40,532 nucleotides of DNA from an uncultured Chitinophagales bacterium (GTDB lineage Bacteria; Bacteroidota; Bacteroidia; Chitinophagales; JAHDHT01). The DNA is taken from assembly GCA_938023075.1 (NCBI GenBank), contig CALHDG010000068.1, forward strand, positions 1 through 40,532, in the 5' to 3' direction. Of this stretch, positions 1 through 40,532 are shown in pieces (the first letter of the stretch is position 1; the number at the start of each line of letters is the position of its first letter). The notes under the pieces were generated by a model. The model was not told the DNA's origin, did not search any database, and saw only the letters and a program-made list of their open reading frames with translations. The position numbers and the translations under genes were made by a program.

Positions 1-225
1 TTCTTTCTTTAGCTGAAAAACTTTGCAACAATTCTATCAATAAATAATTCGCTGTCATAACAAAAGCATAAAATTTTGACTTAATGATACTGATAATCAA
101 TAACTTACTAAAAATACAACTTATTTTTTAGTTAACAAACGCATCTAAAAGTATAAAAAAGAAAATAAAACATAGACTAATATTGCAATATGAAATAAAT
201 TTAATAATCATTAAACCATTAAAAG

Positions 226-3200
226 ATGAAAAAGAAATGTATCCTTTCTCAAGTATTAATTATTAGCTGCCTTATTATTTCAATTAACCTATTAGCTCAA
301 GAAAAAGATTTTATGCCTGGTCAAATTTTGATACAATTGAAACCAGAAGCAATAGCTAAGAAAACGAGTTTTAAAAATCAATTACAAGCTAAAACAATTA
401 AAAAATTTACTGAAAACGACTTGGAGTTATGGGAACTACCAACACAAAACAAAGCCAGTACCTTAGCTTTAATTGAAGAGTACAAAAACCATCCGGATGT
501 ATTATTTATGGAACCTAATTATGTTTGGTCAGTAGATGATTTAAGACCTAACGATCCTGATTTTCCAAAACTTTGGCCTTTGCATAATACCGGTCAAACG
601 ATTAAACAAAATGCTGGAACAGATGATGTAGATTTAGATTTTCCCGAGTCGTGGTGCATGAACTTAACAGTAAGCGAAGCAGTAGTGGGTATATTAGATA
701 CTGGTATAGACTGGAGACACGAAGATCTGGTTGAAAAAATATGGCAAAATTTAGGTGAAGATGCAGATGGCGACGGAAGGGTGTTAGAATATATAAATGG
801 TGAATGGGTATTTGATCCTGATGATGAAAACGGAGTGGATGATGATGGAAATGGTTTTACAGATGATTTTATCGGTTGGGATTTTGTAAACAATGATAAT
901 AATCCAAACGACGGGCATTCGCATGGCACGCACTGTGCTGGTACTATAGGCGCGACAATTAATAATGAGCTGGGTATTGCAGGGGTTGCCGGCAATGCAA
1001 AATTAGCGGCTTTAAAATTTTTGGCGGATGATGGACGAGGCACCACAGATGCCGCCATAGCCGCTTTAGATTATGCGGTTGCCATGGGCATGCCCATCAG
1101 CAATAATAGTTGGGGCGGCGGTTCCTATTCATATGCTTTATATCAGGCTATAGAGCGGGCTAAAAATAGTAATCACTTATTTGTTGCTGCCGCAGGTAAT
1201 AATAGTATGAATAATGATCAATATGCATATTACCCATCTTCATATGATCACGATAATGTAATTTCTGTAGCTTCTATCAATAACCAAGGTCAATTATCTT
1301 ATTTTTCAAATTATGGAGCAACTTCGGTTGATATAGCAGCCCCCGGCACAGACATTTATAGTTGCCTACCCTACAATAATTATGGTTATAAAAGCGGGAC
1401 CTCTATGGCTGTGCCTCACGTAGTTGGTGTTTGTGTTTGGCTTATTGGCATGAACCCGAATAGCGACATTTCAACTATAAAAAATACCCTTATGAATACG
1501 GTAAATAAAATAGACGATCTAAATGATAAAAGCCTCAGCGACGGTTACATCAATTTAGAAGCTGCCTTACTTGCCTTTGGTGCAGAACCTTGTGAATCAT
1601 CTCCTCCCCCACCTTCTCCACCAACTTGTAACAGGCTTGTAGATTCATTAGCTTTAATAGATTTATACAATGCGACCGATGGTGCAAATTGGACAAATAC
1701 TTGGAATTTAAATCTGTCTATGGATAATTGGTATGGGGTTGGCGAAGATAATGATGGATGTGTAACAAAGCTAAGCCTTGACGGTAACAATTTGAATGGA
1801 ACAATTCCACCGAGTATCGGCAATCTAAAAAGATTAAGAAATTTAAATTTGTATTCCAACAACCTATTTGGTGAAGTTCCTGCTGAAATAGGAAATTTAG
1901 TAGAATTAGAAATACTATTTCTTAGTAGTAATAATCTCGAAAGTATTCCGACTGCGATTGGCAATTTAGTAAAATTAGAGGAACTTAATTTTAGTAGCAA
2001 TGGGCTAACAGGAATTATACCTCCTGAAATAGGTACTCTAACGGAATTAGAATATCTATCACTTCATAATAATTTGCTAACAGGTGAAATTCCTGCTGAA
2101 ATCGGCAATTTAACCAAGTTAAAACAGATTGAACTTAAAGATAATAACTTGAGTGGTGAAATTCCACCGTCTATTGGCAACTTAGTGCTGTTGGAGGTAC
2201 TAAAATTAAGACATAATGAATTAACTGGAAGTATTCCGATTGAGATAGGTAATTTAACGCTGCTGGTATCATTAAGTATGCGCAACAACCAACTAACTGG
2301 TAGCATTCCACCTGAAATTGGCAATTTAAGAGAATTAACGGGACTTAATCTTGCACATAATATGTTAACTGGTGAAATACCTGTTGAAATAGGCAACTTA
2401 ACTAAAATGGATTGGCTACAACTTAATAGTAATCAATTGAGTGGTGAAATTCCAGCCTCTATTGGCAATTTAGTGCTTTTAGACTTTTTAGCTCTATCCG
2501 ATAATCAATTAACAGGTAATATTCCTCCTGAACTTTGTAATTTATCAATTACAAATGTTCTTCGAGCATATGGTAATCAGTTAGAAGGTTGTTATCCAGC
2601 CTGTTTGAAAAAATTCTGTACCACTACTTATTCTGTAACTTTTGGAGATGGACTTGATGCCACTTGGAGTGATTTTTGTGCCACCGGTGCAGGTAGTTGT
2701 GGCCCGGTTATAAGCAAAGTTTGGCCCGGTGATTTTGATTACAATGGAACAGCAGAAATAAATGATTTACTCTATTGGGGTATAGCCTATGGAAGCACTG
2801 GCATAGTGCGGCCAGATACCGGAACTGATTGGACTGGTAAAGATTGCCAAGATTGGACCAATTTTGTAAATGGTATAAACGGTAAACATCAAGATGGCAA
2901 CGGAAATGGTATAGTGGATATAGCTGATTTTGATGTGTTGCGGGATAATTTAGGAAACACACACAGTTTCACCTCTTTTAAAAACTTAGGCAATAGCCTG
3001 GTATTTAATTTAAAAAGAAATTATGAAACCAATGGAGCTAACAGCAATCCAACTATTATTGAATACGAGTTTTATTTAGAAGAGGAGAGTGCAAATGTTA
3101 ATGCCCACGGATTTAGTGCTTCTATTAACTTTGGCAATTTAAATGTAAATTCAGCTTACATTGATATTAGCAATTCATCTTTACAAGCTCAACAATATTT

Positions 3201-3918
3201 AGAAAAATTTGATGCGAGTAGCAATACATTATATTTTAGTTTAACTAAAACCAATGGTGTTAATACTATTATAGGTACAGATGATCCAGTTTGCAGAGTA
3301 GTTGTTGAAGTTTTAATTGGAGATACCGATATGGACAATTCTATTGATTTACGGGTTAATGGTAATAAGATCAAAGCCAATGGTCAACTCAATAGTTCAG
3401 CAGGCTCTACTTTTTACGAAACTTCAGGTGGTATAGCGCCCAGCCAAAACAACATTGTATTGAATGCATCGGCAAGCCACGTAAATTGTATTAAGGCTGG
3501 CTCTGCAAAGGTTAGTGCGGTAGGTGGTAGCGGTAATTTCTGTTACGAATGGAATACCGGGGAAACCACGCAAGAGATTGATGATTTAAGTCCGGGCTTT
3601 TACAAAGTAAAGGTTTGTGATGATAATGGTGTTGAAGATAATATAGAAGTAGAAGTATTGCATTCTGCGGTTCCCATTCACGACGAATATGGTAATATAA
3701 TTAATTGCGATAATTTTAACCCCTGTACAACCATACTCAATTTAGAGGAATATTTACCCAACGGACCACACAGAGCAAACCGAACTATTTTAAGCAATGC
3801 GAGTTTAAATAATGGAGGCGAAGTTCAGTTAAATGCAGGTGAGCGAATTAAAATAACCAGCGGATTTACAACAAGAGGCACAACTTCTTTTTCAGCAAAC
3901 ATTCAGGCTTGTGAATAA
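226..3918 (+). CDS. Secreted S8 subtilisin-like protease with LRR, dockerin-like and SprB-like regions
   Basis: A 1230-residue mosaic exoprotein. Residues 1-25 form a signal peptide ending near LLAQ. Residues ~27-115 look like the propeptide of fervidolysin-type subtilases. The catalytic domain carries Asp158 (ILDTGID), His233 (SHGTHCAG) and Ser393 (GTSMAVPH), so the triad is complete. A short Pro-rich linker (~455-468) leads into about a dozen plant-type LRRs (consensus IPxxIGNLxxLxxLxLxxNxLxG, ~470-795), closed by a Cys-containing cap. Residues ~834-914 hold two dockerin-like, Asp/Asn-rich segments (GDFDYNG, DGNGNGIVD). A SprB-like repeat lies at ~1076-1145, and a C-terminal module ending in ITSGFTTRGTTSFSANIQ resembles the domain some annotation sets call 3-coathanger stack. 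That ending suggests surface delivery by type IX secretion, which is inference. Substrate is unknown. The gene stands alone, with a MITE-like element and a terminator downstream. Confidence 0.92.
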   Translation: MKKKCILSQVLIISCLIISINLLAQEKDFMPGQILIQLKPEAIAKKTSFKNQLQAKTIKKFTENDLELWELPTQNKASTLALIEEYKNHPDVLFMEPNYVWSVDDLRPNDPDFPKLWPLHNTGQTIKQNAGTDDVDLDFPESWCMNLTVSEAVVGILDTGIDWRHEDLVEKIWQNLGEDADGDGRVLEYINGEWVFDPDDENGVDDDGNGFTDDFIGWDFVNNDNNPNDGHSHGTHCAGTIGATINNELGIAGVAGNAKLAALKFLADDGRGTTDAAIAALDYAVAMGMPISNNSWGGGSYSYALYQAIERAKNSNHLFVAAAGNNSMNNDQYAYYPSSYDHDNVISVASINNQGQLSYFSNYGATSVDIAAPGTDIYSCLPYNNYGYKSGTSMAVPHVVGVCVWLIGMNPNSDISTIKNTLMNTVNKIDDLNDKSLSDGYINLEAALLAFGAEPCESSPPPPSPPTCNRLVDSLALIDLYNATDGANWTNTWNLNLSMDNWYGVGEDNDGCVTKLSLDGNNLNGTIPPSIGNLKRLRNLNLYSNNLFGEVPAEIGNLVELEILFLSSNNLESIPTAIGNLVKLEELNFSSNGLTGIIPPEIGTLTELEYLSLHNNLLTGEIPAEIGNLTKLKQIELKDNNLSGEIPPSIGNLVLLEVLKLRHNELTGSIPIEIGNLTLLVSLSMRNNQLTGSIPPEIGNLRELTGLNLAHNMLTGEIPVEIGNLTKMDWLQLNSNQLSGEIPASIGNLVLLDFLALSDNQLTGNIPPELCNLSITNVLRAYGNQLEGCYPACLKKFCTTTYSVTFGDGLDATWSDFCATGAGSCGPVISKVWPGDFDYNGTAEINDLLYWGIAYGSTGIVRPDTGTDWTGKDCQDWTNFVNGINGKHQDGNGNGIVDIADFDVLRDNLGNTHSFTSFKNLGNSLVFNLKRNYETNGANSNPTIIEYEFYLEEESANVNAHGFSASINFGNLNVNSAYIDISNSSLQAQQYLEKFDASSNTLYFSLTKTNGVNTIIGTDDPVCRVVVEVLIGDTDMDNSIDLRVNGNKIKANGQLNSSAGSTFYETSGGIAPSQNNIVLNASASHVNCIKAGSAKVSAVGGSGNFCYEWNTGETTQEIDDLSPGFYKVKVCDDNGVEDNIEVEVLHSAVPIHDEYGNIINCDNFNPCTTILNLEEYLPNGPHRANRTILSNASLNNGGEVQLNAGERIKITSGFTTRGTTSFSANIQACE

Positions 3919-3940
3919 TAAACTAAAACGATCCCAGTTT

Positions 3941-4209
3941 GGTAACTTCAGAACTCCCGACCCCATTCCTTAAAATCAGTACTTCCAGCTTGTTGATTCG
4001 TAAAATAAAATCCACGGTTTTGGTATTCAATTCCTGTCAATTTAGGATTCAACTTTAGTCGTTTTAAATGGAAGATTTCTCCCTTTGGTCGAAATGACAT
4101 AGTGACTGTCACCTCGACCGAAGGGAGAGGTCTTACGAAATTATACGACAAACTTCCAATTTACATTGCAGTTCATTTTACGTTGGATCTGGAGTTCTGA
4201 ACTTAACCA
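3941..4209. mobile_element. MITE-like element with ~20 bp terminal inverted repeats
   Basis: The left end reads GGTAACTTCAGAACTCCCGA (3941-3960). The right end reads GGAGTTCTGAACTTAACC (4192-4209), whose reverse complement matches the left end apart from a few differences. Similarity between the arms seems to continue inward (AGCTTGTTGATTCGTAAA on the left against AGTTTGTCGTATAATTTCGTAAG, split by a small gap, on the right). No transposase is encoded. The only open frame, on the minus strand, is not convincing as a gene. I could not identify a target-site duplication. Calling it mobile is inference from structure. Confidence 0.5.
4072..4134. repeat. REP-like palindrome (TCTCCCTTTGGTCGA hairpin)
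   Basis: Arms 4072-4092 and 4114-4134 are reverse complements over 21 bases with three T/C differences. All three would be G-U pairs in a plus-strand transcript. The 21-base loop holds a smaller GACA...TGTC dyad. The core ATTTCTCCCTTTGGTCGAAA looks like a dispersed palindrome seen in many Bacteroidota intergenic regions (recollection, not searched). It sits inside the MITE-like element at 3941-4209. Confidence 0.65.
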
Positions 4210-4277
4210 TTCATAAAAGGAGTGTTTTATTATGATGAAAAAAATATTCAAATGAGACGAGATTAAACAGCACCTGC

Positions 4278-4317
4278 GAACTTAGCAAGTATCACATCAT
4301 ACTTGCTAAGTTCTTTT
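4278..4317 (+). terminator. Strong intrinsic terminator upstream of the LytTR gene
   Basis: A perfect 15-bp stem, GAACTTAGCAAGTAT (4278-4292) with its complement at 4299-4313, has a CACATC loop and is followed by a T-run. It probably ends transcription from the subtilase side. It lies only 32 bases before the LytTR start codon, so an attenuator role is also possible. Confidence 0.75.
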
Positions 4318-4349
4318 TAAAATAAATTCAACAACTTAAAATTAATGAA

Positions 4350-4775
4350 ATGAACAGCTCATCAGCAATACCATCTACCCCAAACCCAAGCCCATATTTT
4401 TTTGAACCTTTACCAAAATTAGATTATATTTGGGAAAGAGAGCATCCAAAATCAATACTATTATCATTCAATGGAAAGGTTAAAGCTATTTTGTTGAACG
4501 ACATTATCCGCTTAGAGGCATCATCAAGTTACACCTTATTTTTTATCAAAGGATTGGCAACACCCCTGTTAAAATCAAAACCACTAAAATATTATGCTCA
4601 ACAATTAAACAGCGATCAATTTATACGAGTTCATAAATCTCATTTGGTTAATCAACATTTCATTCAATCATACCATCTAAAAAATAAACGTTTTCTAACC
4701 CTAAAAAATGGCCATAAAATTAGCATTAGCCGAAGGAAATTAGCTGAATTAAAAATGAATATAACTATTTTTTAA
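4350..4775 (+). CDS. LytTR-family DNA-binding protein without a receiver domain
   Basis: A 141-residue protein. Residues ~45-141 match a LytTR DNA-binding domain: DIIRLEASSSYTLFF, then FIRVHKSHLVNQHFI, then the LTLKNGHKISISRRK strand pair and a final helix. LytTR domains bind short direct repeats upstream of target genes. The N-terminal ~45 residues are Pro/Ser-rich, and there is no CheY-like receiver and no membrane segment, so it is not a standard two-component response regulator. It begins 32 bases after a strong hairpin and ends 18 bases before the DUF1800 gene, so the three genes to 8308 probably form one unit. A local regulatory role for DUF1800/DUF1501 is inference. Confidence 0.88.
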   Translation: MNSSSAIPSTPNPSPYFFEPLPKLDYIWEREHPKSILLSFNGKVKAILLNDIIRLEASSSYTLFFIKGLATPLLKSKPLKYYAQQLNSDQFIRVHKSHLVNQHFIQSYHLKNKRFLTLKNGHKISISRRKLAELKMNITIF

Positions 4776-4793
4776 ATGTAAAACGCTAAACAT

Positions 4794-6512
4794 ATGAATA
4801 CATGTTGTACAACAAACAGTTTAAACATTTACGTACCAAACACCATCAAACCCTGGAACGAAGCCCGTATAAAACATTTGTACAACCGGATTGGTTTCGG
4901 GGCAACCCAACAAGAAATTGCTCAAGGGCTACAGATGTCTCCTTCGGCATTGGTCGATCAAATAATTGACTTAGCGGTCAACACACCGTTACCACCAATA
5001 CCAGCATGGGTAAATTGGGATTTTGACCAAATGCTAATTGCCAGCCAATGTTATTACAATGGACAATTAAGATACAACACCAGAGACATTTTTATGGCTG
5101 GCGAATGGCTGCGTGCTATAGCAGAAGAACCCAATCGCTTGCGTTTCAAAATGGCATTATTTTGGCACAATCACTTTGTAACCGAAGAAAGCAAATATCA
5201 GAACATCATTTATATGTATGAATATTACCACAAGCTGTTAGAGTTTGGTTTGGGTAATTTTAAAGCCTTCACCCGTGCTATAGTTACCGACAAAGCCATG
5301 CTGAATTATTTAGATGGTAGAAATAATGAGGTCTGCAATCCAAATGATACACCCAATGAAAATTTTGCACGCGAACTATATGAATTGTTTACAATTGGTC
5401 CTGGAAACTATACTGACAATGGCAGCCTCAATGATGTACACGAAACAGCAAGAGCTTTAAGTGGTTGGAAAATTAAACGAATTAGTGTGGCGAATGGCTG
5501 GACTGCTGATGACTCACAAGCCCCTGTTTATTTTGATGTCAACTGTCACGATAGTGAAATGAAAACTATTTTTGGGCAAACTTATAATTTTGATGTTGAT
5601 GGAGTTATTGACAACCTGTTTCAACAAAAGCCCAACGAAATTGCCAACTTTATCTGTAGAAAAATATACAAAGAATTTATTCATACAGAAGAAATTGATG
5701 ATTCAATTATTAACGGAATGAAAACTACATTTTTGAATAACAACTTTGAAATTGAACCCGTCATCAGGCAGCTATTTAAAAGTGAACATTTTTTTGATAC
5801 TTGCTTTATGGGTAGTAAAGTAAAAAGCCCGGCAGATTATTTTGTTGGTTTTTTTAGAGATGTCAATTTTCAATTAACCGATACGCCACTTTATGGAGGC
5901 TCTCATCAAATACAAAATAACGCCCCTACTGTAACTGCCGGATTTACCGGTGGAATTAATCTTGGAATTGACGAACCGATTACCTGTAGTGTGCCGCATA
6001 TTTTTCAACCTTACACCAACAACTTAATGGGTACTTTTATTGGCGGATTAAATAGAACATTAAGAGAAAACGGACAAAACATTTTTAACCCGCCCAATGT
6101 AGGTGGTTGGGATGGACATCATACCTGGCTTTCAACCAGTCAACTTTTATACCGATGGGAAAGGCTTAGTTTTTTGTTGAATTCAAGATTAACCAATGAC
6201 CAGCAAACCGCCTTAGTCAATTTTATAAAAGATATATGCAATAGCTCCATTGATAATTATGAAATTGCTACAGTTGTATTGAACCATTTTATACAAAGGG
6301 CTACCCTTTATCAATATGACAGAAGTTTAGAAGAAGACCCAAATAACAATAACGATTTAGAAGTGAAAACGGCTGCCACTATTTTTGCTGGTTCTTTTCC
6401 TCAAGAAGAATTTGATTTAGGTTATTGGAGTTGGAGTTATTTTGATGCGTTCAATCAAGTGAAACAACTGATTATTCACATCGTCCGTTTGCCGGAATAC
6501 CAGCTTCAATAA
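4794..6512 (+). CDS. DUF1800 family protein
   Basis: A 572-residue protein of the DUF1800 family. Visible family marks are HLYNRIGFGAT near the N-terminus, FWHNHFVTEE, NENFARELYELFTIG, ALSGW and the C-terminal NPPNVGGWDGHHTWL. DUF1800 proteins are usually encoded next to DUF1501 proteins, as here. Their biochemical role is not established. There is no obvious signal peptide: the N-terminus is MNTCCTTNSLN and runs straight into the domain. If it is exported, it may travel with its Tat-exported partner, which is inference. The gene lies 18 bases after the LytTR gene and ~200 bases before DUF1501, with a long palindrome in between. Confidence 0.88.
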   Translation: MNTCCTTNSLNIYVPNTIKPWNEARIKHLYNRIGFGATQQEIAQGLQMSPSALVDQIIDLAVNTPLPPIPAWVNWDFDQMLIASQCYYNGQLRYNTRDIFMAGEWLRAIAEEPNRLRFKMALFWHNHFVTEESKYQNIIYMYEYYHKLLEFGLGNFKAFTRAIVTDKAMLNYLDGRNNEVCNPNDTPNENFARELYELFTIGPGNYTDNGSLNDVHETARALSGWKIKRISVANGWTADDSQAPVYFDVNCHDSEMKTIFGQTYNFDVDGVIDNLFQQKPNEIANFICRKIYKEFIHTEEIDDSIINGMKTTFLNNNFEIEPVIRQLFKSEHFFDTCFMGSKVKSPADYFVGFFRDVNFQLTDTPLYGGSHQIQNNAPTVTAGFTGGINLGIDEPITCSVPHIFQPYTNNLMGTFIGGLNRTLRENGQNIFNPPNVGGWDGHHTWLSTSQLLYRWERLSFLLNSRLTNDQQTALVNFIKDICNSSIDNYEIATVVLNHFIQRATLYQYDRSLEEDPNNNNDLEVKTAATIFAGSFPQEEFDLGYWSWSYFDAFNQVKQLIIHIVRLPEYQLQ

Positions 6513-6536
6513 AACTCTATTATAAACTACTTTAAA

Positions 6537-6690
6537 GAATGATGAGAAAATAAATTTAGCAACTATGATAAAGTCATTTTTTGATAGACGAGTTGAAAAA
6601 CGCAGGCTTAGTTGGGCTAAGACGAGGCTTTTCAAGGAAGTATATCGGATAATGGCAAAGTCAGATGGTAAATTTATTTTTTTATCGTTC
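6537..6690. repeat. Long imperfect palindrome inside the DUF1800-DUF1501 gap
   Basis: The ~75-base arms mirror each other around a TTGGG loop at 6611-6615. The outer ends (GAATGATGAGAAAATAAATT against the complement of AATTTATTTTTTTATCGTTC) differ at three positions. The inner stem GCTTAG/CTAAG and a GAAAA...TTTTC pair are also clear. The middle of the arms pairs poorly. It could be a MITE or an RNA structure that sets the ratio of the two flanking gene products. No coding content is seen. Confidence 0.6.
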
Positions 6691-6712
6691 CTAACAAAAA
6701 AAAATTAAAATT

Positions 6713-8308
6713 ATGTGTAATCAATATAAAAGAAAAGGAACATCTATACAAAATAAAAAAGCGCACGGTAAAGATCATAAAAACTGGAGCAGAAGAGGTT
6801 TTCTCTCTTCTTTTGGAATGCTAACTTCCGGCTCCTTAGTGTTGAATAATTTAGCTGTATCCTCCTTATACAGTAATCCATTAATACCTTTAATTAACAA
6901 TGCTAATACGGATAATGTTTTATTAATCATTAGATTAAGAGGTGGAAACGACAGTTTAAACATGGTTGTACCATCAGGACAGTATAGTCTTTACCAAAAC
7001 GCAAGACCTAATCTTGCCATCCCACAAAATAATTTATACGATTTAGGTGCAGGTTGGAGCTTACCGGATTATATGGTTAACCCAACTGCAAGCAGCACCA
7101 ATCTAAGCAATTTCAATACTATGTGGAACAATGGTTCAATGGCAGTTTTACACAGCGTCGGTTATCCAAATATGAGTGAATCTCATTTTGATGGCGAAAG
7201 AAATTGGGCAACTGCAAGCGGTGGCGGGGTCAGTTTAGAAACTGGTTGGATGGGCAGACACCTCAATCAAATTTACCCCAACTATTTAAGTAATTTGCCT
7301 GCTGTTCCTCCGGCTATTCATATCGGTTCAAATACAGATACGATGTTTGAAACCGGCAATGGAAATATTTCATATTTAATCAAATCAATTGAATCGCTCA
7401 ATCAAATTGTGGAGTCGGGTACACTTTATGATGTTCAAAATTTACCTGATTGTTTATATGGTTCAGAATTAGGTTTTGTAAGATCAATAGCCAACAGCAC
7501 ACAACATTATACCAGTGTAATTAAAGATGCTTTTGATGCGTCCTCTAATCAAGTAACTTATCCTAATACAGTAAATTGGGAAAACCGGTTTATGGGCGAA
7601 AAATTGAGCACGATTGCAAGGTTAATCAAAGGGAATTTAGGTACAAAAATATTTATGGTAGATATGGATGGCTATGATACGCACGATCAACAAGCCATTT
7701 CACATCAGCATTTAATGGAAGACTTAGCGGAATCAATCAGTGCATTGTATAATGACCTATCATTATCTGGTTTAGCCAATAAAGTTTTAACTATCACCAC
7801 TTCAGAATTTGGTAGAAACATCAGGGAAAATGGTTCAAGAGGTACCGACCATGGTAATGCCGGTTCTATGCTATTGTTTGGTGAAGGTTTAACTTCAGGT
7901 GGATATTATGGAACACCATTAAATTTAAGCTCCGTTGATTTAGATAACCACGATGTTGCCGTACCTTTTCAGTTAGATTACCGGGATGTGTATTACACAA
8001 TTTTAAAAAATTGGCTTTGTGTAGATGCTTCTTTGCTGCAATTGTTGATGGGTGGTTCGTATAATGAAGTTTTAAATTTAATACAAACTTGTAGTGCTGT
8101 TGAAAGTTGTCCACCTAATAAAACCCTTGGCAACCAAACCTTAAGTGGAAGCCAAACCCATCAATCTGAACAACTAACAAGCTCTAATGGAACCGTTAGC
8201 AATGGGGCGGATATTCAACTAAAATCAGAAGGTAGAGTTAGGTTGGACGAGGGTTTTAAAGTAGAACAAGGAGGAAAGTTGAAAGTTGCTATTGAAGATT
8301 GTGATTAA
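6713..8308 (+). CDS. DUF1501 family protein, Tat-exported, with C-terminal repeat module
   Basis: A 531-residue protein. Residues 26-31 (SRRGFL) followed by a hydrophobic stretch form a twin-arginine signal. The body is DUF1501, a sulfatase/alkaline-phosphatase-like fold: VLLIIRLRGGNDSLNMVVP, HSVGYPNMSESHFDGE, MVDMDGYDTHDQQ, TTSEFGRNIRENGSRGTDHGNAGSMLLFG. The C-terminal ~65 residues (after CPPNKTL, ending VRLDEGFKVEQGGKLKVAIEDC) match the type of terminal module seen in the subtilase at 226-3918. Together with the preceding DUF1800 gene this is a common pair in several phyla; function is not established. The stop codon overlaps the stop of the convergent WD40 gene by four bases. Confidence 0.9.
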   Translation: MCNQYKRKGTSIQNKKAHGKDHKNWSRRGFLSSFGMLTSGSLVLNNLAVSSLYSNPLIPLINNANTDNVLLIIRLRGGNDSLNMVVPSGQYSLYQNARPNLAIPQNNLYDLGAGWSLPDYMVNPTASSTNLSNFNTMWNNGSMAVLHSVGYPNMSESHFDGERNWATASGGGVSLETGWMGRHLNQIYPNYLSNLPAVPPAIHIGSNTDTMFETGNGNISYLIKSIESLNQIVESGTLYDVQNLPDCLYGSELGFVRSIANSTQHYTSVIKDAFDASSNQVTYPNTVNWENRFMGEKLSTIARLIKGNLGTKIFMVDMDGYDTHDQQAISHQHLMEDLAESISALYNDLSLSGLANKVLTITTSEFGRNIRENGSRGTDHGNAGSMLLFGEGLTSGGYYGTPLNLSSVDLDNHDVAVPFQLDYRDVYYTILKNWLCVDASLLQLLMGGSYNEVLNLIQTCSAVESCPPNKTLGNQTLSGSQTHQSEQLTSSNGTVSNGADIQLKSEGRVRLDEGFKVEQGGKLKVAIEDCD

Positions 8309-9210
8309 TCAACCAACTCATCAATCGACCAAACCATCACCACTCTATCATCACTAACCGAAATTAAATAATTTTGGTAAGAAGTCCATAAGAGTTTGTT
8401 GACCGAGTTGGTGTGCATAGCCGTTTTTCCAGAATTAATAACTTTGATCAAATCGAAAGTAGAAGCGTCAAAAATTTTAATGCTTTTGTCTTTGCCGGCA
8501 GTTGTAAATAATTGTCGGTTGGGAGAAACCGCAATATGATTTAAAGTGTAATTATGGGCGGGTAAACTTTTGTACAATTCATCATTTTGCCAAATGTTTA
8601 AATGCGCATCTCTGGAGCCGGATAGAATTGTGGTGTCATCTAAACAACAAACGGTAAAAACCGAATTGCGATGATGACTTAATGTGCTTATCACTTTATG
8701 CTGATCGAGATCAAAACGATATATTTGATGATCGCTTGAACCGATAATTAAATGGTGTTGTGGCGCATAATATTCAATGGACCGTAAACTTTTTGCTGCT
8801 AATTGATATTGTTGGATAATTTTTTGTTGAACTACATCAATCACCAATAGGCTACCGTTTTCTGTACCGGCATAAATTAAATTGTCTACCCTACAAAAAT
8901 CGAAGACTGCTTTGCAGGCGGGTTGCAATTCTGCTAACACTTTTTTCTGCTCTACCTCTACAAAATAAATATGACCATTCATAGTGCCAATAAGCAGTAC
9001 ATTTAAGTCTATATAAAAATGCAAAGCAAAAATATTAGAACCCGTTGAAGCCAAAACAATGCCTTTATCCACTTCTTCTAAATTCCACAAAACGGCATAA
9101 CCACCGCCATCGCCACTTACAAATTGATGCGACTCTTTATAGGCACACAAGGCAAAAATAGAAGACTGATGTCCTGTTAAATGATGGACTTTTTTAAATT
9201 CAACTTTCAA
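8305..9210 (-). CDS. WD40 repeat protein
   Basis: A 301-residue cytoplasmic beta-propeller. Repeats of ~40 residues each end in W/F-D type strands. Examples are HQSSIFALCAYKESHQFVSGDGGGYAVLW near the start, SVFTVCCLDDTTILSGSRDAHLNIW, NHIAVSPNRQLFTTAGKDKSIKIFD, and SVNKLLWTSYQNYLISVSDDRVVMVW at the end, giving about seven blades. WD40 propellers act as protein-binding platforms; no partner is evident. The only start codon before an upstream in-frame stop is TTG at 9210, which lies inside the 3' end of the MFS gene (11-base overlap), so translation is probably coupled. TTG starts are uncommon in this group. Confidence 0.85.
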   Translation of the reverse strand: MKVEFKKVHHLTGHQSSIFALCAYKESHQFVSGDGGGYAVLWNLEEVDKGIVLASTGSNIFALHFYIDLNVLLIGTMNGHIYFVEVEQKKVLAELQPACKAVFDFCRVDNLIYAGTENGSLLVIDVVQQKIIQQYQLAAKSLRSIEYYAPQHHLIIGSSDHQIYRFDLDQHKVISTLSHHRNSVFTVCCLDDTTILSGSRDAHLNIWQNDELYKSLPAHNYTLNHIAVSPNRQLFTTAGKDKSIKIFDASTFDLIKVINSGKTAMHTNSVNKLLWTSYQNYLISVSDDRVVMVWSIDELVD

Positions 9211-10567
9211 TAGCTTTATCTAATTTTACTTCTTTAAACTGTTTGAAAACCAGCCAGCCTGCTATACAAATTAAGCAGGCAAAACCTGCCGTTAAGCGCA
9301 CACCCAAATCATTCTCTGTACTTTTTCCAAAAATTAATAAGGCTGGAAAGACAAAGTTGGTGACCGAAATACCTAACTTCATCATAAACATACGGACCGC
9401 AAAATACATCCCTGCTTTGTTTTCGCCAGTTTTTATGGCATCTGCTTCTGCAAAATCGGCAATAATAGCATTAGGCAAAATGCCAAAAACAGCAATGGGT
9501 AAAGCAGCAATTATGGTCAAAATTAATAAATGTATATTTTCAGGAACGGGTAACTTGCCAATAAATAGCATCCCCAGAAAAACAACAATATATACCAAAA
9601 AGGAAAGGCTAATCATCGGTTTTTTGCCTACCTTTTTGGTGATTAAATTAATGGGTACATAAAACATAAAACTAATAGCAAACAATATACCGGAGTAAAA
9701 CGTAATTTGCCCCTTTTCTTGCTCAATTAAAACGGTTACATAATACACCATACCTAACTGAATGGAAGTTAAAGCCATCCAATAAAAAAAATCACTCAAA
9801 GCAAAAACTCTAAAATTTTTATCTTTTAAAATGATTTTGGCAGATTGGAAAGCCGTTAAGTTAGTGCTGCCCTTTAAACTATATTTAACTTCGTTTATAA
9901 ACAAAGCGGGCAACAACATAAAGCACAAAGCAACTCCGGCGTAAATGGTTATGGCAATTTGAAAAGCCTTTGTAGATGGGTAGAAATTTTCGAAATATTG
10001 TTGTACTAAGGGAATGGTTATACCAATGGCAAAACCCAATGCCCAAGTAACCGAAATTAAAGTGGAAAGGTTTAACCGCTCGTTGGGATTATGACCCAAC
10101 TCACTCATCCAAGCGGTAAAGGGCGTTACATAAACCGTCATAGAAAAGAAGAAACCCAACAAACAAAAAGCCAACCAAAGCGAATTGAGCAAACTTTCCG
10201 TTGGTGTTAAAGGCACAAAAATAAGCACCGAAAAAACGGCAAAGGGAATAGCACCCATTTTTAAAAATGGCGTTCTTCTGCCAGATGATCGCTTCCACCT
10301 GTCCGACAAATTGGCAATTAGCGGGTCGGTAATGGCATCAAAAAATCTGCCACTAAGCGTTAGTAAACCTATTACTGTAACAAAACCCAACAAGGCTCCC
10401 TGATAAATATAGGATGGAAAAATAGCGGTATCGCCACTTTCGGGCGGTAAATAAAAGTAGGTAATTAAGTTGGTGGCTGCATAGGCGCACAACGACCAAC
10501 CCAACTGCCCTAAAGCATAAATCAATTTTATTTTCCAGGTGGGTGTTAGCACATTACTATTTGTCAA
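9200..10567 (-). CDS. MFS transporter of the glycoside/cation symporter (GPH, MelB-like) type
   Basis: A 455-residue inner-membrane protein with about 12 hydrophobic helices. After the first helix come FFDAITDPLIANLSDRWKRSSGRRTPFL, matching the Asp-rich GPH signature, and later ADFAEADAIKTGENKAGMYFAVRMFMMKLG, the second conserved GPH segment. GPH proteins take up sugars or related solutes with Na+ or H+. The substrate cannot be read from sequence. The listed start is TTG at 10567; a GTG at 10552 (VLTPTWK) is an alternative, and no ATG precedes either. It is the first gene of a two-gene unit with the WD40 protein. Confidence 0.85.
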   Translation of the reverse strand: MTNSNVLTPTWKIKLIYALGQLGWSLCAYAATNLITYFYLPPESGDTAIFPSYIYQGALLGFVTVIGLLTLSGRFFDAITDPLIANLSDRWKRSSGRRTPFLKMGAIPFAVFSVLIFVPLTPTESLLNSLWLAFCLLGFFFSMTVYVTPFTAWMSELGHNPNERLNLSTLISVTWALGFAIGITIPLVQQYFENFYPSTKAFQIAITIYAGVALCFMLLPALFINEVKYSLKGSTNLTAFQSAKIILKDKNFRVFALSDFFYWMALTSIQLGMVYYVTVLIEQEKGQITFYSGILFAISFMFYVPINLITKKVGKKPMISLSFLVYIVVFLGMLFIGKLPVPENIHLLILTIIAALPIAVFGILPNAIIADFAEADAIKTGENKAGMYFAVRMFMMKLGISVTNFVFPALLIFGKSTENDLGVRLTAGFACLICIAGWLVFKQFKEVKLDKAIES

Positions 10568-10741
10568 AGTATAAATATAAATTATGGAGAGTAATATACA
10601 ACCTTATTTTTTTAGAAACGAAACTTTAAGTCGCTTGATCTTGTTTAGATAGTAGAGGGTATACAAAAAAGATGCAATTTGACGTTTATTATATAGCCTT
10701 TAAATAATGATAGAATTTTGAAAAATTTAAATCAATAATAT

Positions 10742-11371
10742 ATGAACAGTTTGAAAGAGATAAATGAGTTTGTGAAAGATGATTACCTTTTAGATGATGA
10801 GGTAGAAGAAAAGATTAGAGCAAAAATTCCGATGATTTTAGCTCATACCACTAAGGAAGCCTTTATCAAAGATTTCAGACAAGTGTATACTTTTCGATTT
10901 GAGCATAATATTGAAGTTATTTACGAATCATTAATACTAAATGAAGAAGATGATTCAATTGTATGGGATGCATTTTTTGCCGAAGAATATGAAAGAGGAT
11001 TTAAATTGGCAGAAAAATATGGTTTTGCAAGTAATCTTTATGATTTATCTGTTATTTGGATGTATAAAGATTCTCATAAAGAACTAAGCGAAAAAGTAGT
11101 CAAAACATGTTCAAAATACATTAGGAGTAAGCACCTAAAAATTAGACTAATTGCCCTTGAACATCTTGGAGATTGGCTTTCTTCCATAGAGAAGAGAACT
11201 GCATTTTATCCAATAATGCGAGATTTACAAACAATGTTAAAGGATAAGAAAAGAAAGATTAGATTGCGAGTATATAGAACTTTGAAAGAGTTAAACTTTG
11301 TACCCCAAAATTATAAGATGGGATGGATAGATAGAATTTTTTACAGAAAAATTGAAAAAGAAAATGCTTGA
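10742..11371 (+). CDS. Hypothetical protein with HEAT-like helical segments
   Basis: A 209-residue, charged, mostly helical, soluble protein that I do not recognise. Two similar stretches in the second half, HLKIRLIALEHLGDWLS and KRKIRLRVYRTLKELNF, look like HEAT-type helical pairs. The first half is acidic (DDYLLDDEVEEKI; LNEEDDSIVWDAFFAEEYE). No signal peptide or membrane helix. It stands alone between the divergent MFS gene and an alpha/beta hydrolase. The ATG at 10742 gives a full-length frame with no better upstream choice. Confidence 0.7.
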   Translation: MNSLKEINEFVKDDYLLDDEVEEKIRAKIPMILAHTTKEAFIKDFRQVYTFRFEHNIEVIYESLILNEEDDSIVWDAFFAEEYERGFKLAEKYGFASNLYDLSVIWMYKDSHKELSEKVVKTCSKYIRSKHLKIRLIALEHLGDWLSSIEKRTAFYPIMRDLQTMLKDKKRKIRLRVYRTLKELNFVPQNYKMGWIDRIFYRKIEKENA

Positions 11372-11722
11372 ATTGAAAAATTAGTTGTTGATATAAAAAA
11401 GTAGGATTAGTATAAAAAAGATATAAATTATGAAAAGTGTCTTTTTTATCCAGAAAAAACGTAATTTATACTTATTAAGTTAGGCTATACATAAGTAAAC
11501 CCATCATTTGCGTTGGCTATGAAAGGCGTTGTAAAAAAAGAGGCTTGCAAAGGAATGAATATGTTTTTAATCAGATTTTTCATAGATAAAATTTGTTTTA
11601 AGATAATTAAAATATTTATAATATCAATACGATTAAGGACAATTCTTTAGGCTGAGCGTTTGTATCTAAGCTTATAACTGCCTACATTTACAAAAATTTA
11701 AAATACAACATATCTATTAATA
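11372..11722. other. Non-coding gap, 351 bp
   Basis: AT-rich, with no convincing frame on either strand. It contains two near-copies of TATAAAAAAG (around 11393 and 11411) and an 8-bp dyad CTATGAAA/TTTCATAG with a long loop (11518-11585). A weak local similarity (GAGGCTT, AAGGAA) to the palindrome at 6537-6690 is too short to claim. No promoter box or terminator is convincing. Confidence 0.5.
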
Positions 11723-12775
11723 ATGATATTTATTATTATATTTTTTTTAGTGGTGGCAGTTTTTGTGTATGGATATTTTTTCAAAAATGTCAAGTTAAAC
11801 AATACCATTGATGAGGTGATTGACCAACTGCATAAAGAACCTTTGCCTGAATTGATAAAAGGAGAAGTTGGTCATGCTTTTAATGGAGATATAAAAATTT
11901 GTTACGAATATATTGAAGGAGATGTTGAACGGGATGAATTTGTGGTTATGTTGCACGGGCTAACGGAATCCATGTTAGCTTTTCCTCCATTTTTTATACA
12001 AGATTTTTTGGATGCCGGTTATCATATTATTCGAGTAGATCATCGCGATAGTGGTATGTCAACTTGGGTGAGCGATTGGCAAAACAACAAGTATACTTTA
12101 GAAGATATGGCAGATGATTTGATTGCCGTGATGGATGAATTAAAGGTTGAACGATTTAATTTAATTGGCAAATCTATGGGTGGAATGATTGCTCAAAGTA
12201 TTGCCATTCATTATCCTGAAAGAGTGAAAACCTTAACCTCTATTATGTCGTCCGCCTATTTTCACGATCCTGAATTGGTTAATTTGCCTCGTAAATTTGC
12301 CTTTGATTTTGCCTTGATTTTTATAGCCTACCAATTAGGTTTAAAGCAACTAAACAATCAGTTGAAATTTTATTTGTCGATAGTATATTTACTTGCCGGT
12401 AAACATCAAAACTCGATCAATACAAAGTTAATGTTGCAAAAATTTTTATATGAAATAACCAGAAGAAATGGAAACAATAAACATGCTCAAGAGCATCATA
12501 GTTATGCCATAAAAAAATCTGGTTCGAGAATTGAAGCACTTCAACAATTGAAGATACCGGCTTTTATTGTTCATGGAAAAGCTGATCCTTTGGTAAAATT
12601 TGAGCACGGTGAAAAATGTGCTGCCCTTATTCCCAATGCCAAAACATTGTTTATTGACGATATGGGACATCGATTACCAGCGGTTTATGCAGGTACTATT
12701 ACAAAGTCAACTATCCAATTTTTGAATGAACATGCGGTTGAAAATGAGGACAAACTACTTTTAAAAAGTTATTAG
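11723..12775 (+). CDS. Alpha/beta hydrolase with N-terminal membrane anchor
   Basis: A 350-residue protein. Residues 1-20 (MIFIIIFFLVVAVFVYGYFF) form a membrane anchor or uncleaved signal. The alpha/beta-hydrolase core follows: oxyanion segment VVMLHGLTES, VDHRDSGMST, nucleophile elbow IGKSMGGM with Ser151, acid Asp288 in VHGKADPLV, and His316 in DMGHRLP. The arrangement resembles carboxylesterases and lipolytic hydrolases of the abhydrolase_1 family. The substrate is unknown. The start ATG at 11723 overlaps nothing and gives the complete anchor. It is monocistronic in appearance. Confidence 0.88.
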   Translation: MIFIIIFFLVVAVFVYGYFFKNVKLNNTIDEVIDQLHKEPLPELIKGEVGHAFNGDIKICYEYIEGDVERDEFVVMLHGLTESMLAFPPFFIQDFLDAGYHIIRVDHRDSGMSTWVSDWQNNKYTLEDMADDLIAVMDELKVERFNLIGKSMGGMIAQSIAIHYPERVKTLTSIMSSAYFHDPELVNLPRKFAFDFALIFIAYQLGLKQLNNQLKFYLSIVYLLAGKHQNSINTKLMLQKFLYEITRRNGNNKHAQEHHSYAIKKSGSRIEALQQLKIPAFIVHGKADPLVKFEHGEKCAALIPNAKTLFIDDMGHRLPAVYAGTITKSTIQFLNEHAVENEDKLLLKSY

Positions 12776-12861
12776 TGCTTCTTCTTTCAACTATAAAAAT
12801 GGTTCAATCCACTGAAGGTAACATCATAAATAAGTTATTACATTCGTTTCCATTCTATCCT

Positions 12862-12960
12862 TTAAATTTCTCCAATATTGCGATCGGCATTAATTAAAAT
12901 TACGTCTTTGGCTTTTGATCGTGCAATTAAATTGAACAAACCGATTCTTTCATCGGGAAA
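12862..12960 (-). pseudogene. 3' remnant of a possible PhoD-like phosphatase
   Basis: A 32-codon open segment with a stop at 12864-12862 reads FPDERIGLFNLIARSKAKDV and then ILINADRNIGEI. This resembles the C-terminal part of PhoD-like phosphatases, where a segment of the form ERxxLxxLI...KxVIxxSGDxHxxEI is typical. The metal-ligand region appears altered: ADRNIGEI stands where GDRHxxEI would be expected. No start codon or upstream part exists; the frame runs into the end of the sorting-domain gene at 12963. Identification from such a short piece is tentative. Confidence 0.35.
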
Positions 12961-12962
12961 GT

Positions 12963-13526
12963 TTATCTACCCAAAACAACTTGCTTTGAAAAAGAATGGT
13001 GTTGATTTCGAAAAGAAAGAATATACTGACCTTGAGGTAAATTAAGTTCATTAAACTGAGGGAATTGTAAAGCGTTGGTAAGTTCGATATTATCCTGGTA
13101 TACAATTCGTCCATTTAAATCAGCAACAAATACTTGATAATTACCCAATTGTTCCATAAAAGTTTCATTGGCTATACTCAGCTTCGGTTGAATGGTTCCT
13201 AACTGGTAACTAACCCAAACATCAATATAAGTAAAAACTAAAATGGTTGCTGTTGCAGTCGTTATACAGCCTGAAACAGGCTCGGTATAAGTATAAGTAA
13301 TTTCGTGTATTCCAGGTCCTGCTAAATTAGGATTAAAGGCATTAAACAAAACATCATTGCCAGAAAAAACGCCTCCCTCTGGAATTCCAATTAATGGAAT
13401 TGGTCCTGAATTGGTATCTGCCACTGATGGAAAATCAAGAAAGGACGGGGGAGTATCACACTGTGCGATGAGGAGTGTTGAACTAATAATTAATAAAAAA
13501 AATGTGCAGTTAATTTTAGCTTTCAT
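12963..13526 (-). CDS. Secreted protein with Ig-like segment and C-terminal sorting domain
   Basis: A 187-residue secreted protein. Residues 1-21 are a signal peptide (ending LLIAQ). Residues ~45-95 look like the small Ig-like repeats of Bacteroidota exoproteins: GGVFSGNDV, then PNLAGPGIHEITYTYT and SGC. The last ~80 residues fit a type IX sorting domain (YQVFVADLNGRIVYQD, LPQGQYILSF, FSKQVVLGR). It is short for this architecture and may be a deletion derivative of a longer protein. A decayed relative lies just upstream (13712-14392) and aligns along the second half. Cargo function is unknown. Confidence 0.75.
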   Translation of the reverse strand: MKAKINCTFFLLIISSTLLIAQCDTPPSFLDFPSVADTNSGPIPLIGIPEGGVFSGNDVLFNAFNPNLAGPGIHEITYTYTEPVSGCITTATATILVFTYIDVWVSYQLGTIQPKLSIANETFMEQLGNYQVFVADLNGRIVYQDNIELTNALQFPQFNELNLPQGQYILSFRNQHHSFSKQVVLGR

Positions 13527-13641
13527 CTTATGTTTTTTTATTTTATGAAAATTAATTTACTCTAAGATAAGATAAATGTTTCGAAAAATCAAAAGTGTTT
13601 TACCTGTGTAAGCTACCAATAAATAGAAAAAGATCGATGAT

Positions 13642-13664
13642 TAAATAAAAACCCGAATCTCGGG
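13642..13664 (-). terminator. Intrinsic terminator, minus strand
   Basis: The stem CCCGA/TCGGG (13652-13656 with 13660-13664) has a 3-base loop. Read on the minus strand it is followed by TTTTTATTT. It lies downstream of the decayed gene at 13712-14392 and probably was its terminator. Confidence 0.6.
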
Positions 13665-13711
13665 CAGTTTTAAAATCCAGGTTGTATAATGGTTGATTGT
13701 AAGTTAAACTA

Positions 13712-14392
13712 CTATCTACCTAAAATCAATTGTTTTGAAAATGAGTGATTGGGATGTTATTGTTGAGCATCATACATACCAAAGGGCACATTTATTTCAG
13801 CTATTTGATGCAATTGATTTACTTCGGTGATCTGTATATTTTCGTTGTGCCATACTCACCCGTCTACATCGACAATTTGTAAATCATATTCACCAAATTG
13901 ATCAGTTACGGTTTCAATCCACTAATTAGGTTGGTTAGTAATTGCTGAAATAAGTTGTTACTGCCACAACCTAAATTAATTAACACCCAAATTTTAGTAG
14001 AAGTTTGTTTTTCATTTTTCTTCATTACTGCTAAGGGTATCGTATATGCGCAGTCGCTGCTCATAGCGACGATTAATGAATACACATTGTGTATGCCTTG
14101 AATGGTAATATATTACTTTTGGTAAAGCGATACGAATTTAAATGGAAAAGGGGAAAATTCGTAAATTGCTTGAATATTGGCTTCCAGTATTATCAGTAGA
14201 GATATTCCGTCATAAAGTATAATTTGTGAATTCTTCACTTGCTGATCCACTTTACTTCTCCTGTATCACCTTATTTATAGAATCTGAAAGTAATCTGGCA
14301 TTTGCGTACCTCATTTCCGGAACTTTATTCAGTGCTTTACGCATAACTTGAATTAGGGCAGGTGGTATGGGTTCGTTGTTTGAGCAACGTTG
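13712..14392 (-). pseudogene. Decayed secreted protein with sorting domain, relative of the neighbouring gene
   Basis: Reading the minus strand and stitching three frames gives a protein like the one at 12963-13526. Segment A (14392-14252) reads QRCSNNEPIPPALIQ... to VIQEK-stop. Segment B (14250 to ~13930) has an internal stop and contains GIHNVYSLIV, AMSSDC and IWVLINLG, matching GIHEITYTYT, SGC and VWVSYQLG of the intact gene. Segment C gives IETVTDQFGEYDLQIVDVDG-stop, then NENIQITEVNQLHQIAEINV and PFGMY. After one more frameshift it ends SKQLILGR-stop, against SKQVVLGR in the intact gene. At least two in-frame stops and three frame changes show it is inactive. Confidence 0.75.
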
Positions 14393-14576
14393 GTCCGGTT
14401 TCTTCCATCACTTCTCGTTTAAGGGTGTCAGTTGTTTTTTCACCAAATTCAACTGTTCCACCAATTGGTCGATAATAAAATTGTTGTTTAACGGTGTCAA
14501 AGTCTTCAAAAACTAAAATTTCATCTGGTGTTCTTTCAGTATAAAATAAAGATTTAATAGCAATTTGGTTTATCAT
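14337..14576 (-). pseudogene. 5' part of a Nudix hydrolase gene
   Basis: The start MINQIAIKSLFYTER is followed by the Nudix box GGTVEFGEKTTDTLKREVME plus ETG, which fits GX5EX7REUXEEXG. Nudix enzymes of this kind hydrolyse nucleoside-diphosphate-linked compounds and usually have ~130-160 residues. Here only ~62 residues remain before the frame turns into unrelated sequence (PTLLKQRTHTTCPNSSYA-stop) that overlaps the decayed sorting-domain gene. The junction lies at about 14390-14396. The product would lack the second half of the fold. A translated but non-functional fragment is possible. Confidence 0.7.
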
Positions 14577-14670
14577 GATATCTTATTTTTTGTTTCAGTA
14601 AATAATTTGACAAAGATATACCATTAAAATAACGTTATTTGCAAATTGTAAAAATAAGGAATAAAATATA

Positions 14671-15549
14671 ATGAAGATCAATTTAAAGGTAACTAACGAA
14701 ACGGCTACCTTGAAAAAAGTAATTTTAGGCATTGCCGATGACCGGGGTGAAGTACATGGAATTAACCCATTGATTAGAAAACACATCAAAGAGAATTCAC
14801 TTCCAACAGACGAGGACATTCAACAAGAAATTAAAACGTTTGAAAACGTATTAATTCAAGCTAATGTTGAGGTATTACGTCCCGAAAATGTGAAGGAGAC
14901 CGAACAAATTTTTACACGCGATATTGGTTTTGTTATTGATGATTGGTTTTTTGTAGCGAATATGAAGCATCCGGTAAGAGGAAAGGAATTTGCTGGAATA
15001 GCGCAGCAAATCAATCAATTAGTAAAAGAAGATAAAATTATTGAGATACCAGAGGGAACGATTATAGAAGGAGGAGATGTAATTGTACACCACGAACATG
15101 TTTTTGTTGGGGTAGGCGAACGAACCAATTGGGCAGGCGTTGAATTTTTACAAAACCAATTACCGCATAAACAAGTACATGGTTTAGCCTTACAGGTAGA
15201 TGAGGAGAATCCAGATGAAAATGCTTTACATTTAGATTGCATTTTTCAGCCGGTTGGTAAAAATGAAGCGATTATTTACGAAGCCGGATTTAAACAAAAG
15301 CCAGAATCAATTTTTCAGGTATTTAAAGAGGAGCAACTCATTAGGGTTACTAAAGCGCAAAAAAACCGGATGTTTCCCAATATATTTTCTATATCACCAA
15401 CGGAGGTAGTTATTGAAAAATCGTTTATAGCTTTAAAAGAAGCATTAGAAAAAAGAAACTATACCGTTTATGAGGTAACCTATACCGAGACTTCTAAATT
15501 TAATGGCTTGCTAAGGTGTTCTACTTTGCCTTTGGTAAGAGAAAATTAG
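14671..15549 (+). CDS. Amidinohydrolase of the DDAH / arginine deiminase superfamily
   Basis: A 292-residue soluble enzyme of the guanidine-modifying superfamily. Conserved elements are QIFTRDIGFVIDD (substrate-binding Arg-Asp), EGGDVIVHHEHVFVG, RTNWAGVE, the catalytic His in LHLDCIFQPVG, and the catalytic Cys283 in LLRCSTLPLVRE. The family includes dimethylarginine dimethylaminohydrolase and arginine deiminase, which use a Cys-His-Asp/Glu set. The exact guanidino substrate cannot be told. The start is preceded by an AAGGA 8-12 bases upstream. The gene is followed after 22 bases by the PAP2 gene, so they are probably co-transcribed. Confidence 0.85.
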   Translation: MKINLKVTNETATLKKVILGIADDRGEVHGINPLIRKHIKENSLPTDEDIQQEIKTFENVLIQANVEVLRPENVKETEQIFTRDIGFVIDDWFFVANMKHPVRGKEFAGIAQQINQLVKEDKIIEIPEGTIIEGGDVIVHHEHVFVGVGERTNWAGVEFLQNQLPHKQVHGLALQVDEENPDENALHLDCIFQPVGKNEAIIYEAGFKQKPESIFQVFKEEQLIRVTKAQKNRMFPNIFSISPTEVVIEKSFIALKEALEKRNYTVYEVTYTETSKFNGLLRCSTLPLVREN

Positions 15550-15571
15550 GAGGAAATACTCAGTCATTTTT

Positions 15572-16474
15572 ATGAACAAACGGTTTAGTGGTAAAAGCAT
15601 TCTTATCTATTTAATCATATTATTTGCCTATTTAATTGCAATAGGTTGTAGTATGGGTATCCGGTCCGATCATTTACTATTATTGTTTTTTTTAAGTGTG
15701 CTGTTTTTTTTAACTGAAGGTACTCACCGGTTTGTAATTGGTATATTTCCTTTGGTTTTAAGTTGGTGGTTTTTAGATGCTTTACGTGTGTTACCGAGCA
15801 ATCATTTCACTGAAGTGCATATTAAAGATTTATATGAAGCCGAAATTAATCTGTTTGGTGTGTTCTCAAATGGGAAAACGATAAGCCCTAATCAATATTT
15901 GCAACAATTTAATATAGATTATTTACATTTGATTACCGGTTTTACCTATTTACTATGGATACCTATTCCCTTTTTATTATGCACGGTACTTTACTTCAAA
16001 AGCAACAAAATGTTACTCACTTTTACCAGTTGCTTTCTGTTAACCAATATAATTGGTATTGTTGTGTACTATCTCTATCCAGCAGCTCCGCCTTGGTATA
16101 TTGAACAATATGGATTTGACTTTTACCTAAATACACAAGGTAGTGCAGCAGGCTTAAATCAGTTTGATCGAATTACAGGCATACCGGTTTTTGAAGGTAT
16201 TTATGCTAAAAGTTTTAATGTTTTTGGGGCAGTACCTTCTTTACATTCAGCCTATCCGGTCTTATCTTTTTTTTATGCAAGAAAGGCTAATTTGAAATTG
16301 TTCAGCTATGCATTGTTTATTTATATGGGGTTAACATGGTTTACCGCCGTTTTTACCAATCATCATTATGTTATTGATGTACTTGCCGGTATTGTATGTG
16401 CCATTGTTGCAATTATAATAATGGAAAAAATTGTACTGAAAAGCCGGTTTAAGCATAGGTTAAAGTTGGCATAG
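15572..16474 (+). CDS. PAP2-family membrane protein, Aur1-like
   Basis: A 300-residue integral membrane protein with about six helices. YLYPAAPPWYIEQYG, AVPSLHSAYPVL and TNHHYVIDVLAG are the PAP2/Aur1 signature segments. His225, His265 and Asp269 have the spacing of the yeast Aur1 catalytic triad (H-x39-H-x3-D, from memory of that family), here H-x39-H-x3-D. Members transfer or hydrolyse phospho-head-groups on lipids. An inositol-phosphorylceramide-synthase-like or a lipid phosphatase role is plausible, but I cannot separate them. An AGGAGG sits on the previous gene's stop codon (15548-15553), ~18 bases before this ATG, farther than usual. Confidence 0.85.
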   Translation: MNKRFSGKSILIYLIILFAYLIAIGCSMGIRSDHLLLLFFLSVLFFLTEGTHRFVIGIFPLVLSWWFLDALRVLPSNHFTEVHIKDLYEAEINLFGVFSNGKTISPNQYLQQFNIDYLHLITGFTYLLWIPIPFLLCTVLYFKSNKMLLTFTSCFLLTNIIGIVVYYLYPAAPPWYIEQYGFDFYLNTQGSAAGLNQFDRITGIPVFEGIYAKSFNVFGAVPSLHSAYPVLSFFYARKANLKLFSYALFIYMGLTWFTAVFTNHHYVIDVLAGIVCAIVAIIIMEKIVLKSRFKHRLKLA

Positions 16475-16552
16475 CCAATTCGTCTTTTAACATTTTTGCC
16501 ATACTATCACCTAAACTCCGCACGTTTTAATTGGATAACAAATTAACGAGTC

Positions 16553-17290
16553 ATGAAAAATATTATGTATTGCAGCCTATTGGCAACTTTTATTTCTTTA
16601 AATGTTGCTTGCGATGATTTTATAGATTGCTTAAGCGGCGAAGGTGAAAAAGAAACCCGTGTAATTGAATTAGATTCTATTGATGCTTTTGACATTTTTG
16701 GAGCCTTTGATTTAACTATCAAACAAGGCGAGGAGCAAATGGTAGAGATTTTTTCTTATCCTAATTTAATTGATGAATTATTAAAAGATTCCTCCGTTGA
16801 AAATGGAACATGGCAGGTGGGTATTGTTAAATGTGTATCCGGTTTGAAAAAGAGCAACTTGAAAATTACCGTGACCATGCCCGAGTTAACCGGCATTAAT
16901 ATTACTGGTAATGCCGATGTAAAAACGGAAGGCACTTTTGACAACATTGAAGAGTTGGATTTAAAAATATCGGGTTCAGGGAATGCAGATTTGGCTTTGG
17001 GTGATGATATAAAAAGCATCACAACAACGGTAAATGGCAACGGAGATTTTAAACTTTCAGGTACTACGCAATCGCACGAAATTACCATTAATGGTTCGGG
17101 CAATATTGATAGTTTTGATTTAGCCTCTGAGGAATGCGATATTAAGATTTTAGGTTCTGGCAATTGTGAAGTTTTGGTTAATGAAATATTAGAAGTGCAA
17201 ATTGCTGGTTCAGGTGATCTTTGTTTTAAAGGTAACCCAACCATTAATTCAAGAATTACGGGGACCGGTAATTTGAATGATTGCAATTAA
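16553..17290 (+). CDS. Head-GIN (DUF2807) lipoprotein
   Basis: A 245-residue predicted lipoprotein: signal ending SLNVAC with Cys20 as the lipid site. The mature part is a right-handed parallel beta-helix of repeated G-(S/N)-G-(N/D) motifs (SGSGNADL, NGNGDFKL, NGSGNIDSF, GSGNCEV, AGSGDL, TGTGNLNDC), the hallmark of DUF2807 head-GIN proteins. Such proteins lie in the periplasm or outer membrane of Bacteroidota; function is not established. It is probably the last gene after the DDAH-like and PAP2 genes, though 78 bases separate it from PAP2. Confidence 0.88.
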   Translation: MKNIMYCSLLATFISLNVACDDFIDCLSGEGEKETRVIELDSIDAFDIFGAFDLTIKQGEEQMVEIFSYPNLIDELLKDSSVENGTWQVGIVKCVSGLKKSNLKITVTMPELTGINITGNADVKTEGTFDNIEELDLKISGSGNADLALGDDIKSITTTVNGNGDFKLSGTTQSHEITINGSGNIDSFDLASEECDIKILGSGNCEVLVNEILEVQIAGSGDLCFKGNPTINSRITGTGNLNDCN

Positions 17291-17462
17291 AAAACACAGA
17301 ACGCATGATCTTTGGTAAAATAAGTGCCAAATTAAAAAGATTCATTAGAGTCTTCTGAGAGAAAGTCTGATAGGAGGGAGGTGACATCTTTTTTGAGAAA
17401 GTATTATCTCTAAGAACCGATAGTGAGCCAGTAACTAAAGGAACCAGAATTTTTGTTGAAAT

Positions 17463-17740
17463 AATTTTGAGGAAACTTTAGACAAGTTTGTCAAAGTGGT
17501 TGGTAGTTTTCAGTTTTCGAGTGCCTGTATTTTTCTTTTTACGAAGAAGCGAAGTTTGCCAACTAGCCCCGATTTCCAAGCCAACAGCACTAAAGTGCAT
17601 TGGGTTGTTTAGCAGCTAAGTGTTATTTTTAGAATGGAAAAATTTGTCAATCAAAATTCAGTGTTCGATATTCGATATTTTTTGGTTGACCATTTAATGA
17701 ATAACGAATATCGATTAACGAATAATGAATGTTGAATTAT
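17463..17740 (+). repeat. Dispersed non-coding repeat, copy 1
   Basis: This ~280-bp stretch has a second, inverted copy at 31983-32262. The best part is 17662-17724, where 59 of 63 bases match the reverse complement of 31999-32061. Outside it, shared blocks include GACAAGT, TTTTCGAGTGCC, TAGCCCCGATT and AAAGTGC. The core contains an internal inverted repeat (TTCGATATTCGATAT against ATATCGATTAACGAA). No frame in it is conserved between copies. It lies in a 669-bp gap between the DUF2807 gene and purB. Confidence 0.8.
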
Positions 17741-17795
17741 TTTTAATGTATGAATAAATGATATTCATTATGGTGAAAGACACTTAGATAGAATT

Positions 17796-17880
17796 GTAGG
17801 GGCTATCCCGATGTTTCGGGATTTGAGCGGAAAGCAGGACCAAGGTTATTATAATGCCACAAGGTTTCGCTTCAAAAAAA
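17796..17880 (+). repeat. Hairpin block ATCCCGA-TGTT-TCGGGAT and flank, possible dispersed element
   Basis: A 7-bp stem (17805-17811 with 17816-17822) is followed by GAGCGGAAAGCAGGACCAAG and a GGTTTCGCTTC. The block resembles a short sequence I recall as recurrent in Bacteroidota intergenic regions, which is not verified here. There is no T-run after the hairpin, so it is not a convincing terminator. The rest of the gap 17291-17959 shows nothing else I can name. Confidence 0.4.
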
Positions 17881-17959
17881 ACAATGCAAAAATATAGACT
17901 AATTTATGAATTATATAAACTTGTCAAACTTTCTGATGGTTTTATTAAAGTAGGATAGA

Positions 17960-19303
17960 TTATTTGCCGGTATAATTAAAGGGGTTAATATTTTTCAATT
18001 CAGTTTTAATTGTTTTGTCAACTTGAAGTGCATCAATAAATTGATGAAGGCTTTGTTGGTTGATGTGTTGGTTAGTCCGGGTGAGGGCTTTTAAGGCTTC
18101 ATAGGGTTGAGGGTAATTTTCGCGCCGCAGTATATTTTGAATGGCTTCGGCAACTACCGCCCAATTGTTGTTTAAGTCTTCTTCTATTTTTGCCGGATTG
18201 AGTAATAACTTATTGAAGCCTTTTTGTATAGCACTAAAGGCAATGATAGTATGTGCAAAAGGAACTCCAATGTTTCGGCTAACGGTGCTATCGGTTAAAT
18301 CTCTTTGCAAGCGACTGATAGGTAGTTTATTAGCAAAATGGTTAAACAAGCTGTTGGCAATACCGAGATTACCTTCGGCGTTTTCAAAATCGATAGGGTT
18401 TACTTTATGTGGCATTGCCGATGAGCCAACTTCACCTTCCTTTATTTGTTGTTTAAAATAATCCATTGAAATATAGGTCCAAATGTCGCGGCAACAATCA
18501 ATTAGAATAGTGTTAATTCGCCGGCATGCATCAAATAAAGCAGCCATATTATCGTAGGGTTCAATTTGTGTTGTGGGGAAGGTGCGTTGCAAACCCAATT
18601 GTTGCTCTACAAATTGATCGGCAAAACGATGCCAATTGATAGCAGGGTAAGCGGCAAAGTGTGCGTTAAAGTTGCCGGTTGCTCCACCAAATTTTACACT
18701 AATGGGTACGGCTTTTAATTGTTGTAGTTGTGTTTGGATGCGTTGTACAAAAACCATAATTTCTTTACCAAGTTTGGTTGGTGAGGCAGGCTGACCGTGT
18801 GTTCGGGCAAGCATAGGTTGCTTAGTCCATAGTAAAGCACCGGCTTGTAATTGGTCAATTAATTGCTGGCATGCCGGATAATATATATCATTTAAAAAAT
18901 CTCGGATACTTAATGGAACCGCCGTGTTGTTAATATCTTGCGAGGTTAAGCCAAAGTGAATAAACTCTTTGTAAGAGGTTAAGTTAAGGGCATCCATTTT
19001 TTCTTTAATAAAATATTCTACTGCCTTTACATCGTGGTTGGTTGTTTTTTCTATGTTTTTGATGTGTGCAGCATCCGCTTCGCTAAAGTTTTCATACACT
19101 TTTTCTAAGGCATCAAACGAGGTTTTATCAATTGATGCCAACTGCGGAAGTGGTAAATTATACAGTGCTTCGAAATAAGCAATTTCTACAAACACCCGAT
19201 ATTTAATTAAGGCAAATTCGGAGAAATAAGGTGCTAATTGCGCTACCTTGTTTCTATACCGTCCGTCAATTGGTGCTAGGGCAGTTAGTGTGTTTAATTC
19301 CAT
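17960..19303 (-). CDS. purB: Adenylosuccinate lyase
   Basis: A 447-residue enzyme of the fumarase/aspartase superfamily, class I (E. coli type, ~456 residues). The signature GSSAMPHKVNPIDFENAEGN is clear, as are TSQDINNTAVP, ARTHGQPASPTKLGKE and the GGATGNFNAH segment. It removes fumarate from adenylosuccinate (AMP synthesis) and from SAICAR (IMP synthesis) in the cytoplasm. The start is the ATG at 19303; a TTG three bases earlier is less likely. It follows a tRNA-Ser gene read in the same direction, 93 bases away. Confidence 0.97.
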   Translation of the reverse strand: MELNTLTALAPIDGRYRNKVAQLAPYFSEFALIKYRVFVEIAYFEALYNLPLPQLASIDKTSFDALEKVYENFSEADAAHIKNIEKTTNHDVKAVEYFIKEKMDALNLTSYKEFIHFGLTSQDINNTAVPLSIRDFLNDIYYPACQQLIDQLQAGALLWTKQPMLARTHGQPASPTKLGKEIMVFVQRIQTQLQQLKAVPISVKFGGATGNFNAHFAAYPAINWHRFADQFVEQQLGLQRTFPTTQIEPYDNMAALFDACRRINTILIDCCRDIWTYISMDYFKQQIKEGEVGSSAMPHKVNPIDFENAEGNLGIANSLFNHFANKLPISRLQRDLTDSTVSRNIGVPFAHTIIAFSAIQKGFNKLLLNPAKIEEDLNNNWAVVAEAIQNILRRENYPQPYEALKALTRTNQHINQQSLHQFIDALQVDKTIKTELKNINPFNYTGK

Positions 19304-19395
19304 CAAATATTATTATGCTGTTTGGTAAAGCGGTGAGGTAGGTAAGCACTATAGAGCGTGTCAGCCTGTGCGTAAACCATATAAAAAAAGAAAAG

Positions 19396-19482
19396 CGGAG
19401 GAAGAGGGATTCGAACCCCCGATACCCTTTCGAGTATGCTGGTTTTCAAGACCAGTGCATTCAACCGCTCTGCCATTCCTCC
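19396..19482 (-). tRNA. tRNA-Ser (anticodon UGA)
   Basis: An 87-base tRNA with a seven-base acceptor stem GGAGGAA/TTCCTCC and discriminator G. The anticodon arm is CTGGT-CTTGAAA-ACCAG (anticodon at 19448-19446). It has a long variable arm typical of serine (CATACTCGAAAGGGTATCG) and a TPsiC arm with GGTTCGAATCC. CCA is not encoded. A -7-like box lies four bases before the mature 5' end. Confidence 0.97.
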
Positions 19483-19486
19483 GCCG

Positions 19487-19494
19487 CAAAAATA
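19487..19494 (-). promoter_or_regulatory. Bacteroidota -7 box upstream of tRNA-Ser
   Basis: Read on the minus strand, TATTTTTG fits the TAnnTTTG -7 consensus of Bacteroidota. It ends four bases before the mature tRNA 5' end. No perfect -33 TTTG is present; an ATTG lies ~23 bases upstream. Confidence 0.5.
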
Positions 19495-19714
19495 GAAAGT
19501 CTATTTATAAATAGCAGCAATTGTCCGTTTTTTTTTATTTAAATTTTTAAAACGGTATTTTTGTGAAGAATTTCTTTATAATAAGAACACTTTCAGTTTT
19601 TCAGCATATTGATTACCATTTGTTTAAATATAACAGCACTTAAAAATGCATCCTTCAAAATTTCTAAGGTGACGCTCTATATTTAAAAGGTCTTAAAAAA
19701 TAAATACAATTATT

Positions 19715-20371
19715 ATGATGGATACAATAAAAATGGCAGTTCAATTATTATCTGTGATTGGTATAATTGGCTTTTTCGCGGCTTGTGTGGCGGTTGAAGA
19801 AAATGATCCGCGATTGAAAGCACATGAAGAAGCTATAAAGAAAGGAAAAGAAAGAACCCAATGGATAAATGCGGTTGATGGAACGAATACCACAAATTCT
19901 TCTGTGCAAAAAGAAACCGATACCAAAAATGGTGCATCAAAAAATAAGGATATCTTAAAAAATAAGGAAAACACCAATGAGCAAAGTCCAATGAAAGAGA
20001 CAAATAATCAAAATAACAACATTCAAGAAGATCAACAAATTCAGACTAAGCAGCCAAACTCTGATATTAAACCGAAGGGCAATGAACCGAACCAACCAGT
20101 TAATAATGCCCGGACTGAGGCAGACCGCATACAAAACAACACTAAAGACAGGCTTAATAAAGTTGAAGACCGATTAAACAAAAAAGGAGCCAATACTCAA
20201 CCTAGTAAAATTCAGTTAAAAAAACCAGTAGATAGTTTGCGTGAAAATTTAAGAAAAAACAAACTGCCAAACAATCAAAATACAAACACGAATAAACCAG
20301 GTAATAAAGATTATTTCAATACACGGAAACAAAAAAATAAGCTAACTGATTCTCTTCAACTCAATAATTAA
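19715..20371 (+). CDS. Low-complexity Asn/Lys/Gln-rich lipoprotein
   Basis: A 218-residue protein. Residues 1-24 are a lipoprotein signal (IGFFAACVAVEEND, with Cys24 as the likely lipid site). The rest is polar and rich in Asn, Lys, Gln, Thr and Pro (NNQNNNIQEDQQ, NKPGNKDYFNTRKQ), with no recognisable domain and likely disordered. It holds a short near-repeat, DRLNKVEDRLNKK. The gene ends 30 bases before ku, and the two may be co-transcribed, though no functional link is known. A TATTTTTG box at 19556-19563 would give a long leader. Family unknown. Confidence 0.7.
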   Translation: MMDTIKMAVQLLSVIGIIGFFAACVAVEENDPRLKAHEEAIKKGKERTQWINAVDGTNTTNSSVQKETDTKNGASKNKDILKNKENTNEQSPMKETNNQNNNIQEDQQIQTKQPNSDIKPKGNEPNQPVNNARTEADRIQNNTKDRLNKVEDRLNKKGANTQPSKIQLKKPVDSLRENLRKNKLPNNQNTNTNKPGNKDYFNTRKQKNKLTDSLQLNN

Positions 20372-20401
20372 TAATTAATAATTGTATAACTTGCACATTG
20401 T

Positions 20402-21196
20402 ATGAGATCAGTTTGGAAAGGACATATCCGGTTTTCGTTGGTAACTATACCAATACAAATTTTTAATGCCTTAGAGTACAAAGGCAATATATCATTTAAG
20501 CAACTCCATAAAGAAGATAACGGACCGGTGGGCTATGATAAGGTTTGCCGAAGTTGTAACACCAAAGTACCTAAAGAAGATATTGTAAAAGGCTATGAAT
20601 ATGAGCCCGATCAATTTGTAATTATTGCAGATGAAGATATCAATAAAATTAAATTAAAAAGTACTAAAGCTATCGATATTGAGGCTTTTGTTGACTTAGC
20701 CGAAGTGCATCCAAGCCGTTATGAAAATGTGTATTTTGTTGGTCCGAATGGAGAAGTTGCCCAAAAAACCTATAGTTTATTTTGTCAAACTTTAATAAAA
20801 AGTAAAAAAGCAGGTATTGGCAGAATTATTTTAAGAGACCGGGAAGATGTGGTGATGTTAGTACCACATAAAAATGGTTTAATTATGTACAAATTACGGT
20901 ATCCATATGAAGTAAGGAGTATTGATAAAGTACCGGATTTGCCCGAAAAACCTGAAGTAGATGAAACCCAGTTAAAGTTGGCTCAAACGTTGGTTGATTC
21001 CTTGTCCACCAAATTTGAAGAAGTGGATTTTGAAGATCGTTACCGCGATGCGATTATTGAATTGGTGAACAATAAAGTGGAAGGTAAAGAAACGGTTAGT
21101 ATGAGCGATGGAGAAGATGATACACCGGTAGTTGATATTATGAGTGCTTTAAAAGAAAGCATTGCAAAAGCGAAAAAAGAAAAAAAGAGCGCGTGA
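20402..21196 (+). CDS. ku: Non-homologous end-joining protein Ku
   Basis: A 264-residue bacterial Ku, the usual family length. The N-terminus MRSVWKGHIRFSLVTIPIQI is diagnostic, followed by ISFKQLHKEDNGPVGYDKVC and CRSCNTKVPKEDIVKGYEYE. Ku forms a ring that holds double-strand DNA ends and recruits ligase LigD. The C-terminus is Lys-rich (KESIAKAKKEKKSA), as is usual for DNA-contacting tails. No ligD lies in this window, so it must be elsewhere or absent. It ends 14 bases from the convergent histidine kinase gene. Confidence 0.95.
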   Translation: MRSVWKGHIRFSLVTIPIQIFNALEYKGNISFKQLHKEDNGPVGYDKVCRSCNTKVPKEDIVKGYEYEPDQFVIIADEDINKIKLKSTKAIDIEAFVDLAEVHPSRYENVYFVGPNGEVAQKTYSLFCQTLIKSKKAGIGRIILRDREDVVMLVPHKNGLIMYKLRYPYEVRSIDKVPDLPEKPEVDETQLKLAQTLVDSLSTKFEEVDFEDRYRDAIIELVNNKVEGKETVSMSDGEDDTPVVDIMSALKESIAKAKKEKKSA

Positions 21197-21210
21197 AAAT
21201 TAAGCATTCA

Positions 21211-24200
21211 CTAAGTGTTAATTTCATTGTAAATTGGTAGTTCTATATAAAAAGTGGTTCCTACATCCATTGCTGTTTCAAATGAAATTTTACCATCGCT
21301 TTGCTCAATAATCTGTTTGGTAATGGCTAAGCCTAAACCCATACCCGAACCTTTGGTAGTAAAGTTGGGGGTAAAAACCTTATCTTGTATTTCTGGAGGA
21401 ATGCCGCTTCCATTATCTTTAAACGCAATATGTACAATCCCATTATTTCTTATGCTCGATACTTCAATTATCCCTTCTTTTTCTTTGGGTATGGATTGAA
21501 TTGCGTTTTTAATTAAATTATTAAATACTTGAACCAATTGGTTTTTATCGGAATAAACCAACCAATTTTCAGCAGGTTTATCAAAATTAATATCAATTAC
21601 CTCTTCGCTGCTTGCATATAAGGGTATTACATTTGCCAACAATTCATTAATGTTTAACACCGCATTTTCGGCTTTTGGCATTTTAGCAAACGACGAAAAT
21701 ACAGAGGCAATATTGGCAAGGTTTTCAATTTGTTCTACTAAGGTTTTACTTACTTTAATTGTCAAATCTTTCACTTGAGGAGAATCGTCTTTTAAAGCTC
21801 TTTGCAAATGCTGTATACTCAATTTCATTGGGGTAAGTGGGTTTTTAATTTCGTGAGCAACCTGCCTTGCCATTTGCCGCCATGCCGATTGCCGCTCGGA
21901 CTGTGCCAACATTTTTGCACTATCATCTAACTCTTCAATCATTTGATTATACCCATTGATTAAACGGCCTATTTCATCATCATAATTCCACTGTATTGGG
22001 TCGTGTTTTTGCCCAAGGCGGAAAGTTTGCATTTTATCCCCCACTTTAGTTAAAGAGTTGGTCAACGTTTTCGAAATCATGAGCGCGATAATACTGCCTA
22101 GAATAAATAAAAAGACATAAACGTTAACTAGTGCCAAAATAAAATCAGTTACTTCTTTTTGCAAGGCTTTATCATCAGATAAAATATAGGGAATGTTAAC
22201 TATAGCCAACAATTTATCATCAATATTGTCTTTTAATTGAAAGTAGGCAGACGTATATGCCAATTCACCAATTTTTTCTTCGTGTTCAAAATCTTGTTTC
22301 TGTTCTTTTACCAGCCTATTTAGTACGGTTGGGTTTATTTTTTCGGTCAATAATTCTTTATCAAAAACGGTTCGTAAAGAAGATCCAATTAAATTTCCTT
22401 TTGGATTATAAATATTGATATCCACCCCATGCACTTTAGAAATGGAATAGCTTAAACTATCTAAAGTACTCGACATTTGTTGCTGCTTTCTTACCAATTC
22501 TTTTCTAATTTCCTTTTTTTGATCTACAAAAGAAAGCCTTGATTTGTGAACTCTATTCAAAAAATTAGAATCTATTTTAGCAATAAAATTACCATCTGAA
22601 ATGCGTTGTTCCGCAATTTCGTTTTTAAAACTAATTTCTACGGCGTCTCTTTTTGTTAGCAAACGATCTTTATCAACATTATCGAATTGACGAATTAAAA
22701 ATACGGTAATAATAACTCCGGTAAGGAAAAAGCTAAACAACAAAAGGGCTAACATCGATAAGTTTACCCGCCTTCTAAAAGAAGATAAGAAAAAGGTAAA
22801 TGGATTTTTATTGTATAAGATGCTGGTTATGGATAAATAGATAAGCCAAACCAAACCCAAAAGTACAATTGCTATTAAATAAACAAAAGAAAATAGTGAA
22901 ATCGGACCAATCAGATCAAAGACTTCTTTAGATAAAACTAAATATTCTTCCTCCGCTTTTACTTTATAGATTAAATGAGAAAATCCATCTTTGTCAAAAA
23001 AATCGAAAGGTTGTTGAGGAGGTGAAAAATAAGGCGTAAAGTTTATTGGAAAATTATAATCGCCTTTTTGTATGTAACTTAAAACACCTGCTTTTTTATC
23101 AAATTTGTCTTTTTTATATCTGGCATAACTGTATTCATCAGAAATGTTGGCATTTCTATTAGTTCTGTTTTTACTTTGTAACAATTCAGGATAAACCAAT
23201 ATTTTTTCGATTGCAGTTGGTATAATTTCAATATATAAATAAGCAACTTTAGATTTGCTATCGGGGTCTTCAATTTCCAATTCAATTAAATATTCATATT
23301 GATTGGCTCGGGTAACTGAACGCCATAAATTTTCATTGATAGAAGTTTGCTCGGCAGAAGAAATTTTCTTTTCTAATAAGTCATTTCGAGGTGTACCGGT
23401 ACTTTTTATATGATATTTTCCTGATCCGTTATAAATGTGCGTTGTAATGTCAAAACCACTTACATAATCTTGAAAATAGGTGCGTATAATATAATTGTCT
23501 AAAGTTTTCTTAAATTTAAATTTATCTTTTACCCAATCAGGGAAATAAGGGTCTTTTTCAATTAATTGAATTTTATTACTTAAATATCCTTCGGTGCTAG
23601 GGTCGTTACCTTGCGAAAGTTGCAAAATCATTTGTTTTCGATGTACTTTTTCTTTTCGAGCATCTAACATATAAATATAACTAGATGCAAAAAGACAGCT
23701 AAACGATAACCACAAAAATGTAAAGTTTAAAGAGAAATCGCGTTTAATACTGCGACGCTCAGACATTTGAAAGACATAGGCTCCTATAATTAAAATGAAC
23801 GCAAAAAGCTGTTTTATATCGATGCCATTAATTGCATATCCATTATTAAATATAGTTTCAGAATATCTAACATAATTAATAAGTGAAACTAAAATATACT
23901 CAAGCCCAAAACCTAAAGGAACAATGCCAAACACCAATAAAATACGGGTTTTTAATGAGATGCCTAAGGTTTTAGAAATGTTTAATACGGTTTGATATAA
24001 AAAGTAAAAGGTACTTAGCATTAGCATTATGCAAATGAATGCTAACAGCAGGTTAAAAAAGTTTTCTGTTTCAAACAAAGTACGTACATCAAAATTGATA
24101 GTAGAATCTATAACAATACTCTTTATTAAACCAGCTATGTAAATGGCAGCTAAAACCAAAATTAAATGTGCAATTGAAAACACCAGTAATTTGGTATTCG

Positions 24201-25149
24201 ATTTTAAGCCTTGTAGTATTTCAATTTTAAAGTTACTGTAAATAAATGCCGTAAACCAAGTTGTTAAAACCAGGTGTAAAAACAAATCGCCAATTGAACC
24301 TAAAAACCGTGATGAAGCATATAGAGTAGGATCAAAAAAAAGCAAGTCGTCAAAACCAGGGATGTAGTGCAGTAACATAACCAGCACACTTACCAGCAGT
24401 ATTCCTAAAGAAATAACAATATATCCATACAAGGTTTTTTGTTGATTTAAATAAAATAACGCTAAAGAAGTAAGATAGATTAAAAGCGTTATTAAACCTA
24501 AGGCAAATAAAATGATAGAGTAAGTTGAATATTTTTTCAGGCTTTCTACATTTGAACTGATTGAAAAAAGATAAGCTCCCTCGGGATTAGTTATATGCTT
24601 ATAGTTACTTTTGAAATTACTTGAACCAGTAGGGTGAAAAGCATAGTTTCCATTTAATTCAAATATATCATTAAATTTATGTTGTATGTATTTGTTTTCA
24701 ATTTCGTGCTCCAAATAAACCGGTAGCAAACCTATTAAAGTTATAATATTGTTTGTTTCTTCATATTGTTTTTTAATAATATTATAATAGCCTTTTTTAA
24801 GTTTAATGGTTTGTTCAGTATTTTGTAAACGATACACTTTACCTGGGTCAAGAACCACATCATTTTTGCTCCAAAACTGTAACGTATCGTTTTGATAATA
24901 AAGTAAGGTAAAAGATTGGTTGTGATGTTCTTCAAAATAGCTGTCAATTTTCAAGCTATCTGAATTTAAAATCGTTTCGTGTATTTGACTAAAATCGTTT
25001 CTAAAATCTGCTAATTGATTTTCAATTTTGGTTGATCCGCTTAAATTGTATTTGTTGAAATAATTTACATAGTGTAAGCCAAAGCCAATTATTAATAAAA
25101 TAAGAGACAAGTTTAATAAAAAGATATTTTTATTTAAACGAAAAGTCAT
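21211..25149 (-). CDS. Large multi-pass membrane histidine kinase
   Basis: A 1312-residue sensor kinase. One helix at ~8-28 is followed by a ~170-residue extracytoplasmic region, a block of about eight helices at ~205-490, a second extracytoplasmic region to ~745, two more helices to ~815, a third region and a last helix near 990-1010. Then come a HAMP-like linker (DDEIGRLINGYNQMIEEL), the H box QVAHEIKNPLTPMK with His1099, the N box QVFNNLIKNAIQSIP, and G boxes DNGSGIPPE and GSGMGLGLAI. The H box resembles NtrY-type kinases. No response regulator is adjacent, so the partner is unknown. The sensory input is also unknown. Confidence 0.92.
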   Translation of the reverse strand: MTFRLNKNIFLLNLSLILLIIGFGLHYVNYFNKYNLSGSTKIENQLADFRNDFSQIHETILNSDSLKIDSYFEEHHNQSFTLLYYQNDTLQFWSKNDVVLDPGKVYRLQNTEQTIKLKKGYYNIIKKQYEETNNIITLIGLLPVYLEHEIENKYIQHKFNDIFELNGNYAFHPTGSSNFKSNYKHITNPEGAYLFSISSNVESLKKYSTYSIILFALGLITLLIYLTSLALFYLNQQKTLYGYIVISLGILLVSVLVMLLHYIPGFDDLLFFDPTLYASSRFLGSIGDLFLHLVLTTWFTAFIYSNFKIEILQGLKSNTKLLVFSIAHLILVLAAIYIAGLIKSIVIDSTINFDVRTLFETENFFNLLLAFICIMLMLSTFYFLYQTVLNISKTLGISLKTRILLVFGIVPLGFGLEYILVSLINYVRYSETIFNNGYAINGIDIKQLFAFILIIGAYVFQMSERRSIKRDFSLNFTFLWLSFSCLFASSYIYMLDARKEKVHRKQMILQLSQGNDPSTEGYLSNKIQLIEKDPYFPDWVKDKFKFKKTLDNYIIRTYFQDYVSGFDITTHIYNGSGKYHIKSTGTPRNDLLEKKISSAEQTSINENLWRSVTRANQYEYLIELEIEDPDSKSKVAYLYIEIIPTAIEKILVYPELLQSKNRTNRNANISDEYSYARYKKDKFDKKAGVLSYIQKGDYNFPINFTPYFSPPQQPFDFFDKDGFSHLIYKVKAEEEYLVLSKEVFDLIGPISLFSFVYLIAIVLLGLVWLIYLSITSILYNKNPFTFFLSSFRRRVNLSMLALLLFSFFLTGVIITVFLIRQFDNVDKDRLLTKRDAVEISFKNEIAEQRISDGNFIAKIDSNFLNRVHKSRLSFVDQKKEIRKELVRKQQQMSSTLDSLSYSISKVHGVDINIYNPKGNLIGSSLRTVFDKELLTEKINPTVLNRLVKEQKQDFEHEEKIGELAYTSAYFQLKDNIDDKLLAIVNIPYILSDDKALQKEVTDFILALVNVYVFLFILGSIIALMISKTLTNSLTKVGDKMQTFRLGQKHDPIQWNYDDEIGRLINGYNQMIEELDDSAKMLAQSERQSAWRQMARQVAHEIKNPLTPMKLSIQHLQRALKDDSPQVKDLTIKVSKTLVEQIENLANIASVFSSFAKMPKAENAVLNINELLANVIPLYASSEEVIDINFDKPAENWLVYSDKNQLVQVFNNLIKNAIQSIPKEKEGIIEVSSIRNNGIVHIAFKDNGSGIPPEIQDKVFTPNFTTKGSGMGLGLAITKQIIEQSDGKISFETAMDVGTTFYIELPIYNEINT

Positions 25150-25389
25150 AATCCTTTAACCTAATTTTTTAGCAGTTGTATTACTTATTTCATATTTTCA
25201 TAACACTCGGTACTAATAATTGCTAATTACACAATGTTTACTAGTTATTTAAACTACCAAAGTTTTTTATCAGCATATTTGATAACAAAACTACAAACGA
25301 ATATCATAATTTTACGCTAATATACCATACTTGTTTAGCTAATAAATACTTTTTAAAATAAATAGCTACAAAAGCAATACCATGTTAGC

Positions 25390-25397
25390 TATATTTG
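25390..25397 (+). promoter_or_regulatory. -7 box upstream of the multihaem cytochrome gene
   Basis: TATATTTG fits TAnnTTTG. It lies 17 bases before the ATG at 25415, giving a leader of roughly a dozen bases. The -33 box is not clear. The 265-base gap 25150-25414 separates two divergent genes and shows nothing else. Confidence 0.5.
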
Positions 25398-25414
25398 TGT
25401 AGATATTGTATTAC

Positions 25415-27334
25415 ATGTTACCAAACAGAATGTTAATTTATGGTTTTTTATTGTTGGCAATAAGTCTGTTTGTAGTATGTCGCTCTTCCAATACTATTGT
25501 AAATCAAGATAATACAACCTACCTTAACCATAACGATACGGTTAATTACGTAGGCTCAGAAAGTTGCAGAGGCTGCCATACCGAAATTTACGAGAGCTTT
25601 ATGCATACCGGCATGGGCGAATCTTTTGGTTTGGCAAATCCTGAAAAAAGTGCGTCTATCATCAATCAACATACCTTAATTTTCGATTCCATTAACAATT
25701 ATTATTACCAACCTTTTTGGCAAGATGATTCTTTAATGGTAAAAGAATTTAGGTTAGATGATCGAGATACCATTTATCAACGCACCGAGCATATTAAATA
25801 CATTATTGGTTCTGGTCATCATACTAACTCGCATATTTTTGAACAAAACGGATATTTATATCAGGCACCCATTACTTTCTATACTCAAAAAAAGATATGG
25901 GATTTTGCGCCCGGCTTTTCTGGTGGCTTTAGCACACGCTTTGACCGGCTAATTGGTACCGAATGTATGAACTGTCACAACAGCTTTTGCGAACAACCAA
26001 CCGGTTCTGAAAACAAATACGATTGGGTTGCCAAAGGCATTAGTTGCGAACGTTGCCACGGACCCGGTGAAGTACACGTAAAACTAAAAACAGCGGGCGA
26101 AATAGTAGATACCGCAACACAAATAGATTACTCGATTGTAAACCCCGCCAAATTAGACCGCGCAACGCAAATGCAGGTTTGTCAACGTTGCCATGTGCAG
26201 GGTATTGCGGTTTTAAAAGATGATCAAAGCTTTTATGATTTTAAACCCGGTCAAGATTTAGAAGAGTTGATGGATGTTTTTATACCCAGATATTCGGGTG
26301 CCAATACTAAATTTATTATGGCTTCGCAAGCCGACCGGTTGATGCAAAGTGCTTGCTACCAAAACGCTGAAATGACATGTATTTCTTGTCATAATCCACA
26401 CATTAGCACCCGCGTAACTTCTATTGATTATTTTAATCAGAAGTGTCAAAATTGCCATCCATCAAATACTAAAAAAGATTGTATTTTAAATGTAGATGAA
26501 CGAAGCCATAACAATAATAACTGCTCTGCTTGTCATATGCCGGAGTCTCCTTCTATAGATATTCCACACGTTACCGTTACCGATCATTTAATTCGGGTAC
26601 AACCCAATGAAGCTGAAAAAAAGGTACCAGCAGAGTTTACATATTTAAAAAATGTTATTTCAAAAGATACTGACCACGCAATGCAAGCACTAGGCTATTT
26701 ATCGTTTTATGAAAAGTTTACACCCAATGCTTCTTTATTAGATTCTGCCGCTTATTATTTGAGCAAAAAATCATCTTACCCAAATAAAAAAACAGAAGGA
26801 ATAGTTTGGTTGAATTTTATTCGGCAAAACTACGATGCAAATTATCAACTTACTCAAAAAACAGATACCGCCTCAATAAAAGATGCATGGACTTGTTACC
26901 GCATAGGAGCTTCTATTGATGCTTTAGAAAAATATGATCGTTCGCTACCTTATTTAAAAAAATCGGTTGATTTAGAGACGTTTAATTTAGATTTCCAAAA
27001 TAAATATGGGGCAGCTTTAATGAAATTGAACCAATATAAAGCGGCAAAAAACGTTTTTGAATTTATTATTTCAGAAAATAATCAACATATTAGCGGTTTA
27101 ACTAACTTGGGGTTTGTGTACTTAAATATGGGAAATGTGGAAAAAGCGGAACAATTTTATGATAAAGCACTTACCTTTAACCCAGATTATTTGCCCGCTT
27201 TAATGAACAAAGTAGGTATTTATATTGTTAAAAAAGATAAGATAAACTCCAAAATTTGGGTACAAAAAGTGTTAGCAATTCAACCTGATCACATACAGGC
27301 TAACTATATTTTGAATAACTTAAATACTTTATAA
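25415..27334 (+). CDS. Multihaem c-type cytochrome with C-terminal TPRs
   Basis: A 639-residue exported protein. The N-terminus has one hydrophobic segment ending VVCRSS, probably a lipoprotein signal. Seven CXXCH haem-binding motifs are visible in order: CRGCH, CMNCH, CERCH, CQRCH, CISCH, CQNCH, CSACH, in residues ~50-375. The opening GSESCRGCHTEIYESFMHTGM resembles cytochrome c554-type multihaem proteins. The C-terminal part carries TPR motifs (NLGFVYLNMGNVEKAEQFYDKALTFNPDY). Redox partner and substrate are unknown. The start is the ATG at 25415; a frame-compatible TTG nine bases upstream is less likely. The mltG gene follows after 33 bases. Confidence 0.88.
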   Translation: MLPNRMLIYGFLLLAISLFVVCRSSNTIVNQDNTTYLNHNDTVNYVGSESCRGCHTEIYESFMHTGMGESFGLANPEKSASIINQHTLIFDSINNYYYQPFWQDDSLMVKEFRLDDRDTIYQRTEHIKYIIGSGHHTNSHIFEQNGYLYQAPITFYTQKKIWDFAPGFSGGFSTRFDRLIGTECMNCHNSFCEQPTGSENKYDWVAKGISCERCHGPGEVHVKLKTAGEIVDTATQIDYSIVNPAKLDRATQMQVCQRCHVQGIAVLKDDQSFYDFKPGQDLEELMDVFIPRYSGANTKFIMASQADRLMQSACYQNAEMTCISCHNPHISTRVTSIDYFNQKCQNCHPSNTKKDCILNVDERSHNNNNCSACHMPESPSIDIPHVTVTDHLIRVQPNEAEKKVPAEFTYLKNVISKDTDHAMQALGYLSFYEKFTPNASLLDSAAYYLSKKSSYPNKKTEGIVWLNFIRQNYDANYQLTQKTDTASIKDAWTCYRIGASIDALEKYDRSLPYLKKSVDLETFNLDFQNKYGAALMKLNQYKAAKNVFEFIISENNQHISGLTNLGFVYLNMGNVEKAEQFYDKALTFNPDYLPALMNKVGIYIVKKDKINSKIWVQKVLAIQPDHIQANYILNNLNTL

Positions 27335-27367
27335 AACGACTTTAATAAAACAGTAGGAATTAACAAT

Positions 27368-28390
27368 ATGTATAAAAAGATATTATTTGGTCTCGCAGCT
27401 ATTGGTTTAATCGGTTTAGTATTGCTATATGTATTTTACGATTCTATTTATTTAAACAACGTAAAAATTGAGGAGCCTTACAGCTTATACATAAAAACGG
27501 GCAGCAGTTACAGTGAGTTTACCGACCAGTTAAAATATGAAGACATTATAAAAAACTGGGCATCTTTTAACATGTTGGCTGGCAGAATGAATTTGGAAAA
27601 TAATGTACATGGCGGACATTATATTATTGAACCAGGAACCAATAATTTAGAACTCATTAGAAAATTACGCGGAGGTGCACAAGATCCAATAAAAATAATT
27701 TTTAAAAAACACCGTAATATAGAAACGTTGGCAGCAACGGTAAGCCAACAAATTGAAGCTGATTCTGCCAGCATTGTAAACTATGTAAAGCATCCTGATT
27801 TTCTGAAGCAAAACGACTTAGATGAAAACACCTTAATGAGCATCTTTTTACCCAACACCTATGAATTTTATTGGAATGCCAATGCTCAAAAATTTGCTAA
27901 TAAAATGGTTGAAGCCAACAACACTTTTTGGAATAGTGAACGTTTAGCCAAAGCCGAAAATTTAGGCTTAACCAAAATTGAAGTCATCACCTTAGCCTCT
28001 ATAGTGCAAGAAGAAACCAGCAAAACCGATGAAATGCCCAACATAGCCGGCGTATATTTAAACCGGGTAAAAAAAGGCTGGCGTTTGCAAGCCGACCCCA
28101 CCGTAAAATTTGCCAACAACGATTTTAGCTTACGGCGTATTTTAAATAAGCATTTAAAAAAAGATTCGCCTTTTAATACTTACAAGCATAAAGGCTTACC
28201 TCCTGGTCCTATTTGTTTGCCTTCTACCACTACCATTGATGCGGTATTAAATGCAGTAGACCATTCTTATATGTATTTTTGCGCCAAAGAAGATTTTTCA
28301 GGCTATCACAACTTTGCTGAAACCTTAAAAGGGCACAATGCCAATGCAAAGAAATATCATAAAGCCTTAAATAAGCGGAAGATATATTAA
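27368..28390 (+). CDS. mltG: Endolytic transglycosylase MltG (YceG-like)
   Basis: A 340-residue protein with one N-terminal membrane helix (residues ~4-26) and a periplasmic YceG domain. It contains HGGHYIIEPG, FLPNTYEFYWN, the catalytic region ITLASIVQEETSK (Glu216 aligns with the conserved Glu of ASIVEKE) and LQADPTVKFA...GLPPGPICLPS. MltG cuts nascent glycan strands and so sets peptidoglycan chain length. The family length is ~340. It probably shares a transcript with the cytochrome upstream, with a Shine-Dalgarno-like AGGA about a dozen bases before the ATG. Confidence 0.95.
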   Translation: MYKKILFGLAAIGLIGLVLLYVFYDSIYLNNVKIEEPYSLYIKTGSSYSEFTDQLKYEDIIKNWASFNMLAGRMNLENNVHGGHYIIEPGTNNLELIRKLRGGAQDPIKIIFKKHRNIETLAATVSQQIEADSASIVNYVKHPDFLKQNDLDENTLMSIFLPNTYEFYWNANAQKFANKMVEANNTFWNSERLAKAENLGLTKIEVITLASIVQEETSKTDEMPNIAGVYLNRVKKGWRLQADPTVKFANNDFSLRRILNKHLKKDSPFNTYKHKGLPPGPICLPSTTTIDAVLNAVDHSYMYFCAKEDFSGYHNFAETLKGHNANAKKYHKALNKRKIY

Positions 28391-28495
28391 TAGGCAAACC
28401 TTATTCTAAATTTACCAGCAACGCAAAGTTCATCTTCTATAATCCTTCAAATACACTTTAATGAAATTTTTGTTTTAAATTGATCTATTTAAAAT

Positions 28496-28951
28496 ATGCA
28501 TATGAACAAAATTATTCAACAACTATTAATCCGCGATTTACAGAAACTGATAAAAGAATTAAAGGCATATACGAATGAAGCTGATTTATGGAGAGTAGAG
28601 AAAGCCATTAACAATTCAGCAGGTACCTTGGCTTTGCATTTGGTGGGCAATTTAAACCATTTTATCGGGCATATTTTAGGTGGAACGATGTATAAAAGAG
28701 ATCGGGAATTTGAATTTTCGGGTACGATAGTTCCTCGTGAAAAAATGATTGAACAGATTGACCAAACCATTGAAATGTTGAATAAAATAATGCCGCAACT
28801 TTCTGATGAACGGATGAACCAACCATTTGAATTCAATTTTTTAGGGGAGCATAGTACGGTTTATTATGTGATGCATTTTATTACTCACTTATCTTACCAT
28901 TTGGGTCAGATCAATTATCACAGACGGCTATTGGCTCAACAAACTACCTGA
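28496..28951 (+). CDS. DinB-like / DUF1572 protein
   Basis: A 151-residue four-helix bundle protein of the DinB superfamily. His residues of a likely metal site are in NLNHFIGHILGG and in HFITHLSYHLGQINYHRR. Members are metal-dependent and some bind small thiols; a specific activity cannot be assigned here. The second Met (28502, MNKIIQQL) is an alternative start. It converges with the next gene; a six-base TGAAAG/CTTTCA dyad in the gap could be a weak terminator. Confidence 0.82.
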   Translation: MHMNKIIQQLLIRDLQKLIKELKAYTNEADLWRVEKAINNSAGTLALHLVGNLNHFIGHILGGTMYKRDREFEFSGTIVPREKMIEQIDQTIEMLNKIMPQLSDERMNQPFEFNFLGEHSTVYYVMHFITHLSYHLGQINYHRRLLAQQTT

Positions 28952-28958
28952 AAGCAAT

Positions 28959-29420
28959 TTAAACTTTCAATAACTTTTGCAACAAATGGTAATCCCCTTG
29001 CTGACCAAAGTAAGTGGTGTTTAAATCGGTACCAACAATAACATGATGTTGACAAGAAAAACAAAGCTTTGCCAAACCCGTAATTTTTTGATCATCATAA
29101 AAAACCAAAACATCTCTAAACACCGCTCCACAATAGCTTGGTTCAATAGCGTTTATTTCTTTTAATTTAAAGATAGCTTGTATTGCTGATAATTGAGATT
29201 CGCTTATAACCCGCTTAACAAATCCCAAATGGGGTAATTGTTCAATAAAATCATCTTCACGAATTGAGCTAGGATGCTGTTCATCAAAAATAATTTGACG
29301 CTTCAACAGCTCACGTTCTGATGCATGCTCATCAAACTCTAATTTGTGCAGCACTTCTCCATCTATTTTAATTTGATAGTGATGAACAGCATCTGCCTTA
29401 AAAAAATACTTGTGTTTCAT
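28959..29420 (-). CDS. Conserved hypothetical protein with C-terminal CxxC
   Basis: A 153-residue soluble protein. The start is placed at ATG 29420 (MKHKYFFKADAVHH); an upstream GTG (29477) would overlap the MDR gene and add an unlikely extension. The C-terminal part has AVFRDVLVFYDDQKITGLAK, then LCFSCQHHVIVGTD, a layout I associate with small Bacteroidota proteins of unknown function whose Cys pair may bind metal. The gene is followed in the opposite direction by the DinB-like gene and trails the MDR gene by 19 bases, so MDR and this gene may form an operon. Confidence 0.65.
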   Translation of the reverse strand: MKHKYFFKADAVHHYQIKIDGEVLHKLEFDEHASERELLKRQIIFDEQHPSSIREDDFIEQLPHLGFVKRVISESQLSAIQAIFKLKEINAIEPSYCGAVFRDVLVFYDDQKITGLAKLCFSCQHHVIVGTDLNTTYFGQQGDYHLLQKLLKV

Positions 29421-29439
29421 GTTAAAAGGATAACTAATT

Positions 29440-30441
29440 TCACCATTCCACCACAATCTTACCAAAATGAGCACCACTTGCCTGATATTGAAAAGCAGCT
29501 GCTAAATCAGACAAGTCAAAAGATTGATCGATAATTGGTTTCCACTTTTTTTCATTGATCGATTGGACCATATCACGCTGCATAGCGGCACTACCAACCG
29601 CCAATCCTGTTAAGTGAATATGTTTAAAAAATAATTTTGGGAACAATATTTCTCCCTTTGCGCCGCCCAAAATTCCAATAGAATAAATGTTGCCATAATA
29701 CTTAACAGCATCAATACTATTTCGCATAGTAGAAGACCCACCAACATCAATCACATGATCAATACCACCTGTCATTTTAAACAAGGTTTTCCCCCACTTT
29801 TCATCTTCTTTGTAGTTAATTACTTCTTTTGCGCCAAGCTGTTTTAGCCGGTCAATTTTGTTGGTAGAACCGGTGGTCGCAAATACCTCAGCACCCAACG
29901 ATTTGGCAATTTGCAAAGCAAAAACGCACATGCCCCCCGTGCCTTCTATCAATACACTTTCACCTGTTTTAATATTGCCTTCTACCACTAAAGCGCGCCA
30001 TGCGGTTAGCGCTGCGCAAGGTAAAGTAGCTGCTTCTGCGTAAGAATAACCAACAGGAATTGCCGTTATTTCATCTGCCAAAACACAACTGCTGTGTTGT
30101 GCAAAACCATCGGCTGTTTCTCCACTAATTAAACTTGTATTTTCACGAGTTGGCGCACCGTCCGTCCATTTAGGGAAAAACAAACCCATCACTTGGTCTC
30201 CAACTTTCCATGTACTAACATTTTCTCCTACTGCAACTACTTCACCTGCTCCGTCTGACATAGGTACTCTTCCTTCTTCAACCGGCAGAGCACCGATAGC
30301 AACCATATAATCGTGATAGTTTAATGAGGTAGCATGCCAATTCACTTTTACTTCATTGGCTTGTGGCTTCTGATCGATATGTTCCTCAAATGTTAGATTG
30401 TCTAATCCACCTCCCTTTGTAATTTTTACAGCTTTCATCAT
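29440..30441 (-). CDS. Medium-chain dehydrogenase/reductase, quinone-oxidoreductase-like
   Basis: A 333-residue cytosolic MDR-family oxidoreductase. The N-terminal GroES-like half has SLNYHDYMVAIG where the catalytic zinc Cys would be, so there is no zinc ligand there, and DGAGEVVAVGENV. The cofactor half shows VLIEGTGGMCVFALQIAKSL followed by an ATTGS turn, suggesting NADPH. The closest relatives appear to be zinc-independent alcohol dehydrogenase or quinone reductase types. Substrate unknown. MM start: the second ATG is equally possible. First gene of a possible two-gene unit. Confidence 0.88.
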   Translation of the reverse strand: MMKAVKITKGGGLDNLTFEEHIDQKPQANEVKVNWHATSLNYHDYMVAIGALPVEEGRVPMSDGAGEVVAVGENVSTWKVGDQVMGLFFPKWTDGAPTRENTSLISGETADGFAQHSSCVLADEITAIPVGYSYAEAATLPCAALTAWRALVVEGNIKTGESVLIEGTGGMCVFALQIAKSLGAEVFATTGSTNKIDRLKQLGAKEVINYKEDEKWGKTLFKMTGGIDHVIDVGGSSTMRNSIDAVKYYGNIYSIGILGGAKGEILFPKLFFKHIHLTGLAVGSAAMQRDMVQSINEKKWKPIIDQSFDLSDLAAAFQYQASGAHFGKIVVEW

Positions 30442-30599
30442 ACCCTGATTATTTCAATTAATTTTTATATAAAGATACCTATTAAAGCCTAAAATTAAAG
30501 TTTTACTAAATGTTATTTTTAAGAAGCTCTACTTCTTTATCTCAAATGTTAAGAAGAAGAAAAAAACACCTATGCATTAACCGCTTTGAGTTTGTTTGT

Positions 30600-30607
30600 T
30601 ATTTTTG
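30600..30607 (+). promoter_or_regulatory. -7 box upstream of ndk
   Basis: TATTTTTG fits TAnnTTTG. It lies 21 bases before the ATG at 30629. TTTG motifs at 30585 and 30592 are too close to be a -33 box, so the upstream element is unclear. Confidence 0.5.
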
Positions 30608-30628
30608 CAGAAAATTTAAAGTATACAA

Positions 30629-31048
30629 ATGGCAGGTAACCTTACCCTTACAATGATTAAGCCCGACGCAGTTAAAAAAAACGCGATCGGCGGCATTTTG
30701 AAAATGATGAACGATGGTGGTTTTAAAATTGTGGCAATGAAATATATGCATTTAAGTAAAACCAAAGCAGAGGCATTTTATGCGGTACATAAAGAACGTC
30801 CTTTTTATGGGGAATTAACCGAATTTATGTCATCGGGACCTATTGTAGCTGCAATATTAGAAAAAGATAATGCAGTTGAAGATTTTAGAAAATTAATTGG
30901 CGCAACCAATCCGGCAGAAGCCGAAGATGGAACTATTAGAAAAGTATACGCCACCAGTATTGGAGAAAATGCGGTACACGGTTCGGATAGTGATGAAAAT
31001 GCACAGATAGAAGGCGACTTTTTCTTTAGTCAACAAGAACGATTTTAA
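30629..31048 (+). CDS. ndk: Nucleoside diphosphate kinase
   Basis: A 139-residue enzyme of family length. It starts [20 protein letters not shown] and contains the active-site segment [12 protein letters not shown] with the phospho-accepting His117. It transfers the gamma phosphate from ATP to NDPs in the cytoplasm. Monocistronic: a TATTTTTG box upstream and a strong hairpin terminator downstream. Confidence 0.97.
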
Positions 31049-31070
31049 AAAATATTTTTGAATTAGTGGG

Positions 31071-31124
31071 AGCCAAAAGCAGAAAATTTATAAATTGATT
31101 TTTTGCTTTTGGCTTTATTTTTTT
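31071..31124 (+). terminator. Terminator of ndk
   Basis: A perfect 11-bp stem, AGCCAAAAGCA (31071-31081) with TGCTTTTGGCT (31104-31114), is followed by TTATTTTTTT. It lies 23 bases after the ndk stop. Confidence 0.85.
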
Positions 31125-31276
31125 GGGTACATTTTTTGTAATTAGTCTATAAACAAATCACCTAAAATTTGAACATAAATGAAACGAACTTGCGATCTAT
31201 CTTACACAAACTTTTGTAAAACCATATACTATTTTCGAAACTCACCAGTTATAAACAAGTTTAATTGAATAACCAG

Positions 31277-31939
31277 ATGAAAACTTTAAAATATTTAAGT
31301 CTCGTAATTGCTTTGTTGGGCTTTATCTTATCAACAAGCTGTAACAAAGCACCCTCTTGTGAAGATGGTATACAAAACCAAGGGGAACGGGGTATTGACT
31401 GTAGCGGACCTTGTTTAAATAGATGCGATTGTTTTAATGGTGTGCAAGATGGCGAAGAAACCGGTATAGATTGTGGTGGCAGATATTGCTCTTGCTGCCA
31501 GCCGCCTTGCGAACCTACCGTAGCACCAAACACTTGTTTAGAGATGCCTGCCGAAATCGCTACTTATCAAATTAATGCCGATCCTTCGGTGAGCAAAAAA
31601 CCCAATGCCTTTATTAACGACAATGGCAATTTAACGATTACCATAAGCAATCCGGATGATTCTGGTTTAATACAAATCACTCAAACCGTACTTGGTTTTT
31701 CGGTTGGTGATTATTATGTAAAAGGCAGTGGAATTACCTTTGTTACCGTTAAAGATGTTGATGGAAAATTTTACTCTTCACAAATACAAGGCTCTGATGG
31801 AAAATTGGTTTTCACCGAGTTTAAAAATGAAATTGATTGTAAATACGTAAGCGGAACTTTTGATGTAACCCTATTTGATCAAAACCAAGATAAAAACATA
31901 TTAATTAGTGGCGATTTCGGTGAAGTTCCTTTTGATTAA
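31277..31939 (+). CDS. Cys-rich lipoprotein with repeated DG-x-QNQGE/DC motif
   Basis: A 220-residue predicted lipoprotein: start at ATG 31277 (MKTLKYL), signal ending LSTSC. The next ~55 residues carry two copies of a Cys-framed motif: CEDGIQNQGERGIDCSGPC and CFNGVQDGEETGIDCGGRYC. This small motif recurs in Bacteroidota surface proteins, and its role is not known to me. The C-terminal half has beta-rich sequence with GNLTITISNP, SVGDYYVKGSG and KYVSGTFDVTLFDQNQ, probably one beta-sandwich. Function unknown. A TTG 12 bases upstream is a weaker start. Confidence 0.75.
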   Translation: MKTLKYLSLVIALLGFILSTSCNKAPSCEDGIQNQGERGIDCSGPCLNRCDCFNGVQDGEETGIDCGGRYCSCCQPPCEPTVAPNTCLEMPAEIATYQINADPSVSKKPNAFINDNGNLTITISNPDDSGLIQITQTVLGFSVGDYYVKGSGITFVTVKDVDGKFYSSQIQGSDGKLVFTEFKNEIDCKYVSGTFDVTLFDQNQDKNILISGDFGEVPFD

Positions 31940-31982
31940 TTTTATTAGATTGTTTTTTTTACATATTATTAAAACATGCAAG

Positions 31983-32262
31983 AAAATTCAACACTCTTTA
32001 TTCGTTAATCGATATTCGTTATTCATGAAGTGGTCATCCAAAAAATATCGGATATCGAACACAGAATTTTGAATGACGATTTTTTTCATTTGACAAAATA
32101 TTCTTAGCTAATAAACAACTCAAGGCACTTTAACGTCGATGGCTCGGCAATCGGGGCTAGATTAAAAACTTTGGTGCTTTGTAGAAAGAAAAACAGCGGC
32201 ACTCGAAAACCTAAAAATACTAACCATATTGATAGACTTGTCACCGAATTCCTAAGTTTTTG
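31983..32262 (-). repeat. Dispersed non-coding repeat, copy 2 (inverted relative to copy 1)
   Basis: It matches the reverse complement of 17463-17740, most strongly at 31999-32061. The rest of the 492-bp gap 31940-32431 contains two ATATTGTGC copies (32276 and 32301) and the hairpin described at 32392. A minus-strand open frame (32104-32352) overlaps this repeat but is not conserved in copy 1. Confidence 0.8.
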
Positions 32263-32391
32263 AGGGCACAAAAACATATTGTGCAAAATTTTCAAGTAAA
32301 ATATTGTGCTATTTTGAAAGAAATGGTTTAGCTTGCAATTGATTTTACGCAAGTCATCAATTTAAATCAATTATTTAACCATTTGAAAAGC

Positions 32392-32420
32392 AAGGTGTTT
32401 TAAGAGTTATAGTACACCTT
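32392..32420 (+). promoter_or_regulatory. Hairpin just upstream of the MltF-like gene
   Basis: AAGGTGT (32392-32398) pairs with ACACCTT (32414-32420) around a 15-base loop, ending 11 bases before the ATG. It could affect initiation or mark an upstream 3' end. No T-run follows. Confidence 0.35.
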
Positions 32421-32431
32421 AAGAAAAGCTA

Positions 32432-33886
32432 ATGTACCATTTAATACAGCGATTGTTTATTAGAATAGTATGCGGTGTGTTATTAATAAGCACAGCTATT
32501 TCTTGTGGTTTTAAAAACGATAAACCTGTTCAGGCTTCCACAAAAGCCATCATCAACTCCATAGCTGATATTCAACAGCACGGTAAATTAAAGGTTGCCA
32601 TTAGTTATAGCCCTACCGGTTTTTTTATGTATAAAGGAACCCCAATGGGTTTTCATTATGATATGGCTGAACGGCTTGCTACTCAAATAGGCGTAAGTTT
32701 AGATTTAGTGATTGCCAAAAATGAACACGAACAATTACAATTGTTAGCAGACCGTAAAGTAGATTTGATTGTAGAAAGTATAGCAAATCAACCATCTACG
32801 GGCGATTTTGTAGATTTTATTGTACCTTTCAAAATCACTAATCTTGTTTTGGTACAACGCAAGCCCCATAAATGGCCTAAACAAAAGCCTGCCATTCATA
32901 AAATAGAGCAGTTAAGCAATAAAAATATTCACATTGCCCCAATTAAGGCACATATCAATTGTATTAAAAGCATTTCTGCCCAACTAAATAACGAAATTTT
33001 CATTTGGGATGTGGATGAGCAAATTACCCAATATCAGTTGGTGGAAGAAGTGTCGCAAGGCGGCATTGATTATGCAATTGTAAATGAAAATGTGGGTAAA
33101 TTAATGCAAAGCCGTTATCAAAATATCGATTTGAGTTTGCGCCTGCAACAAAAAGAAAAGTTTGGTTGGGTAACCCATAAAGAAACTGCCGACCTTACCC
33201 AATATATCGACAATTGGGTAATTGAACAGAAAGACAATCGAAAAATGACTTCTCTGTATAAGAAATATTACAAAAATCACTATGCTTTTAATAAACGAGC
33301 AGAAAGCGAATATTTAAGTCACGAAACGGGTAAGATTTCGAAGTTTGATCACTTAATTAAAAAGCATGCCAAGCACAATCAAATAGATTGGCGATTATTA
33401 GCAGCCTTAATTCAGCAAGAATCGAGGTTTAACCCAACCGCTGTTTCGTGGGCGGGTGCTAAAGGTTTAATGCAACTGATGCCTGCCACAGCTGAGCAAT
33501 ATGGTTTTACCAACTTAACCGACCCCGAATTGAATATTAAAGCCGGCATCAAACATTTTAAGTGGCTAAGCAAGTACTGGAAAGATAAAATACCCAATAA
33601 AGAACAACGCTTAAAGTTTATTTTGGCTTCATACAATGTAGGACACGGACACGTATCCGATGCCAGAAAGCTGGCAAAAAAATATGGGAAGTCTTCCATC
33701 ATTTGGGATGATAATGTAGATATTTTTATTCAAAAAAAATCGGACCCTGATTATTACAAAGACCCGGTTGTAAAATATGGCTATTGCCGGGGTAAAGAAC
33801 CGTATGATTATGTTAAAAAAATCACCAAACGCTACAAACGGTTTAAACAAATTATTTTGTTGGAAGATGAGATAGCAGCTAATTGA
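32432..33886 (+). CDS. MltF-like membrane-bound lytic murein transglycosylase
   Basis: A 484-residue lipoprotein-like protein: signal ending LLISTAISCG. Residues ~50-285 match the extracellular solute-binding (SBP_bac_3) fold: LKVAISYSPTGFFMYKGTP, MGFHYDMAERLATQIGVSLD. The C-terminal SLT domain starts at ~315 with AALIQQESRFNPTAVSWAGA, where Glu330 is the catalytic acid, then KGLMQLMPATAEQYG and NIKAGIKHF. This is the MltF (YfhD) architecture. MltF cuts glycan strands to 1,6-anhydroMurNAc ends. The C-terminal ~20 residues are KKITKRYKRFKQIILLEDE. It is probably at the outer membrane, inner face. Confidence 0.93.
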   Translation: MYHLIQRLFIRIVCGVLLISTAISCGFKNDKPVQASTKAIINSIADIQQHGKLKVAISYSPTGFFMYKGTPMGFHYDMAERLATQIGVSLDLVIAKNEHEQLQLLADRKVDLIVESIANQPSTGDFVDFIVPFKITNLVLVQRKPHKWPKQKPAIHKIEQLSNKNIHIAPIKAHINCIKSISAQLNNEIFIWDVDEQITQYQLVEEVSQGGIDYAIVNENVGKLMQSRYQNIDLSLRLQQKEKFGWVTHKETADLTQYIDNWVIEQKDNRKMTSLYKKYYKNHYAFNKRAESEYLSHETGKISKFDHLIKKHAKHNQIDWRLLAALIQQESRFNPTAVSWAGAKGLMQLMPATAEQYGFTNLTDPELNIKAGIKHFKWLSKYWKDKIPNKEQRLKFILASYNVGHGHVSDARKLAKKYGKSSIIWDDNVDIFIQKKSDPDYYKDPVVKYGYCRGKEPYDYVKKITKRYKRFKQIILLEDEIAAN

Positions 33887-33926
33887 AGTTCCCGTCATTC
33901 CTCATGACGAACCTTAGGTTTTACCA

Positions 33927-34907
33927 ATGGATAAATCAAACATATATTTATTCTCCCTAATTTTTTTGGTCGTTTTATTTTTATTTGGAGCCCATTACTT
34001 ACGCTATCAACAAAATATTGTACTAGAAAAAGATGGCTACCAAATCATTAAAATCGATAAGTCTCAAACTATCTTACCACATAAAGAACCCATCGTATTT
34101 ATCATTGAAACAGAATCAAATGAGAAAGAGATATACAAATTTAATGGCTATGAACATGAAGATTTTAGTGTAACAAATTTATACTATTATAAACCGAAAC
34201 AATCCAACCTTGATAATGACTTTTATTTTATAGAGGGTTTTAAAAATAATCTTCCATTCGATAAAAAATTAGAAGATCTTTCATTTGAGCAACTATACGA
34301 TATTGTTAATTCGGGTAAACATTTTGAATCGCGTCAGTTAATTCAACATAATTTAGAACCTGGTATTTTTGGATATATTGACACCATGCCTTTAATCTTT
34401 ATGGCTCTTGGATTTGTTGCACTCATCATTCTAAAAGTAGTCGACGTAATAAAGTTTTTGCTCAATAAAGTTTTCAAAAACAAAAAAGCTGAAGTTATAC
34501 TTACAATGCTGTTATTGATATTTTTTATATTTTTATTAACTAATATTCGTTTAGCTCCATGGTATCCGACAAGCAAAATTGCCTTATTCATTCGTAATAT
34601 GATTGTTATTATTCCAATTTTTATTGGTCTGCGAGTAGTTAAAAATCGTTTTTTCAAAACAGATAAATTTTGGAAGAATCAGTTCATAAATTTTATAATC
34701 ATTTTTTTGTGCGGCTACCTACTGCTATGCTTAGGTAACCATATTGCTTTTTTAATCGATAAATCAAATTTTGCTAAAATATCACATAAACCTTTTTTTT
34801 GCACTCACGATAGCTTGGCTATTGGTTTTTTAATGGCATTTGCAATTGGTTTAATACTCAACAATTTGATTAATGAATTGATTGTAGTGCGTAGCATAAC
34901 TGAATAG
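33927..34907 (+). CDS. Hypothetical membrane protein
   Basis: A 326-residue protein that I do not recognise. Helix 1 is at residues ~5-22. A ~125-residue polar region follows, rich in Lys, Asn, Tyr and Phe, probably extracytoplasmic. Five more helices follow at about 145-175, 188-208, 216-238, 254-280 and 292-318. No family motif is visible. It begins 40 bases after the MltF-like gene, with a small GTCAT/ATGAC hairpin (33894-33908) between them, and may be co-transcribed. Codon use is like its neighbours. Confidence 0.65.
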   Translation: MDKSNIYLFSLIFLVVLFLFGAHYLRYQQNIVLEKDGYQIIKIDKSQTILPHKEPIVFIIETESNEKEIYKFNGYEHEDFSVTNLYYYKPKQSNLDNDFYFIEGFKNNLPFDKKLEDLSFEQLYDIVNSGKHFESRQLIQHNLEPGIFGYIDTMPLIFMALGFVALIILKVVDVIKFLLNKVFKNKKAEVILTMLLLIFFIFLLTNIRLAPWYPTSKIALFIRNMIVIIPIFIGLRVVKNRFFKTDKFWKNQFINFIIIFLCGYLLLCLGNHIAFLIDKSNFAKISHKPFFCTHDSLAIGFLMAFAIGLILNNLINELIVVRSITE

Positions 34908-35028
34908 GAATTATATGAAATAGGTATTAGCAAACTCATCTGTTTAAAATATTCATAGCCAAACTTGTCTTTTCTACCAAAGGGCAACCGCAGTTGTTAT
35001 ACGATTACCATAGCTTTTTAGTGTGACA

Positions 35029-35043
35029 CTTTGATATACAAAG
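35029..35043. promoter_or_regulatory. Candidate operator of the XRE regulator
   Basis: The dyad CTTTG-ATATA-CAAAG lies 57 bases before the start of the XRE gene. Controller-type regulators of restriction-modification operons bind such short palindromes. This site is unproven. The surrounding 192-bp gap also has a weak TAAAATTG (35064-35071). Confidence 0.35.
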
Positions 35044-35099
35044 AATCGTTTGTAAGTTTGCTATAAAATTGGCAAGATAAAATATTGCAAGACGTATAA

Positions 35100-35423
35100 A
35101 TGACAACTTTTGGCGAATTTATTAGAGATGAAAGAAACAAAAAGGGTCTAAATCAAAGCGATTTTGGACAACCTTTTGGTATTATTATGACGGACATTAG
35201 CAAAATTGAAAATGGTCGTAAAAGGTTTCCCTTTGATAAATTGAAGCAACTTGCAGCATATCTTGACAAAAATTACACCGAACTGAAAGATTTGTATGTG
35301 GCTGAAAAACTGGTTATAGAGGCTCATAAATACAAATGTACAGATACCGTTTTTGCGGTTGCCAAAAATCAATCAAAATACCTAAAGAGTAAACTTGTAA
35401 AACAAGCCAAACTAAAATTCTAA
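35100..35423 (+). CDS. XRE-family transcriptional regulator of the restriction-modification unit
   Basis: A 107-residue protein. Residues 4-60 form an HTH_3 domain: FGEFIRDERNKKGLNQSDFG, then TDISKIENGRKRFPFDKLKQLAAYLD. The C-terminal ~45 residues are Lys-rich (NQSKYLKSKLVKQAKLKF), perhaps a dimer or DNA-contact tail. Its stop codon lies three bases before the first ATG of the large R-M-S gene, so the two are a tight operon. It most likely represses or times expression of the nuclease gene, a role known for controller proteins but inferred here. Confidence 0.9.
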   Translation: MTTFGEFIRDERNKKGLNQSDFGQPFGIIMTDISKIENGRKRFPFDKLKQLAAYLDKNYTELKDLYVAEKLVIEAHKYKCTDTVFAVAKNQSKYLKSKLVKQAKLKF

Positions 35424-35426
35424 TTG

Positions 35427-38400
35427 ATGATGAAACAAAAGGAATTCATACAACAATTAGGCTTTACACCTAAAGAAAACACGCAAGACATATTTCAACA
35501 GAAATATAACAACTACGCTATTGAGATTAATATTAAAAACGAAACTTTTAACTTTGGTGATAGCATAAAAGCAGATAGCAAATCAACTCAAAATTTTTCA
35601 CAACCAGAAAATTGGGTAGTTCTTGAATGTGTGGACCGCTTACTCAAAAAAGGGTATCAACCAGAAAGCATTACACTGGAAAAAACATGGAAAACAGGAC
35701 ACGGAACAAGCGGCAGATTAGATATATTGATTAGCAGAAACGATGGTTCCGCTTATATGATGATTGAGTGTAAAACTTGGGGAAAAGAGTATGATAAAGA
35801 ATTAAAAAATCTTCATAAAAATGGCGGACAATTATTTACCTACTTTCAACAAGATAAAGCAGCTGATGTTTTAATGCTCTACAGCTCTCAACTAAACAAA
35901 ACAACAGTTGAGTATAAAAATGAAATTGTAACAATTGAAGAAGATTATCGGCAAACAGCAAACGTAAAAGATTTCTTCGACCGGTGGAGCAAACTTCCAA
36001 AATCAAATGGCGTTTTTGATAATTGGACAACTCCTTATGAATTTCAAAGCAAGGCCTTAACCAAAAACGACCTTAAAGTGCTAAAACAGGAGGATAGCAG
36101 CTTTATCTTTAATCGGTTTTTAGAGATATTAAGACACCATGTTGTTTCTGATAAACCCAACGCCTTTAATAAAATTTTCACACTTTTTTTATGCAAAATA
36201 ATTGATGAAGATAGAGGTAATGACGAGCAACTTCATTTTCAATGGCTCGAAGGGGAAGACAATCATATCTCTTTTCAAAAAAGACTGACCGACCTTTATA
36301 GAAGGGGAATGAAAGAACTACTTGAAAAAAAAGTTACCGATGTTAGTGATGATGAATTTGATAAGCGTTTTCAACAAGTACAAGAGAACTATCGAGATGA
36401 AATAAAAGACATTCTTACCGAAATACGCCTTAAAAAGAACAATGAATTTGCCATTAAGGAAGTGTTTGATGACGATTCTTTTTTAGAAAATGCCAAAGTG
36501 GTTAAAGAGGTAGTTGAGCTTCTCCAATATTATCAATTGCGTTACAATTACCGCCAGCAATTTCTTAGTGATTTCTTTGAACTTCTCTTAACCACAGGTC
36601 TAAAACAAGAATCGGGGCAGTTTTTCACACCGGTACCAATAGCTCGCTTTATCATTAGAAGTTTACCACTTAATGAAATTACTGAACGAAAAATAAAAGA
36701 GGGTAACCAAAAAGATTTATTGCCGAATATTATTGACTATGCTGCTGGAAGTGGACATTTTCTAACCGAATCCATGGAGGAGGTGCAAAAATATGTTGAT
36801 GAACTTGACCTTAGCAAATTTAAACCACAAACCAAGAAACAATTAGATGGTTTTCAAAGAGTACAGTTTGATTGGGCGGAAGACTATGTTTACGGAGTTG
36901 AAAAAGATTACCGATTAGTAAAAACGGCGAAGGTGAGTTGCTACTTACACGGTGACGGCTTAGCCAAAGTAATTCATGGAGATGGTTTGGATGACTTTGC
37001 CACTTCAACAGATTTTAAAGACCTTTTAAAAGAAACCGACAAAACATATCCGCAAGATAACAAACAGTTTGATGTTGTCATTTCTAATCCGCCATATTCT
37101 GTTTCTGCATTTAAAGGGCAAATGGATAGCCAAAAATCGGAAAAGGCATTTAACCTGTTTAAAAAGCTAACCGACCAAAGTAGCGAAATTGAATGCCTTT
37201 TTGTAGAACGAACCAAGCAGTTGTTAAAAGATGGAGGCATTGCAGGTATCATTTTACCGAGTTCAATATTAAGCAATACTGGAATATATTCACAAACAAG
37301 AGCAATTCTTTTACAATATTTTGAAATAATTGCCATTACCGAATTGGGTTCTAATACTTTTATGGCAACCGGCACCAATACGGTTGTACTGTTTTTAAAA
37401 CGTAGAAATAATGCAACCGCTAAAAATGTACAAGCTGCAGTTAAAAACTTTTTTACCCATTTACAAAATGTAACCATAAACGGAATTGAAAAACCGGTTT
37501 CCAAATATTTGGCTCAGGTTTGGAACAATATTACGATAGAAGATTACCAAACGCTGTTGCAAAAATTGCCCAATAATAATATTACGCAACACGAAATTTT
37601 TAAAGAATATACCAAAAAACTAAAAGCTAAAAGTGAACCACAACTTTGGGATAAAATTATAAGTATAGAACAAGAAAAACTGTTTTACTTTATTTTGGCT
37701 TATCCTCAAAAATTGGTATTGGTAAAAACTGGGAAAAAGACAGATGAAAAACGGTTTTTGGGTTACGAGTTTAGTTTCCGTAGAGGAAGCGAAGGCATAC
37801 ACCCCATTCAGCGAAGCAAAACCATTGATGAATGCACCAAACTGTACGATGCTAATAGCTATGAGCATTCTGAAAAAGCAAGCACTTATATCTATAAAGC
37901 ATTTAATGGTGAGTTTAATTTGAACATACCGGAAAGTCTAACACAAAATATAAGCTATCAAAACTTAGTAGATATGCTCACTTTTGACCGTGTTGATTTT
38001 GAAAAGAATATCTCACTTTCGGCTAAAAAAAAAGTGAGGTATGAGGAAGTTTGGGGTACTTCAGATTTATCACTTTTAAGTGAGCATACAATAATTAAGA
38101 AAGGCAGCACAATTACAGAATCTAAAACTGTAAAAGGAAACATTCCTGTTGTTGCTGGAGGTAAAAAGCCTGCCTATTTTCATAACCAATCAAACAGAAA
38201 AGGAAATGTAATTACCGTTAGTGCTTCGGGAGCATACTCGGGCTTTGTCAACTACTTTTCTAAACCAATTTTTGCTTCGGATTGTAATACTATCGTTTCA
38301 TTAAATGAAAAAGCAATATCAACTAAATTGATTTACCATTTTTTAAAACCAATTCAACAAGTTATTTATAGGTTACAGAGAGGACAAGCTCAACCACACG

Positions 38401-39146
38401 TTTATGCAGATGATTTAGCTAATATTAAAATTCCTCTCCCACCAATTAACATCCAACAAAAAATAGTTGATGAAATTGAAAAGTTAGAAAAACAAGCGCA
38501 AAAGGCAGTTGAAGGGATAGATAAGTTGAAGGAAGAAATTGCTAAGTTAATACAACACCCAAATGGAGACTTGGTAAAGTTAGCAGAAATCACCTCTAAA
38601 ATTGGAAGTGGTGCAACTCCAAGAGGTGGCAAAGGTTCTTACCAAGAAAGTGGTATTACACTTATAAGAAGCCAAAATATTTACGATTACGGTTTTGCAA
38701 AAAAAGGACTTGCCTTTATTAATGAAGAACAAGCCAAAAAACTTAATAATGTTACCGTTGAACAAAATGACATTCTGTTTAATATTACGGGTGCTTCAAT
38801 AGCCAGATGTTGTATTGTTGAAGAAAAATACTTGCCCGCTCGAGTAAATCAACACGTTTCAATAATCAGAACAAATGAAAAGGCACTACCAAAATATGTT
38901 CAATTAATTTTAGTTAGTCAAGCATATAAAGATAAATTATTAGCTATTGGCGAAGGCGCAACTTCACGTCAAGCAATTACGAAATTACAGTTAGAAGAAT
39001 TTAAAATTCCTCTCCCGCCCCTCTCAAATCAGAAAAAACTCGTTAGCGAAATCGAAAAAATTGAACATCAAATAGCCCAATTAGAGCATCAAATAGCTAA
39101 CATTCCAAAACAAAAAGAAACCATTTTGAAAAAGTATTTGGAATAG
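35427..39146 (+). CDS. Single-chain restriction-modification-specificity enzyme (type IIB/IIG, AloI/CjeI-like)
   Basis: A ~1239-residue fusion. The N-terminal PD-(D/E)XK nuclease shows Asp99 (GRLDILIS), Glu114 and Lys116 (MMIECKTWG). A helical linker of ~250 residues leads to an N6-adenine methyltransferase: motif I DYAAGSGHFLTE (Asp437), motif IV NPPY (Asn554). After ~870 comes a type I-like specificity part with two target-recognition domains (~886-1010 and ~1050-1190), each closed by a coiled coil with IPLPPI..QQKIV and IPLPPLSNQKKLV. This order and length match AloI-type enzymes, which cut on both sides of a bipartite site and methylate it. No separate hsdR or hsdS is nearby. ATG at 35427 and 35430 are both possible starts. 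The recognition sequence cannot be read. Confidence 0.9.
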   Translation: MMKQKEFIQQLGFTPKENTQDIFQQKYNNYAIEINIKNETFNFGDSIKADSKSTQNFSQPENWVVLECVDRLLKKGYQPESITLEKTWKTGHGTSGRLDILISRNDGSAYMMIECKTWGKEYDKELKNLHKNGGQLFTYFQQDKAADVLMLYSSQLNKTTVEYKNEIVTIEEDYRQTANVKDFFDRWSKLPKSNGVFDNWTTPYEFQSKALTKNDLKVLKQEDSSFIFNRFLEILRHHVVSDKPNAFNKIFTLFLCKIIDEDRGNDEQLHFQWLEGEDNHISFQKRLTDLYRRGMKELLEKKVTDVSDDEFDKRFQQVQENYRDEIKDILTEIRLKKNNEFAIKEVFDDDSFLENAKVVKEVVELLQYYQLRYNYRQQFLSDFFELLLTTGLKQESGQFFTPVPIARFIIRSLPLNEITERKIKEGNQKDLLPNIIDYAAGSGHFLTESMEEVQKYVDELDLSKFKPQTKKQLDGFQRVQFDWAEDYVYGVEKDYRLVKTAKVSCYLHGDGLAKVIHGDGLDDFATSTDFKDLLKETDKTYPQDNKQFDVVISNPPYSVSAFKGQMDSQKSEKAFNLFKKLTDQSSEIECLFVERTKQLLKDGGIAGIILPSSILSNTGIYSQTRAILLQYFEIIAITELGSNTFMATGTNTVVLFLKRRNNATAKNVQAAVKNFFTHLQNVTINGIEKPVSKYLAQVWNNITIEDYQTLLQKLPNNNITQHEIFKEYTKKLKAKSEPQLWDKIISIEQEKLFYFILAYPQKLVLVKTGKKTDEKRFLGYEFSFRRGSEGIHPIQRSKTIDECTKLYDANSYEHSEKASTYIYKAFNGEFNLNIPESLTQNISYQNLVDMLTFDRVDFEKNISLSAKKKVRYEEVWGTSDLSLLSEHTIIKKGSTITESKTVKGNIPVVAGGKKPAYFHNQSNRKGNVITVSASGAYSGFVNYFSKPIFASDCNTIVSLNEKAISTKLIYHFLKPIQQVIYRLQRGQAQPHVYADDLANIKIPLPPINIQQKIVDEIEKLEKQAQKAVEGIDKLKEEIAKLIQHPNGDLVKLAEITSKIGSGATPRGGKGSYQESGITLIRSQNIYDYGFAKKGLAFINEEQAKKLNNVTVEQNDILFNITGASIARCCIVEEKYLPARVNQHVSIIRTNEKALPKYVQLILVSQAYKDKLLAIGEGATSRQAITKLQLEEFKIPLPPLSNQKKLVSEIEKIEHQIAQLEHQIANIPKQKETILKKYLE

Positions 39147-39211
39147 GTCAACACTTTTAACAGCACATTGCAATCGTCGCGCAAATAGTAATTAATAACA
39201 ATAAAACTAAA

Positions 39212-39243
39212 TTTGTTGCTTTACGCAATTCAACTTACTTTTG
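39212..39243 (+). promoter_or_regulatory. Complete Bacteroidota promoter of crtZ
   Basis: TTTG (39212-39215), 20 bases, then TACTTTTG (39236-39243). Both boxes match the -33/-7 consensus. The -7 box ends only seven bases before the ATG, so the transcript would start at or within a few bases of the start codon. Confidence 0.7.
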
Positions 39244-39250
39244 TTGTAAG

Positions 39251-39721
39251 ATGGTAGTATTGATAAAAATTTTTTGGGTGTGCCTTACTTTCATTTTTAT
39301 GGAAGGCGTTGCCTGGTTTACCCATAAATATGTAATGCACGGTTTTTTATGGAACTGGCATCGCGACCACCACCAACCGCACACCAAAAACAGTTGGTTC
39401 GAGCGCAATGATCTCTTTTTTCTGGTTTTCGCCATTCCTTCCGCTACTTTATTTATTATTGGAAGTGCTAATTTTGGGCTACCTTATTTCTGGATGGGGC
39501 TTGGCATTTTACTATATGGCTTAGCCTATTTTTTTGTACACGATATTTTTATCCATCAACGTTTTCCGCCCTTGTTAAAATATACCAACTACAAATATTT
39601 TAAAGCCATTAGAAAGGGGCATAAAGTGCATCATAAAAAAATGCATAAAGCAGATGGTGAATGTTTTGGCATGCTTTGGGTACCGCTTAAATATTTTAGA
39701 GAGGTTTACCGGAGTGGGTAG
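39251..39721 (+). CDS. crtZ: Beta-carotene hydroxylase, CrtZ-type (fatty-acid hydroxylase superfamily)
   Basis: A 156-residue di-iron membrane enzyme with about four helices. The His clusters are complete: HKYVMH, HRDHH, HDIFIH and HKVHH. MEGVAWFTHKYVMHGFLWNWH is typical of Bacteroidota CrtZ. It adds hydroxyls at C3 and C3' of beta-carotene to give zeaxanthin, in the inner membrane. No other carotenoid gene is in the window. The start at 39251 gives the full first helix; it leaves almost no 5' leader after the promoter at 39212-39243. Confidence 0.92.
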   Translation: MVVLIKIFWVCLTFIFMEGVAWFTHKYVMHGFLWNWHRDHHQPHTKNSWFERNDLFFLVFAIPSATLFIIGSANFGLPYFWMGLGILLYGLAYFFVHDIFIHQRFPPLLKYTNYKYFKAIRKGHKVHHKKMHKADGECFGMLWVPLKYFREVYRSG

Positions 39722-39807
39722 AGTAAATCCTAAAGTTCAATTGCTCAAAATACATTGAATAGAAAACAAAGTATTATAGTGTTCTATGTTGAACCTTGAG
39801 GAATTCA

Positions 39808-39844
39808 ATAAAAAAACGGTAAGGCTATAAAGATAACCCTACCG
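39808..39844 (-). terminator. Terminator of the LRR/sorting-domain gene
   Basis: Stem 39817-39828 with 39833-39844 (12 bp, two G-U pairs) and a 4-base loop. Read on the minus strand it is followed by TTTTTTTATT. It lies 25 bases after the stop of the gene at 39870. Confidence 0.85.
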
Positions 39845-39869
39845 AAATGGTATTAAGCGTGGTATATTT

Positions 39870-40532
39870 TTAATGAAGCACTACTTTTTCTGTTGTAGTA
39901 GAAAACGCATCCTGAACTTCCAAAATATACATGCCTTTTGCAAGCCCGCTCAAATCTAATTCAACCGAATTGTCAGCACCTTCATATGTATTGTACACTT
40001 TACCGGAGTTATCATACACCCGAATCATTCTATCGTTTTTGCTTGCTGCTTCAAATTGAATGGTAATTATTCCGTTGCTGGGATTAGGGTGGATTGTGTA
40101 GTCATTAAACCTGGCTCTTTTATAATTTTTACATACGCCGGTAGTGCAAAACGCTTCCCATGCCCTATCAAAATGATTACCATCGCTAATGCTGGCATTA
40201 CATTGAAAACGGTGATGAGTCAACAAGGTGCAAAATTTTTGATAGTTGCTTGGATAGCTGCCGCTCAAATCATTATCATTTAAAGTTAAAAGTGTCAGAT
40301 TGTCTAACTTTGCCATTTCAGCAGGCAACTGTCCACCTATATTATTATCGGCTAAAATTAATTCTTTCAACTTATCAAGATTGCCAATTGAAGGAGGAAT
40401 GCTACTGCCTTCAAAATCGGAACCTACTATGGTCAAATATTCCAATTGAGATAAATCTCCAATGGCAGCTGGAAACACACCTTTCAAACCAAACAAAAAT
40501 AAATCAATAACCCGTTTGGTTTTTCTGTCTAA
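39870..40532 (-). CDS. LRR protein with C-terminal sorting domain (partial, 5' end outside window)
   Basis: The frame is open to the end of the window (LDRKTKRVIDLFLFG...), so the N-terminus is missing. The visible 220 residues hold three to four plant-type LRRs (IPPSIGNLDKLKELILADNN). Then comes a Cys-containing cap, SDGNHFDRAWEAFCTTGVC, like the cap after the LRRs of the subtilase at 226-3918. The C-terminus is a type IX sorting domain: YTIHPNPSNGIITIQFE, RVYDNSGKVYNTYEG, GLAKGMYILEVQDA, EKVVLH. It is a secreted surface protein; the N-terminal domain is unknown. A clear terminator follows. Confidence 0.9.
   Translation of the reverse strand, partial: LDRKTKRVIDLFLFGLKGVFPAAIGDLSQLEYLTIVGSDFEGSSIPPSIGNLDKLKELILADNNIGGQLPAEMAKLDNLTLLTLNDNDLSGSYPSNYQKFCTLLTHHRFQCNASISDGNHFDRAWEAFCTTGVCKNYKRARFNDYTIHPNPSNGIITIQFEAASKNDRMIRVYDNSGKVYNTYEGADNSVELDLSGLAKGMYILEVQDAFSTTTEKVVLH

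What the first reader, a model, noticed from the sequence alone, without database searches (positions are those of the whole stretch)
35029..39146. Compact two-gene defence unit: XRE regulator plus a single R-M-S polypeptide
Nuclease, methyltransferase and two target-recognition domains are all in one ~1240-residue chain, preceded three bases upstream by an HTH protein, with a CTTTG-N5-CAAAG dyad before it. The architecture matches AloI/CjeI-type type IIB enzymes, known to cleave on both sides of a bipartite site. A dedicated regulator for a single-chain R-M-S enzyme is the less usual part: it must delay nuclease activity although nuclease and methylase cannot be separately controlled. Both specificity halves are intact, so the unit is probably active.
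Basis: partly seen in the sequence, partly recalled or inferred. Interest (0 to 1): 0.6.

Follow-up and report, generated by a model that had tools for sequence, protein, structure and literature searches.

The report
Self-regulated single-chain restriction enzyme operon
A bacterium of the Bacteroidota carries a one-protein DNA-cutting-and-marking defence enzyme together with a small switch protein that probably turns down its own operon, and that switch belongs to a widespread, apparently undescribed family that heads many different restriction systems in this phylum.

Summary
The two genes are real and intact. The 1238-residue protein is an AloI/TstI-like single-chain R-M-S enzyme: its closest solved relative is the type IIB enzyme BsaXI, all four BsaXI catalytic residues are present, the methylase NPPY motif is intact, and there are two recognition domains. 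Cleavage on both sides of the site is inferred, not tested.

The regulator is not a curiosity of this locus. Orthologues sit 0-10 nt upstream of 17 of 46 related enzymes. By sequence alone, the same XRE family heads other Bacteroidota R-M operons (C5, N4/N6, type IIG); 29 of 30 scanned have a methylase or R-M gene next, and two members are fused to a C5 methylase. None of 46 other HTH_3 genes had such a neighbour.

The conserved operator lies nearer the gene (35053-35092), overlaps the Bacteroidota -7 promoter box, occurs once in the 6.1-Mb genome, and its arms co-vary with the regulator's recognition helix across the family. Best reading: an autorepressor that caps the whole operon, not a device that delays the nuclease. 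Known kind of enzyme; new variant of R-M control.

The parts
35030..35033 (+). putative -33 promoter box TTTG, 19 nt upstream of the -7 box
   Evidence: Sequence; same 19-nt spacing in relatives L042, L040, L021 and L010; Bacteroidota consensus from PMC7366714
   Evidence: 4 observed against 4.1 expected in shuffles; not conserved in relatives
35053..35060 (+). -7 promoter box TAAGTTTG (consensus TAnnTTTG)
   Evidence: TAnnTTTG upstream of 85 of 97 XRE-family genes against 8 in shuffles
35057..35076 (.). operator dyad TTTGCTA-N5-TTGGCAAG (imperfect, spacer 1 bp longer than in relatives)
   Evidence: Conserved block in the 8 closest relatives; only copy in the 6.1-Mb genome; arms co-vary with recognition helix
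35085..35092 (+). third half-site TTGCAAGA, direct repeat of the right arm (TTAGCAAGT in relatives)
   Evidence: Conserved position -15 to -8 before the start codon in the close relatives
35100..35423 (+). XRE/HTH_3 regulator, 107 aa, six-helix repressor fold with conserved C-terminal extension
   Evidence: orthologue in 17 of 46 related loci
35430..39146 (+). single-chain restriction-modification-specificity enzyme, 1238 aa (alternative starts 35424, 35427)
35595..35969 (+). PD-(D/E)XK nuclease core (about residues 56-180): E84, D98, E113, K115, Q134
   Evidence: Alignment to RM.BsaXI; residues invariant in relatives; catalytic set from PMC11997821
36561..37433 (+). N6-adenine methylase domain (residues 378-668), motif I DYAAGSG 436-442, motif IV NPPY 553-556
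   Evidence: PF02384; invariant motifs
38094..38492 (+). target-recognition domain 1 plus first helical conserved region (residues 889-1021)
   Evidence: PF01420 stretch; hypervariable in relatives
38571..39143 (+). target-recognition domain 2 plus second helical conserved region (about residues 1048-1238)
   Evidence: PADLOC type I S profiles 1048-1236; PF01420 second stretch; hypervariable

Best explanation
The unit is one operon of a small XRE repressor and an AloI/TstI-like single-chain restriction-modification enzyme. The enzyme finds a bipartite site with its two recognition domains, methylates adenine there on host DNA and probably cuts unmodified DNA on both sides of the site (fold, motifs and relatives shown; site, methylation and cuts inferred). 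The XRE protein binds inverted and direct half-sites (TTTGCYA / TGGCAAG / GCAAG) over the -7 promoter box and the start of transcription, and so represses its own operon (sites and co-variation shown; binding and repression inferred). In a naive cell the operon would be expressed in a burst and then settle to a low, copy-number-buffered level. This limits enzyme dosage; it cannot separate methylase from nuclease in time.
For: Enzyme: PADLOC IIG E=3e-244; RM.BsaXI E=4e-43 and best structural match Z 30 against 22.7 for the next family. BsaXI catalytic E73/D90/E105/K107 align to E84/D98/E113/K115, invariant in relatives. R+M conserved while recognition domains vary. Regulator: orthologue 0-10 nt upstream in 17 of 46 loci. 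The XRE family heads C5, N4/N6 and IIG systems, 0 of 46 other HTH_3 genes do, and L097 and L150 are XRE-C5-methylase fusions. Operator: strict dyad in 42 of 97 members against 0.16 in shuffles, TAnnTTTG in 85 against 8. Arm bases follow the recognition helix, 1.17 bits against at most 0.68 in 5000 shuffles. L068 has the same helix and operator but a different enzyme. Operator absent from all 29 loci without XRE and unique in the host genome.
Against: No expression, binding or methylome data. In this window the dyad is imperfect and its spacer is one base longer than in relatives, so binding here may be weaker. About 27 related enzymes do without the regulator, so it is not essential. Family members are related, so the co-variation test overstates independence. 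Two-sided cleavage, recognition site and subunit assembly are untested. The 880-residue model has modest confidence (pLDDT 74).
Confidence: 0.77

Rival explanations
1. Classical C protein: the XRE protein first activates, then represses, its operon, delaying the build-up of the enzyme after entry into a new cell.
For: Same fold class and position as C proteins; weak sequence similarity to C.BclI and C.AhdI and fold match Z about 7.6.
Against: Conserved sites overlap and follow the -7 box; no conserved site upstream of -33. No AGTC-type C-box core in the operators. Methylase and nuclease are one chain, so no relative delay is possible.
Confidence: 0.12
2. The XRE protein acts mainly on the enzyme itself, as an antitoxin-like or subunit partner, through its conserved C-terminal helices.
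For: Closest folds are HigA-type antitoxins; the C-terminal extension is conserved, C80, A88, Y94, K101-Q102.
Against: The same regulator family pairs with unrelated enzymes and swaps between near-identical enzymes (RM 95%, XRE 50-52%), which a specific protein partner would not tolerate. Many related enzymes lack it.
Confidence: 0.05
3. The enzyme is a one-sided type IIG cutter or a methylase with a dead nuclease rather than a type IIB enzyme.
For: Cut positions cannot be read from sequence; PADLOC files it under IIG.
Against: All four BsaXI catalytic residues invariant; two full recognition domains as in single-chain IIB enzymes (PMC11997821).
Confidence: 0.12

Closest known systems
AloI/TstI/PpiI single-chain type IIB enzymes (TstI 1251 aa, PMC4027205)
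   Same: One chain of about 1240 residues with nuclease, N6-methylase and two type I-like recognition domains in the same order
   Different: Sequences of AloI and TstI were not available here for direct comparison; an upstream XRE regulator is not mentioned in the passages read
RM.BsaXI (PDB 8w0p; type IIB)
   Same: Nuclease-helical connector-methylase layout, catalytic residues, best structural match Z 30
   Different: BsaXI has a separate S subunit and a paddle domain; the window's recognition domains are fused
Type II controller (C) proteins, e.g. C.AhdI, C.BclI
   Same: Small XRE/434-like HTH protein at the head of an R-M operon with its own operator at the promoter
   Different: No AGTC C-box; sites at and downstream of -7 only; heads methylase or whole-enzyme genes, not only the endonuclease gene; extra C-terminal helices
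HsdC of Mollicutes (PMC5282649)
   Same: C-protein homologue heading a whole R-M operon, operator overlapping the core promoter, apparent repressor, natural fusions to methylases
   Different: Different operator (GTGTTA direct repeats in mycoplasmas), different phylum and promoter type, type I and II partners
RptR of Gammaproteobacteria (PMC12255303)
   Same: Small autorepressor at the head of R-M operons, palindromes over the -10 box
   Different: Unrelated non-XRE fold, type I systems

Membership tests
Type IIB, AloI/TstI single-chain group | R, M and S functions in one chain of about 1250 residues | tested here: met
Type IIB, AloI/TstI single-chain group | PD-(D/E)XK nuclease with the residues essential in BsaXI | tested here: met
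   E84, D98, E113, K115 align to E73, D90, E105, K107 and are invariant
Type IIB, AloI/TstI single-chain group | Two recognition domains alternating with two helical conserved regions | tested here: met
   Two Methylase_S stretches and type I S profiles over 886-1041 and 1048-1236; this part was not modelled
[quoted passage not shown]
   Needs purified enzyme
Type IIB, AloI/TstI single-chain group | Homotetramer (TstI, AloI) | not testable with these tools
   Needs biochemistry
Type II R-M controller (C) proteins | Small HTH protein encoded directly upstream of and with the R-M gene | tested here: met
Type II R-M controller (C) proteins | C-box operator with AGTC core inverted repeats | tested here: not met
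   Operators are TTTGNYA-N-TRNCAA, TTTGCTA/TGGCAAG in the window
Type II R-M controller (C) proteins | Activating site upstream of the -35/-33 box | tested here: inconclusive
   No conserved element upstream of -33 in relatives; absence of conservation is not proof
HsdC-like whole-operon R-M repressors | Operator overlaps the core promoter and the gene heads the whole R-M operon | tested here: met
   comparative evidence only
HsdC-like whole-operon R-M repressors | Direct GTGTTA or AACGAAT repeats | tested here: not met
   Different half-sites; so works like HsdC but is not filed as HsdC
Type II toxin-antitoxin antitoxin (HigA/HipB/Y4mF) | Paired toxin gene next to it | tested here: not met
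   Next gene is an R-M enzyme here, and a methylase or R-M gene in 29 of 30 scanned family members; NCBIfam Y4mF below cut-off

The most novel reading that the evidence does not exclude
A phylum-wide family of plug-in autorepressors controls Bacteroidota restriction systems of all chemical classes (C5, N4/N6, IIG, single-chain IIB), each with a matched operator over the -7 box, and is swapped between enzymes as a module. The single-chain case would show that the purpose of such regulators is dosage control rather than ordering methylase before nuclease.
Probability: 0.6. Interest if true: 0.65.

Novelty: new variant of a known kind. Interest (0 to 1): 0.52.

Why it matters
C proteins are usually explained as timers that let the methylase act before the nuclease. 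A regulator on an enzyme whose two activities cannot be separated is a natural test of that idea. Here the evidence points to dosage capping instead. The recognition-helix/operator code found across the family gives predicted binding sites for many Bacteroidota R-M systems and a way to test cross-talk and mutual exclusion between them.

Tried and rejected
XRE as chance neighbour: rejected. XRE as antitoxin: no toxin neighbour found among the family members scanned. Weakest XRE matches (alignment A3) were meant as a negative control but were themselves rich in R-M genes, so a separate control of 46 unrelated HTH_3 genes was run. Phage records: no relative of the regulator. Plasmids: only distant relatives of the enzyme, best 32%. 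The Sorokin/Gelfand survey of C-protein motifs (recalled from memory) is not held, so whether this operator class was listed there could not be checked. Literature searches returned no paper on a regulator of a single-chain IIB enzyme or on this Bacteroidota family; the library is partial. AlphaFold of the full chain was not possible (limit 1200 residues), so residues 1-880 were modelled; the structure listing barely tests residues 1-242.

Full report
Observation. The window has a 107-codon HTH ORF at 35100-35423 and a 1238-codon ORF from ATG 35430 to 39146 (alternative starts 35424 TTG and 35427 ATG). Pfam finds HTH_3/HTH_19 in the first, and HSDR_N_2, N6_Mtase and two Methylase_S stretches in the second. 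The neighbours (a 326-aa protein of no known family upstream, a fatty acid hydroxylase downstream) are unrelated, so the unit is two genes.

The enzyme. PADLOC's closest model is a type IIG fusion over the first 736 residues (E=3e-244), followed by type I S profiles. The nearest solved protein by sequence is RM.BsaXI, a type IIB enzyme (E=4e-43), and BsaXI is also the best structural match of an AlphaFold model of residues 1-880 (Z 30.0 over 509-541 aligned residues, next family Z 22.7). The large rmsd there reflects domain placement in a pLDDT-74 model. The paper on BsaXI names E73, D90, E105 and K107 as catalytic and conserved in type IIB enzymes (PMC11997821). In the alignment these fall on E84, D98, E113 and K115 of the window protein, and all four are invariant in 31 aligned relatives; Q134 and NPPY 553-556 are invariant too. 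Across relatives the nuclease and methylase parts are well conserved and the recognition domains are not (means of 0.28-0.48 at 881-1000 and 1041-1200), as expected for exchangeable specificity. TstI, a single-chain type IIB enzyme, is 1251 residues (PMC4027205), and single-chain IIB enzymes have the TRD1-CR1-TRD2-CR2 tail. The enzyme is therefore filed with the AloI/TstI kind on architecture and catalytic residues; cleavage pattern, target and assembly remain untested.

The regulator is part of the system. Among 46 near relatives of the enzyme in one-per-species genomes, 17 carry an orthologous XRE gene 0-10 nt upstream. On a tree of the R+M part the regulator's presence changes about 10 times. 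Near-identical enzymes can carry regulators only half identical (L010 or L040 against L023: RM 95%, XRE 50-52%), so the regulator is exchanged as a module. One relative (L010) has a nonsense codon in its XRE gene.

A family of R-M regulators. A profile of 14 XRE proteins finds homologues in 98 of 395 class genomes. For 30 non-identical members outside the single-chain enzyme group, the gene directly downstream, or fused, is a C5 methylase (18), an N4/N6 methylase (5) or an N6 methylase/type IIG enzyme (6). The one exception (L087) is followed by a 362-aa protein of no known family, an ORF that I read by eye as a PLD-type nuclease, and then a probable DNA methylase. L097 and L150 are natural fusions of the regulator to a C5 methylase (L150 judged by length and neighbourhood, not scanned). 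As control, none of 46 other HTH_3 genes from the window's genome and four others had a relative of these enzymes downstream.

The operator. The conserved block lies at -47 to -8 before the XRE start: TAAGTTTG (35053-35060), TTTGCTA-N5-TTGGCAAG (35057-35076) and a further half-site TTGCAAGA (35085-35092). TAnnTTTG is the Bacteroidota -7 box, with TTTG near -33 (PMC7366714); TTTG at 35030-35033 lies 19 nt upstream, as in four relatives. In 97 non-identical family members, TAnnTTTG precedes the gene in 85 (shuffles 8) and a strict TTTGNYA-N3..7-TRNCAA dyad in 42 (shuffles 0.16). The variable arm bases follow the recognition helix: IIMT helices go with GCYA, DSAN helices with GTCA, DQ helices mostly with GACA (1.17 bits; maximum of 5000 shuffles 0.68; relatedness inflates this). 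L068 has the window's helix type and operator type but an N4/N6 methylase downstream, so the operator follows the regulator, not the enzyme. The operator pattern occurs once in the 6.1-Mb genome and in none of 29 enzyme loci that lack the regulator. Binding itself is inferred.

Mechanism. A repressor bound over the -7 box and the likely start of transcription excludes RNA polymerase. With no conserved site upstream of -33, activation of the classical C-protein kind is not supported. Since both activities are one protein, the regulator cannot order methylase before nuclease. It can limit the amount of enzyme after an initial burst and buffer gene copy number. HsdC of Mollicutes, which appears to repress a whole R-M operon from a promoter-overlapping operator and is also found fused to methylases (PMC5282649), is the closest precedent in mode of action; RptR (PMC12255303) is a non-homologous parallel. 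The review literature read here describes C proteins as activators and repressors of separate nuclease genes, and one paper states that gene-copy responsiveness and hysteresis in fused type IIG systems remained to be determined (PMC3695507).

Limits. No wet evidence. The window's own dyad is imperfect, with a spacer one base longer than in relatives. REBASE and the older C-protein motif survey were not available, so the family may already be listed there as putative C proteins.

Noticed in passing
L097:1495-3009 and L150: Natural fusion of the XRE regulator to a C5 DNA methylase in one ORF (L097, 505 aa); L150 is a similar 502-aa ORF that was not scanned.
   Followed up: partly
L010:2678-2998: The XRE gene carries a nonsense codon while the 1243-aa enzyme downstream is intact.
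   Followed up: no
L019, L023, L030, L034, L038, L041, L043, L045: Related enzymes are split or truncated, several after the first recognition domain; L023 has separate RM (884 aa) and S-like ORFs.
   Followed up: partly
L151:556-4433 (also L148): XRE-family operon in which an undescribed 362-aa protein and an ORF resembling a PLD-type nuclease precede the methylase; the 362-aa family has no Pfam or PADLOC match.
   Followed up: partly
window 20402-21196: ORF that reads like a bacterial Ku (end-joining) protein; not searched against a library.
   Followed up: no
window genome G000, contig C30, about 34143-36141: Weak matches to the enzyme's methylase and recognition parts, probably a separate type I-like R-M locus.
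   Followed up: no
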